Position numbers and translations under genes: made by a program. Below are positions 1 to 45,344 of a stretch of 45,344 nt of DNA, piece by piece. The DNA is taken from assembly GCA_001600495.1 (NCBI GenBank), contig BCKE01000072.1, positions 1-45,344 of the forward strand, written 5' to 3'. Within the stretch, counting starts at the first letter, position 1. Every line of letters begins with the position of its first letter. The notes under the pieces were generated by a model. The model was not told the DNA's origin, ran no database searches, and saw only the letters and a program-made list of their open reading frames with translations. The DNA comes from Pilasporangium apinafurcum. Its lineage: Eukaryota > Oomycota > Peronosporomycetes > Pythiales > Pythiaceae.

Positions 1-193
1 TATAAAATTAAAAAGAACAATAAAACAAAAAGAACATAAAGACTCGCTTAACTGGATGTGCACGCCCATTCCGTCGTGTGCGTATCAAAATTATCACTGC
101 GCTTGCTGTTTAGCAATGTTTGATATTGTGCTTCTTTACCCAATAACAGCAAAATGGTATATATGTTTGTAATTTACTCGTAAAATACACGTG

Positions 194-273
194 GTGGTAT
201 ATTTTTTTCCTTTTTCAATAAAGTGGTATATTTTTTTCTTTTTTCAATAAAGTGGTATATTTTTTTCCTTTTC
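194..273. repeat. 29-bp tandem repeat, about 2.75 copies
   Basis: Units begin at 194, 223 and 252 with GTGGTATATTTTTTT, followed by a pyrimidine run and CAATAAA. The first two units differ by one base and the third is cut short. The rest of 1-874 is AT-rich. An open frame over 223-552 runs through this repeat and has low-complexity Phe/Ile-rich content, so I do not call it a gene. Confidence 0.8.
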
Positions 274-874
274 CGTTTTTTTATTATCCCAAGATTTTTA
301 TATACTATGGATTTTACTTTTTGTCATTTTGTTAACTATCTCATTTCCATTTATATAAGATATGTATCTGGGTATCATATGCAATACAATACTCTAGACT
401 CGACGTTACGCTTAGATACGAAAGTAAGACAAAATACCAATAAGAGGATCGCTTTGTTTGCTCAGAGTCTCTTTGTAAATTCACATGGTATAATGACTTG
501 GAAAAGACGCTATAATGGCTTGAAAGAAACTCAAAACAAAGATCGTCCCTGAGTTACCAAATGGTAGCTCATATGATCTTTTTCGAATATTTAGCATATG
601 TTGGATATTAGTGAAGCGAAACTCAATTCGAAAACAAAAAAAATGCAAAACAAGAATGACACAAGATACGACAGTTAGAAAGGATTTGCTAATCTCTATG
701 GGTTGATAGTGTACATGAGACGGTTGTAGCCAGCCACTAATAAACCCAACGCTAACGCCTCAAAGTATCATACATCAGTAGAGAGACGAAGAGTTCCATT
801 CACTACGTTTTTTTCATTTCAAAATTTTCCTTCTCTTACAACAAACATCCAAGACACTAACAAAGAAATCAACA

Positions 875-2155
875 ATGTCTAATGTTGCCGCCAAAATCGC
901 TGATAACTTGCTTGGGAAACACGACGTCGTGGAAGGCACAACGCAGCCCCAATTATCTTCAGACAAGAAAATGAAGGCGATCACGTGGCAAGGCACGCAG
1001 AAAGTAGCCTTAGAGGAGGTTCCGAAACCAGCTTTGACCCATTCCAAGGACGTGATCATCAAAGTGACAGCTTGCGCTATCTGCTCGGGTTCGGATGGCC
1101 ATCTATACTCTGGTGAGATTCCAACCATGGACAAAGGCGCGATTCTCGGCCATGAGGCTTGTGGCATCGTCGATGAAGTTGGCTCTGATGTCGAAAAGCT
1201 GAAGAAAGGTGACCGTGTCGTGATCGCGTTCGACATAGCGTGTGGCGAGTGTAAGTATTGCCAGCGTCAAGAGTTCACTGGATGTGACACCACGAATGAT
1301 TCACGGCTGTTTGAAGAAATGTACGGTGGTCGCGCTGCTAGTGCGATCTTTGGATACTCGCGCCTTATGGGCAATATCCCAGGGTCTCAGGCGGATTACG
1401 TTAGGGTCCCATTTGCGGACGTGAACTGCTACCCGATTCCAGACGATGTGCCCGATGAACAGGCATTGTATGTGTCGGACGTGTTGTCGACCTCACTACA
1501 TGCTGTGGACATGGCAGAGGTCAACAAGGGTGACAATGTCGTGATCTGGGGGCTTGGACCCATTGGACTGTACGCTGCTGCATGGTCTAAACTGAAGGGA
1601 GCGAAGCGCGTGCTTGCCATTGACACGGTCAAGGAACGGCTCCAATTGGCGCGCGAGAAGTTTGGCATCGAAGTATTTGATCGTGAGAATCTGTCGAGTA
1701 ACCAAGTGCTTGGTAAATTGCGAGATCAGTTTCCAGATGACGATGTGGATGCTGTGATTGATGCGACCGGGTTTCGCTTTTCAGAGAGTTTGGTCCACAA
1801 GATTGAGCGTGGCCTGGGACTAGAAACGGATACACCCGATATCCTGAAGGAGTGTCTCACTATTGTACGCAAGTATGGTCGCGTCTCGATCATTGCTGAT
1901 TACATTGGATACGCCAATCATTTTCCAGTGGGCCATATCATGATGAAACATTTGACAGTGCGGTCTGGCCAGTGTCCTGTACAAAAGTACTTTAAACCCG
2001 TGATGGATGCGCTGCAGAAGAGACAAATTGATGCATCATTGATGATCACGCATCGAATGAACTTGGAAGATGTTCCTCACGCGTATGAGAAACTTTTTAT
2101 GAAAGAGGAAGGGTATATCAAGGTGTTTATTACACCAAAGCATGAACAGCCTTAG
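875..2155 (+). CDS. Zinc-dependent alcohol dehydrogenase (MDR superfamily, FdhA-like)
   Basis: A 426-aa intronless protein of the medium-chain dehydrogenase/reductase family, which oxidises alcohols or aldehyde adducts with NAD(P). Seen: a catalytic-zinc segment with CAICSGSD and GHEACG; a structural-zinc loop with four Cys spaced C-x2-C-x2-C-x7-C (CGECKYC then a Cys seven residues on); and a Rossmann segment VVIWGLGPIGLYAA followed by a nucleotide-binding acidic residue (LAID). An insertion after the structural zinc loop (LFEEMYGGRAASAIFGYSRLMG) and the long C-terminal half resemble the glutathione-independent formaldehyde dehydrogenase/threonine-dehydrogenase-like branch. The start at ACAATG is preceded by a TCCATTCACT-like pyrimidine-rich Inr candidate near 795-820. 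The ~30 N-terminal residues before MKAITW exceed the family core and could be a targeting extension. Substrate is not predictable. Confidence 0.9.
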   Translation: MSNVAAKIADNLLGKHDVVEGTTQPQLSSDKKMKAITWQGTQKVALEEVPKPALTHSKDVIIKVTACAICSGSDGHLYSGEIPTMDKGAILGHEACGIVDEVGSDVEKLKKGDRVVIAFDIACGECKYCQRQEFTGCDTTNDSRLFEEMYGGRAASAIFGYSRLMGNIPGSQADYVRVPFADVNCYPIPDDVPDEQALYVSDVLSTSLHAVDMAEVNKGDNVVIWGLGPIGLYAAAWSKLKGAKRVLAIDTVKERLQLAREKFGIEVFDRENLSSNQVLGKLRDQFPDDDVDAVIDATGFRFSESLVHKIERGLGLETDTPDILKECLTIVRKYGRVSIIADYIGYANHFPVGHIMMKHLTVRSGQCPVQKYFKPVMDALQKRQIDASLMITHRMNLEDVPHAYEKLFMKEEGYIKVFITPKHEQP

Positions 2156-2371
2156 GCTTCTTCTTACAAATCTTCAGTCAGTTTTTCACTTAGTATACCT
2201 GTGTACTCACCATTATTTGTTGGTTTGTTTCTGTGCTAATACAATAATGCCAGTTCACTGCATTGACAAACGACCTTACTTTAACCTTAACAGATCATAT
2301 GTGCTACCAAAATACGAGTAACTCAGAGAGGAGATCCTGTTTTCCTTTTGGTTCGACTTGACTAGCAAAAG

Positions 2372-2530
2372 CTACCTAAGACTAGACAACTGCGGAGTAG
2401 CCATCTCCGACCTGGACTCGATGGCTAATTGGTCATTCTTGAGAAAGATGTTTCTAGCAGCGTTGAGATCTCTATCAAGGGCGAACTTACAGTGAGGACT
2501 TGGTTTGTCTATCTTCTGAATATCCCTGCT
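2372..2530 (-). pseudogene. C-terminal fragment of a TnpB/Fanzor nuclease
   Basis: A minus-strand frame of about 52 codons ending at TAG 2374-2372. It contains DIQKIDKPSPHCK followed by FALDRDLNAARNIFLKN. This is the end of the zinc ribbon plus the third RuvC motif (D-R-D-x-N-A-A-R-N) diagnostic of TnpB and its eukaryotic homologue Fanzor. The RuvC-III Asp is present. The first zinc-ribbon Cys pair, the bridge helix and RuvC I/II are missing, because the frame begins right where the recombinase homology stops. An internal deletion therefore probably removed most of a nuclease gene and fused its end to tnpA. It is a relic, not an active nuclease. Confidence 0.75.
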
Positions 2531-2533
2531 TCC

Positions 2534-3112
2534 CTTCCATTTCTTTTGACAACAAAGACGCTAACACGAAACCAGAGATCTTCTTGGCGTTCTCTCACTT
2601 CCATGTCCTCATTCTTGTCTTGATAAAGTTATTGATCAGCGTGAACCACGACTTGGATACTATGGTCTTTACGCATTTGCGCGAAGAGTCCATGCCCAAA
2701 TCGATCTTGGATGGTAACCACAATCCTCGAAATCTGCTTTCTACATATCATTTCCATCAATCTAGACAGTCCAGGCTTGTTGTACCTGAGACCGGAATCA
2801 ATCTCGACAGCGACTTCACTATCTGGGAAAGCAGTCAATAGCAATGCTTTCTGACGCACACGATTGGATAGTTGATTTCTTAATGAGACTCGACAAGAGA
2901 CGATTGTAGCTCTTTGTCAATGTTGGTATTGGAATAATGGATTCACATCCATTCCTTGTGCCAAACGACCATCAATCGATTCAAGATCATACAACCACAC
3001 TCTGTGCTTCAGATAGCCCTGACGTTAACCAGACCTTGAAGATCCCACCCTCTAAGGGGTTCAGAAGAGATATCATCTCTCTAACTTTGGCAGAGGATAC
3101 ATACTTGGTCAT
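2534..3112 (-). pseudogene. IS607-family serine recombinase (TnpA) relic
   Basis: Read on the minus strand. A MerR-like HTH is spread over three frames: KYVSSAKVREM (from 3112), LRGWDLQGLVNV, then HRVWLYDLESIDGRL. After a TGA at 2919-2917, an open stretch 2916-2632 carries the catalytic domain: CRVSLRNQ (Ser of the R-V-S-x-x-x-Q signature), ALLLTAFPDSEV, EIDSGLRYNKPGLSRLMEM and ISRIVVTIQDRFGHGLF, matching the IS607 pattern DIGSGLN...RxGL...V...DRLARFG. A TAA at 2631-2629 interrupts the tail, but an EDL...VSVFVVKRNGR segment typical of the family's C-terminal helix continues to about 2534. At least two frameshifts and two stops mean it is not functional. Family identity is from motif recognition. 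Confidence 0.78.
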
Positions 3113-3684
3113 GCCTTTTGACTGAAATCGATGTCGTGAGATTGACAAGTGAGATAGATGACAGTCGATGAGAGCGAGTGACATACCAAACCACAATCAG
3201 CTTTTCATGCAGATATTGTACACTTGAATTTTGGGATATCTTCCGACTGAAATGTGCGATCACCATAGATTGTCATACAGAGTAAATCGTTTTCGAACTC
3301 AAAAACAAAACCAACATCTCACCTTGTTTTAGTATTAGACAAAACTTTTTCTGGTACTTTAATCATTGCATGGATTATATTGGTAATATTTAAAACTACC
3401 GTCTTTTGAAACAAATCCATGACAAGCAGTTTTCCGCGGTTTTTTCTTTCCGCCGTTCAACAAAGGCGACTATTATTGGCTGCAAGCAGGAAGAGGAAAA
3501 AGAGGATCTGCAACTCAGACTCTCTCTCCCTCATCTCATATCTCATCCTCCCCATTTGGACTCCTGCCGCTGCTGCCACCGCTATTACCAACTGCTATTA
3601 CTACGCGGTAAACTTCTTTATCTCTCTTTCTCTGCGTGTATTCTTCTTGTCTGACTCACTTATCTGCTGGATAGATCGATTGCG
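3113..3684. other. Intergenic; probable 5' region of the amino-acid transporter
   Basis: The first half is AT-rich without coding signal. At 3541-3560 CTCATCCTCCCCATTTGG resembles an oomycete Inr plus flanking promoter region, about 140 nt before the transporter ATG. A GTAAAC...GATAG pair (3608-3674) could be a 67-nt 5' UTR intron; both are tentative. Confidence 0.35.
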
Positions 3685-5622
3685 ATGGACAAACATGGGG
3701 TGACAGAACCACTACTACCCGTTCACTATCATACGACGACACCCAACGAGACTGAATCCTCAAACTCGTCTACATCTTCGTCGCCAGAGAAAACCAAATA
3801 CGATCGATCGCTTCCAAATGTTGCTGACGGCTTTACTGAATCCCCACAACGTCTGCGCGAGAAATATTTGAAGCAGTTGGGGTACACACCGCTCATCTTT
3901 CGAGTACGTAAATAGTGTTGCTATGAGTGCTCTTATGAGGTATTGTTACTGATTATTGTAACATGAACCGTTGGTGATCTATGTACACATATATTAGAAA
4001 GTCCGCAGTTTGGGTAATTTGCTGGCCTCGCTTTCGCCGATGCGAAGACGCAAGGTAATGCGTATGCATATTTATGATGATACAGACATGGTGATAGTGA
4101 TGCACTGATATGTTGACACTGGTGTTGTTGTAGGGTGCGGATGATGAACATATTGTAGGTGATGCGTTTCCGTACCATCAGTCGATCATTCCATCGAAAG
4201 GATCCATTCGAGGGTCTGTCTTTAACCTGGCCGGTGCAACGCTTGGAGCTGGTGCTCTGTCTCTGCCATATGCCGTCGCTGTCTCTGGCATCGGCTTTGC
4301 AGTGACGCAGTTGCTTGTCGCTGCTTTACTTACGGTGTACACGATTCGCTTATTGATTCGCGCTGGCGATTTGTCCAAGTAAGTTGCTTCTGTTTCGTAC
4401 AAATACTATGGACAATGTGTTGATTTGACTCCATTCGTTGACATAGACTCAAGTCATATGAAGATTTGGCACTCTATTGCTTTGGCAAAAAGGTACTTTC
4501 CACATAACCACTAATTGACATTCACGTATTGATAACACTAAGAATCGCATGTTGTGAACAGGTTGCTATCTTTGTAGAACTCAACATCCTCATTTTCTGC
4601 TTTGGGATTTCGGTCGCGTATCTCGTTACACTCGGCGACATTCTCACTCCACTCGGCGAAATTTGCTTTGGCGCACAAAGCGTGTTCGCGCAACGATGGA
4701 TGCTCATGACGATCTCGTGCTTGACCATCATGTTCCCGTTGTCGTTGATGAAGGATATTAGCAGCCTCCAGTTTTCGTCCATTTTGGGAGTTTTTTCCAT
4801 CATTTTCCTCGTTGTGGCAGTCTGTATTCGCTCGATCATGCATGCGAACGCGAATGGACTGCCTGAAGGGATCAGCTGGACCATCAACTTAACTCAGGGG
4901 CCGAATTTTATGCTTAGTGTCCCGATTGTCATGTTCGCATTTACATGCCAGGTAAGGCTGCTGCACATCCTCGATCTCTATCCAATATAATAAAAATTGA
5001 TTGATGTGCTTGTTCTCGTTGATGCTTGTAGGTGAATGTGTTCTCTATTTATACGGAATTGCAACGTCCGTGCATTCGTCGCATGAATAAGGTTGTTGAT
5101 CGTGCAACTATCATTTCGTTACTGGTATACTTGATCATTGGAGTCGTCGCCTACCTTGCATTTGGTCCCGCACTGGTGGAACCGCAGTACAAAGGCAACA
5201 TTCTTTTGACGTTTCCATTGAATGACACGCTGATCGCCTTCAGTCGAGCCGCCATTACTTTCACGGTTGCTGTTGCATTCCCTCTCAACATCTTTCCGTG
5301 CAGATTCACGATCGACATGATGTTCTTCGCATACTCACAGGACTCATTGCTGCGACATGTGGCTGTCACGAGTGCGTTGGTTCTATTCGCACTTCTCTTG
5401 GCGATCTTCTGTCCCAGTATCAATGTCGTCTTTGGAATCATCGGTGGCACATGTTCGACAGTCGTGTGCTTCTGCTTTCCTGCGGCCTTCATCCTAAAAC
5501 TAGAGAATGGACCGCTGCTTGGCCGGAAGAAGATCGGATCCGTAATTTTGTTCGTTGGAGCCATCATCATTGGAATCGTGGGGACAGGCGTGACAGTGTG
5601 GTCGAGTGTCATTATGGCTTAG
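3685..5622 (+). CDS. Amino acid/auxin permease (AAAP/SLC38-like) transporter
   Basis: Six exons: 3685-3903, 3998-4054, 4134-4378, 4447-4492, 4562-4951, 5032-5622. All have GT/AG borders and consistent phases, giving about 515 aa. The N-terminus (~90 aa) is hydrophilic and Ser/Thr-rich. The core opens with SIRGSVFNLAGATLGAGALSLP, the TM1 signature of the AAAP family (G-x-x-N...G.G.L.LPyA), and about ten further hydrophobic segments follow. The segment FSIYTELQRPCIRRMNKVV matches the cytoplasmic loop of this family. These carriers move neutral or cationic amino acids across plasma or vacuolar membranes with protons or sodium; substrate and membrane are not readable here. Exon boundaries inside the first third fall between the N-terminal tail and TM segments. 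The short 57- and 46-nt exons are easily missed by gene finders. Confidence 0.88.
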
Positions 5623-6291
5623 GATTTTGGTTCAAGTTTTGTGTAAGATGGTCCTGCATCATCACTGCCTTTCTTTAGCAAATCTTTAAAAAAAATCATA
5701 ATCAACTTGTGTGCAATGTTTCTGGTTGCTTCGTCGACGGGACATGTTGACCTACTCCGTGACTGGTTTGTGTTATACGAAGATTTAAGAAGACGAGATT
5801 CTTCCATATGCAAAACTATCTGCAGCAAACTCAATTGAGCATAGATAGTCAATGTTCTTATGCTAGCATGAGTGGATTACCGCACAGCCATTTGGTTGCT
5901 CCCATTGAGTCACGACGGTGGGACGATTGGTCAAGTTTCGATTTTTCTAGTTGGTCGTTTTCTGGTGGAAAGTGTACCATAAGCGTGATCAACTAGGGAA
6001 AAATATCGCATACAAATGATCTCTGTAAAGACGAACATGGCCCTTCTATGCATGAATTAAGAGGTCCACTAGATGATTGGTTAAAAAGAGAAGCCATGTC
6101 AGATTAATCGCATGATTATTGGTGAAAAATAACGTCATTGTTTACTCCAAAGTCTGGAAGATGCGAAAGCGCTGGCCACATTGCAAACAACCAGAAGAAG
6201 AGGGAACCAAGTCAAGCAACGAGAGTTAAACCGATCGATTGAGAGGCATTCGTGCACGTCAAGGCACGTTAAGTCACCTTTGAGCGTTCAA
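5623..6291. other. Intergenic, no recognisable feature
   Basis: This is the downstream region of the transporter and upstream region of the FYVE-like/START gene. Short open frames here have no recognisable content. No tRNA or repeat was seen. Confidence 0.4.
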
Positions 6292-8001
6292 ATGGCAGAC
6301 TACACACTCACACCGGGATCTAGTTCCTCTTCATTGACGACAACTTCCACATCGTCGTCGTCGTCTAATCTTATTGGAGACGAAGGTCGAGTATGTGCGT
6401 ACTGCACCAACCTCAAGCTGCTGCGGGAGATTCTGCCACCAAAACGGTGTGATTATGTACGTTATTTTTGTGGATCTTTCATCCTTCTGGTTGTTTGTGT
6501 TTATTCATGTGATGTGCATATGTATTTTGTGTAATGATGTCGCCGACAGTGCCGAAAGTGGAAATGTCAGTTTTGTACGCTCAAGTTCCCAATGCTGTCT
6601 GGGCGGAAGGGCCTTCCGAGGATCATGAAGGGGAACACACGCATCTGTGTCCAGTGCTTCAGTCATCATTGGCAGGAAAACGGACTGAGCACGGTATCAT
6701 CTAACAAAAAAGCCTTGAGGCGAAACTCGATTAAAACCCACTCACTTCCAGACATCCGTGAATCTTCGTCCCAAACAGACTTGGCGGCAACTGGCGCAGT
6801 CCGACGGAGTTCTTTTAATGCGGATAATAATAGACGTGAGTCGATGTTGATCGATTCCATGTGGGCAGGGAAAGAGTCCTTTGATGATTCTTCAAGGTTG
6901 TCATTTATGAGACCCACCGAGGTAGACCCACCAGCAGCGGGAAATAAGCCAGTACTTTCAGCGACGGAGACAGCAGTGCCAGCAAAGGATGCACGCACTC
7001 GTCATATGCTTTCGGTTATGGATGTATTGCTATCGCTCTCTGCTGTTGCAATCCTCCTCGTAATTGCGTTGGCCGATGGTTTCACACTCCAACAACGGGT
7101 GTGCTACTGTATTGCAACGTATGGACTCTTTCTAACACTGCATCCATGGGTTCGTGGAGACCACGATAGTCCGCAGCCGCCATTAGCAGAGCCGACGTCT
7201 CCTACAAAAGTAGCAGCTTCTGATACTACCACTGTGGATAACGATTTTGAAGTGGAGCAATCACAAGCGCATACTGTGCCTCCTGAGTACAAAAAACAAT
7301 TGGAGACGATGAAAGAAGTCAATGCTTTCTATCTGAGTGATCAATGCCCGTGGAAAGTTGTTCGGAAAACGAACGGCGGTGTCGTTTACGAAATGACGGC
7401 GAATACGACACCATTCCCAGTATTCAAAATCGTAAGTTTGCTAGTTATGCTTTCTTATTCATTCTTTTGATATTGTGGCTCTGATTATACTATCATATTC
7501 TTTGACTGAGGATAGGAAGTCTTGATTTCCGGCATTTCTGCAAGGAAATTTCTCGATTTTATCAACAGTACCGCTCGCGAGCATCGTACAGTCTGGGATC
7601 TAAACATGGCAGATTTCAAAGTGATTGAGAAATACTCTGATGACGATGGCAATGTGAGTGTATGCCAGAATATTCAAAAGTCCTTCCTGGGCGGATTAGT
7701 TGCACCGAGAGATTTTTGCCTGCTTTACCTCTACAAAGAGGACAGCATCAGCTTCTCCAGCGTGGAGCATCCGAATGTGCCCGCCACATCGCGCGCAGTA
7801 CGCGGGACGGTCTTTATGTCCTCTTTTCATTGCAAAGAAGAGCAGCGGCTGCATGGGAAGAGTGGCTTTGTGCTGACGTACATTTGTCATGTGGATATCG
7901 GAGGCAGCTTACCGACGAAACTGCTCTATAATGGTACGATTGATAACATGGAAAAGATGGTCAAGGTGTTTAAGAATGCCGAGAATTTATTCGTCAAGTA
8001 A
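6292..8001 (+). CDS. FYVE-like zinc finger, transmembrane, START lipid-binding protein
   Basis: Three exons: 6292-6456, 6550-7431 and 7516-8001, all phase 0, giving about 510 aa. The finger is split by intron 1: VCAYC in exon 1, then CDY|CRKWKCQFC and RICVQC in exon 2. This is an FYVE-like cysteine pattern, but the R(R/K)HHCRxCG core is changed to RCDYCRKWKC. A hydrophobic stretch, VLLSLSAVAILLVIALA, and a second one about 20 residues later (residues ~212-260) suggest membrane insertion. The C-terminal ~205 residues form a START domain (GGVVYEM, FLDFINSTAREHRTVWD, SFLGGLVAPRDFCLL, TYICHVDIGG). START domains bind lipids and FYVE fingers bind PI3P, so a role in lipid transfer or sensing at endomembranes is inferred. 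The ATG at 6292 is the first in frame; codons upstream to 6181 are open but lack an ATG. Confidence 0.85.
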
Positions 8002-8192
8002 AGGCATGCGTAAAAGAATCAGCACAGTGTTGTATTCATGACTAATGTAACTTGACATCAGTTGTAGTGTGGCGTACCCTTACTCTTCTGTCGCTCTCTG
8101 TGTCCGCTGGATCCTTCTCACTAAGCTATGAACAATATAGGGAGCTAGATCCCGCAATAAATACTCAACAACATACGTTGAACGCCGAGATA

Positions 8193-9515
8193 TCACTGGT
8201 CCGTTGTAGCAGTGCTCATCAGCGTTGAGTCCACCAGTTTGTCCAGCATGTACATAAACGCCGGATTTTCTTTCACCCAAATGATAAATTTGGTTGCTTG
8301 TGAGGGCGTGAGAATGTGCTGTAATTCAGCCACCTGCGCTTCCAGTGCCGTATTCTTTTCATCCGTTACCTCTTCTAATTGTTTTAAAATGTTGAGCGTA
8401 TGATTCAATCTGTCTCGGACTTTGGCAATGGCTGCCTTTCGTTCCAAAATTTGCCGTTGTTGCGCCTCCGACACGTCCAACTCTTTCGCTAAAATCCCCC
8501 AGAGACTCATTGGAGCGGTAGCTGAATCGGGAACTGCCATGGGATCTTCTTTGATTACGTTGTCTCTTGCCATCATATCCGACCCTTGTTCCACCGAGTA
8601 GAGACAGAGTTTTGTCACTTGTGTGGGCAGCAACAATTCACGAATGCGTGCGAGATGGAAATGCAATTTCTCGCGACGCTTCGGTCCGTAATCCGAATAC
8701 GTCACCTTGTACATATTGAGAAACTGCGCGATTTCCTGTTCTGTTGCGTTACGCTGCAGCATTTCACGCATTTGTTCCTTGATTTGTTGCTTCTCGCGCT
8801 GTTCACTCAAGAGTGCTTCTTTGCCAATCTTCAAACGCATTTTTAAATCCATGTTTTCTGCTTCAAGGCGACGCAGACGCGCTTCGTTTTGCTCCAATTG
8901 TTGGGTTTTCCGCTTGCGAAATTCTCGCACAGATGCCAGATTCTTGACACGTCGTAGCTGTTTTTTATCATGTACTGCTAAATCTTCCATAGGCGTCGTG
9001 TCTATCGTGGAGACGGAAGGTGAGGGTTTCTTTCTCTTGAGTGGTCGTTTGGACGCTTTATTTGCTGTTATATTCATCTGATTCATTGTTTCTGAAGCGA
9101 TTGGTTCCGATCCGTCGTCGTTCACACTTTCATCCCCCTCTTCCGCTAGTACCATACTGTCATTTCGACTTAAAGCCGCACTTTCTTCATCTTTAATAAT
9201 AATGGGGGATGTGGCCGTCGTTCCTACGCTGCGGTCTAATCCCAATAGACTTGTTTCGTTCTCGTCCATTTGAATGTCGTCCAGCGGGAGAGCGTCACTC
9301 GGCAGCAATTGAGACGACATGCGTTGGTTTCCGCCGTTCAATGAGGCAGACGCCAACTCACTACTGGAGGTGTTGGTTCGCAAAAGCCACCCAAACGTGT
9401 CTTCCTCGCCTTCTTTAAAGATGCTCCAGTCGATCCCGCTCATTGTGCTGCTGTTAGTTATTCCCCCATTTAAAACGCTTTTTTCGTGACGGACCGGGGT
9501 CTGTCGGTTGTCCAT
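8193..9515 (-). CDS. bZIP transcription factor
   Basis: An intronless protein of 440 aa from the first in-frame ATG (9515); the open frame extends six codons further without an ATG. The N-terminal 170 residues are acidic and Ser-rich. The basic region NLASVREFRKRK keeps the N-x7-R spacing of bZIP DNA-contact residues. It is followed by a leucine zipper (LEQNEARLRRLEAENMDLKMRL) and a Glu/Gln-rich coiled coil. The C-terminal half carries two related segments, LLLPTQVTKLCLYSVEQ and ILTPSQATKFIIWVKEN, each an L-x-P-x-Q-x-x-K pattern that looks like an internal duplication. The 3' end converges on the START gene, leaving 191 bp between stops. Oomycetes have enlarged bZIP families; targets are unknown. 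Confidence 0.88.
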   Translation of the reverse strand: MDNRQTPVRHEKSVLNGGITNSSTMSGIDWSIFKEGEEDTFGWLLRTNTSSSELASASLNGGNQRMSSQLLPSDALPLDDIQMDENETSLLGLDRSVGTTATSPIIIKDEESAALSRNDSMVLAEEGDESVNDDGSEPIASETMNQMNITANKASKRPLKRKKPSPSVSTIDTTPMEDLAVHDKKQLRRVKNLASVREFRKRKTQQLEQNEARLRRLEAENMDLKMRLKIGKEALLSEQREKQQIKEQMREMLQRNATEQEIAQFLNMYKVTYSDYGPKRREKLHFHLARIRELLLPTQVTKLCLYSVEQGSDMMARDNVIKEDPMAVPDSATAPMSLWGILAKELDVSEAQQRQILERKAAIAKVRDRLNHTLNILKQLEEVTDEKNTALEAQVAELQHILTPSQATKFIIWVKENPAFMYMLDKLVDSTLMSTATTDQ

Positions 9516-9850
9516 GGCTGTCAGGAAGCACACAAATGATCAGCACACACTAAAAGACTGCGTTAGTGAAAAAAATGAGCTTCGTTCCCACCGAGAAATT
9601 GATTGCTAAGTCGTCGCACTGACCTCTTCGCGCAATCGCCAACTTAGAAAATCAATTTGGGCATGTTGGTTGAGATGTCCAGGACTCAGAATCAGATAGT
9701 TATTCAAGTTACAGTTCTGACTGGATGGTGTCATCATCTGAAAATCGGCTCGATCCGGCTCGGCTCGGGTTAACTGAAAATCTACTGTAGACCAAACACA
9801 CAGTCGACGTCACTCAGGAGCTCCTTAGTGAAACTGTTGGATTGCCAATC
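9516..9850. other. Divergent promoter region between bZIP and first DMT gene
   Basis: This 335-bp region holds the promoters of two diverging genes. A GGCTCGATCCGGCTCGGCTCGG direct repeat lies at ~9747-9769. No further element is supported. Confidence 0.35.
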
Positions 9851-11115
9851 ATGACGGACAAGGAAGCCACCAAGAAGGTGCTGAAGGACATGGAGACATT
9901 GCCGCTACTGGTCGCAAGTGATGTGAAAGAGGTTGTCGCCGACAAATACCACTTACTGCCACGTGGTGCTCAGCAATGGATTCTCGACCACGCCACTCGC
10001 CGTCTGCAGGGAATGCTGCTCGTGGCTGCGTCGGCATTCACGTTCAGCTTGCTGTCGACACTAATCAAGTATGCGTCCTATTTTATCCCATCAATGGAGA
10101 CAGTCTTCTGGCGAGCATTTGTGGCGTGGCTGTTTAACCTCGTACGTTAGATTGGTTTATGTTTTGACGCTGCTATGTAGAGGCAACATGTTGACGGCTT
10201 GATCATGTGCAAAATTGACAGGTGGCTGTGTGGGCGAGTGGACGGAGTCTGAGCGTGCAGAAAGCGGATCGACTGGCGTTGGCTTCGCGCTGCATAACAG
10301 GCTGCGCTGGTATGATCTTTGGTTTTTATGCGATGCACAAAATGGTGTTGGCGGACGCAAGTGTGCTGATCTTCACCAGTCCAGTCATCACTTTCTTCCT
10401 GGTAAACATGCAACGTTTACTATCATGGAGTATGCACGATTGTCTAGTCTAACAGACTCAATTTACTTATTACGTAGGGGGCACTTGTTCTCAATGAGAA
10501 AATCGACTCGATCAACTTCAGCATCGCCCTGTTTTCCTTTCTCGGCGTCATCTGCGTCGTCCGTCCAACTGCCATATTTGGCGACGACCACACTACTGTT
10601 GAAACAGATGGGTCTCCTTTCGTCATCGCATGTGCGTTGATGGGGGCTACCATGCAAGCTTGTGCATACGTGAGTATGCGGCGACTGCAGCAGGTCCATT
10701 ATCTTGTTGTCATCAACTATTTTTTGCTCACATCGACCATCATCTCTGGTGTGTCGTTGGTGTTCATTCAGCATGTAAGTAGCTTTTGTATTAAGTCTGT
10801 CTATCTCGATCTCTTCTGAATTGCATGTGTGTGTTGTTTATACAGAATTTTGTGATTGAGATGTCGATGGACGTGTGGTTGGCCGTGTTGGCGACCGGTT
10901 TCCTTGGATTCGTGGGGCAACTCTTCCTTACGCGTGGTTTCCAGTTAGAATCGGCTGGTCCTGCATCTGTCATGCGATACTTAGATGTTGTGTTTGTGTT
11001 TATTTGGGATATGACGTTATTGGATGAGAAGATCAACCTATGGAGCGTTGTGGGTGCACTCATCATCTGTAGTTGTGCCATCGTTATCGCCATTCGAAAG
11101 GCAAGAGGACATTAG
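9851..11115 (+). CDS. EamA/DMT transporter, SLC35G-like (tandem copy 1)
   Basis: Four exons: 9851-10141, 10222-10401, 10478-10774, 10846-11115, all phase 0, giving 345 aa. A hydrophilic N-terminus of ~50 residues containing METLPLL is followed by about ten TM segments in two EamA repeats. Typical segments are FSLLSTLIKYAS, PSMETVFWRAF, MVLADASVLIFTSPV, and in the second repeat FLGFVGQLFLTRGFQLE and SVMRYLDVVFVFIWD. The SLC35G branch of the drug/metabolite superfamily carries small metabolites across endomembranes or the plasma membrane; substrate is unknown. It is the first of four tandem paralogues sharing all three intron sites. The chosen ATG is the first in frame after an open TTG codon. 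Confidence 0.88.
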
Positions 11116-11398
11116 TCAAAAGATGAAGTCGAAACCGCTTGTGCTTAAGTTTAAACCATGTTGTGTAAAGTTTCCTGCGAGAAGCAGCATTATTGATGTT
11201 TAAATGCGCTCATTAGTCTTTCTTGCTTGGAGGACCATGAGTAGACATTGGATTGCACCTCAACACCTAGAATCAGATCAGAATCAGCACTTACTCGTGT
11301 GTGATGAGTGTGTGACGACTCCACCTGTCTCATACTCGATGATGTTGTCATTGTGAGCGGGAACGCATTCGCATTCATCATTTAACAAAAGAGTGCTC

Positions 11399-12695
11399 AT
11401 GGGATCTACCAGTCTCGCCGACAACCTACCGACTGCCAGCAGCGTCCAGCACGCCGGTAAGAAAGCCATTAAGCATCTGGAAACGCTGCCGCTGCTCGCG
11501 TCGGATGCCGTTAATGACGCTACCATCAAAACGCGCCGATGGCTACCGAAATCTGTGAACAAGTGGATTGACTATCACGCCGACAACAAGTTGAAGGGTA
11601 TTATACTCATCGCGGCGTCAGCGTTTACATTCAGTTTATTATCGACGCTGGTCAAGTTCGCATCGTTTTCACTCCCGTCTATGGAAGTCGTCTTCTGGCG
11701 CTCCTTTGTCGCGTTTTCGTTCAACCTGGTGAGTATGAGTGAATGAGAGCATATTGGCATGTCTGTATTGGTAATTACTGACACTACAGATGATTGCTTT
11801 GTAGGCTGCGATTTGGATGAACGGTGTGAGCTTGTATGTGAAGAGAGAGCACCGGAAAGCTTTGGCTGCCCGATGCATTTTCGGGTGTTGCACCATGTCC
11901 TTAGGGTTTTATGCCATGCAGCAAATGGTGCTTGCCGATGCGAGTGTATTGGGCTTTACAAGTCCAGTGCTGACTTTCTTCCTGGTACAACTCTTTCACG
12001 CTAACTTGACTCTCCAACTAGTCGGCCCCAACATCTTATTTATTTCTCACTGTCCTAGGGAGCGATATTTCTGAATGAGAGGATTGACGCTATCAGCTTC
12101 GCCCTTGCACTCATTTCCTTCGCTGGAGTGATTTGCGTCGCGCGACCGACATTCATCTTTGGGACGGACCATATGACCGCTTCCACTGACGCGTCTACGT
12201 TTGCGATCACGTGCGCGTTGGTAGCTGCTGTCTCACGGGCATGTCAGTACGTGAGCATGCGGCGCCTCACGCAGGTGCATTACATGGTCATCATTCACTA
12301 CTTTCTCCTCACAACCTCAGTAGTCTCCGCTGTCTCGCTGCTCTTCGTCCAGCGTGTATGTATACTGCTCACGTGACTCATTCTCTATGTATGAAGCCAA
12401 TAATTAATAATGTTCTATTTGATAGGAGTTTGTGACGGATATATCGCTGGATGTGTGGTTGGCTGTGATGGGAACCGGAGTGCTGGGATTTGTGGGCCAA
12501 TTGTTTCTCACCCGGGGATTTCAGTTAGAATCCGCTGGGATCGCAGCAGTCATGCGTTACTTGGATGTCGTGTTTGTGTTCATCTGGGATGTGACGCTTC
12601 TGCATGAGACGATCAACGTCTGGAGCATCGTCGGCGCCACCATCATCTGTGGAAGCGCTGGTACCATTGCATTTCGTCGAGCGCGTGGAAAGTAG
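11399..12695 (+). CDS. EamA/DMT transporter, SLC35G-like (tandem copy 2)
   Basis: Exons 11399-11728, 11805-11984, 12059-12355, 12426-12695, with exons 2-4 identical in length to copy 1 (180, 297, 270 nt), giving 358 aa. The N-terminus has HLETLPLLASD. The core motifs FSLLSTLVKFAS, PSMEVVFWRSF, QMVLADASVLGFTSPV and GQLFLTRGFQLESAG are retained. It starts 284 bp after the stop of copy 1. A GCATTCATCATTTAAC element at ~11371-11386, some 15-30 nt before the ATG, resembles the oomycete Inr/FPR core promoter. Function as for copy 1; divergence is concentrated in the N-terminal tail. Confidence 0.88.
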
Positions 12696-12884
12696 AGCGC
12701 GACATGTAGAGTGTGCAGTTCAAGTTGATTTGTTTGAAGATCGATGTAGCTACTTCGGTTTTATGAGTAAATCAATTCATGCCTAGACTCTAAACAATTG
12801 ATTGAAGACACCAAGCAGCCTTATCTGCAACTTTAGAAAAATCAGGCTCAGAACTGATTCGCATGTTGTCCAGTCTTCGCTTCC

Positions 12885-14265
12885 ATGACTAGCAAGAGAG
12901 TTGATAACAGAAGCGTCATGGGCGCTCTTACTGCCGCCTTGGCCTCCATCAAGCTCATCACTCCCTCTAGCAAAAGCAACAACAGCAATGCCACTAACAA
13001 GAAAAATGCCGTTACACACCTGGAGACACTGCCACTTTTACATGCAAAAGATGGCCAAGAACCAACCTACTCCGAGAAGCGACGTAGTTCGCTGACCACT
13101 GATCTTCCACGTTACTACCACCGCAGTTTCCGCTCAAGGAAACCTATACAGGGGGTGCTGCTTGTGGCAGCATCCGCGTGTACGTTTAGTTTATTGTCTA
13201 CACTCATCAAGTATGCGTCCTTGTCGATGGTGTCCATGGAAACTGTCTTCTGGCGATCATCCGTTGCCTGGATCCTCAATCTGGTACGTCATTGCCATTT
13301 GCAAGTGTAGCAACGTCCATTTTCGTAAGTTCTTATTCCTTGTGCCCTCACGACATGGTGTATGCCACTTATAGGCGGCTGTTTGGACAAATGGAGTGAG
13401 TTTGAAAGTGGAAAAATCTCTGTTTATGGCGCTGGCCACCCGTTGCGTCCTCGGTTGCTGCGCGATGTCATTGGCGTTCTATGCTATGCAGCAAATGGTT
13501 CTGGCAGATGCGAGCGTGCTTAGTTTTACCAGTCCAATCATCACCTTTTTTGTAGTAAGACAGTCTTCGTCTCCATCGTAACCTCGCCAAAGTTATACCG
13601 ATGTTGACACCCTTTCTTCCTCTTATTCGTAGGGATCACTCATCCTCAAAGATCACATCGACATTGTCACTTTCTGTCTTGCGCTGCTTTCGCTCTTTGG
13701 TGTTGTCTGCATTGCACGCCCGACTCTTGTTTTTGGTGGTGAAGCTTCCGTCACACCATCCGCCTTTGCTATTGGGAGTGCGTTGCTGGGAGCTACGGCT
13801 CAGTCTGTCGTGTACATCAGTATGCATCGTCTTCAACACATGCATCATCTTGTGACCATTCATTACTTTCTTCTCACGACGACATCACTCTCAGCCATCT
13901 GGCTCTGCTTCATTCAGCAAGTAAGTCTGCCCGTAAATTCTGCGATGTGCTGGTGGTTACGAGTATATAACACTGTATCGTCACTGCGATGTTAGAAATT
14001 TACGCTTGACCTATCGCTACAGGTATGGGTAGCAGTGGTCGGAATGGGTGTACTGGGATTCCTTGGTCAGGTGCTGCTCACTCGCGGGTTTCAATTAGCG
14101 TCAGTCGGAGCAGCTTCCGTTATGCGTTATTTGGATGTTGCATTCGTGTTCATATGGGATGCCACGCTTCTTCATGAGGAGATCAGTATTTCGAGCATCG
14201 TTGGCGCTCTCATTATCTGTGGATGTTCTATCGGTATCACTATTCGACAAGCGTACAGCCGGTGA
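12885..14265 (+). CDS. EamA/DMT transporter, SLC35G-like (tandem copy 3)
   Basis: Exons 12885-13283, 13375-13554, 13633-13920, 13996-14265, phase 0 throughout, giving 378 aa. The N-terminal tail is the longest of the four copies (about 85 residues, basic and Asn/Lys-rich) and again holds HLETLPLL. Exon 3 is 9 nt shorter than in copies 1 and 2, in the loop after the second-repeat TM (FGGEASVTPSAFAIG). Exon 4 begins KFTLDLSLQVW, where an alternative AG at 14030-14032 could make a shorter protein. It lies 189 bp after copy 2. All transport-domain motifs are intact. Confidence 0.86.
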
Positions 14266-15165
14266 GACGATGCGGATCTGCAAAACTTGCTTCCTGTGTA
14301 AGGCTTGGAAAACCATTAGATACTGTCACATGTTTATAATTTCTTTACCAATAAAGAGCATTTTATTCTCACTGTGCGACAGCATCAAGGGTGATAATCC
14401 GCCATAGCATATTCGGTTCGAAATGTCTTGAACTGAAAATTTGCTACTAGATGCTTTAAATCATCACGTGTTGGCTCATATAGTTGATAGTCGATCTCTC
14501 GCATCGGCCCTCATCTTATTGGCATGACTACACCAATTATTGGATAACAATAATGCAATATATGGGTTATTGTAATAAGTAAAAACCCAGAAAATGGCAA
14601 TTTTTCCCATTCCTGTTCCAGTGCAAATGTCCAGTATGAATGCAAGTAGTTAGATATCGTAGCGTTTATGTATGCTAATTTAATATAACTTACTTTCTAT
14701 ATCGGTTCCATTCACTCCAAAACTCGCTGTCTGATGTCCTGAATGTCGGCGAGACGTCCATTGAACGCCCAGACACAGCGTGTGTCGATGCACTTGCATT
14801 GTACCTTCATTCAACCAACAAATGGCTACTGTTGAAGACCCTTCCCCTATCCTAAACAAATCATCATCAGATGGATATCTTCTGATTCCGTCATTACTCT
14901 TAAATTTTAATATATGGTTTAATATGATATATATGAATTTGTAATAAGCTAATAATAAATTTTTAAAACACCTTCAATTTTCAATACCCTTCATAATTTT
15001 GTGAATAGACGTTGAGGTAAATACACAACCATCACTTCATACAGAATGAATGTTTTTATGAAAGTGAGTCTTTGATGACTCGCAATTGGAGTGCATGGAT
15101 AGATCTTCGACTCACATCCTCAGTCACCATCCTCCCCCAAGGCCAAGACCAGCAGACAGTGATAT
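14266..15165. other. AT-rich intergenic gap inside the DMT array
   Basis: About 900 bp separate copies 3 and 4, against 190-280 bp between the other copies. Most is AT-rich. One minus-strand frame of 32 codons (14810-14712) has non-random-looking content (CKCIDTRCVWAFNGRL, ADIQDIRQRVLE). It may be a relic of a lost gene or element, but I could not assign it to a family. Confidence 0.3.
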
Positions 15166-16516
15166 ATGGTAGCAAACCCTGTCTACGCCGTTGTATTGGC
15201 GGCCGCCAAGCTTGTCAAACCGCCAAAGAAAATTGACAGCGGCAAGAAGGCGCTGCAGCACCTTGAGTCATTGCCACTGCTCATCGCAAAGGATGCGGCG
15301 GATTCAGCGATCCAAAAGCACAAAAAATACCCGAAATTTGTCCGCAAACGCATCGCGGGTCACATTGCCAAGCAACTACAGGGTGTCATTTTGGTTGCTG
15401 CGTCGGCATTCACATTCAGTCTGCTGTCGCCGTTGGTCAAGTTCGCCTCGTACTCTATGTCATCATTGGAAACGATCTTCTGGCGGTGCTTCATTGCTTG
15501 GCTCGCCTGCCTGGTAATAATATCCCCATAAAATCAGGTGGATTAAGTCTCTATACATTAATTGACTTGATACTATCCCGTGTATGTGGAAAACAGGTCG
15601 CCCTGTATGCTAGTGGTGTAAAGCGGGACATAAAAAAGAAGCCACTGAAGAAGATACTCTTTGTCCGATCTGTCCTGGCATGTTGTGCGATGTCATTAAC
15701 CTACTATGCCATGCAACAGACGCTTTTGGCAGATGTTAGTCTGTTGATCTTCATGAGCCCCATCTTCACGTTCTTCTTGGTACAGTCACTTACCATATTC
15801 ACATGTCTAAATTATTAACGAGTCCCTCTCTCATATAACCAGTGATTCATTTATAGGCGTTGGTGGTACTGAAGGAAAAGATCGACGGTGTGAGTCTCAG
15901 TTTTGCTGTGTTTGCCTTCGTCGGTATCGTATGGGTTGTCCGGCCAACACTGCTCTTTGGGAATGCAGATTCCACGTCCAATGATAACTCACCCACCATC
16001 GCTGTCTGTGCGCTTTTGGGGGCAATGGCACAGTCGGGTGTTTACGTCACTACGCGTCAACTGAAGAAGGTACCTCATCTCGTCATCATTCACCATTTCC
16101 TGCTCATGGCAACCGTTTGCTCCGCGCTCGCCGTCATCTTCATCCAAAAGGTATAATGCAAAGCAATGTTCACTTCAATGCATATACACTGGGTGAAAGA
16201 CCGTTGCATTTTATTTGACATGTAGAAATTCATGATTGAGATGTCGGTTGAGGTCTGGCTGGCCGTAGCTGGCACAGGGATGCTCTGGTTCCTCGGCCAG
16301 TCCTTCCTCACACGCGGCTTCCAATTGGAAGCAGCGGGTATAGCATCCGTCATCTGCTACCTAGATGTGGCGCTGGTATTTTTGTGGGATGTGACGCTGC
16401 TGGAAGAACCATTGGACGAATGGAGTGTTGTTGGGTGTGTACTTATTTGCCTTTGTGTGCTTGCTGTGGGTCGACGCAAGGCGAAGAAGAGCGTCATCCT
16501 GCGTAACCGCATTTAA
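15166..16516 (+). CDS. EamA/DMT transporter, SLC35G-like (tandem copy 4)
   Basis: Exons 15166-15513, 15597-15779, 15857-16150, 16226-16516, phase 0, giving 371 aa. Same intron sites as copies 1-3, with small length changes (183, 294, 291 nt). The N-terminus has HLESLPLLIAKD. It is the most diverged copy: LLSPLVKFASYSMSSLETIF replaces the LLST...PSMET/VVF segment, the second-repeat motif is SVICYLDVALVFLWD instead of VMRYLDVVFVFIWD, and the C-terminus is longer and basic (GRRKAKKSVILRNRI). This suggests an older duplicate or changed substrate range. Confidence 0.87.
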
Positions 16517-16627
16517 TTGGCCAGAATGAGTAGCGTTGCTAGTAATTTCGTCTAATAATCAGTGTTCTGCTTACCTTTGACTGCTTTGATTGGTTGATAT
16601 TGTAGTGATACCAAGAGGTATGAAGTA

Positions 16628-16637
16628 GGGGGGGGGG
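16628..16637. repeat. Run of ten G residues
   Basis: A G10 tract 58 nt before the HMG-box ATG. Such a run could form a G-rich structure or vary in length; effect on expression is unknown. Confidence 0.6.
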
Positions 16638-16695
16638 TGTGGCATCGCTACACAAATTCAATCCAAAGGGTACAACAACAACGAAGGAAACACTA

Positions 16696-18974
16696 ATGGC
16701 AGCAACGGACGCTCGTGTTAAGAAGCGACCACGTGTGGATCGAAATGCTCCGAAAGCCTTCAAGAACGCGTATCTGCATTTTGCCATCGGCAAGCGTACG
16801 GAGTTGACAACACTCCAACCGGACTGGTCCGTGCAGCAGGTCTCGGCAGAGATCGGTAGACAGTGGAAGGCGCTGGCACCACTCGAGCGCAAACCCTGGA
16901 TCGAGTTGGCGCAATTTGACCGCGCGCGGTTCCAGACAGAACTGGAACAGTACATGGAGAAAAAGCGTGTGGACGAAGCCATCGCCAAAGTCGGCGTGCA
17001 CCCTGCCGCAACTTCGCTCAGTGTAGGTGACTTGAACAGTGTCAATCAAAAGTAACACGCCCTCATTTTTGTAACTCTTGATTTTCTGCAGCAACTGAGG
17101 ACGCGGATTCACATCCCATTCAAGCGCAAAAAAGGAAAAAAAGAACCGAAACAGCCTGACACAGCCTACATCTGCTTCTGGAAGAGCAAGCGCATGGAGC
17201 TTTTAAACGATAACCCCCACATGGAGGCAACATTGGTTTCCAAAGAAGTGGGGCGACAATGGAAGGCGTTGGCGGAACCGGATCGACAGATCTGGAAGGA
17301 TATGGCTGCTACTGATAGAGCAAGATATTATCGAGAGTTGGCCGAGTATGAGCAGCCAGCGGAGGTGCGTTACCGTCCTTGTTTTATTGTGACAATGACA
17401 AATAGGCTGAATTTGACCGACACACGGATTGATGGTGTTCTCAGGAGCTACTAGTGTATTCTAAACCTATCAAAGACCCCTACGCTCCCAAGCCAGCCAA
17501 GACAGGGTTCCAACTATTTATGAGCCACAATCGTGAGAGCTTCACGCTACTCAACATGACGATCAATGAGTTCCGCGTCGAGATGAGTCAGCTCTGGAAA
17601 CGACTGAACGACGAAGACAAGAGCGTCTGGTACGCCATGGCCAAACAGGACCAGCTGCGGTACGAAGCCGAGGTGAATGCCTACAAGCCCCCGGCGTACA
17701 TGTCGACAAATGCGTTGCGTGCGCAAAAGCGTTTGGAAGATCTGAAACGCGCCGCGAGAAGTGATCCAAACGCTCCACGATTACCAATGACCGCATACAG
17801 TTTCTACCTCTCAGTGAAGCGTCATCAAATTCAATTGGAACGACCAGATCTGAAGCACAATAGTGTGATGCGAGAGGTGGGAATTGCCTGGAAAGCGCTC
17901 ACTGTTGGAGAGAAAACCTCCTACATGCGCAAGGCCAAATGCGACGTCGAACGGTTTGAAAAAGAGATGGAAGTCTATCTTGCGACAGACCAGTCAGTGA
18001 ATAATAATTCAGAGAGCGATAAATTTCACCAGAGTAGTATATCAACCATGAGGAATACTAAGAAGAAGCGGAAAACGTCTGCGTTTGAACAAGACACTGT
18101 GGTAAAGGAGGGAACGACAAAAAAGAGGAAGAAACAGAAGAAACTCATGTCCCCACGACGTCCACAAACCGCATACAACCTTATGTACATGTCCAAACGA
18201 GCAGAACTATTGGCTGCGTTTCAGATGTCTCATAACGAATGTTCGGCGCTTTGTGGTCGCATGTGGCGGCAGATGACGGACACAGAACGTGATCCGTACC
18301 ACCGCATGGCGCTCGAAGATAAACAGCGATACGAGTCGGAGATGAAAGAGTACATGGCACAACTGAAGCAGTTACGTGACGAAGAAACCGAGGCCAGACA
18401 ACGCGAATCCCGAGGGTTCCGCTACTTTCTCAGCGCAAAACGCCGTGAAAGCGAAGGTTTGTCGCTGGATGAAATCGCATCAATTTGGAATTCCATGTCG
18501 GAACCGCATCAAACTTTGTGGGAGGAGTTGGCAGTGGACCATGAAGAAGAAGAAGACCAAGTGGACGAGCTCGAGGAGCAGCGACAACTGGAAGAAAGCG
18601 CGCTTATGATTCTAGGGACGCGAGACGTCGTACAACAGATCATGCATGACGATGGCGATGATACAGATTCGCCGGAGATGACGAACAAACGATTCGATCG
18701 AGAGCAGAAACGGACGGGAAGCCTCACATCTGGCTTTCGATACTATGTTGACTCCAAGAAAGCTGAACGTGAGCGATGGACGCATGCAATGTGGGTGAAA
18801 GATTGGGAGTCCAAGGCAGACTCGTACAGAGCATTGTGGGAAGAAGTGGCGAGTGAGAACTCGGTCGATGTCATTGAAGAAGAGCAGCAACGCGTAACGT
18901 CAGATCTAGAGACCGATGTGTTGTGCGGGTTTGTCTCTGCCAATGGGAATGCTCCAGTCAACGCATTTGTCTAA
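16696..18974 (+). CDS. Multi-HMG-box protein (five boxes plus two degenerate)
   Basis: Exons 16696-17022, 17092-17364 and 17445-18974 (phase 0), giving about 709 aa. HMG boxes recur at residues ~14-82, 126-196, 210-280, 307-378 and 436-505. Each has the (P/R)xxxxAYxxF...R...(W)K.L...E...W...A..D..RY..E...Y pattern; examples are DPNAPRLPMTAY and SPRRPQTAYN. Two shorter, acidic units at ~520-565 (GFRYFLSAKRRESEG...IWNSM) and ~625-672 (GFRYYVDSKKAERERW) keep only the start and middle of a box. HMG boxes bend DNA; a tandem array like this is reminiscent of UBF-type nucleolar factors or chromatin architectural proteins. Basic linkers (KKKRKTS, KKRKKQKK) look like nuclear signals. The exact biological role is inferred only. 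Confidence 0.87.
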
Positions 18975-19940
18975 AGTAGTCACATCATAGCTGGAGACAC
19001 TCGCTGAGATTGGACGCACCGGCTCCTTGACTTTGGGAAAATTTGGATATTACGAAGGAGGTACGCACATGAGTTCTATGGAAATTGACCAAGACTAACC
19101 GTGCTAACATGTTTCTGTTGTGTTCAATTTGAAACTCGCTCGTTTCGTTGTCTGCTACGATCTATAACCGAGCAGCTACTATGTTCATCGACTATGTATG
19201 GTTATCTATTTATGGATCTCCATGTGCATTTTGTGAATTGCACACAACCACCATACCATTGCAACGCCTCATTCTTCCCCGTCGCATGTCTCGACTGCCT
19301 GGTCAGCTCGCTCATGCGATGAAATCGCTATTAATAGGGGCACTGCCGTTGTTGTCTTGGTCCTGGTTTGATTATCTTCGTTTATAGAGCCAATTCTCGG
19401 TGAAGAAACGACCAGCTGTATCACTTCGTTGCATCGGTCCGGCGGTGGTTTTGCTTTGCTTTATCATGAAAAGGCCGCCAACCGCAACAGCCAGGAAAGA
19501 GCAAGTGCGGTCTCAAGCTATTATTCTCTACAGAGGAATCATCCAATACGCGAAGAAGAGAAAACAAACAGCAAGCGAAACTGCTCGACGCCGATCTTGT
19601 TCTTTTTCCGCTCCCAGTGGATTTGCTCGGTCGCTTTCGCATTAACCCAGCGTAACTAACGGCTTCGCTCGGTATCTTTTTTATTTTTTTTGTGTTGCGA
19701 TCATTTCTCAAATTGGCGCTTCTGTTGGAGAAAGAAAAATTAACCCAGTGGGTATCCAAAATCCATATCCAAATCCAAGTCAACAAGAGTAGACCACAGC
19801 CAACACAGATCGTTCTCCTTTCGGTAAGTGTAGCCCATGTGTGTTGCTTTGTAAGTTTGACCCCATGGCTTACGTGATCGTCTATGGTTACCTGTACTCT
19901 TAGATTCAAATTTGCTTAAAGCAATAACTTCATTCATACG
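18975..19940. other. Intergenic and probable 5' UTR of the MYB gene
   Basis: This 966-bp stretch has no convincing coding content. Close to the MYB ATG, a GTAAGT donor at 19824 and CTCTTAG acceptor ending at 19903 would make an 80-nt 5' UTR intron, within the size range of the coding introns here. An imperfect ATCCATATCCAAATCC direct repeat lies at ~19755-19782. Confidence 0.4.
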
Positions 19941-21002
19941 ATGAATGTCACACCAGCGTCACCCATGGTTGACCTCGTGCCAGCTGCAGTACCAATTGCT
20001 GTTCCAACCATATCCGAACTCATCGATTGCTCCGCTCACACGGGTTCTCCGGCGCTTACCACATCATTAAATGTCACTGCGCCATCCGTTTCACCTATTA
20101 GGGATGTGGAGGCACTGGGAGCCTCATTGCCAGCGAAGGTCAAACCGATCACGACAAAAACGCAGGCAGGTATGAATGGTGGCCGTTGGACGGAGCAGGA
20201 ACATCAAAGTTTCCTCGCCGGGCTACGTTTGTATGGGCGTGAGTGGAAGAAGGTGGCGTCTAAGATCAAAACCCGCACATCTGCTCAAATCCGAAGTCAT
20301 GCACAGAAATACTTTGCGAAACTGGCGCGCGATGATGAACTGCGCAGGCACGGCGGACTACTACCACACCAGGATGATGCAGGAGCTTCCAATGTTGCTG
20401 TGGGGGGCTATTTCAGCGATGGAGGTTCATCAGTTGCAGTTAATAGTGGAGACGAAGACGGCGATACAGATGCTGGCACAACCCAACAGCGTTCACTCAT
20501 TCCCGCACGTGTTTCCTCTTCTTCCACAGCACTTAGCACGGAACCATCGTTGCCTGGTTCATCGTTCTCAACTATGATGCCTCCAACGCTGCTCTCCACA
20601 ATCTATACGACGACAGTACCTATCGCATCTAAGAAGCGCACACGAGCGGTTGCTTCTAGTGAGGTAACTTCTCAGCAACATTTCGTTAAACAACGCAAAC
20701 TCTCTCCTCAAGAAGCTGGCCAAGTGGCGTTACTTCCTTCACAGGAAGAGCTTCTTGAGAAAGTGTCTCCAAATATTCGCCATCGATTTTCTAGCCTTGT
20801 CGACGCTGAAATATGCGCGCTTCAGGTGCTATCCTGCTACGCGATGTTGCAACGGCAAGATCAGCGACAGAAACAGACGAAAGAACGTCGACGAAAGCAC
20901 CACCTCACGCATGGAGCGACTAGAAGCGTAGCTCCCAACAGCACGATGCATTTGGGAATGCTCACAACTGAACAAATTCCGTCCGCCTCCTCTATCTATT
21001 AA
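19941..21002 (+). CDS. Single-repeat MYB (SHAQKYF-class) transcription factor
   Basis: 353 aa without coding introns. One MYB/SANT repeat sits at residues ~80-127: GRWTEQEHQSFLAGLRLYGR, then W at the second and a hydrophobic position at the third helix, ending in RSHAQKYFAKL. The SHAQKYF motif is diagnostic of the MYB-related class that includes plant CCA1/LHY/REVEILLE and Dictyostelium and oomycete relatives; these bind DNA as single repeats. The rest is low-complexity Ser/Thr/Gly with two basic clusters (KKRTR, KQRKL) and a C-terminal Gln/Arg/Lys stretch. The upstream sequence suggests a 5' UTR intron. Regulated genes are not predictable. Confidence 0.9.
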   Translation: MNVTPASPMVDLVPAAVPIAVPTISELIDCSAHTGSPALTTSLNVTAPSVSPIRDVEALGASLPAKVKPITTKTQAGMNGGRWTEQEHQSFLAGLRLYGREWKKVASKIKTRTSAQIRSHAQKYFAKLARDDELRRHGGLLPHQDDAGASNVAVGGYFSDGGSSVAVNSGDEDGDTDAGTTQQRSLIPARVSSSSTALSTEPSLPGSSFSTMMPPTLLSTIYTTTVPIASKKRTRAVASSEVTSQQHFVKQRKLSPQEAGQVALLPSQEELLEKVSPNIRHRFSSLVDAEICALQVLSCYAMLQRQDQRQKQTKERRRKHHLTHGATRSVAPNSTMHLGMLTTEQIPSASSIY

Positions 21003-21241
21003 TCATGGCATTTCACACATGCGAATGCACTCACCTACCTTGTAGAAGTACTTCAGCATCCCCAAAAGCTCCATCACTGCCTTGGATAACCGTATTTTAA
21101 GCTGCCAGCGTCTTTATACTTTGCTGTAGAATATATTTGACGACACCTATAACAAAGAAAATGCACAATACCTTGTACTCCAAAAGTTCCAGTCATGATA
21201 CAGCACCCAGTAGAATTGCTCTACTTTGACTTGTTAGTTTG

Positions 21242-22793
21242 CTATTCTTTGTGTTGTTGATGTGATGTAAGGAAAAGCTCTAAAATCTGAGTAGCAGCAG
21301 AGCGAGGACTGACAAAGCCTCGCACCAAATCCTCCTTCATTTTGATGGCTTTTGCTCGGACAGTTGCATTTCGAGAGACAGAGCGCATGAGCTGCTCATT
21401 TAACTGGTTCCACATCCACTTGGAACTCTGCATGTTGCGTTTCTGAGCGATCTGAAGCCATATATGAATGAATCAACCATTATACTGTAGGCAAAATGAG
21501 TGATATGAGCGCATCAGAACGTACTTTGTTTAACTCATTCATGCTCGTTCGGTACTCGTCAATGACTTCCCACACTTTATCGATGCCTTGCTTTTCGATT
21601 GCAGAGCACAGTTTCACCTATATAGTGCAGCAGATGAGCATATAGCGATCGAAATATGTCTATCACTTGTACATTCATTCATTCATTCATAGCTGCATAT
21701 ATTCACCTTTGGCTCCCAATCCGGGTCTTTTCGGCGTAAGAGCTGGAGAGCATGCATATAATCTACAGCTGCATGCCTCGCAGCTCTACATAAATAGTAA
21801 CCAATTGAACCACCAAAAAAAATGTGAGCAATCATCCGCCCTGTGCATAGCAATCAATAAAATATGTAGATCATTAGCCTTACGTTGCGAGTTCTCCGTC
21901 GGCTTTGTTGACGACAACAATGTCAGCGATTTCCATGATGCCCTTTTTAGATCCTTGAAGGTCATCTCCAGCTCCGGGTGGTACCAGCAGCATCACCATG
22001 TCGACCGTATCGTCGATGACAATCTCTGACTGTCCCAACCCCACACTTTCTACGAGAATGATATCGTAGCCTGCCGCTTCACAAAGCAAAACAATGTCGT
22101 TCGTATGCTGTGCGACGCCACCGAGCGTGCCACGCGACGGTGATGGACGCACAAAAGCATTGGGATTATTTGACAGATGCGTCATGCGGGTCTTGTCGCC
22201 AAGAATAGAGCCACCTGATCGGGACGATGATGGATCTGTTGTAAATCCAATAGATTAGTTTTTTTTAATGTATCCACCAAGGAGCAAATAACCAGCCTCA
22301 CCGATAGCTAGAACCGCGACTTTATGATCTCTCGCTGTGAGGAACAGCCCCAATGTTTCAATGAACGTTGATTTGCCTGCACCAGGTGGGCCAGCAATAC
22401 CAACGCGAAACGTCGGCAGCATCGAAAACGTTTTACGTTCCTTCGCGTGCTTCTCTCGTCTATGTGCTAACACCGCATCCAGTAGCAGCTCCGCCTGTTC
22501 TTCATCCGTCTTTAGCGTTGACTCCACTGCCAAAAAATATAAATTAGTATATAGTCGCTTAGACGTACAATCCAAGGAGCACAGCAACAGATCACTCTAC
22601 CCAATGTGATGGCGCGACTTAGCGCTGTGCGGTTGCCCTGGAGAATGCCGTCAGCGAGTCGCTGCGTGGCCGGCCGCATCACCGGTGCACTTTCTGCATC
22701 GATATTGATAATAGATACCCATACACGTTGTACAGCTTGCAAACGGTCACGCAGCAGCGTCGCTCGTTTGTTTCCAAGTCGCGGCAATAACAT
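21242..22793 (-). CDS. MMAA: Methylmalonyl-CoA mutase-associated GTPase (MMAA/MeaB family)
   Basis: Six minus-strand exons: 22793-22601, 22526-22302, 22235-21884, 21785-21707, 21617-21525, 21451-21242. Phases join to 383 aa. The G3E-type P-loop GTPase shows [18 protein letters not shown] (Walker A), [18 protein letters not shown] split across intron 2, ESVGLGQSE (switch/Walker B region), and VVVNKADGE (NKxD base-recognition). The C-terminal helix [13 protein letters not shown] is also typical of the family's dimer arm. MMAA/MeaB chaperones loading and repair of the adenosylcobalamin cofactor on methylmalonyl-CoA mutase in propionate catabolism. In animals it is mitochondrial; the N-terminus here is short but Arg-rich ([17 protein letters not shown]), compatible with import. 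Intron 4 contains an (ATTC)n microsatellite. Confidence 0.9.
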
Positions 22794-23440
22794 CTTCCTT
22801 CACTATGGAGCTTTTGGGACAAATGCTTTGCTCGTCATACTCTGGTCTTTGTTACATGTTTAGAGTTGAACGGCACTGTTTGTATTCATTAAAGTACGAT
22901 TCAAGTTGCACTAGCAACTCCGATAAATGCCGGATATAATGTGTATAAAGTAAGGGAAACTATACGATATACAGGGTTTGCTGTGACATATTTCACAGAA
23001 AAATTACCTAACCGTACCATGAAAAAAGGGGTAATTTTTCCACTTTACCCGGCTCCATTGCCTCTGTATGTGAGAAACGCATATCGTTAACAAATAGAAA
23101 AGTACTGTCTACAAGCGCGTAAATTACTGCTGTCTTCACTTGAGAAATGTATGGCTGCTACAGTGCTCAGATGCGGCAATTCGGCGCGGCTATGCGCTTG
23201 GCGTTTTTTTTTATTTCCTAACTCCCTCCACTCGCCCGTTAGTCCATTTCCCTTAAATGGTATCCAGATCCCCATAAGTAACAGATAAAATACGGGACAA
23301 ATTCGGGACAGTAGTCAGTCGGGAGTAAGGCGGCGATCACAAACACACACACGAGGCGTTCGATAGTTTCCACGCACAAAAGAGAGCAGTAGTCGTCGGT
23401 CTCTGTAGGAAGCAAAGCAGGAAGGAAGGAGGCGGCGGAC
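22794..23440. other. Divergent intergenic region, no recognisable feature
   Basis: 647 bp between the divergently transcribed MMAA-like and PDZ-like genes. A GTAATTTTTC/AAAAATTAC partial inverted repeat surrounds ~23003-23040. Nothing else is supported. Confidence 0.35.
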
Positions 23441-24076
23441 ATGGGACAAGGATGGACGCGCAGCGGGGTCCCCGGTGGAGGGGATTTTTACGTAGGACCG
23501 ATTTATGCCACCAGCCTGAGTCATGATCGACAAACAGAGGTGCGCGTAACTGGGGGCGACGCCACCGTCCAGATCGGGCCGTGGGCGCAGTTGCCGTATC
23601 TGGAGACAACCAACATGCGAAAACAAGACTTTTTCAAGCGCCTAGGCGTTGTGGTCAAGACTCGCGGCAGTCGATTGATGCAGAACGCCGAAGTTGTGGT
23701 GACCGATTATTATAGACTGGAGGGCAAACGGTTTGTCCCACGGGACAGCGTGCAAGGCCCGACGCCAAGCAACTGGCATGGTTCTAAAGGACCGTCGGAA
23801 GCAAGTTCCGGTCTACGTGCAGGGGATACACTTTACGCCATCAACCATCGGCTGGTCGTGAACAAATCGAAGGGCCAAGTGTTGCGGCAGATCAATTCTC
23901 TTCTGGAGAAAAGCGAGGGTGTGCCGGTCATTTTAACTTGGAAACACACGGAAGAGATCAATTCTACACCATGGGAGCTGGAAATTTGTCTCGAACCCCC
24001 TGAAGGAGTGTATACGCCATTAGAGAACGAATGGGGGCCAGCCCGACCGACCAAGATTTCCTCGGTGTCAATTTAA
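23441..24076 (+). CDS. Small conserved-looking protein with PDZ-like C-terminal half
   Basis: 211 aa, no intron, first ATG after a long untranslated stretch. I do not recognise the N-terminal half (VRVTGGDATVQIGPWAQLPY, FFKRLGVVVKTRGSRLM). Residues ~128-170 (SGLRAGDTLYAINHRLVV, then QVLRQINSLLEKSEGVPVILTW) follow the PDZ pattern: a GL.xGD.ilxING loop, an alpha helix, and a final beta strand. No transmembrane segment or signal peptide is seen. A PDZ-like fold would bind a C-terminal peptide or membrane lipid; that is inference from one short motif. The codon pattern and lack of stops over 636 nt support it being real. Confidence 0.65.
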   Translation: MGQGWTRSGVPGGGDFYVGPIYATSLSHDRQTEVRVTGGDATVQIGPWAQLPYLETTNMRKQDFFKRLGVVVKTRGSRLMQNAEVVVTDYYRLEGKRFVPRDSVQGPTPSNWHGSKGPSEASSGLRAGDTLYAINHRLVVNKSKGQVLRQINSLLEKSEGVPVILTWKHTEEINSTPWELEICLEPPEGVYTPLENEWGPARPTKISSVSI

Positions 24077-24801
24077 GAACAACAGCGCTCTTCTCCAACT
24101 TGATAAAGAATTCGTCAAATACTGCCTGCCCAACCATGACGCCAAATGTCGATAACCAAATACGAGTACATACCCCCCACCCCCCAAATTATCATACCAA
24201 ACCCACCAACAAGAAAGAAACAAAGCGCATCAAGCCGCCCAATCCAACAAATTTTTTTTAATCACATGAAGAAAATCTCGCAGGTGGGTATGGTCTCTCT
24301 CAAAAGAAGAGCAGAGGAAGGAACACAAGAAGCAGGTTCGTCACGAGGAAAAAGAGGAGGAGAAGGACGCCTCATGGTGCTGTTATATTAGTTCACTTTT
24401 GTTTTTACGGCTTTAGCGTTTCCCTTCTGTTCTTCTCATCATCGTCGCTTGTGTTGATTCCGATAGTTAGCCATGTTTTGATGAGACACCCCCTGCGTGC
24501 TCCTTTCAATGGAAGAGGGAGATGCTGTACACTAGCAAATAAACGGGACTTTTTTAACTTTTTTATTATGTATTTTACGAATGCCAACCCCCATCACGCA
24601 ACACGTCAGCAGATCAGCAAGGTAGACGTGAGCGCGTCATTACATTTGATGGTGGATCCATGAAAATGTATTTGTCTACTTGTTAGTGATAAGGCATGCA
24701 GCTATATTTGTATCTGTCAACGTGTTTGGGCAGCATAAGCCCAATAGAGTTGGTAATGTTTTTGCTTGTGTTTGTTCAATAACTCCTTGTTTTTTGCAAT
24801 T
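24077..24801. other. Intergenic between two convergent genes
   Basis: 725 bp with C- and A-rich low-complexity DNA around 24170-24260 and a G-rich segment around 24300-24375. Short open frames here have no recognisable content. It presumably holds the 3' ends of both neighbours. Confidence 0.4.
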
Positions 24802-25914
24802 TTACTCAACAACCAGAATCTTCTTTAATCTCTCAAACGTACCAAAGGTGATCCCCACCATCGGAACAACCTTCATCAACTCGGGCGTGAGACCCCGATA
24901 AAAGCCACGCACGCCCTGCGTGATGTATAGTTCAGACGCAATGCCAAAGGGTGTCGGGGGAATGCCTGATGTCTCTACATGGATGGCTGAAATCTGAAGT
25001 CGACGTCTGACAACATCAATAGGGAACGTCACCAAAGATGAAGCAATGCCCGCCACCCCACCACAAATAAGCGTGTCCGTCACTGGGATATGGAAAGTCT
25101 GCGCTTCAAACGCTTTCTTTTCCTCAGCACTCAAGCTGGCACTGAGTTGCGATCGTCGAAATACCGTGGCGTAATCCTTGAGTAATTCATAGAGCGTAAA
25201 GTTGATCGCCAAGTTCGGAACCGTCACCATCAGCGTCGCCCCCAAGCCGCGGTAGAGACCAAAAAAGCCTTCCTCTGCCCGAATCCGTTGGGCGGCGTGA
25301 CGAATTCCATGGTATCGGATGTCAGAGTTCAATTGTGTTGCCAACCGCGTGCGAATTAGATCAATCGGGTAGCACGCAATGGTGGCCACTGCACCAGCGA
25401 CAGCGCCTGAGAGAAACATGGTTGTCCATGCGCTATCGGAAAAAGACGGATGGTTTTGTTTAATAAGCGTATTTTTCACCAATTCAAACGTGAAGAAGTT
25501 CACTGCAGAGTATGGAAATCGATGCACGACACTGGCGCCATTCCCTTTCCACAATGCCAAGACACCTTCGTTCTTGAGCACTTTCGAGAACGCACCCAAC
25601 ACACTGGATGAGAACTTGTCAGTATGTCTCGTGGATACCATACTATGCACCTGGAAAAGAATGGTTAGTCGACTCAGCGGGGCTGTGACCGTTTTACCAA
25701 TGCTTCCCGCAACTCCGCCGGCGAATAGAACGCTGGAATGCCGCAGGAACTGCTTCGTGGCATCCGTTTGCATCAATTGCACGTCGACATCGTCGGTCTC
25801 AGTACAGACGTCCGCTGTGTCGCCAAATGTCACAACGCCTGTGGTATGACGACGCAGAGAAACGCGAATCTCTTCCCCTGATGGACGGTGCTCTGCCTGC
25901 TCCTTCGTAGCCAT
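24802..25914 (-). CDS. Mitochondrial carrier family (SLC25) protein
   Basis: About 370 aa from the ATG at 25914; the frame is open for 40 more codons to an ATG at 26034, so a longer arginine-rich N-terminus is possible. Three ~100-residue repeats each carry the carrier signature P-x-[D/E/S]-x-x-[K/R]: TAPLSRLTILFQ, CYPIDLIRTRL and FPIDVVRRRLQ. Each is followed by a G-x-x-G/W-x-G helix motif (LALWKGNGASV, GLYRGLGATL, GFYRGLTPEL). The APLSRLTILFQVH variant in repeat 1 matches plant mitochondrial substrate-carrier-B proteins and resembles CoA/adenine-nucleotide carriers (SLC25A16/A42 group). Substrate is therefore likely a nucleotide or CoA, but not certain. It is divergent from the next gene, with 280 bp between the ATGs. 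Confidence 0.88.
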   Translation of the reverse strand: MATKEQAEHRPSGEEIRVSLRRHTTGVVTFGDTADVCTETDDVDVQLMQTDATKQFLRHSSVLFAGGVAGSIGKTVTAPLSRLTILFQVHSMVSTRHTDKFSSSVLGAFSKVLKNEGVLALWKGNGASVVHRFPYSAVNFFTFELVKNTLIKQNHPSFSDSAWTTMFLSGAVAGAVATIACYPIDLIRTRLATQLNSDIRYHGIRHAAQRIRAEEGFFGLYRGLGATLMVTVPNLAINFTLYELLKDYATVFRRSQLSASLSAEEKKAFEAQTFHIPVTDTLICGGVAGIASSLVTFPIDVVRRRLQISAIHVETSGIPPTPFGIASELYITQGVRGFYRGLTPELMKVVPMVGITFGTFERLKKILVVE

Positions 25915-26194
25915 GTCAAGAGAAAGCGGAGACGAGAAAACGAGACTCTCTCGTCGTCCTCCTCGTCGCGCGTGGTGATCGATCGAGGGTGATGAAGTGG
26001 CACCCCTCAAACAGCAACGTCTGGACCACCCCAAAATATGTTATATTATGTGGCTCACATTAGATGGTGTGTACCACACCCATTAATTAATTTGAATAGT
26101 AGCCTCTTCGCACGCTCAGGAATGCAGGTCACCAGTATTTGCATTGGCGCGGGGATTGAATTGGGCTGGAGCACGTGCAAGTGGGCGGAGCACC

Positions 26195-29100
26195 ATGGAC
26201 ATGCGCACGAAACAGTATCCGAACGCGCCACCCATGGGACCTGAGCGACCAAGACTTATACGTCCGTCGCAAGGCGATCTGCGCCTGCGGTCGTTGTCGA
26301 GAACGGAGTTCATCCAGCAGTTTTTTATTCATGCGGACCCGCGTCAGCACCAACTATACAAGCGATTCATCTTCTTGCGGCGGTTCATCGTCATGTCCGA
26401 CAGCGGTGATATGTACATGATGCCATTGATGACGTCAATGCGGATGGAGTACCTCCCACACCAATCGCTGCTGGCGCTGCCGTTGTTGGGACCGTGGGAT
26501 ATCGTCACAGTGCTTGATCTCGTGTATTGCTCCCACCTCGCGCATAATGGGCATGTCATGCCGAATTTGAGCTGGGAGTTGGTTCGTGTACGATGGCGTA
26601 ATGGCGTGGAGACATGGCTGCCGACCACACTTGTTGAGGTCAAGTTTCCGCATCTACTACAGGAATTTTATGTGAACTCGATCAACTCATGGGCGTATCA
26701 TCAGCGAGTGAGTCCCCACAGCTTGGCCATATATCGCACTGAAGTGGAACTGTGGCTACATCACGATGAACTCCAGCCGTTTTATCAGTGGTTGCGTCGA
26801 AGGAGAGAGCGTGGTGAGTCTCGAGATGTAAAGCCACAAATCCACCCATCTCCGACAACACAACAGCGAGAAGCAACACATCCGCCGTTTCGAATACAGT
26901 CAGACAATGCTCAGCCATCACAAAGTCCACCTTATGCCCAACCCCAAGTGAATAGAATAAGCGAACTGAACCACCAAGCGACGGTGAATTTATCAACGAC
27001 GAATGAGGAAAATGGTAGTTTAAATGGAGAAGAAAGATCAACCGATGTCATCCAAGTAGATACACCACAGACACAAGATAGTCAAGAAATAACAGCTGAA
27101 GTCTCGATTCAACATGATAGAATACTAAGCCCAGAGAAACACTCATCAGGACGGTCACGAATCAGGAAAAGGCTGAAGAACTCGCAAGTTGAGGCACAAG
27201 ATGACGATGAAGATGATGATATTTTGGAATTAACAGAAAAAAGCAACAAATCAACATCAGCACATTCACTAACGCATCAGATACAAAATGTGAGTGTATC
27301 CAATAACAATGGCTCGAATAGTACGCAGAAACACCTCAAACGGCTGCGGAAGCCTGTTACAGACGTGGAGTATGACGATGAAATGGAAGAAGTGCTCTTA
27401 CCCAACCAGACAGCGAAAACCACATCACCGCAATATACCCCGTCAAGACTATCGGAGGCATCAACATCACCACAGCCTATCTCACCCAGGTCGGCGGATG
27501 TATCGGTGGAATTGTCCATAAATGACCGCATTGAGAGTACCAACGATGTAGGTGTTGCAGATGGATATGTTCAAGACCGCTTTGAGGATGATGAAGTCGA
27601 CGATGATGGTTTACATTCAGAATTAACGCCAATAATCATCGGAGAAATTCGATGCATATGTGGAGCAAACTCGGTAAATGCGTATGCAGGACGATGGCTT
27701 CAATGCTGGAATGAAGAATGTGCTGTGTGGGAACATGCTGATTGTGTCGGCTCCTTAAATCACATGGGGGATCAGACTGATAAGTATATATGCTCCAAGT
27801 GTGACCACGTTGGATACACCAAACGATATGCGCATGCAAAGTCTCGCTTGATCGATTGGATGTTCCAATGTTGTGACAGCAGGAATTCGACCCAGTTGCT
27901 CCGATTGATACATGAAAATTCAGACCAGACGACAAAAAAATATGGATGGAAACATCCTCGACATCAAAACATGACTTTACTGATGAAGGCTGCTCGGTGT
28001 GGTTTGATTAGGTGCGTACGCTACTTGGTTGAACAGTGCGATTTAGATGTATTTACCACCGATCTACTGAGTTTCAACGCTTTGCATCACGCTGCACTGG
28101 GTGAATCACTTAAGTGCACTCGCTTTCTGGTGAACCATGAACCAAAACTGCTCGAGCATCAAGATTTGATGGGTCGAACACCGTTCCATTTTATGCTACA
28201 ATCAACGAAACTGAACGAAATATGCGTACCATATCTGACTAAAAGCCAGAACTTGGCAGCAGCAGGCGATTTTGAATCGAATTTACCTGTCCACTATGCC
28301 TGTCAGGCTATCAACAAGTGGACTGTTGAAATATGTCGATTAATCTTGTCGATACAGCCATCAATGATGTTTGAAAAATCGAGTGATGGACTGGTGCCAG
28401 TATTGATTCTTTGCCGAGCCTCTTCGCGGCGTAGTCCGCCAGGTGAAGTAGCAGAATGTATTAAGGAAATTATTCGAATGATGCTTGAAATTGATATCTT
28501 TGGTACTTTTTTGAGTTTACGGGACTCCAGGGGGTGGACGGTACTACACTTCGCTGTAGCCGCAGGGAATCATGAGGTTTTGGCGGTCCTACTGAATACG
28601 AAGCTCGTCGCTTTCCATGCAGTAACGAACGATGGAAAACTGACATTTCGATATGGGAAACAAACTGCCCTTCATATCGCCGCGAAGTCAAATCATCATT
28701 TGTGTGTTCGATTGTTGATTGATGCTGGACTAAATATTACCGCGCGAGACTCTTTTGGTTGGATTCCGATGTTGTACGCCGAGAAGACGTCATGCTTACA
28801 AGAGTTTATGCATTACAAGGTAACAAAGCAACTCTCAAGATTGTGTCGAATGATAACGAAACGAGAACTACGAGAAGTGATAGAACAATGGCAACGACGG
28901 ATCATTTTGGATCCAACCTGCTTTGATATTTTGAATGATTGGTGTCAATGTGAACTTGAACGAATCGAGCGAATGGACAGTTTACTTCTAAATAATTCGT
29001 ATATGTTGCGTCTCGACAACAAGATTGATTATATAACTCAATTCATCCTTCCCTCAGTGAAAGAAGCACCAGCCCTTACGGAGGGTACTACTCGGAAGAA

Positions 29101-30049
29101 GAAATTGAACTTCGTGTTCTCTACAAAAGGAGAATGTTTCTGGAAACAATTTGTGCAAATGGGAAGACAACTGGATCCAGAAGACTTTCGAAATCCCATG
29201 CGTTTTCTAATTGATCGAAGAATGGCAAGTGAAAGGCATTTCGACGACGAGATCAACATGAAGCTGGTGTTGATTCGGTTATCTGCAGCTCTCAGGCGAA
29301 AAGAACCGAACTTACTGGCACGATATGACGATGATGCAGTGGAACTGTCTCCACCCGTTCTACCTGATGAAGAAGCGCGGGAGAGGCTGGTGGATTACTA
29401 TGTTCTTGGTGAGCTAGTTGCTCATCTTGTATTGTTCTGCTTGCCTATGAGCGGAATATTTGATTTTTCATCGTCGTTTCTTCAGTGTGCCGTTGGCGGC
29501 AAAGGCAGTGGTGCAAGCGACGTTCATAACGCTGAATGGTCTGTGTATGCTCAGAGTTTTGCAGGAGGATTTGAACACGTGCTACCAGCTACGCTTCATC
29601 TTCTACATGTCGATGACTTCCGAGTTTTGATAAATGGTCCTGAAGCATACTTAAATGCTCGCACGATAAATTGGGACACAACAATAGACTGGTCAGCTCT
29701 GCCTCCAGATTCTGACATTCAAAAGTGGTGGACAAGGCTGGTTAACGAATTAGTCGAAGAGGAACAGCAACTGCTGCTGCTATGGCTGGCGCAAACGTAT
29801 CACAGTGCCAATCAAAAGTTTTTTCTCACCGATGATGCCGCCACGATCCGCGTTGGCAGATTTCCTCCTCCAGAGAGTGACGATGTCGAGATGTCCTTCG
29901 AAGCCGAAGAAGAATTCGACTCGTTACTTCCGTATATGGATAGGACGGCGAATATCTTACATCTGCCGTTGTATTCTTGCTACGAAGCATTCAAAAAAGC
30001 GATGGTAACTGTGCTTCGACACTCGAATCGGGCGTTTTTACCACGGTAG
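26195..30049 (+). CDS. Chromo-like/PHD/ankyrin protein with a HECT-like C-terminus lacking the catalytic Cys
   Basis: An intronless 1284-aa protein; 26195 is the first in-frame ATG. N-terminal residues ~55-175 contain a chromo-like strand-helix unit (LVRVRWRNGVETWLPTTLV...LLQEFYVN). Residues ~225-480 are low-complexity, Ser/Thr/Gln and acidic. A PHD finger at ~485-535 shows CICG, LQCWNEEC, WEHADC and CSKCD. Ankyrin repeats run ~590-880 (FNALHHAALGESLKCTRFLV, GWTVLHFAVAAGNHEVLAVL, QTALHIAAKSNHHLCVRLLI). Residues ~965-1284 follow the HECT ubiquitin-ligase layout: an acidic N-lobe, SFAGGFEHVL, DDFRVLINGPEAYLN, IQKWW...LLLLWLAQ, and LPYMDRTANILHLPLYS. HECT ligases have LP...TCxNxLxLP at that last site; here the Cys is Ala and one residue is absent, so no thioester can form at that position. 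A chromatin reader or ubiquitin-binding scaffold is inferred. Confidence 0.75.
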   Translation: MDMRTKQYPNAPPMGPERPRLIRPSQGDLRLRSLSRTEFIQQFFIHADPRQHQLYKRFIFLRRFIVMSDSGDMYMMPLMTSMRMEYLPHQSLLALPLLGPWDIVTVLDLVYCSHLAHNGHVMPNLSWELVRVRWRNGVETWLPTTLVEVKFPHLLQEFYVNSINSWAYHQRVSPHSLAIYRTEVELWLHHDELQPFYQWLRRRRERGESRDVKPQIHPSPTTQQREATHPPFRIQSDNAQPSQSPPYAQPQVNRISELNHQATVNLSTTNEENGSLNGEERSTDVIQVDTPQTQDSQEITAEVSIQHDRILSPEKHSSGRSRIRKRLKNSQVEAQDDDEDDDILELTEKSNKSTSAHSLTHQIQNVSVSNNNGSNSTQKHLKRLRKPVTDVEYDDEMEEVLLPNQTAKTTSPQYTPSRLSEASTSPQPISPRSADVSVELSINDRIESTNDVGVADGYVQDRFEDDEVDDDGLHSELTPIIIGEIRCICGANSVNAYAGRWLQCWNEECAVWEHADCVGSLNHMGDQTDKYICSKCDHVGYTKRYAHAKSRLIDWMFQCCDSRNSTQLLRLIHENSDQTTKKYGWKHPRHQNMTLLMKAARCGLIRCVRYLVEQCDLDVFTTDLLSFNALHHAALGESLKCTRFLVNHEPKLLEHQDLMGRTPFHFMLQSTKLNEICVPYLTKSQNLAAAGDFESNLPVHYACQAINKWTVEICRLILSIQPSMMFEKSSDGLVPVLILCRASSRRSPPGEVAECIKEIIRMMLEIDIFGTFLSLRDSRGWTVLHFAVAAGNHEVLAVLLNTKLVAFHAVTNDGKLTFRYGKQTALHIAAKSNHHLCVRLLIDAGLNITARDSFGWIPMLYAEKTSCLQEFMHYKVTKQLSRLCRMITKRELREVIEQWQRRIILDPTCFDILNDWCQCELERIERMDSLLLNNSYMLRLDNKIDYITQFILPSVKEAPALTEGTTRKKKLNFVFSTKGECFWKQFVQMGRQLDPEDFRNPMRFLIDRRMASERHFDDEINMKLVLIRLSAALRRKEPNLLARYDDDAVELSPPVLPDEEARERLVDYYVLGELVAHLVLFCLPMSGIFDFSSSFLQCAVGGKGSGASDVHNAEWSVYAQSFAGGFEHVLPATLHLLHVDDFRVLINGPEAYLNARTINWDTTIDWSALPPDSDIQKWWTRLVNELVEEEQQLLLLWLAQTYHSANQKFFLTDDAATIRVGRFPPPESDDVEMSFEAEEEFDSLLPYMDRTANILHLPLYSCYEAFKKAMVTVLRHSNRAFLPR

Positions 30050-30095
30050 CTGAAACCAGATGATTGATTTGGTTATCATCAAGCATGGATTTTGG

Positions 30096-32141
30096 TTATG
30101 ATAATAAGAATAAATACTCGTGAAGTAGAGGTATGACTTGAACTTCGATGAGCTCAGCAAAAAGTTCATCGACTTCATTCATCGATGTGACGGTCTCCAA
30201 TTCTTCAGATCGAAAATGGAACAGAGCAGCCGCAAACAAAGGAATCAACTCCAATGAATCGTAGCCGATGACTCGATCCCACAGGAGAAGAACTTGGTCG
30301 ATCTCTATAACTCCTGAGAAGGCGCTCTGAATCCATGGAAACGCAATGTTCAGTGGCTTGATACCAACACTGATGAGGTGGAATACTGTCGTTGGAGAGG
30401 ACCGGACAACAAGGTCTTCAAAGAGTTTACATAGTGGAAGAATTGTTGACGGTTCGGTTCGGATGGCATTCAGTTTGCTCCAATACTGAATGTACATTAT
30501 ACGGAAGACGAAGTATAATTCGACTTCATCGTTGTAGAGATATGTGAGCGGTGCCACATACATCACGAGACCACTGAACGGTAATACACCATTGGGTGGA
30601 ATGTATACCGATGGATTCAAGGAACAGGAAGTGTCGTCCACTGCTGTGTGGATAGTACCATTCACTTGTGGAGCATGCTGCTGTACGTATGAGTCACGCG
30701 TGAAGGCCATGACGACGCTTTCAAGAAGATCCTGAAACACAAAGTAGTCACAGGTGTCTACTGTTTGCTGTAGATCGAGCATGTACATGGCGTCTGTGAG
30801 ATATGCCCAATGTGTGACTTGATCTTTCAGCATCTCAAAGTATGCTCTGGCTTCGGACGTAACAAAAACTGATAATGCCTGGAGCCAGATCTGAATAATG
30901 AGGACATTGAGTTAGTAACCTGTTACGGCATCTGTAATCCGCGTTGGTTATTATCGACGTACTCGGGAACGGATATTGGTGGGACATCCTGTTTTTGCGT
31001 ATTGCCTCGCCATTGGCGTACTGTGATGTGTGAGGACCACGTCTCCAACACGATTTTTTTCACTCAGAAAGACTTGGCGCTCGATTGGAAAGAGTTCATC
31101 GACACCAATTTGGCCAATCGCTGGAGCTAGTTCTGCAAAACGCTGACGGTATTCGAGAAAGGGTGGTGTGTAGAATTGCAGCTGAATCGAGCCTAGAGAT
31201 AGAGCACAGAGAGGATCGTCATTATTTGTATGTCACGACGACGAAGAAGGAGGACATGCAAAAGAAGAGAGATGCATACCCCAAGCGTCTGAACCTGAGT
31301 CTTCTGCTGCTCGATTGTTCGGTTTGATTGCTTGAAGTGCATGCAACAAATCTTGTCTGGAGCGGATTGTGCAGAGAAGATTTAGAGTTAGATTTGTTTA
31401 GAATACAAAAATTAATAGAATTAGACAACAGGGTGGATACCTGTCATACAAGAATCGAATTGAGCCAATTTTGATACGTTTACCATCGGTCTTTCCATTA
31501 CCTTCATCCACGGCTTTAATGTGTGCAATGTCGTCTACATCTTCAGCATTTAGATTTGTCGGCAAATCTGCCGTCAGTAGACTGACAGCTGGAGCCACGA
31601 ACGGTTTGCCCAGTTCATTAGCAAGCCTCATCATTTCTTCTCGCGTGATCTTCTCCCAGTTCTCTTTGGCAGTCTTCACCATGTCAAGATGGCATCCGTG
31701 GCACGCTTTCATCTCTGGAGTGAGAAACACATCCTCTCTTTTGCTATCGTTCAGCACCGATGCTGGTGCTGCTGCTTGCGTCGCATCACAGTGTAGTGTG
31801 ATTATTGCACGCTTTAACGCGCTCATAATCTCCATTTTCTCCAGCATGGAGTACAAGAGCGGATTACTGGTAGGCACTAACGATCGGAAATCTTTTGACT
31901 GCTTCATCAAGAATTCTGGCTTACTCAACTCCTTCTTTACCATCAGCTTCCAATCTTTGACTTGTTCAAGAGCTATCAATTTCTCAGTCAAAAAATGTGC
32001 TTTTTCCTCCAAACTCGCGTCAGCACCATATCGCCGCCGCATCACTTCAGCATCTTCAAACTTAGCATACTGTGGATTCTTAGCGCTCGCGCGAATGGCG
32101 TGCAAAGTGTCGTCATTTACAGCAGATTCAGGTCCCGGCAT
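30096..32141 (-). CDS. TBC1D19-like TBC-domain protein
   Basis: Minus-strand exons 32141-31441, 31356-31280, 31192-30963, 30890-30096, phases consistent, about 600 aa (human TBC1D19 is 526). TBC1D19 hallmarks are clear: FAELAPAIGQIGVDELFP, TGCPTNIRSRIW, DTCDYFVFQDLLESVVMAFTRD, YIPPNGVLPFSGLVMYVAPL, LNIAFPWIQSAFSGVIEIDQ, VLLLWDRVIGYDSLELIPL and VTSMNEVDELFAEL...QVIPLL. TBC domains usually activate Rab GTPase hydrolysis through IxxDxxR and YxQ finger motifs; I see neither. The equivalent of the Gln-finger region reads GLVMYVAPL, as in human TBC1D19. Catalytic GAP activity is thus doubtful. The N-terminal start is uncertain: the frame is open to about 32204 without an ATG, and another upstream frame may encode a further short exon. 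Its stop lies 46 bp from that of the chromo/PHD/ankyrin gene. Confidence 0.85.
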
Positions 32142-32367
32142 GATCCAAGGATCTAACGTCCATTGGCAATGATGAAGCGGTCGATGCCACGAAACGGCGT
32201 CCACTCCATCAAAAATCCACCAATCACGACGTCGAATGGGCGGACGATAGGTGAATCAGTGGACATCAACGGTTTTGATGCGGATGACGCAACTATTGTC
32301 ATTATTATACCTTCTATTATGTGGTATACGGTACAAACCTGATTTCGGAGGCAAACAGAATGGAACT

Positions 32368-32377
32368 GCTCATTCTG
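32368..32377 (+). promoter_or_regulatory. Candidate oomycete Inr for the LRR kinase gene
   Basis: GCTCATTCTG matches the oomycete initiator consensus GCTCATTYYN exactly, about 37 nt upstream of the LRR kinase ATG. The following FPR half is only a weak match. The 272-bp gap between the TBC1D19-like and kinase start codons must serve both genes. Confidence 0.45.
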
Positions 32378-32413
32378 TCTCATATTAGGCTGCGTGGCTG
32401 GTGAAGGAAAGCG

Positions 32414-34666
32414 ATGCGAACGCTCCGCTCTGCATCTGTGGCACTGCGTGTGCTCACGATCGCTGCTACTCTATTGCTATTACCTACTCGCGCATTCTTC
32501 TTCAATCATGGCCCCAATATTGATGGTAATAAGTATAGCTACGAAGGAGAGGGTGACGAATTTGACAAGAAATTCAAAAGTGACGATCCATATACAGACA
32601 TGTGCGTATGTTGATTGCGATTACTTGCTTTTTGAAAGAAAATTACTGATGACATGGCGATTGCTGTCTGCTTGATTACATGCAGAACGCTCACAAATTG
32701 GGATCTCAATGCTGTCCTCGATTTTACTCTACCAGCAGGTGTCAAGAAATTGTGAGTTATGGCTCAAAAATGTTAACCTCAGCTATCTACGGTGACTGAG
32801 ATAATTTTCATTCACAGAACACTCTTCAAATGCAATCTGAGTATCATTCCTGAGGAAGTGTATGCGCTGGAAAATCTACAAGAGCTGTACGTGTGTTGAC
32901 GCGTTCTAGTAGTTGCTTGATTTGCTTCAGTATCATAGGATACGTTCTCACTTCATCCTGATATTTCGTCCTGCAGCAATCTCCAATTTAACCACCTGAC
33001 CGATATCAGCGGCAATTTTTCGTCAGCTGAGAGTTTAGTGACTCTGTAAGTTGTTTGCTTTGTTATTAACTCATTCAGTTTCAGTTTATACTGAATGATA
33101 TTTGATTGCGGATGCTCGTATTGGTGCATTTGATGCCATTGCAGAAACATGAGCAGCAATGCTATCAAATCATATACAGTCCCGCTCCCTGTCCTATCTG
33201 TTCTGTAAGTTATTACACAATTTCACCAACTCTATCGCTTATTTAGCTGATTCTATCTCTTGTATATTTGCAGCGATCTCTCATCCAACGCGCTGACCGC
33301 ATTCCCTAACGCGATCTTCGCATCACTACTCAGATCTTTCTACATTCAGGGAAATGGGTTTCTTATCACCTCCGTCTCGATGGATCAATACGACTTTTTC
33401 GCGGGGTTGGCAGATTTTGAAGCGGATTTCTCTGGAGTCACGTCGTGTTCCGATGGCGAGTTGGTCTCATTAAAAGGCAATCACGTCTGCCGCGTGGACG
33501 ATGACGACGTAGTGAACCCAACGATCACGCCAGGATTGTCATCCTCAACTTCTTCTTCTGGAGCTGCTGCTACTGGGGTTATCCCGACGCCTCAGGTTGT
33601 CACCAGCACCAGGACATATTTGACGGGCGCAGCCATCACGTTGGTGACGATTGGAGTGACTGGTGCTGCAGCCTACGCATTTATCGTGCGTCGACGCAGA
33701 GCACGGCTGCGAGGGAAGCTGCATGAAAATACGCCACTCTTCTTTGACAGTGACAAGCGCAGCAGCTATCAGAAAGAACTGGCTGCAGGCGATAAACTTT
33801 TTCCTTCAAATGACTCAGTGCTCGTGACATGGCGAATCGATTACGACAGCGTCAAACTAGTCAAGAAACTCTCCAAAGGCGCTTACGGAGAGGTTTGGAT
33901 TGGTAAGTATCGAGGTGCAAAGGTCGCAGTCAAGCGGTTGTTGGAGAATCAGGTGTCCTTTGACACCAGTGAAAATTTTGTGCGTGAAATCAAATTGATG
34001 GCATGGCTGCGCCACCCGAAGATCATCGAGTTTATCGGTGTGGCGTGGACCAAGTTGGTGGATATGTTGGCTGTGCTCGAGTACATGGACAGCGGCGACC
34101 TGCGCTCGTTGCTGGAGATGAATAAATCGATGCCCTGGAAAGGTCAAAAGCTTCAGTATGCCATTGACACTATCGATGCGATTGTATACTTGCATTCACT
34201 CTCGCCTATGATTATTCACCGCGACCTCAAATCACGAAACATCTTCATTGACTCAAGGAAAGGAGCAAAACTGGGCGACTTCGGCATCTCGGCCGCAAAA
34301 CGAGACGAGGAAATGACGACAAATATCGGTACTGCGCGGTGGTTGGCGCCAGAACTCGCGCGTGGCGAAGAGCATTACACGGAAGCAGTCGACATTTACT
34401 CGTTTGGGATCATTCTCTCGGAACTGGATACGCATAAATTGCCTTTCTATGACGCCAAGTCGAAACTTACGGGGGAGAAACTGGGTGATTTTGGGATTCT
34501 GCAGGGTGTGTCGACGGGGGATTTAAAGGTGACGTTCACTACGCATTGTCCGCCGAAATTGCTAGAACTAGCACAACGCTGCATGAGTTGGGAACCAAAT
34601 GACCGACCGACGGCGGCGGAGGTGGCGTATCAACTGCGGCAGCGCGATCTGCTGCTTACAAAATGA
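32414..34666 (+). CDS. Transmembrane LRR protein kinase (TKL type)
   Basis: Six exons: 32414-32601, 32686-32751, 32818-32886, 32977-33045, 33145-33204, 33274-34666, joined in phase 2, about 614 aa. A signal peptide (LRVLTIAATLLLLPTRAFF) is followed by about five leucine-rich repeats, each on its own 60-69-nt exon (LTNWDLNAVLDFTLPAGVKK, LFKCNLSIIPEEVYALENLQ, DLSSNALTAFPNAIF). A Ser/Thr stalk, a TM helix (AAITLVTIGVTGAAAYAFIV) with RRRRARL stop-transfer, and a kinase domain come next. The kinase has GAYGEVW (glycine loop), VAVK (ATP Lys), HRDLKSRN (catalytic loop), DFG and APE, so it should be active. TKL-like receptor kinases of this layout are known in oomycetes as sensors of surface signals; the ligand is unknown. 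It diverges from the TBC1D19-like gene. Confidence 0.9.
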
Positions 34667-34984
34667 GTGAAAGGAAGATAAGAACAGGCTAACAGGGTCG
34701 GATAAACTTTCTTTACTACTTTTTAGATGTGTGTATGACGATGATGATAACAATACACACTACTTAGAACGATGCTGACAATGCTGAAAGCTATTTCCTA
34801 CTAATAGCTGCGGTGTAAGTTCGGAATGTGATTTGTTGGCAATCCAAAACGGCAGCAGGATAATCAGAAGGCAGATTTTTAATTGTCATGAAAAAGAAAA
34901 AGACATTTTGTTTATGGAAGTTCAAAAGAATACATTTATGTGAGGAAATGAAAACGAAATAGAGTTCTCCAACTCATTTGCTGT
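34667..34984. other. Intergenic between convergent genes; outer edge of left repeat arm
   Basis: 318 bp between the convergent kinase and GH72 stops. From 34939 on it is part of the inverted repeat described below. Whether the repeat reaches further left cannot be told, because the other arm leaves the window there. Confidence 0.5.
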
Positions 34985-36937
34985 CTACACATACATCGCC
35001 AACGTGGCGCCAAACGCCGTGAGCAATACGCCTACGGCCCCAGCAGCACTTTGGACAGCGTCACTGGACCGCACACCGATCTCACTACCCATCCCATTGG
35101 AGCTGGAACTGCCAGGCAGTGTGCTGTTGAAGTTGTACTCAGTCGAAGTTTCATCCCCGCTTGAGGTCATTGGTGTCTCTGCTTCGTTTCCCACAGAATC
35201 AACAACAGAAGAAGACGAGGAAGATGAAGATTTGATAGTACTGGTGGTAGTTTGGCTCTTGCTGACGTATTTGGCAGTGTTCAGTGGGATATTGGGACAT
35301 TGCACACGCGTCTGCGTAGGGCACTGGATGCTTGCCTGCGCATCACTCGACCACGTGAAGCTGCTGAGCGCTGGGAAATCCGCTGGGCACTCGGATGGCT
35401 TCGTTCTTTCTGGATCAATCTCAAACGAGTCGAACGTTGGCTGGCCGGTGTTATTAGTGGATGAATATGCCTCCGCAAGGAACTCAAAGTTGGGGAATCG
35501 CTCGAACGAACAGGGGACATCGACATCGTCACATTCTTCTGGCTTCAGGTATCCAAGTCCGTAGTTCTGCGGTCCCTGTGTCTTGAATGGATAGGCAGAT
35601 GTGGACTTGGAGTTGGCGTTCTCTGTTGAGTACTCAAAGGCAAACCCTCCAGCGAAATAATCACTGTACTCAGGTAAATTCATGAACTTGGCGTCATGGA
35701 ACGTGCGTTGACCCTCGTAGCCATCGACAGTCGGGAATGATGGCGCTGTGCAGCCATACTCGGTGAGAATGACTGGAATCGAATACTTATATGATTCAAA
35801 GCTATCCCGCAAGAGATTGAAACCCGCAGCTTTCGTCGGATCCGAAATGTCGTCGCAGTGCACATAGACATTGATGCCGTACCACTCGGCAGTCTCAAGT
35901 TCATCCTCCGGATCGGTACGGCAGTTGTAGTACTTCGCGTTGGCTTCTCGATTCGTGTCGGCCATGACGAGTCCCACCGGTACCTGACGGAGCGTTGGAC
36001 AAGAGCGAAGGTATGCGCGCATGTCTCGCACGAATTTCTTCTGACATGGTGCATTCCACTGTGGATCATGACCACCCGTGCGGTGATTGATCTCGTTGCC
36101 GCCGCTGAAGCCAATGACGTTGTCGAACTGCGCAAACTGCTGGATGATCGACTCACCACGCACTTTGTAAGACGCAGGATAACACGCTGGTGCTGCGTCA
36201 GCTGTGATCTCACAGCCCTGGCAGCTTGAACCAAGATCGACAAGCACGTAGATGCCGAGCTGTTGCAGCGCACACATGAAGTCCGTATGGTCGACACTTG
36301 GATCGACGGCATAAAGGCGGATGGCGTTGGCACTCAGCGCCTCAAACTGTGGCAAGTCACGCTGCCAGATGTCCGCGTACTCGTTTGAGAAGAGATCGAG
36401 ATTGTTGGCGTCCAATGCACCGGTGTTGGGACGTGGGTAGTAGTTGACGCCGCGCACGCCAAAGTATTCACCTGTGACGCTGTCGAAGAAGCGGTAGCCT
36501 TTGATGATGAGCGGGTTCATGCCGTTGCTGGTGTTGTTATTTGCAACTGGTGTTGATGAAGCTGCCGCTGATGCTACTGATGGTGCTGAGCTGGTGGTCG
36601 CTAAAGTTGAACCTGCTGCAGCTACTGGTGTCTGGACACTGGTGGCTGGCGTTTGGACTGTAGCTGCCGATGCTGTTGAGCCAGCCGCAGCCAGAGCTCC
36701 ATTGACAGCAGGAGCTGTACTTGAAGTGGTCGATGATGCCACTGCAGGTGTCGTCGCTGGTGCTACCACGAGTGTTTGGGTTGGAGTTGGTGCTGAAGTC
36801 GTCACAGGAGTAGCGGCGACTGTGTATGCAGGTGTTTGAGTAACAGTAACAGGGGTCGTCGCGGACAGTCCTGAGGCAAGAGCCGAAGCACTCAAGAGTG
36901 TGGTGAGGGTGAAGAACGAGTTGAAGAGCTTGACCAT
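34985..36937 (-). CDS. GH72 beta-1,3-glucanosyltransferase, GPI-anchor type (copy 1)
   Basis: 650 aa, intronless. A signal peptide (FNSFFTLTTLLSASALASG) precedes a ~120-residue Thr/Ala/Pro/Ser-rich stretch likely to be O-glycosylated. The GH72 catalytic domain (residues ~145-510) contains IKGYRFFD, GVRGVNYYPRP, NAIRLYAVDPS, the acid/base Glu282 in GGNEINHR, and the nucleophile Glu393 in VILTEYGC. A Ser-rich tail ends in a hydrophobic segment (VGVLLTAFGATLAMYV) of the GPI-addition type. GH72 enzymes cut and rejoin beta-1,3-glucan chains at the outer plasma membrane and remodel the cell wall; oomycete walls are rich in beta-1,3-glucan. The Ser/Thr-rich region lies N-terminal to the catalytic domain, unlike yeast Gas/Gel, where it is C-terminal. 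The protein appears identical to the copy at 43346-45298. Confidence 0.93.
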   Translation of the reverse strand: MVKLFNSFFTLTTLLSASALASGLSATTPVTVTQTPAYTVAATPVTTSAPTPTQTLVVAPATTPAVASSTTSSTAPAVNGALAAAGSTASAATVQTPATSVQTPVAAAGSTLATTSSAPSVASAAASSTPVANNNTSNGMNPLIIKGYRFFDSVTGEYFGVRGVNYYPRPNTGALDANNLDLFSNEYADIWQRDLPQFEALSANAIRLYAVDPSVDHTDFMCALQQLGIYVLVDLGSSCQGCEITADAAPACYPASYKVRGESIIQQFAQFDNVIGFSGGNEINHRTGGHDPQWNAPCQKKFVRDMRAYLRSCPTLRQVPVGLVMADTNREANAKYYNCRTDPEDELETAEWYGINVYVHCDDISDPTKAAGFNLLRDSFESYKYSIPVILTEYGCTAPSFPTVDGYEGQRTFHDAKFMNLPEYSDYFAGGFAFEYSTENANSKSTSAYPFKTQGPQNYGLGYLKPEECDDVDVPCSFERFPNFEFLAEAYSSTNNTGQPTFDSFEIDPERTKPSECPADFPALSSFTWSSDAQASIQCPTQTRVQCPNIPLNTAKYVSKSQTTTSTIKSSSSSSSSVVDSVGNEAETPMTSSGDETSTEYNFNSTLPGSSSSNGMGSEIGVRSSDAVQSAAGAVGVLLTAFGATLAMYV

Positions 36938-37005
36938 GTTGGTGGAGGGACGTGAGTGGGTGGGTGGGTAGCTGCGAGCTGAAAGGTGTCACGAAGGCGT
37001 GAGGA

Positions 37006-37024
37006 GGTGAATTGGAGAATGAGG
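37006..37024 (-). promoter_or_regulatory. Inr+FPR-like core promoter of GH72 copy 1
   Basis: On the minus strand CCTCATTCTCCAATTCACC fits 17 of 19 positions of the oomycete initiator plus flanking promoter consensus GCTCATTYYNCAWTTTNYY, about 70-90 nt before the ATG. Identical to the site in the right arm. Confidence 0.55.
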
Positions 37025-37071
37025 ATCTTGTGTGAAGAAGTGTTCAGGACCAACTCCAGTGTTCATTCAGT

Positions 37072-37088
37072 TCTCTCTCTCTCTCTCT
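37072..37088. repeat. CT/GA dinucleotide repeat
   Basis: (CT)n microsatellite upstream of GH72 copy 1, about 135 nt before the ATG; mirrored at 43195-43211. Confidence 0.8.
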
Positions 37089-37449
37089 TTCGTACACACA
37101 CGCGAATGTGCAGCATTTGCACGTAAGATCTCATGCATGTTCCGATCATGAGATTTGCTATGGGACGAACGAACGAGTGCTGGTGCTTTTAATCAATAAA
37201 GCAGTCTAAAACGTTAAATCCGATGATAAATCTGGCAAAAGAACATGCAAAGAAATGGATGCATATCAAACTCAATCCAAAAATACCTCCTCTTGGCTGA
37301 TGCACGTGTGTGATGTGACCGCTTAGTCACAAAAGGTGATAGATCTGAAAATACACCACGCAACGTAATAAAACGACCTCCTCAAGTGGGATCTCGTTGA
37401 TGTTGGAATTCCAGCTGCTTCTTCTAATTATGAAGATATCTTCCCGTCT

Positions 37450-38895
37450 CTACGCGACTAAACGAAGCGTTGGTATCTTCGTCCAGCGTAATTCCTCTGG
37501 AAGCATTTCTTCGTAATATTTCTTTGCGTTATCGGTATAGAGTTTCTGCAGCGCCTCAAGATATTGTGTTTGAACTTTAGCGATGTCTTCGTCTGTCGGC
37601 TTCTCAACGTGAGGTACGGGGAGTGGGGTTCCAGTCACGACGAGTATGGGGCGAGCAGCAGGTAATGGGCCAAATGGACACCCCCATAGTCCTCGGCCCA
37701 TGATCAGTGGTGGTGAGAACTTAAATATCGACATGAAGAATTCCTGGACTTTGCGCAGTGCAGAGAGCTTTGGGTTAGGTACCTGATAGAGAGAAGAGAC
37801 CATTCATAAATTCATTAATGCTATCAGGAACTTGCAATGGGCTACTTCTCTTACCTGGTAGAATAGATCATTTTCACCGAAGGAAAACACTGGCACCAGA
37901 GGTGTACCAGTCGTCAGTGCTAAGCGAAAGACACCTTTGCGTTTGTGGAAGATAATGTCGTTCGTTCCTGGATGTGCATCCAGCGCCTGTATAGCATTAC
38001 GACCATCGTCAAGGTTAGCTGCTGAATAGACCAAAATGAGTCCATTGTCTCAACTACTTACCTCGGCAGCACCACCCAAGACGACGCCAACCGAACGATT
38101 TCGTCGCAAAGCAGCGGAAAGTGACTGGAAACTGGCATCCAGAAAGCCAACCGCAAGGATAATATCCCTCCAGAATGGGATGCAGAAGTTGATGCCCACC
38201 TATACAATAATAAGCTTCCCTTACTAAGGATATTGACTAGTGTATGTAAAGTTTACATACAGTCGCTAAGGCGATGTCCAAGTCGTGGTTCTTTCGCGAT
38301 AATCCGACACTATCAGCTGCCTAGCAGAATCAGCAACACCATTAGAGAGATCGCAGAATACCAGGAACGACTAGCCAAATGCTTACAAATGAGAAAATCG
38401 CGCTAATACCAATGATACCATGCGGATGGATGACGAAGAGATAGCGTTTGGAAGAATCAAAAGGTTCTTCCTGTCGCAGAGTCAATGGGAAATACGTGCG
38501 GACGTGTTCGAACCACCTAGACGTATCAAGGATGAACACATACATAAGATTTCACATACAACACATCAGATATTCATTGCCATCTTTCAGTTCACTTACC
38601 ATCCACGTCGAAACCACACAACTGGTCGGCCTTTACCATTGTAAGCCACTTTGTCCACAAACAACGCCCAGAACAGTAGCTAAGCAACACACAATTATGT
38701 ACACACACACGTCACAAATGCGCAAATCACGTGGATGGTATGCCTTACCGCTAGTTCCAGCACCCAGCCGTAAGGTACAAGCCAGAGTAGTATGATATTG
38801 AGACTAGAGATACCAAACACCACTACTGCTAGAAACACCACACCCACGCGAATTTCCCCTGCTTGTGGGGAAGAAGCACAAGCTGCCATTGCCAT
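37450..38895 (-). CDS. DGAT2-family acyl-CoA:mono/diacylglycerol acyltransferase
   Basis: Seven exons on the minus strand: 38895-38749, 38679-38600, 38516-38387, 38320-38261, 38199-38062, 37986-37855, 37782-37450, with consistent phases, 339 aa. N-terminal hydrophobic segments ([19 protein letters not shown] and a second one) would anchor it in the ER. The family hallmarks are present: YFP (RTYFPLTL), the HPHG active-site motif (VIHPHGIIG, ~106), [44 protein letters not shown] and a VPNPK tail. These enzymes make triacylglycerol or related storage lipid. Short exons and a donor/acceptor choice before ALDAHPG (75-nt intron) were fixed by homology and phase; other acceptors upstream do not keep frame. 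Its first exon overlaps the open frame, but not the likely ATG, of the next gene on the other strand (ATG to ATG 165 bp). Confidence 0.87.
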
Positions 38896-39060
38896 TATCG
38901 ACGTAGCTCTTACGTCAAAGTGGCTGAGCCATCAGCCTTCAAAACTGCAAAGAGATCCACCAATCACATCGCGCTATTAGTGGATCCGCTCGATTACACT
39001 TTCTCCAACATATGTAAACATCCTCAAAATACTGTGATTTTTACTTCAAATAGTATACAT

Positions 39061-41670
39061 ATGTTTGCCCAAGAGCGACAACGGCGTATCAAGGAAGCGC
39101 TAGCCAAGCGCGCGTTTCCACCGGTGGTGCTCTTACCAGAGCAGCTTCCGTACGAAAACTACCAACTCTCGCTGCTCTTTACACGCCCCATAGTGGTGTG
39201 GGTACCTGAGTGTCGTCAGCACGACAATCGTCCGCTCTGTATCCACGAGAACTGCGGCTGCACGCCCAAGACGTGCGAGTATAAACATCGGCTCGTCGAG
39301 GGGATCGAAGGGAAATACGACCTGCTTTACGTCAAATACCGATGTACAGGCGAAACAGGTGGTGTTTTTTCTACTATTTCCAATCAGTATTTGCAACGTG
39401 ACGTGGTGGTACGGTTGCACTTCCCATTTGTGTTGCGCAACAAAACGGGATTTTCCAAGGAACTGCTCACACTGGTGCACGAAGCCATCACGACTACGCA
39501 TAACAAAGAAATCGCTGATGATGATGCATTAATTCAAAATAGCATTACAGTAATCAATCAGCGTCGCCACCGTCGCTACTACAAATTGTACGCTTTGTTT
39601 GCGGACGGTGTGCGCAAAAACCAGCTCGTGAATCCAAATTACTTGACGCCTATACCACCATCGATCGAGCAATTTTGCGAAGAAAATAAACTAACTAATA
39701 ACCAGACGCTGATCTCTGCGTGGCTGGACATGACAGAATTGTATGATGCGTTGAGTGAGCAGATCATGAAGCATACGGTGGCCAAGCAAGAGTTGCGGAT
39801 CCACCATATCTCTCCATTCTGTAATTGCGAGCGAACCGGCCGAAATAATCGGGTGATGGCCAGAGATCCGTCGACATTACTGCTTGTAGAAAATGAACTT
39901 GGGCAAGTTGTGGGCTGTCGTGTCGTAGTAACGCATGAGGACGACAGTGATGAGGCCATTGAGCAGGTGTTGCAGTCGATTGAGGCACGAGAACGAGCTG
40001 TAAATGATAAACAGAGCCGTGTTTTGATCAGTGATGATGTTAATGCCGTCAGAAATGCCGTGCATAAAGTCTTTGGGGATAATGTAGAGCCATGGCAAAT
40101 GCATCCAGCTGTGCAACATGAAGGGTTCGTGCTCGTTTTGAAAGAACGTGTGCCTGTCAACGTATCATTACGTGTTGGTGTGCGGCTCCTACACATGGCG
40201 ATCGTGCAGCACAATCTAAAAATTGGTGCACAAGCTGGGCGAAATCCAGATTTTATACAAACAGATTTGATGGTGTTTTGCGAGGCTACAGCGATTGGGT
40301 ACAGTACATTGCCTGAATGTCCGCAAATGAAGTTTATCAATTCCATTCTCTCGTACGAACTTCAGCAATTGCTATGCCCGTCGACGACTTTAGCAAATGC
40401 TGGCGTTAAACCAAGCATGAAGCCGTTGGATTTAATTAGTCAATCAGGTGAACTGGTGGGATATGGGCCAAAAGCTCGGCAAATCAGAACCACACGGACG
40501 GAATTCTTTGACGCCTTACAGCTGACGGAGGAAGAGCAGGACGGAGAGACAGGAAAAGTGTTCTCAATCGATGAACGAGAACTGCTTTGTCGGATTCAAA
40601 TCGAGCAGTACGCTTCTGATCGTGTATGGAAAACATGTACAATCGCGACCACGATCCTCTATAACCTTTTGGTGCATCGCAACTCAAACGACCAGCTACA
40701 GCTGAGGCGCCGCAGCTACGCCAATCTTCTCTCTGAGATTCAAACGCTGACGAGAGAGGATTTGGAGCGTGTGTCCACTCAGATCAATAATTGCAACGAA
40801 AGCGGTCATTATTTAAACCTCTTTTCCTTCCGTGACAATCAGGACCTACCAGGGAATGTGCAGTCAGCAGCAGATGAGGTGCCATTCCAGACGCAGTTAT
40901 TTGGGATTTTACGTCAGGAAAAAACGTTAACGCAGAGGAAGAAGCTGTTTCGTTGTGTATATGACTTTGCCAGTTGCATCTGTGATGGCATTTACACCAA
41001 GAGTGAAGAAATCCTGAACAAGAAGTGGGAGAGCCTGAAAAGATCGACCAACCGCGGGTCTAATCTACAAAACAGATTGCTGTTATTCACTCACTCTGCA
41101 CCACGACAACCACCTGTAGTTGTCGACCCAACACCACCAACACAAGCGCAGGCATACGGAGCAACACCAAACCCACTGCCAGTGACAACAGCTCCATCTC
41201 CTATAGCTTCAATGCAGACGACACCCTCAATGCCAGATGTAAATGCGCCGAATACAGACCAGCCCACCGAGGAAATCATCCTACCACCGTTCCAGATCGC
41301 TGACGAACACTTCCAGTACTTACTCTCCATGCTGACTTCCATTGCATCTGTGAAAGGGAAATGGCGGTATATTCACAGTGAATTCCGCAAGTTATATCCA
41401 ACGTCCACCATGACTGTGAATGCTTTACGCTGCAGGCTGAATGGAAAGAAACGGAAACGAGTCGAAGCTTCACCATCTCCACCACCTCCTCCTGTGGCAG
41501 TCGTTTACCAACCGTTGCGAAGTAGTGAAGCTCTCGATTGTCTGCCGAAACGTAGCCGCGCGAAATCTTGTGTAAGTTGTCAGCGAAAAAAAAAACGATG
41601 CGGCGACGTCAAAGTCAATCCAACGTGTGAACGCGTCACGACACGCTCTTTCACAGGAATGTACGCATGA
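39061..41670 (+). CDS. Uncharacterised zinc-motif protein resembling transposon-associated (DUF6729-like) proteins
   Basis: 869 aa from the ATG at 39061 (the frame is open back to 38863 without an ATG), no introns. Residues ~40-190 contain FTRPIVVWVPECRQHDNRPL, a Cys/His cluster (CIHENCGC, CEYKH), KYRCTGETG, RLHFPFVLRNKTG and FSKELLTLVHEA. This order resembles the zinc-binding DUF6729-type domain that in many protists and animals accompanies mobile-element proteins; the identification is tentative. The middle (~200-680) is unrecognised. Residues ~690-750 are Pro/Thr-rich, then a helical unit FQYLLSMLTSIASVKGKWRY...ALRCRL resembles a small DNA-binding domain. The tail holds SCVSCQRKKKRCGD (residues ~836-850), half of a fungal-type Zn2Cys6 cluster, encoded next to an A10 run (41585-41594). 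Possibly a domesticated element protein. Confidence 0.6.
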   Translation: MFAQERQRRIKEALAKRAFPPVVLLPEQLPYENYQLSLLFTRPIVVWVPECRQHDNRPLCIHENCGCTPKTCEYKHRLVEGIEGKYDLLYVKYRCTGETGGVFSTISNQYLQRDVVVRLHFPFVLRNKTGFSKELLTLVHEAITTTHNKEIADDDALIQNSITVINQRRHRRYYKLYALFADGVRKNQLVNPNYLTPIPPSIEQFCEENKLTNNQTLISAWLDMTELYDALSEQIMKHTVAKQELRIHHISPFCNCERTGRNNRVMARDPSTLLLVENELGQVVGCRVVVTHEDDSDEAIEQVLQSIEARERAVNDKQSRVLISDDVNAVRNAVHKVFGDNVEPWQMHPAVQHEGFVLVLKERVPVNVSLRVGVRLLHMAIVQHNLKIGAQAGRNPDFIQTDLMVFCEATAIGYSTLPECPQMKFINSILSYELQQLLCPSTTLANAGVKPSMKPLDLISQSGELVGYGPKARQIRTTRTEFFDALQLTEEEQDGETGKVFSIDERELLCRIQIEQYASDRVWKTCTIATTILYNLLVHRNSNDQLQLRRRSYANLLSEIQTLTREDLERVSTQINNCNESGHYLNLFSFRDNQDLPGNVQSAADEVPFQTQLFGILRQEKTLTQRKKLFRCVYDFASCICDGIYTKSEEILNKKWESLKRSTNRGSNLQNRLLLFTHSAPRQPPVVVDPTPPTQAQAYGATPNPLPVTTAPSPIASMQTTPSMPDVNAPNTDQPTEEIILPPFQIADEHFQYLLSMLTSIASVKGKWRYIHSEFRKLYPTSTMTVNALRCRLNGKKRKRVEASPSPPPPPVAVVYQPLRSSEALDCLPKRSRAKSCVSCQRKKKRCGDVKVNPTCERVTTRSFTGMYA

Positions 41671-41875
41671 TAATTGTCAGGCATGTTGGTGTTCATGTGC
41701 CGTTGTTTCCAGTGTATCTGGTGAGAATTCCTCTTCGATCACTATTGCTAGTATGGTCAGCATTGTCTAGGTCCTGTGTCTTCTGCTCATAATTATCAAG
41801 GATGATAATGAACGACGTCTTTTTGAAATACACTATACATTGTATTGTTTTCATTCACCAGACTAGGGAGTAAAT

Positions 41876-42418
41876 TTACCGACCATGAATTTTGAGAATT
41901 GCCACGAGCGCCTGTAACCACTTGCCGGGGCAGTTGATCGCGACAACCAATTCCTGTTTGATGGATTTCAGGTCCGCAATGAGTTGCTTGAAGCCAATCA
42001 CGCGCGCAAGCGCAAACCAATCGGTCAACGGCAACGTGCAGACACCAGCCTGTAGGTAGCACTTGGGGTGCGTATCGAATGCGAACGTCTTGATCTCCGA
42101 ACACATTGGTTTGGTCGTCGAGGTGATGAGCGGTACGAGTTCCTGTTGCAGACAGAGCATCACGTCTGAAATCCAGCGTTTGCCTTGCGTGGAGAATGCG
42201 CTGGCCTTTTTAGAGAAAGCGCGGCAGTACTTGCCGCCGTAGCTAATTGCGTAGCCGTCGCTGCCACAGGGGAAGGTCGCTTCGAGACATTCGTTGTAAA
42301 ACGCACACGAGTCCCGAACAATCGACGTAGTGCAGTTCGCCGGAAGATCCGCCGCCAACGTGCTAGTACTGATGGTAAAGCAGAGCAGCACAGCGAAGGT
42401 CGCGAGAAGAAATTTCAT
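41876..42418 (-). CDS. Secreted stanniocalcin-like cysteine-rich protein
   Basis: 180 aa with no intron. The first ATG (42418) gives a clean signal peptide, MKFLLATFAVLLCF, with a probable cleavage site near STLAAD. The mature protein has ten Cys, enough for five disulfides. Spacing and context match stanniocalcin: SCAFYNECLE, PCGSDGYA, GKYCRAF, FSTQGKRW followed by LCLQ, CSEI...HPKCYLQAGVCTLPLTDW. Vertebrate stanniocalcin has the corresponding CLE, a C-x-x-DG-x-Y region and F-D-TQGK ahead of the next Cys. Stanniocalcins regulate calcium/phosphate in animals; homologues have been reported in single-celled eukaryotes, with unknown function. An elicitin was considered but has six Cys and a different spacing. 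It sits between the element-like gene and the right repeat arm. Confidence 0.7.
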   Translation of the reverse strand: MKFLLATFAVLLCFTISTSTLAADLPANCTTSIVRDSCAFYNECLEATFPCGSDGYAISYGGKYCRAFSKKASAFSTQGKRWISDVMLCLQQELVPLITSTTKPMCSEIKTFAFDTHPKCYLQAGVCTLPLTDWFALARVIGFKQLIADLKSIKQELVVAINCPGKWLQALVAILKIHGR

Positions 42419-42937
42419 ATGTTTGGAATACAATGGGATTGGATTTGTGGAGTTTTTAGTGCAAATCGCGAAGTGGTGCTCTTGTGGGTGATAAAGAATG
42501 TGGTCGTGCGTTCGTGTACTATTCTCTTAGTGGTTGCATTCACCCACCAACCACTCAGTAATGAGAAAGTCCTTTCTACGAATATCCGACTGTGGTGCAG
42601 CAGAAAATTGAAGTCTCGATGATTATCAGACGACGATGGCGACGCGATTTGTGAACATGTCATGGATTTTGCAAACATCGACAGTTGTAATCATTCCTCA
42701 TTACAATTGTGGACCAGGGGCACTGTTTCATTTGTATACAAAGATCAAGTCATACTTCCAAGATGTAGCACAGCTAGCAGCTCATTCATGCATCAATAGC
42801 AGCACTTGTGCACCTTTGCGTCGTCAAGAATTATTATTCACATCCACACCATCGCCACTCTAATTTGTGGAAGGAGTTCCAAATCTAACGCCATCTGCAG
42901 TTGCACCACTATCTATCTATATCATTTAGAAGCAGTC
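42419..42937. other. Intergenic; inner flank of right repeat arm
   Basis: 519 bp with no recognisable gene, probably the promoter of the stanniocalcin-like gene at its left end. Short frames have no recognisable content. Confidence 0.4.
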
Positions 42938-43194
42938 GATCTATCACCTTTTGTGACTAAGCGGTCACATCACACACGTGCATCAGCCAAGAGGAGGTAT
43001 TTTTGGATTGAGTTTGATATGCATCCATTTCTTTGCATGTTCTTTTGCCAGATTTATCATCGGATTTAACGTTTTAGACTGCTTTATTGATTAAAAGCAC
43101 CAGCACTCGTTCGTTCGTCCCATAGCAAATCTCATGATCGGAACATGCATGAGATCTTACGTGCAAATGCTGCACATTCGCGTGTGTGTACGAA

Positions 43195-43211
43195 AGAGAG
43201 AGAGAGAGAGA
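43195..43211. repeat. GA dinucleotide repeat
   Basis: (GA)n microsatellite upstream of GH72 copy 2, mirror of 37072-37088 and of equal length. Confidence 0.8.
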
Positions 43212-43258
43212 ACTGAATGAACACTGGAGTTGGTCCTGAACACTTCTTCACACAAGAT

Positions 43259-43277
43259 CCTCATTCTCCAATTCACC
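43259..43277 (+). promoter_or_regulatory. Inr+FPR-like core promoter of GH72 copy 2
   Basis: CCTCATTCTCCAATTCACC, 17 of 19 positions of the oomycete Inr plus flanking promoter consensus, 69-87 nt before the ATG. Transcription is expected to start at or near the CA. Confidence 0.55.
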
Positions 43278-43345
43278 TCCTCACGCCTTCGTGACACCTT
43301 TCAGCTCGCAGCTACCCACCCACCCACTCACGTCCCTCCACCAAC

Positions 43346-45298
43346 ATGGTCAAGCTCTTCAACTCGTTCTTCACCCTCACCACACTCTTGAGTGCTTCGG
43401 CTCTTGCCTCAGGACTGTCCGCGACGACCCCTGTTACTGTTACTCAAACACCTGCATACACAGTCGCCGCTACTCCTGTGACGACTTCAGCACCAACTCC
43501 AACCCAAACACTCGTGGTAGCACCAGCGACGACACCTGCAGTGGCATCATCGACCACTTCAAGTACAGCTCCTGCTGTCAATGGAGCTCTGGCTGCGGCT
43601 GGCTCAACAGCATCGGCAGCTACAGTCCAAACGCCAGCCACCAGTGTCCAGACACCAGTAGCTGCAGCAGGTTCAACTTTAGCGACCACCAGCTCAGCAC
43701 CATCAGTAGCATCAGCGGCAGCTTCATCAACACCAGTTGCAAATAACAACACCAGCAACGGCATGAACCCGCTCATCATCAAAGGCTACCGCTTCTTCGA
43801 CAGCGTCACAGGTGAATACTTTGGCGTGCGCGGCGTCAACTACTACCCACGTCCCAACACCGGTGCATTGGACGCCAACAATCTCGATCTCTTCTCAAAC
43901 GAGTACGCGGACATCTGGCAGCGTGACTTGCCACAGTTTGAGGCGCTGAGTGCCAACGCCATCCGCCTTTATGCCGTCGATCCAAGTGTCGACCATACGG
44001 ACTTCATGTGTGCGCTGCAACAGCTCGGCATCTACGTGCTTGTCGATCTTGGTTCAAGCTGCCAGGGCTGTGAGATCACAGCTGACGCAGCACCAGCGTG
44101 TTATCCTGCGTCTTACAAAGTGCGTGGTGAGTCGATCATCCAGCAGTTTGCGCAGTTCGACAACGTCATTGGCTTCAGCGGCGGCAACGAGATCAATCAC
44201 CGCACGGGTGGTCATGATCCACAGTGGAATGCACCATGTCAGAAGAAATTCGTGCGAGACATGCGCGCATACCTTCGCTCTTGTCCAACGCTCCGTCAGG
44301 TACCGGTGGGACTCGTCATGGCCGACACGAATCGAGAAGCCAACGCGAAGTACTACAACTGCCGTACCGATCCGGAGGATGAACTTGAGACTGCCGAGTG
44401 GTACGGCATCAATGTCTATGTGCACTGCGACGACATTTCGGATCCGACGAAAGCTGCGGGTTTCAATCTCTTGCGGGATAGCTTTGAATCATATAAGTAT
44501 TCGATTCCAGTCATTCTCACCGAGTATGGCTGCACAGCGCCATCATTCCCGACTGTCGATGGCTACGAGGGTCAACGCACGTTCCATGACGCCAAGTTCA
44601 TGAATTTACCTGAGTACAGTGATTATTTCGCTGGAGGGTTTGCCTTTGAGTACTCAACAGAGAACGCCAACTCCAAGTCCACATCTGCCTATCCATTCAA
44701 GACACAGGGACCGCAGAACTACGGACTTGGATACCTGAAGCCAGAAGAATGTGACGATGTCGATGTCCCCTGTTCGTTCGAGCGATTCCCCAACTTTGAG
44801 TTCCTTGCGGAGGCATATTCATCCACTAATAACACCGGCCAGCCAACGTTCGACTCGTTTGAGATTGATCCAGAAAGAACGAAGCCATCCGAGTGCCCAG
44901 CGGATTTCCCAGCGCTCAGCAGCTTCACGTGGTCGAGTGATGCGCAGGCAAGCATCCAGTGCCCTACGCAGACGCGTGTGCAATGTCCCAATATCCCACT
45001 GAACACTGCCAAATACGTCAGCAAGAGCCAAACTACCACCAGTACTATCAAATCTTCATCTTCCTCGTCTTCTTCTGTTGTTGATTCTGTGGGAAACGAA
45101 GCAGAGACACCAATGACCTCAAGCGGGGATGAAACTTCGACTGAGTACAACTTCAACAGCACACTGCCTGGCAGTTCCAGCTCCAATGGGATGGGTAGTG
45201 AGATCGGTGTGCGGTCCAGTGACGCTGTCCAAAGTGCTGCTGGGGCCGTAGGCGTATTGCTCACGGCGTTTGGCGCCACGTTGGCGATGTATGTGTAG
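43346..45298 (+). CDS. GH72 beta-1,3-glucanosyltransferase, GPI-anchor type (copy 2)
   Basis: 650 aa, same translation as the copy at 34985-36937 in the opposite direction, including both catalytic glutamates (E282, E393), the Thr/Ala-rich N-terminal region and the hydrophobic C-terminal GPI-type tail. The 5' flank including the promoter-like element is also duplicated, so both genes are expected to be expressed alike. The lack of even silent differences in the compared sequence points to a very recent duplication, active gene conversion or an assembly artefact. The stop is at 45298, and the repeat continues to the end of the window. Confidence 0.93.
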   Translation: MVKLFNSFFTLTTLLSASALASGLSATTPVTVTQTPAYTVAATPVTTSAPTPTQTLVVAPATTPAVASSTTSSTAPAVNGALAAAGSTASAATVQTPATSVQTPVAAAGSTLATTSSAPSVASAAASSTPVANNNTSNGMNPLIIKGYRFFDSVTGEYFGVRGVNYYPRPNTGALDANNLDLFSNEYADIWQRDLPQFEALSANAIRLYAVDPSVDHTDFMCALQQLGIYVLVDLGSSCQGCEITADAAPACYPASYKVRGESIIQQFAQFDNVIGFSGGNEINHRTGGHDPQWNAPCQKKFVRDMRAYLRSCPTLRQVPVGLVMADTNREANAKYYNCRTDPEDELETAEWYGINVYVHCDDISDPTKAAGFNLLRDSFESYKYSIPVILTEYGCTAPSFPTVDGYEGQRTFHDAKFMNLPEYSDYFAGGFAFEYSTENANSKSTSAYPFKTQGPQNYGLGYLKPEECDDVDVPCSFERFPNFEFLAEAYSSTNNTGQPTFDSFEIDPERTKPSECPADFPALSSFTWSSDAQASIQCPTQTRVQCPNIPLNTAKYVSKSQTTTSTIKSSSSSSSSVVDSVGNEAETPMTSSGDETSTEYNFNSTLPGSSSSNGMGSEIGVRSSDAVQSAAGAVGVLLTAFGATLAMYV

Positions 45299-45344
45299 AC
45301 AGCAAATGAGTTGGAGAACTCTATTTCGTTTTCATTTCCTCACA

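Follow-up and report, generated by a model that had tools for sequence, protein, structure and literature searches.

The window (the whole 45,344-bp stretch of Pilasporangium apinafurcum DNA analysed here, contig BCKE01000072.1) very probably carries a dead IS607-type transposon copy, in which a broken TnpA is followed by the C-terminal part of a Fanzor2 nuclease and by a right-end tail, and which arrived already deleted and then decayed (probability about 0.93). The deletion before arrival is the weaker part of this explanation and, judged from sequence comparisons, is probable. Based on homology to other copies, the relic extends from 3323 to 2283 on the minus strand, beyond the 2372–3112 given in the first-pass annotation. 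The left limit (~3323) was set by eye from a comparison of the window locus (L009) with L016, L018, and L026, and the right limit was taken from tail alignments. The relic has the following features:

2283–3323, minus strand: whole relic, IS607-type element copy with a type-B right end (homology to other copies)
3113–3323, minus strand: element 5′ leader, the left-end region, with an approximate end (common to L016 and L018; 3309–2973 is 99.1% identical to L026)
2920–3112, minus strand: TnpA N-terminal region, HTH-like, split over three frames (frames; paralogue alignments to bacterial IS607 TnpA)
2632–2916, minus strand: TnpA serine-recombinase catalytic piece (Pfam E 4.1e-5; NCBIfam IS607 E 1.5e-11; PDB 3lhf E 6.9e-7)
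2512–2628, minus strand: TnpA C-terminal remnant (frame; the tblastn match to paralogous TnpA spans 2916–2512)
2372–2560, minus strand: Fanzor2 remnant in which a deletion has fused a few N-terminal codons to the final ~40 (Pfam PF07282, tblastn)
2494–2498, minus strand: deletion junction common to the window, L011, and L012, reference ~2233 to 3316 (alignment; sequence read)
2450–2476, minus strand: RuvC-III motif DRDLNAARN (sequence)
2285–2413, minus strand: 3′ tail, homologous to a predicted structured RNA/right end, decayed here (model R1, fold z)

The TnpA of the relic is interrupted by several stops and frame changes, and no RuvC-I or RuvC-II remains in the Fanzor2 part. A check of the frames found all the motifs listed in the first-pass annotation on the minus strand where it had put them: SSAKVREM in frame 3196–2990, LRGWDLQGLVNV in frame 3080–3012, HRVWLYDLESID in frame 3024–2920, CRVSLRNQ, SGLRYNKPGL, and DRFGHGLF in frame 2916–2632, and FALDRDLNAARNIFLKN in frame 2560–2375. 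The proposal of an IS607-type element with TnpA and a Fanzor/TnpB end in an oomycete is supported by profile, PDB, and paralogue matches; at the level of sequence, the observation is confirmed and the relic is real. An Rfam scan of the window gave nothing at the gathering threshold. The relic begins ~130 bp past the end of an alcohol-dehydrogenase frame. Within it, 337 bp (3309–2973) are 99.1% identical to L026 (G000:C126), while the remainder of L026 and its flanks differ; this near-identity suggests recent copying between elements.

Elsewhere in the window, an elicitin label for 41876–42433 proved wrong, the sequence belonging to the Stanniocalcin family. Two inverted stretches of 2407 bp each (34939–37345 and 42938–45344) are 100% identical, and each holds a 650-aa GH72 glucanosyltransferase frame. 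The pair may be either a recent inverted duplication or an assembly effect.

Identification of TnpA

In the IS607 family, which is of bacterial origin, TnpA has an N-terminal DNA-binding HTH ahead of its catalytic domain, and TnpB/Fanzor lies downstream in the same orientation. These elements have no terminal inverted repeats, make no target duplication, and use a dinucleotide target. Frame 2916–2632 of the window matched Pfam Resolvase with 24.2 bits (cut-off 23.3; E 4.1e-5) and, partially, the NCBIfam IS607 transposase model NF033518 with 44.2 bits (E 1.5e-11), which is below the whole-protein cut-off of 110 because the TnpA piece is partial. The latter is a significant TnpA profile match of the kind on which the first-pass annotation had staked its reading of this frame. 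The frame also matched four PDB sequences. Three have names that refer to a serine recombinase or an IS-element TnpA: 3lhf (‘Serine Recombinase’, E 6.9e-7), 3ilx (‘First ORF in transposon ISC1904’), and 6dgc (‘ISC1926 TnpA catalytic domain’, E 0.098). The fourth, 3lhk (‘putative DNA binding protein MJ0014’), is presumably IS607-type as well. The window TnpA piece is 63% identical to a paralogous TnpA on contig C55 (E 1.6e-48), and a tblastn search of plasmid records with the C55 TnpA returned three matches, all annotated as IS607-family or IS607-like transposases (28–36% identical).

The HTH pieces were not recovered by profiles. The 69-aa piece of the window had no Pfam match and one weak unrelated NCBIfam match (E 0.03), the 35-aa and 23-aa pieces had no profile matches, and three paralogous HTH pieces gave one weak unrelated NCBIfam match and one weak unrelated Pfam match. 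Bacterial IS607 TnpAs aligned from residue 2–15 onwards in nine distinct paralogous loci and only from residue 53 in the window copy (small database, composition correction off, in-frame stops uncounted). The putative HTH assignment in the window copy is based on the paralogues, which align to the N-terminal regions of bacterial TnpAs.

A genome-wide Resolvase scan gave three matches (15/15 candidates scored), two of them with stops inside the match, and the C55 TnpA is open over only a 132-codon part; no uninterrupted full TnpA was found among the three. The window copy was absent among the matches listed in the genome-wide PF00239 and PF07282 scans (E 0.001).

Fanzor2 remnant and related nucleases

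Fanzor lies downstream of TnpA in the same orientation, complete in L014 and L056 and reduced to its C-terminal end in the window. The DRDLNAARN frame scored 22.5 bits against Pfam Cas12f1-like_TNB (PF07282), below the cut-off of 26.3 (E 1.3e-4), and matched two NCBIfam TnpB models weakly, far under cut-off (E 0.0046 and 0.03). It also matched the C-terminus of the L056 Fanzor2, with 57.5% identity over 40 residues (E 1.3e-8, tblastn). A better fit to a host protein, raised at first pass as the finding that would count against the nuclease reading, was not seen in the libraries searched.

The PF07282 scan of the genome gave at least 150 matches, every one of them above the cut-off (of 852 candidates, 150 were scored). 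L056 has an uninterrupted Fanzor2 frame of 432 codons, counted from methionine, next to an interrupted TnpA. This Fanzor2 scored 147.9 bits against the TnpB family (cut-off 100), and its best PDB match is mimivirus L79 (9b0l, E 2.1e-25; main match over query residues 185–406). A passage of Yoon 2023 (PMC10711439) gives as Fanzor fingerprints a DPG and an alternative glutamate near the zinc finger. The RuvC-I motif reads DPG in L056, L062, and L063, position −7 relative to the first Zn cysteine carries the alternative glutamate in both L056 and L062, and the canonical glutamate is absent in L056 (by eye); the window copy lacks these regions. Read from its sequence, the L056-type frame is a predicted Fanzor2 that shows the two fingerprints.

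A second Fanzor2 group, FzB, was read in three loci. L062 is open over 724 codons (with some ambiguous bases) and L063 over 648, and the 703-codon frame of L064 ends before the zinc finger. Between L062 and L063, identity is 97.5% across 2079 bp and 93.5% across another 480 bp; the similarity stops abruptly, and the flanks are unrelated. In our reading, this pattern points to recent movement of FzB copies. None of the three Resolvase matches adjoins the FzB loci. The first-pass expectation of intact relatives elsewhere in the genome thus held for the nuclease, which has open Fanzor2 frames at other loci, but not, among the Resolvase candidates scored, for TnpA.

A third TnpB/Fanzor family was read at L005 (G000:C135:16686-18401, minus strand) and L001 (G000:C7:592604-593131, plus strand), the latter carrying a stop. 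It has DPG in RuvC-I, but the alternative place is occupied by alanine and a glutamate lies 55 residues ahead of the zinc finger; its best PDB match is again mimivirus L79. The family is situated in an oomycete assembly, and plasmid records matched it at 23–28% identity (best 8 of 1146). In a passage of Yoon 2023 (PMC10711439), Fanzors with the canonical glutamate are regarded as mis-annotated bacterial TnpBs.

Searches of viral contigs with a single Fanzor2 gave no confirmed match and with alignment A4 gave two loci at 25–26%. A search of prokaryote genomes with A4 also gave no confirmed match, the patterns being drawn from variable parts.

Copy shapes and deletion junctions

The genome holding the window comprises 36.5 Mb in 136 contigs, some of which duplicate each other (e.g., C18/C121). 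The relic DNA matched at least 70 segments at at least 40 places, the window included (40 scored of 654 candidates). The best segments of the scored places were 75–82% identical, with two exceptions at 100%, one being the window and the other a 288-bp segment on C126.

Thirty loci (L009–L038, the window included as L009) were compared in shape with the reference L056. A large part of the Fanzor body remains in six (L010, L014, L022, L027, L030, L031). Thirteen have a common junction from reference ~2308 to 3294 (L013, L015, L017, L018, L019, L020, L021, which is the same as L058, L024, and L032–L036). The window, L011, and L012 have another junction, ~2233 to 3316 (by eye), at dispersed places, and the other eight loci carry different truncations. 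Both L019/L020 and L027/L030 look duplicated; since some of the 13 loci are near-duplicates (L019/L020), they represent fewer than 13 deletion events. Among a further 20 regions, five overlap the 30 loci, and five others (L043, L044, L046, L047, L048) share a junction that deletes most of TnpA and keeps Fanzor.

In a TnpA tree of 33 copies, the deletion copies were not grouped: L058 nests with full copies (0.99), the window copy pairs with L055 (0.96), and many other nodes are weak. Because the deletion copies are scattered, recombination or copying between elements, or repeated loss, complicates a single descent. The window element itself is a case of ordinary transposon decay, an internally deleted copy of a known element type. 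Following published IS607 and Fanzor work, TnpA would have moved the element by serine recombination, and Fanzor2 would have used the right-end RNA to cut matching DNA, favouring the retention of copies. The copy inserted here would, as the common junction suggests, have been an internal-deletion derivative with TnpA and the right end and no nuclease, and it would have decayed after insertion.

The first-pass annotation held that the site had once hosted the nuclease, so that the copy would have arrived with a complete Fanzor and lost the nuclease body on the spot. The pairing with L055, which keeps part of the Fanzor body, fits such a loss. However, L011 and L012 have the identical junction, and the match at the break is very short, by eye too little for a deletion repeated three times, although gene conversion could yield it. 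Since the same junction occurs in two other dispersed copies (by eye), the nuclease body was probably lost before insertion; the claim of a nuclease at this site is probably wrong, and loss on site is unlikely. It is far less probable still that the relic is a host gene domesticated from a transposase or nuclease. Its closeness to the alcohol-dehydrogenase frame (~130 bp) would suit a gene, but TnpA is broken by frame changes and stops, the remnant has neither RuvC-I nor RuvC-II, and there are dozens of dispersed copies, with unmatched flanks in the loci compared. Bacterial contamination or a very recent bacterial transfer, which the bacterial origin of IS607 elements might bring to mind, is hardly credible against a dispersed multi-copy family mostly 18–25% diverged inside the assembly. 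The three plasmid TnpAs are only 28–36% identical, and TnpB records matched at 25–28% (best 15 of 2836, with 2836/2836 below 60%). The genome also gave 50 elicitin matches (56/56 candidates scored), and elicitins mark oomycetes. We retain the reading of a transposon copy that was probably deleted before it reached this site.

Element ends and the right-end tail

Two types of ends were distinguished. Type-A copies start with TTAACC and end with GGTTAA, ends that resemble inverted repeats and vary between copies, and they lack the last part of the tail; in L042 and L056 these ends surround TnpA and Fanzor2. In type-B copies, the window among them, the tail mostly finishes GAGGYG, after which conservation falls in 26/30 tails (L011, L017, L028, and L030 excluded as non-fitting). 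Empty sites were sought for eight type-A insertions without success, each of 16 matches lying to one side of an occupied site. PiggyBac was considered as the mover of type-A copies and rejected, the single locus read, of three piggyBac matches in the genome, being without TTAACC/GGTTAA ends. A piggyBac-type transposase with a 546-codon open frame was observed at L065 (G000:C5:658288-659460).

Alignment A1 places the final codons of type-B copies, together with their 3′ end, against sequence downstream of the FzB stop (by eye). The window tail scored 111.3 bits against model R1, of whose seed the window copy is a part. Two divergent tails, L057 and L050, folded at z −5.2 and −5.1, and the other 10 of the 12 tested at −2.1 to +1.5, with the window tail at +1.49. 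Of the RNA sought by the first-pass annotation over the Fanzor 3′ end, better preserved copies show a predicted structure, which has decayed in the window itself.

Comparative tests gave mixed results. RNAalifold on 27 MAFFT-aligned tails recovered only one 5-pair hairpin, and 15 family-1 relics showed no excess of covariation. A model-fitted alignment of 28 distinct rows did show an excess (score reached in 0/500 shuffles), such an alignment favouring its own structure; a helix kept out of the fitting was not significant by itself (80/500). Half-swap folding gave 3/20000 for eight hand-picked tails, picked after the folds were seen, and 2297/20000 (not significant) for the 28 rows together. 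With six lineages (4 fixed, 2 random, ×300), the median p was 0.015 (range 0.004–0.16), and 87% of draws had p ≤ 0.05.

On these models, a structured right end is likely, and it is plausible that the tail is a guide RNA. The folded tail might instead be a transposase-binding right end, whose structure plays a role only as DNA, or none. This reading is possible, if the less probable one. It is favoured by the predicted status of the tail as RNA here, by the half-swap result over all copies and the lack of covariation excess in the family-1 relics, and by the 345-bp repeats described below, which carry the tail but no nuclease and have additional bases preceding the end. Against it, the lineage-level half-swap tests favour cognate halves, the two divergent tails fold strongly, and passages of PMC10711439 and PMC10432273 place IS607 TnpB RNAs and Fanzor RNAs at the right end. 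A structured, possibly guide-bearing right end remains our preferred reading.

Dispersed 345-bp repeats

A further feature lies 1.7 kb from the window relic:

276–620, plus strand: 345-bp non-coding repeat whose right-end tail is of the kind seen in the relic and whose left end is degenerate (R1 17.9 bits, E 0.088; repeat copies)

The repeat has at least 40 copies (40 scored of 109 candidates), L068–L079 among them. The 12 copies read matched neither TnpA nor Fanzor at E 1e-3, and their flanks do not align. The same two nested helices appear in ~9/12 (by eye), and most of the copies read end TGAGGYG. The tail of the repeat is 89% identical to that of the TnpA copy L028, and the repeats carry extra bases ahead of the end. 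Directly before the window copy lies a 29-bp tandem repeat of 2.7 copies (194–272).

From its sequence, the 345-bp repeat looks like a ghost-like Fanzor locus and resembles published ghosts. We tentatively raise the rather improbable reading that the Fanzor2 system here is split into cooperating pieces with related right ends, namely TnpA-only copies, nuclease-only copies, and ghost repeats. The pieces, a similarly doubtful assignment, would be the window-type relics, the five Fanzor-keeping deletion copies together with FzB, and the dozens or more of ghosts.

Comparison with known systems

IS607 and Fanzor in eukaryotes have reportedly been surveyed by Gilbert and Cordaux in 2013 and Jiang in 2023. 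Published work already covers IS607 elements, ghost loci, and Fanzor2, the last of these in Phytophthora too. The portion of Bao and Jurka 2013 (PMC3627910) concerned lists Fanzor2 elements with IS607-type TnpA (ACa-1, -2, CRv-1, ISvMimi, ISvAR158, ISvNY2A), the same pairing as found here, and tabulates a single Fanzor2 in each of Phytophthora sojae, P. capsici, and P. ramorum. No oomycete is among the TnpA examples in that portion, whereas here TnpA and Fanzor2 occur together in an oomycete, mostly as relics; a limited literature search found no description of a TnpA-linked Fanzor2 in an oomycete. Mimivirus L79 (9b0l) is the best solved relative of the Fanzor2 of this genome, with DPG and the alternative glutamate readable in the alignment, while the window copy keeps just ~40 C-terminal residues.

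As described in part of Saito 2023 (PMC10432273), the ghost Spu-1 loci are likewise short dispersed repeats with an RNA-bearing right end and no Fanzor gene. However, they span ~550 nt between 30-nt inverted repeats, whereas the 345-bp repeats have no clear inverted repeats and are known from sequence alone. Type-A copies resemble the Fanzor2* captured by TIR transposons in a passage of Yoon 2023 (PMC10711439) in having inverted-repeat-like ends; they differ in that the eight insertions yielded no empty sites and the one piggyBac locus read does not have the same ends.

Significance

These findings draw their interest more from the surviving relatives and the ghost-like repeats than from the relic. 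In one small oomycete genome, the TnpB/Fanzor C-terminal domain has at least 150 matches, and uninterrupted Fanzor2 frames occur alongside deletion classes and tail-only repeats; the L056-type and FzB frames are candidates for laboratory testing. If the system is indeed split, one Fanzor2 protein could be supplied with guides by many loci that lack a Fanzor2 gene. The deletion classes separate transposase from nuclease, and the family as a whole is useful for asking how RNA-guided nucleases entered eukaryotic genomes from bacterial-type elements.
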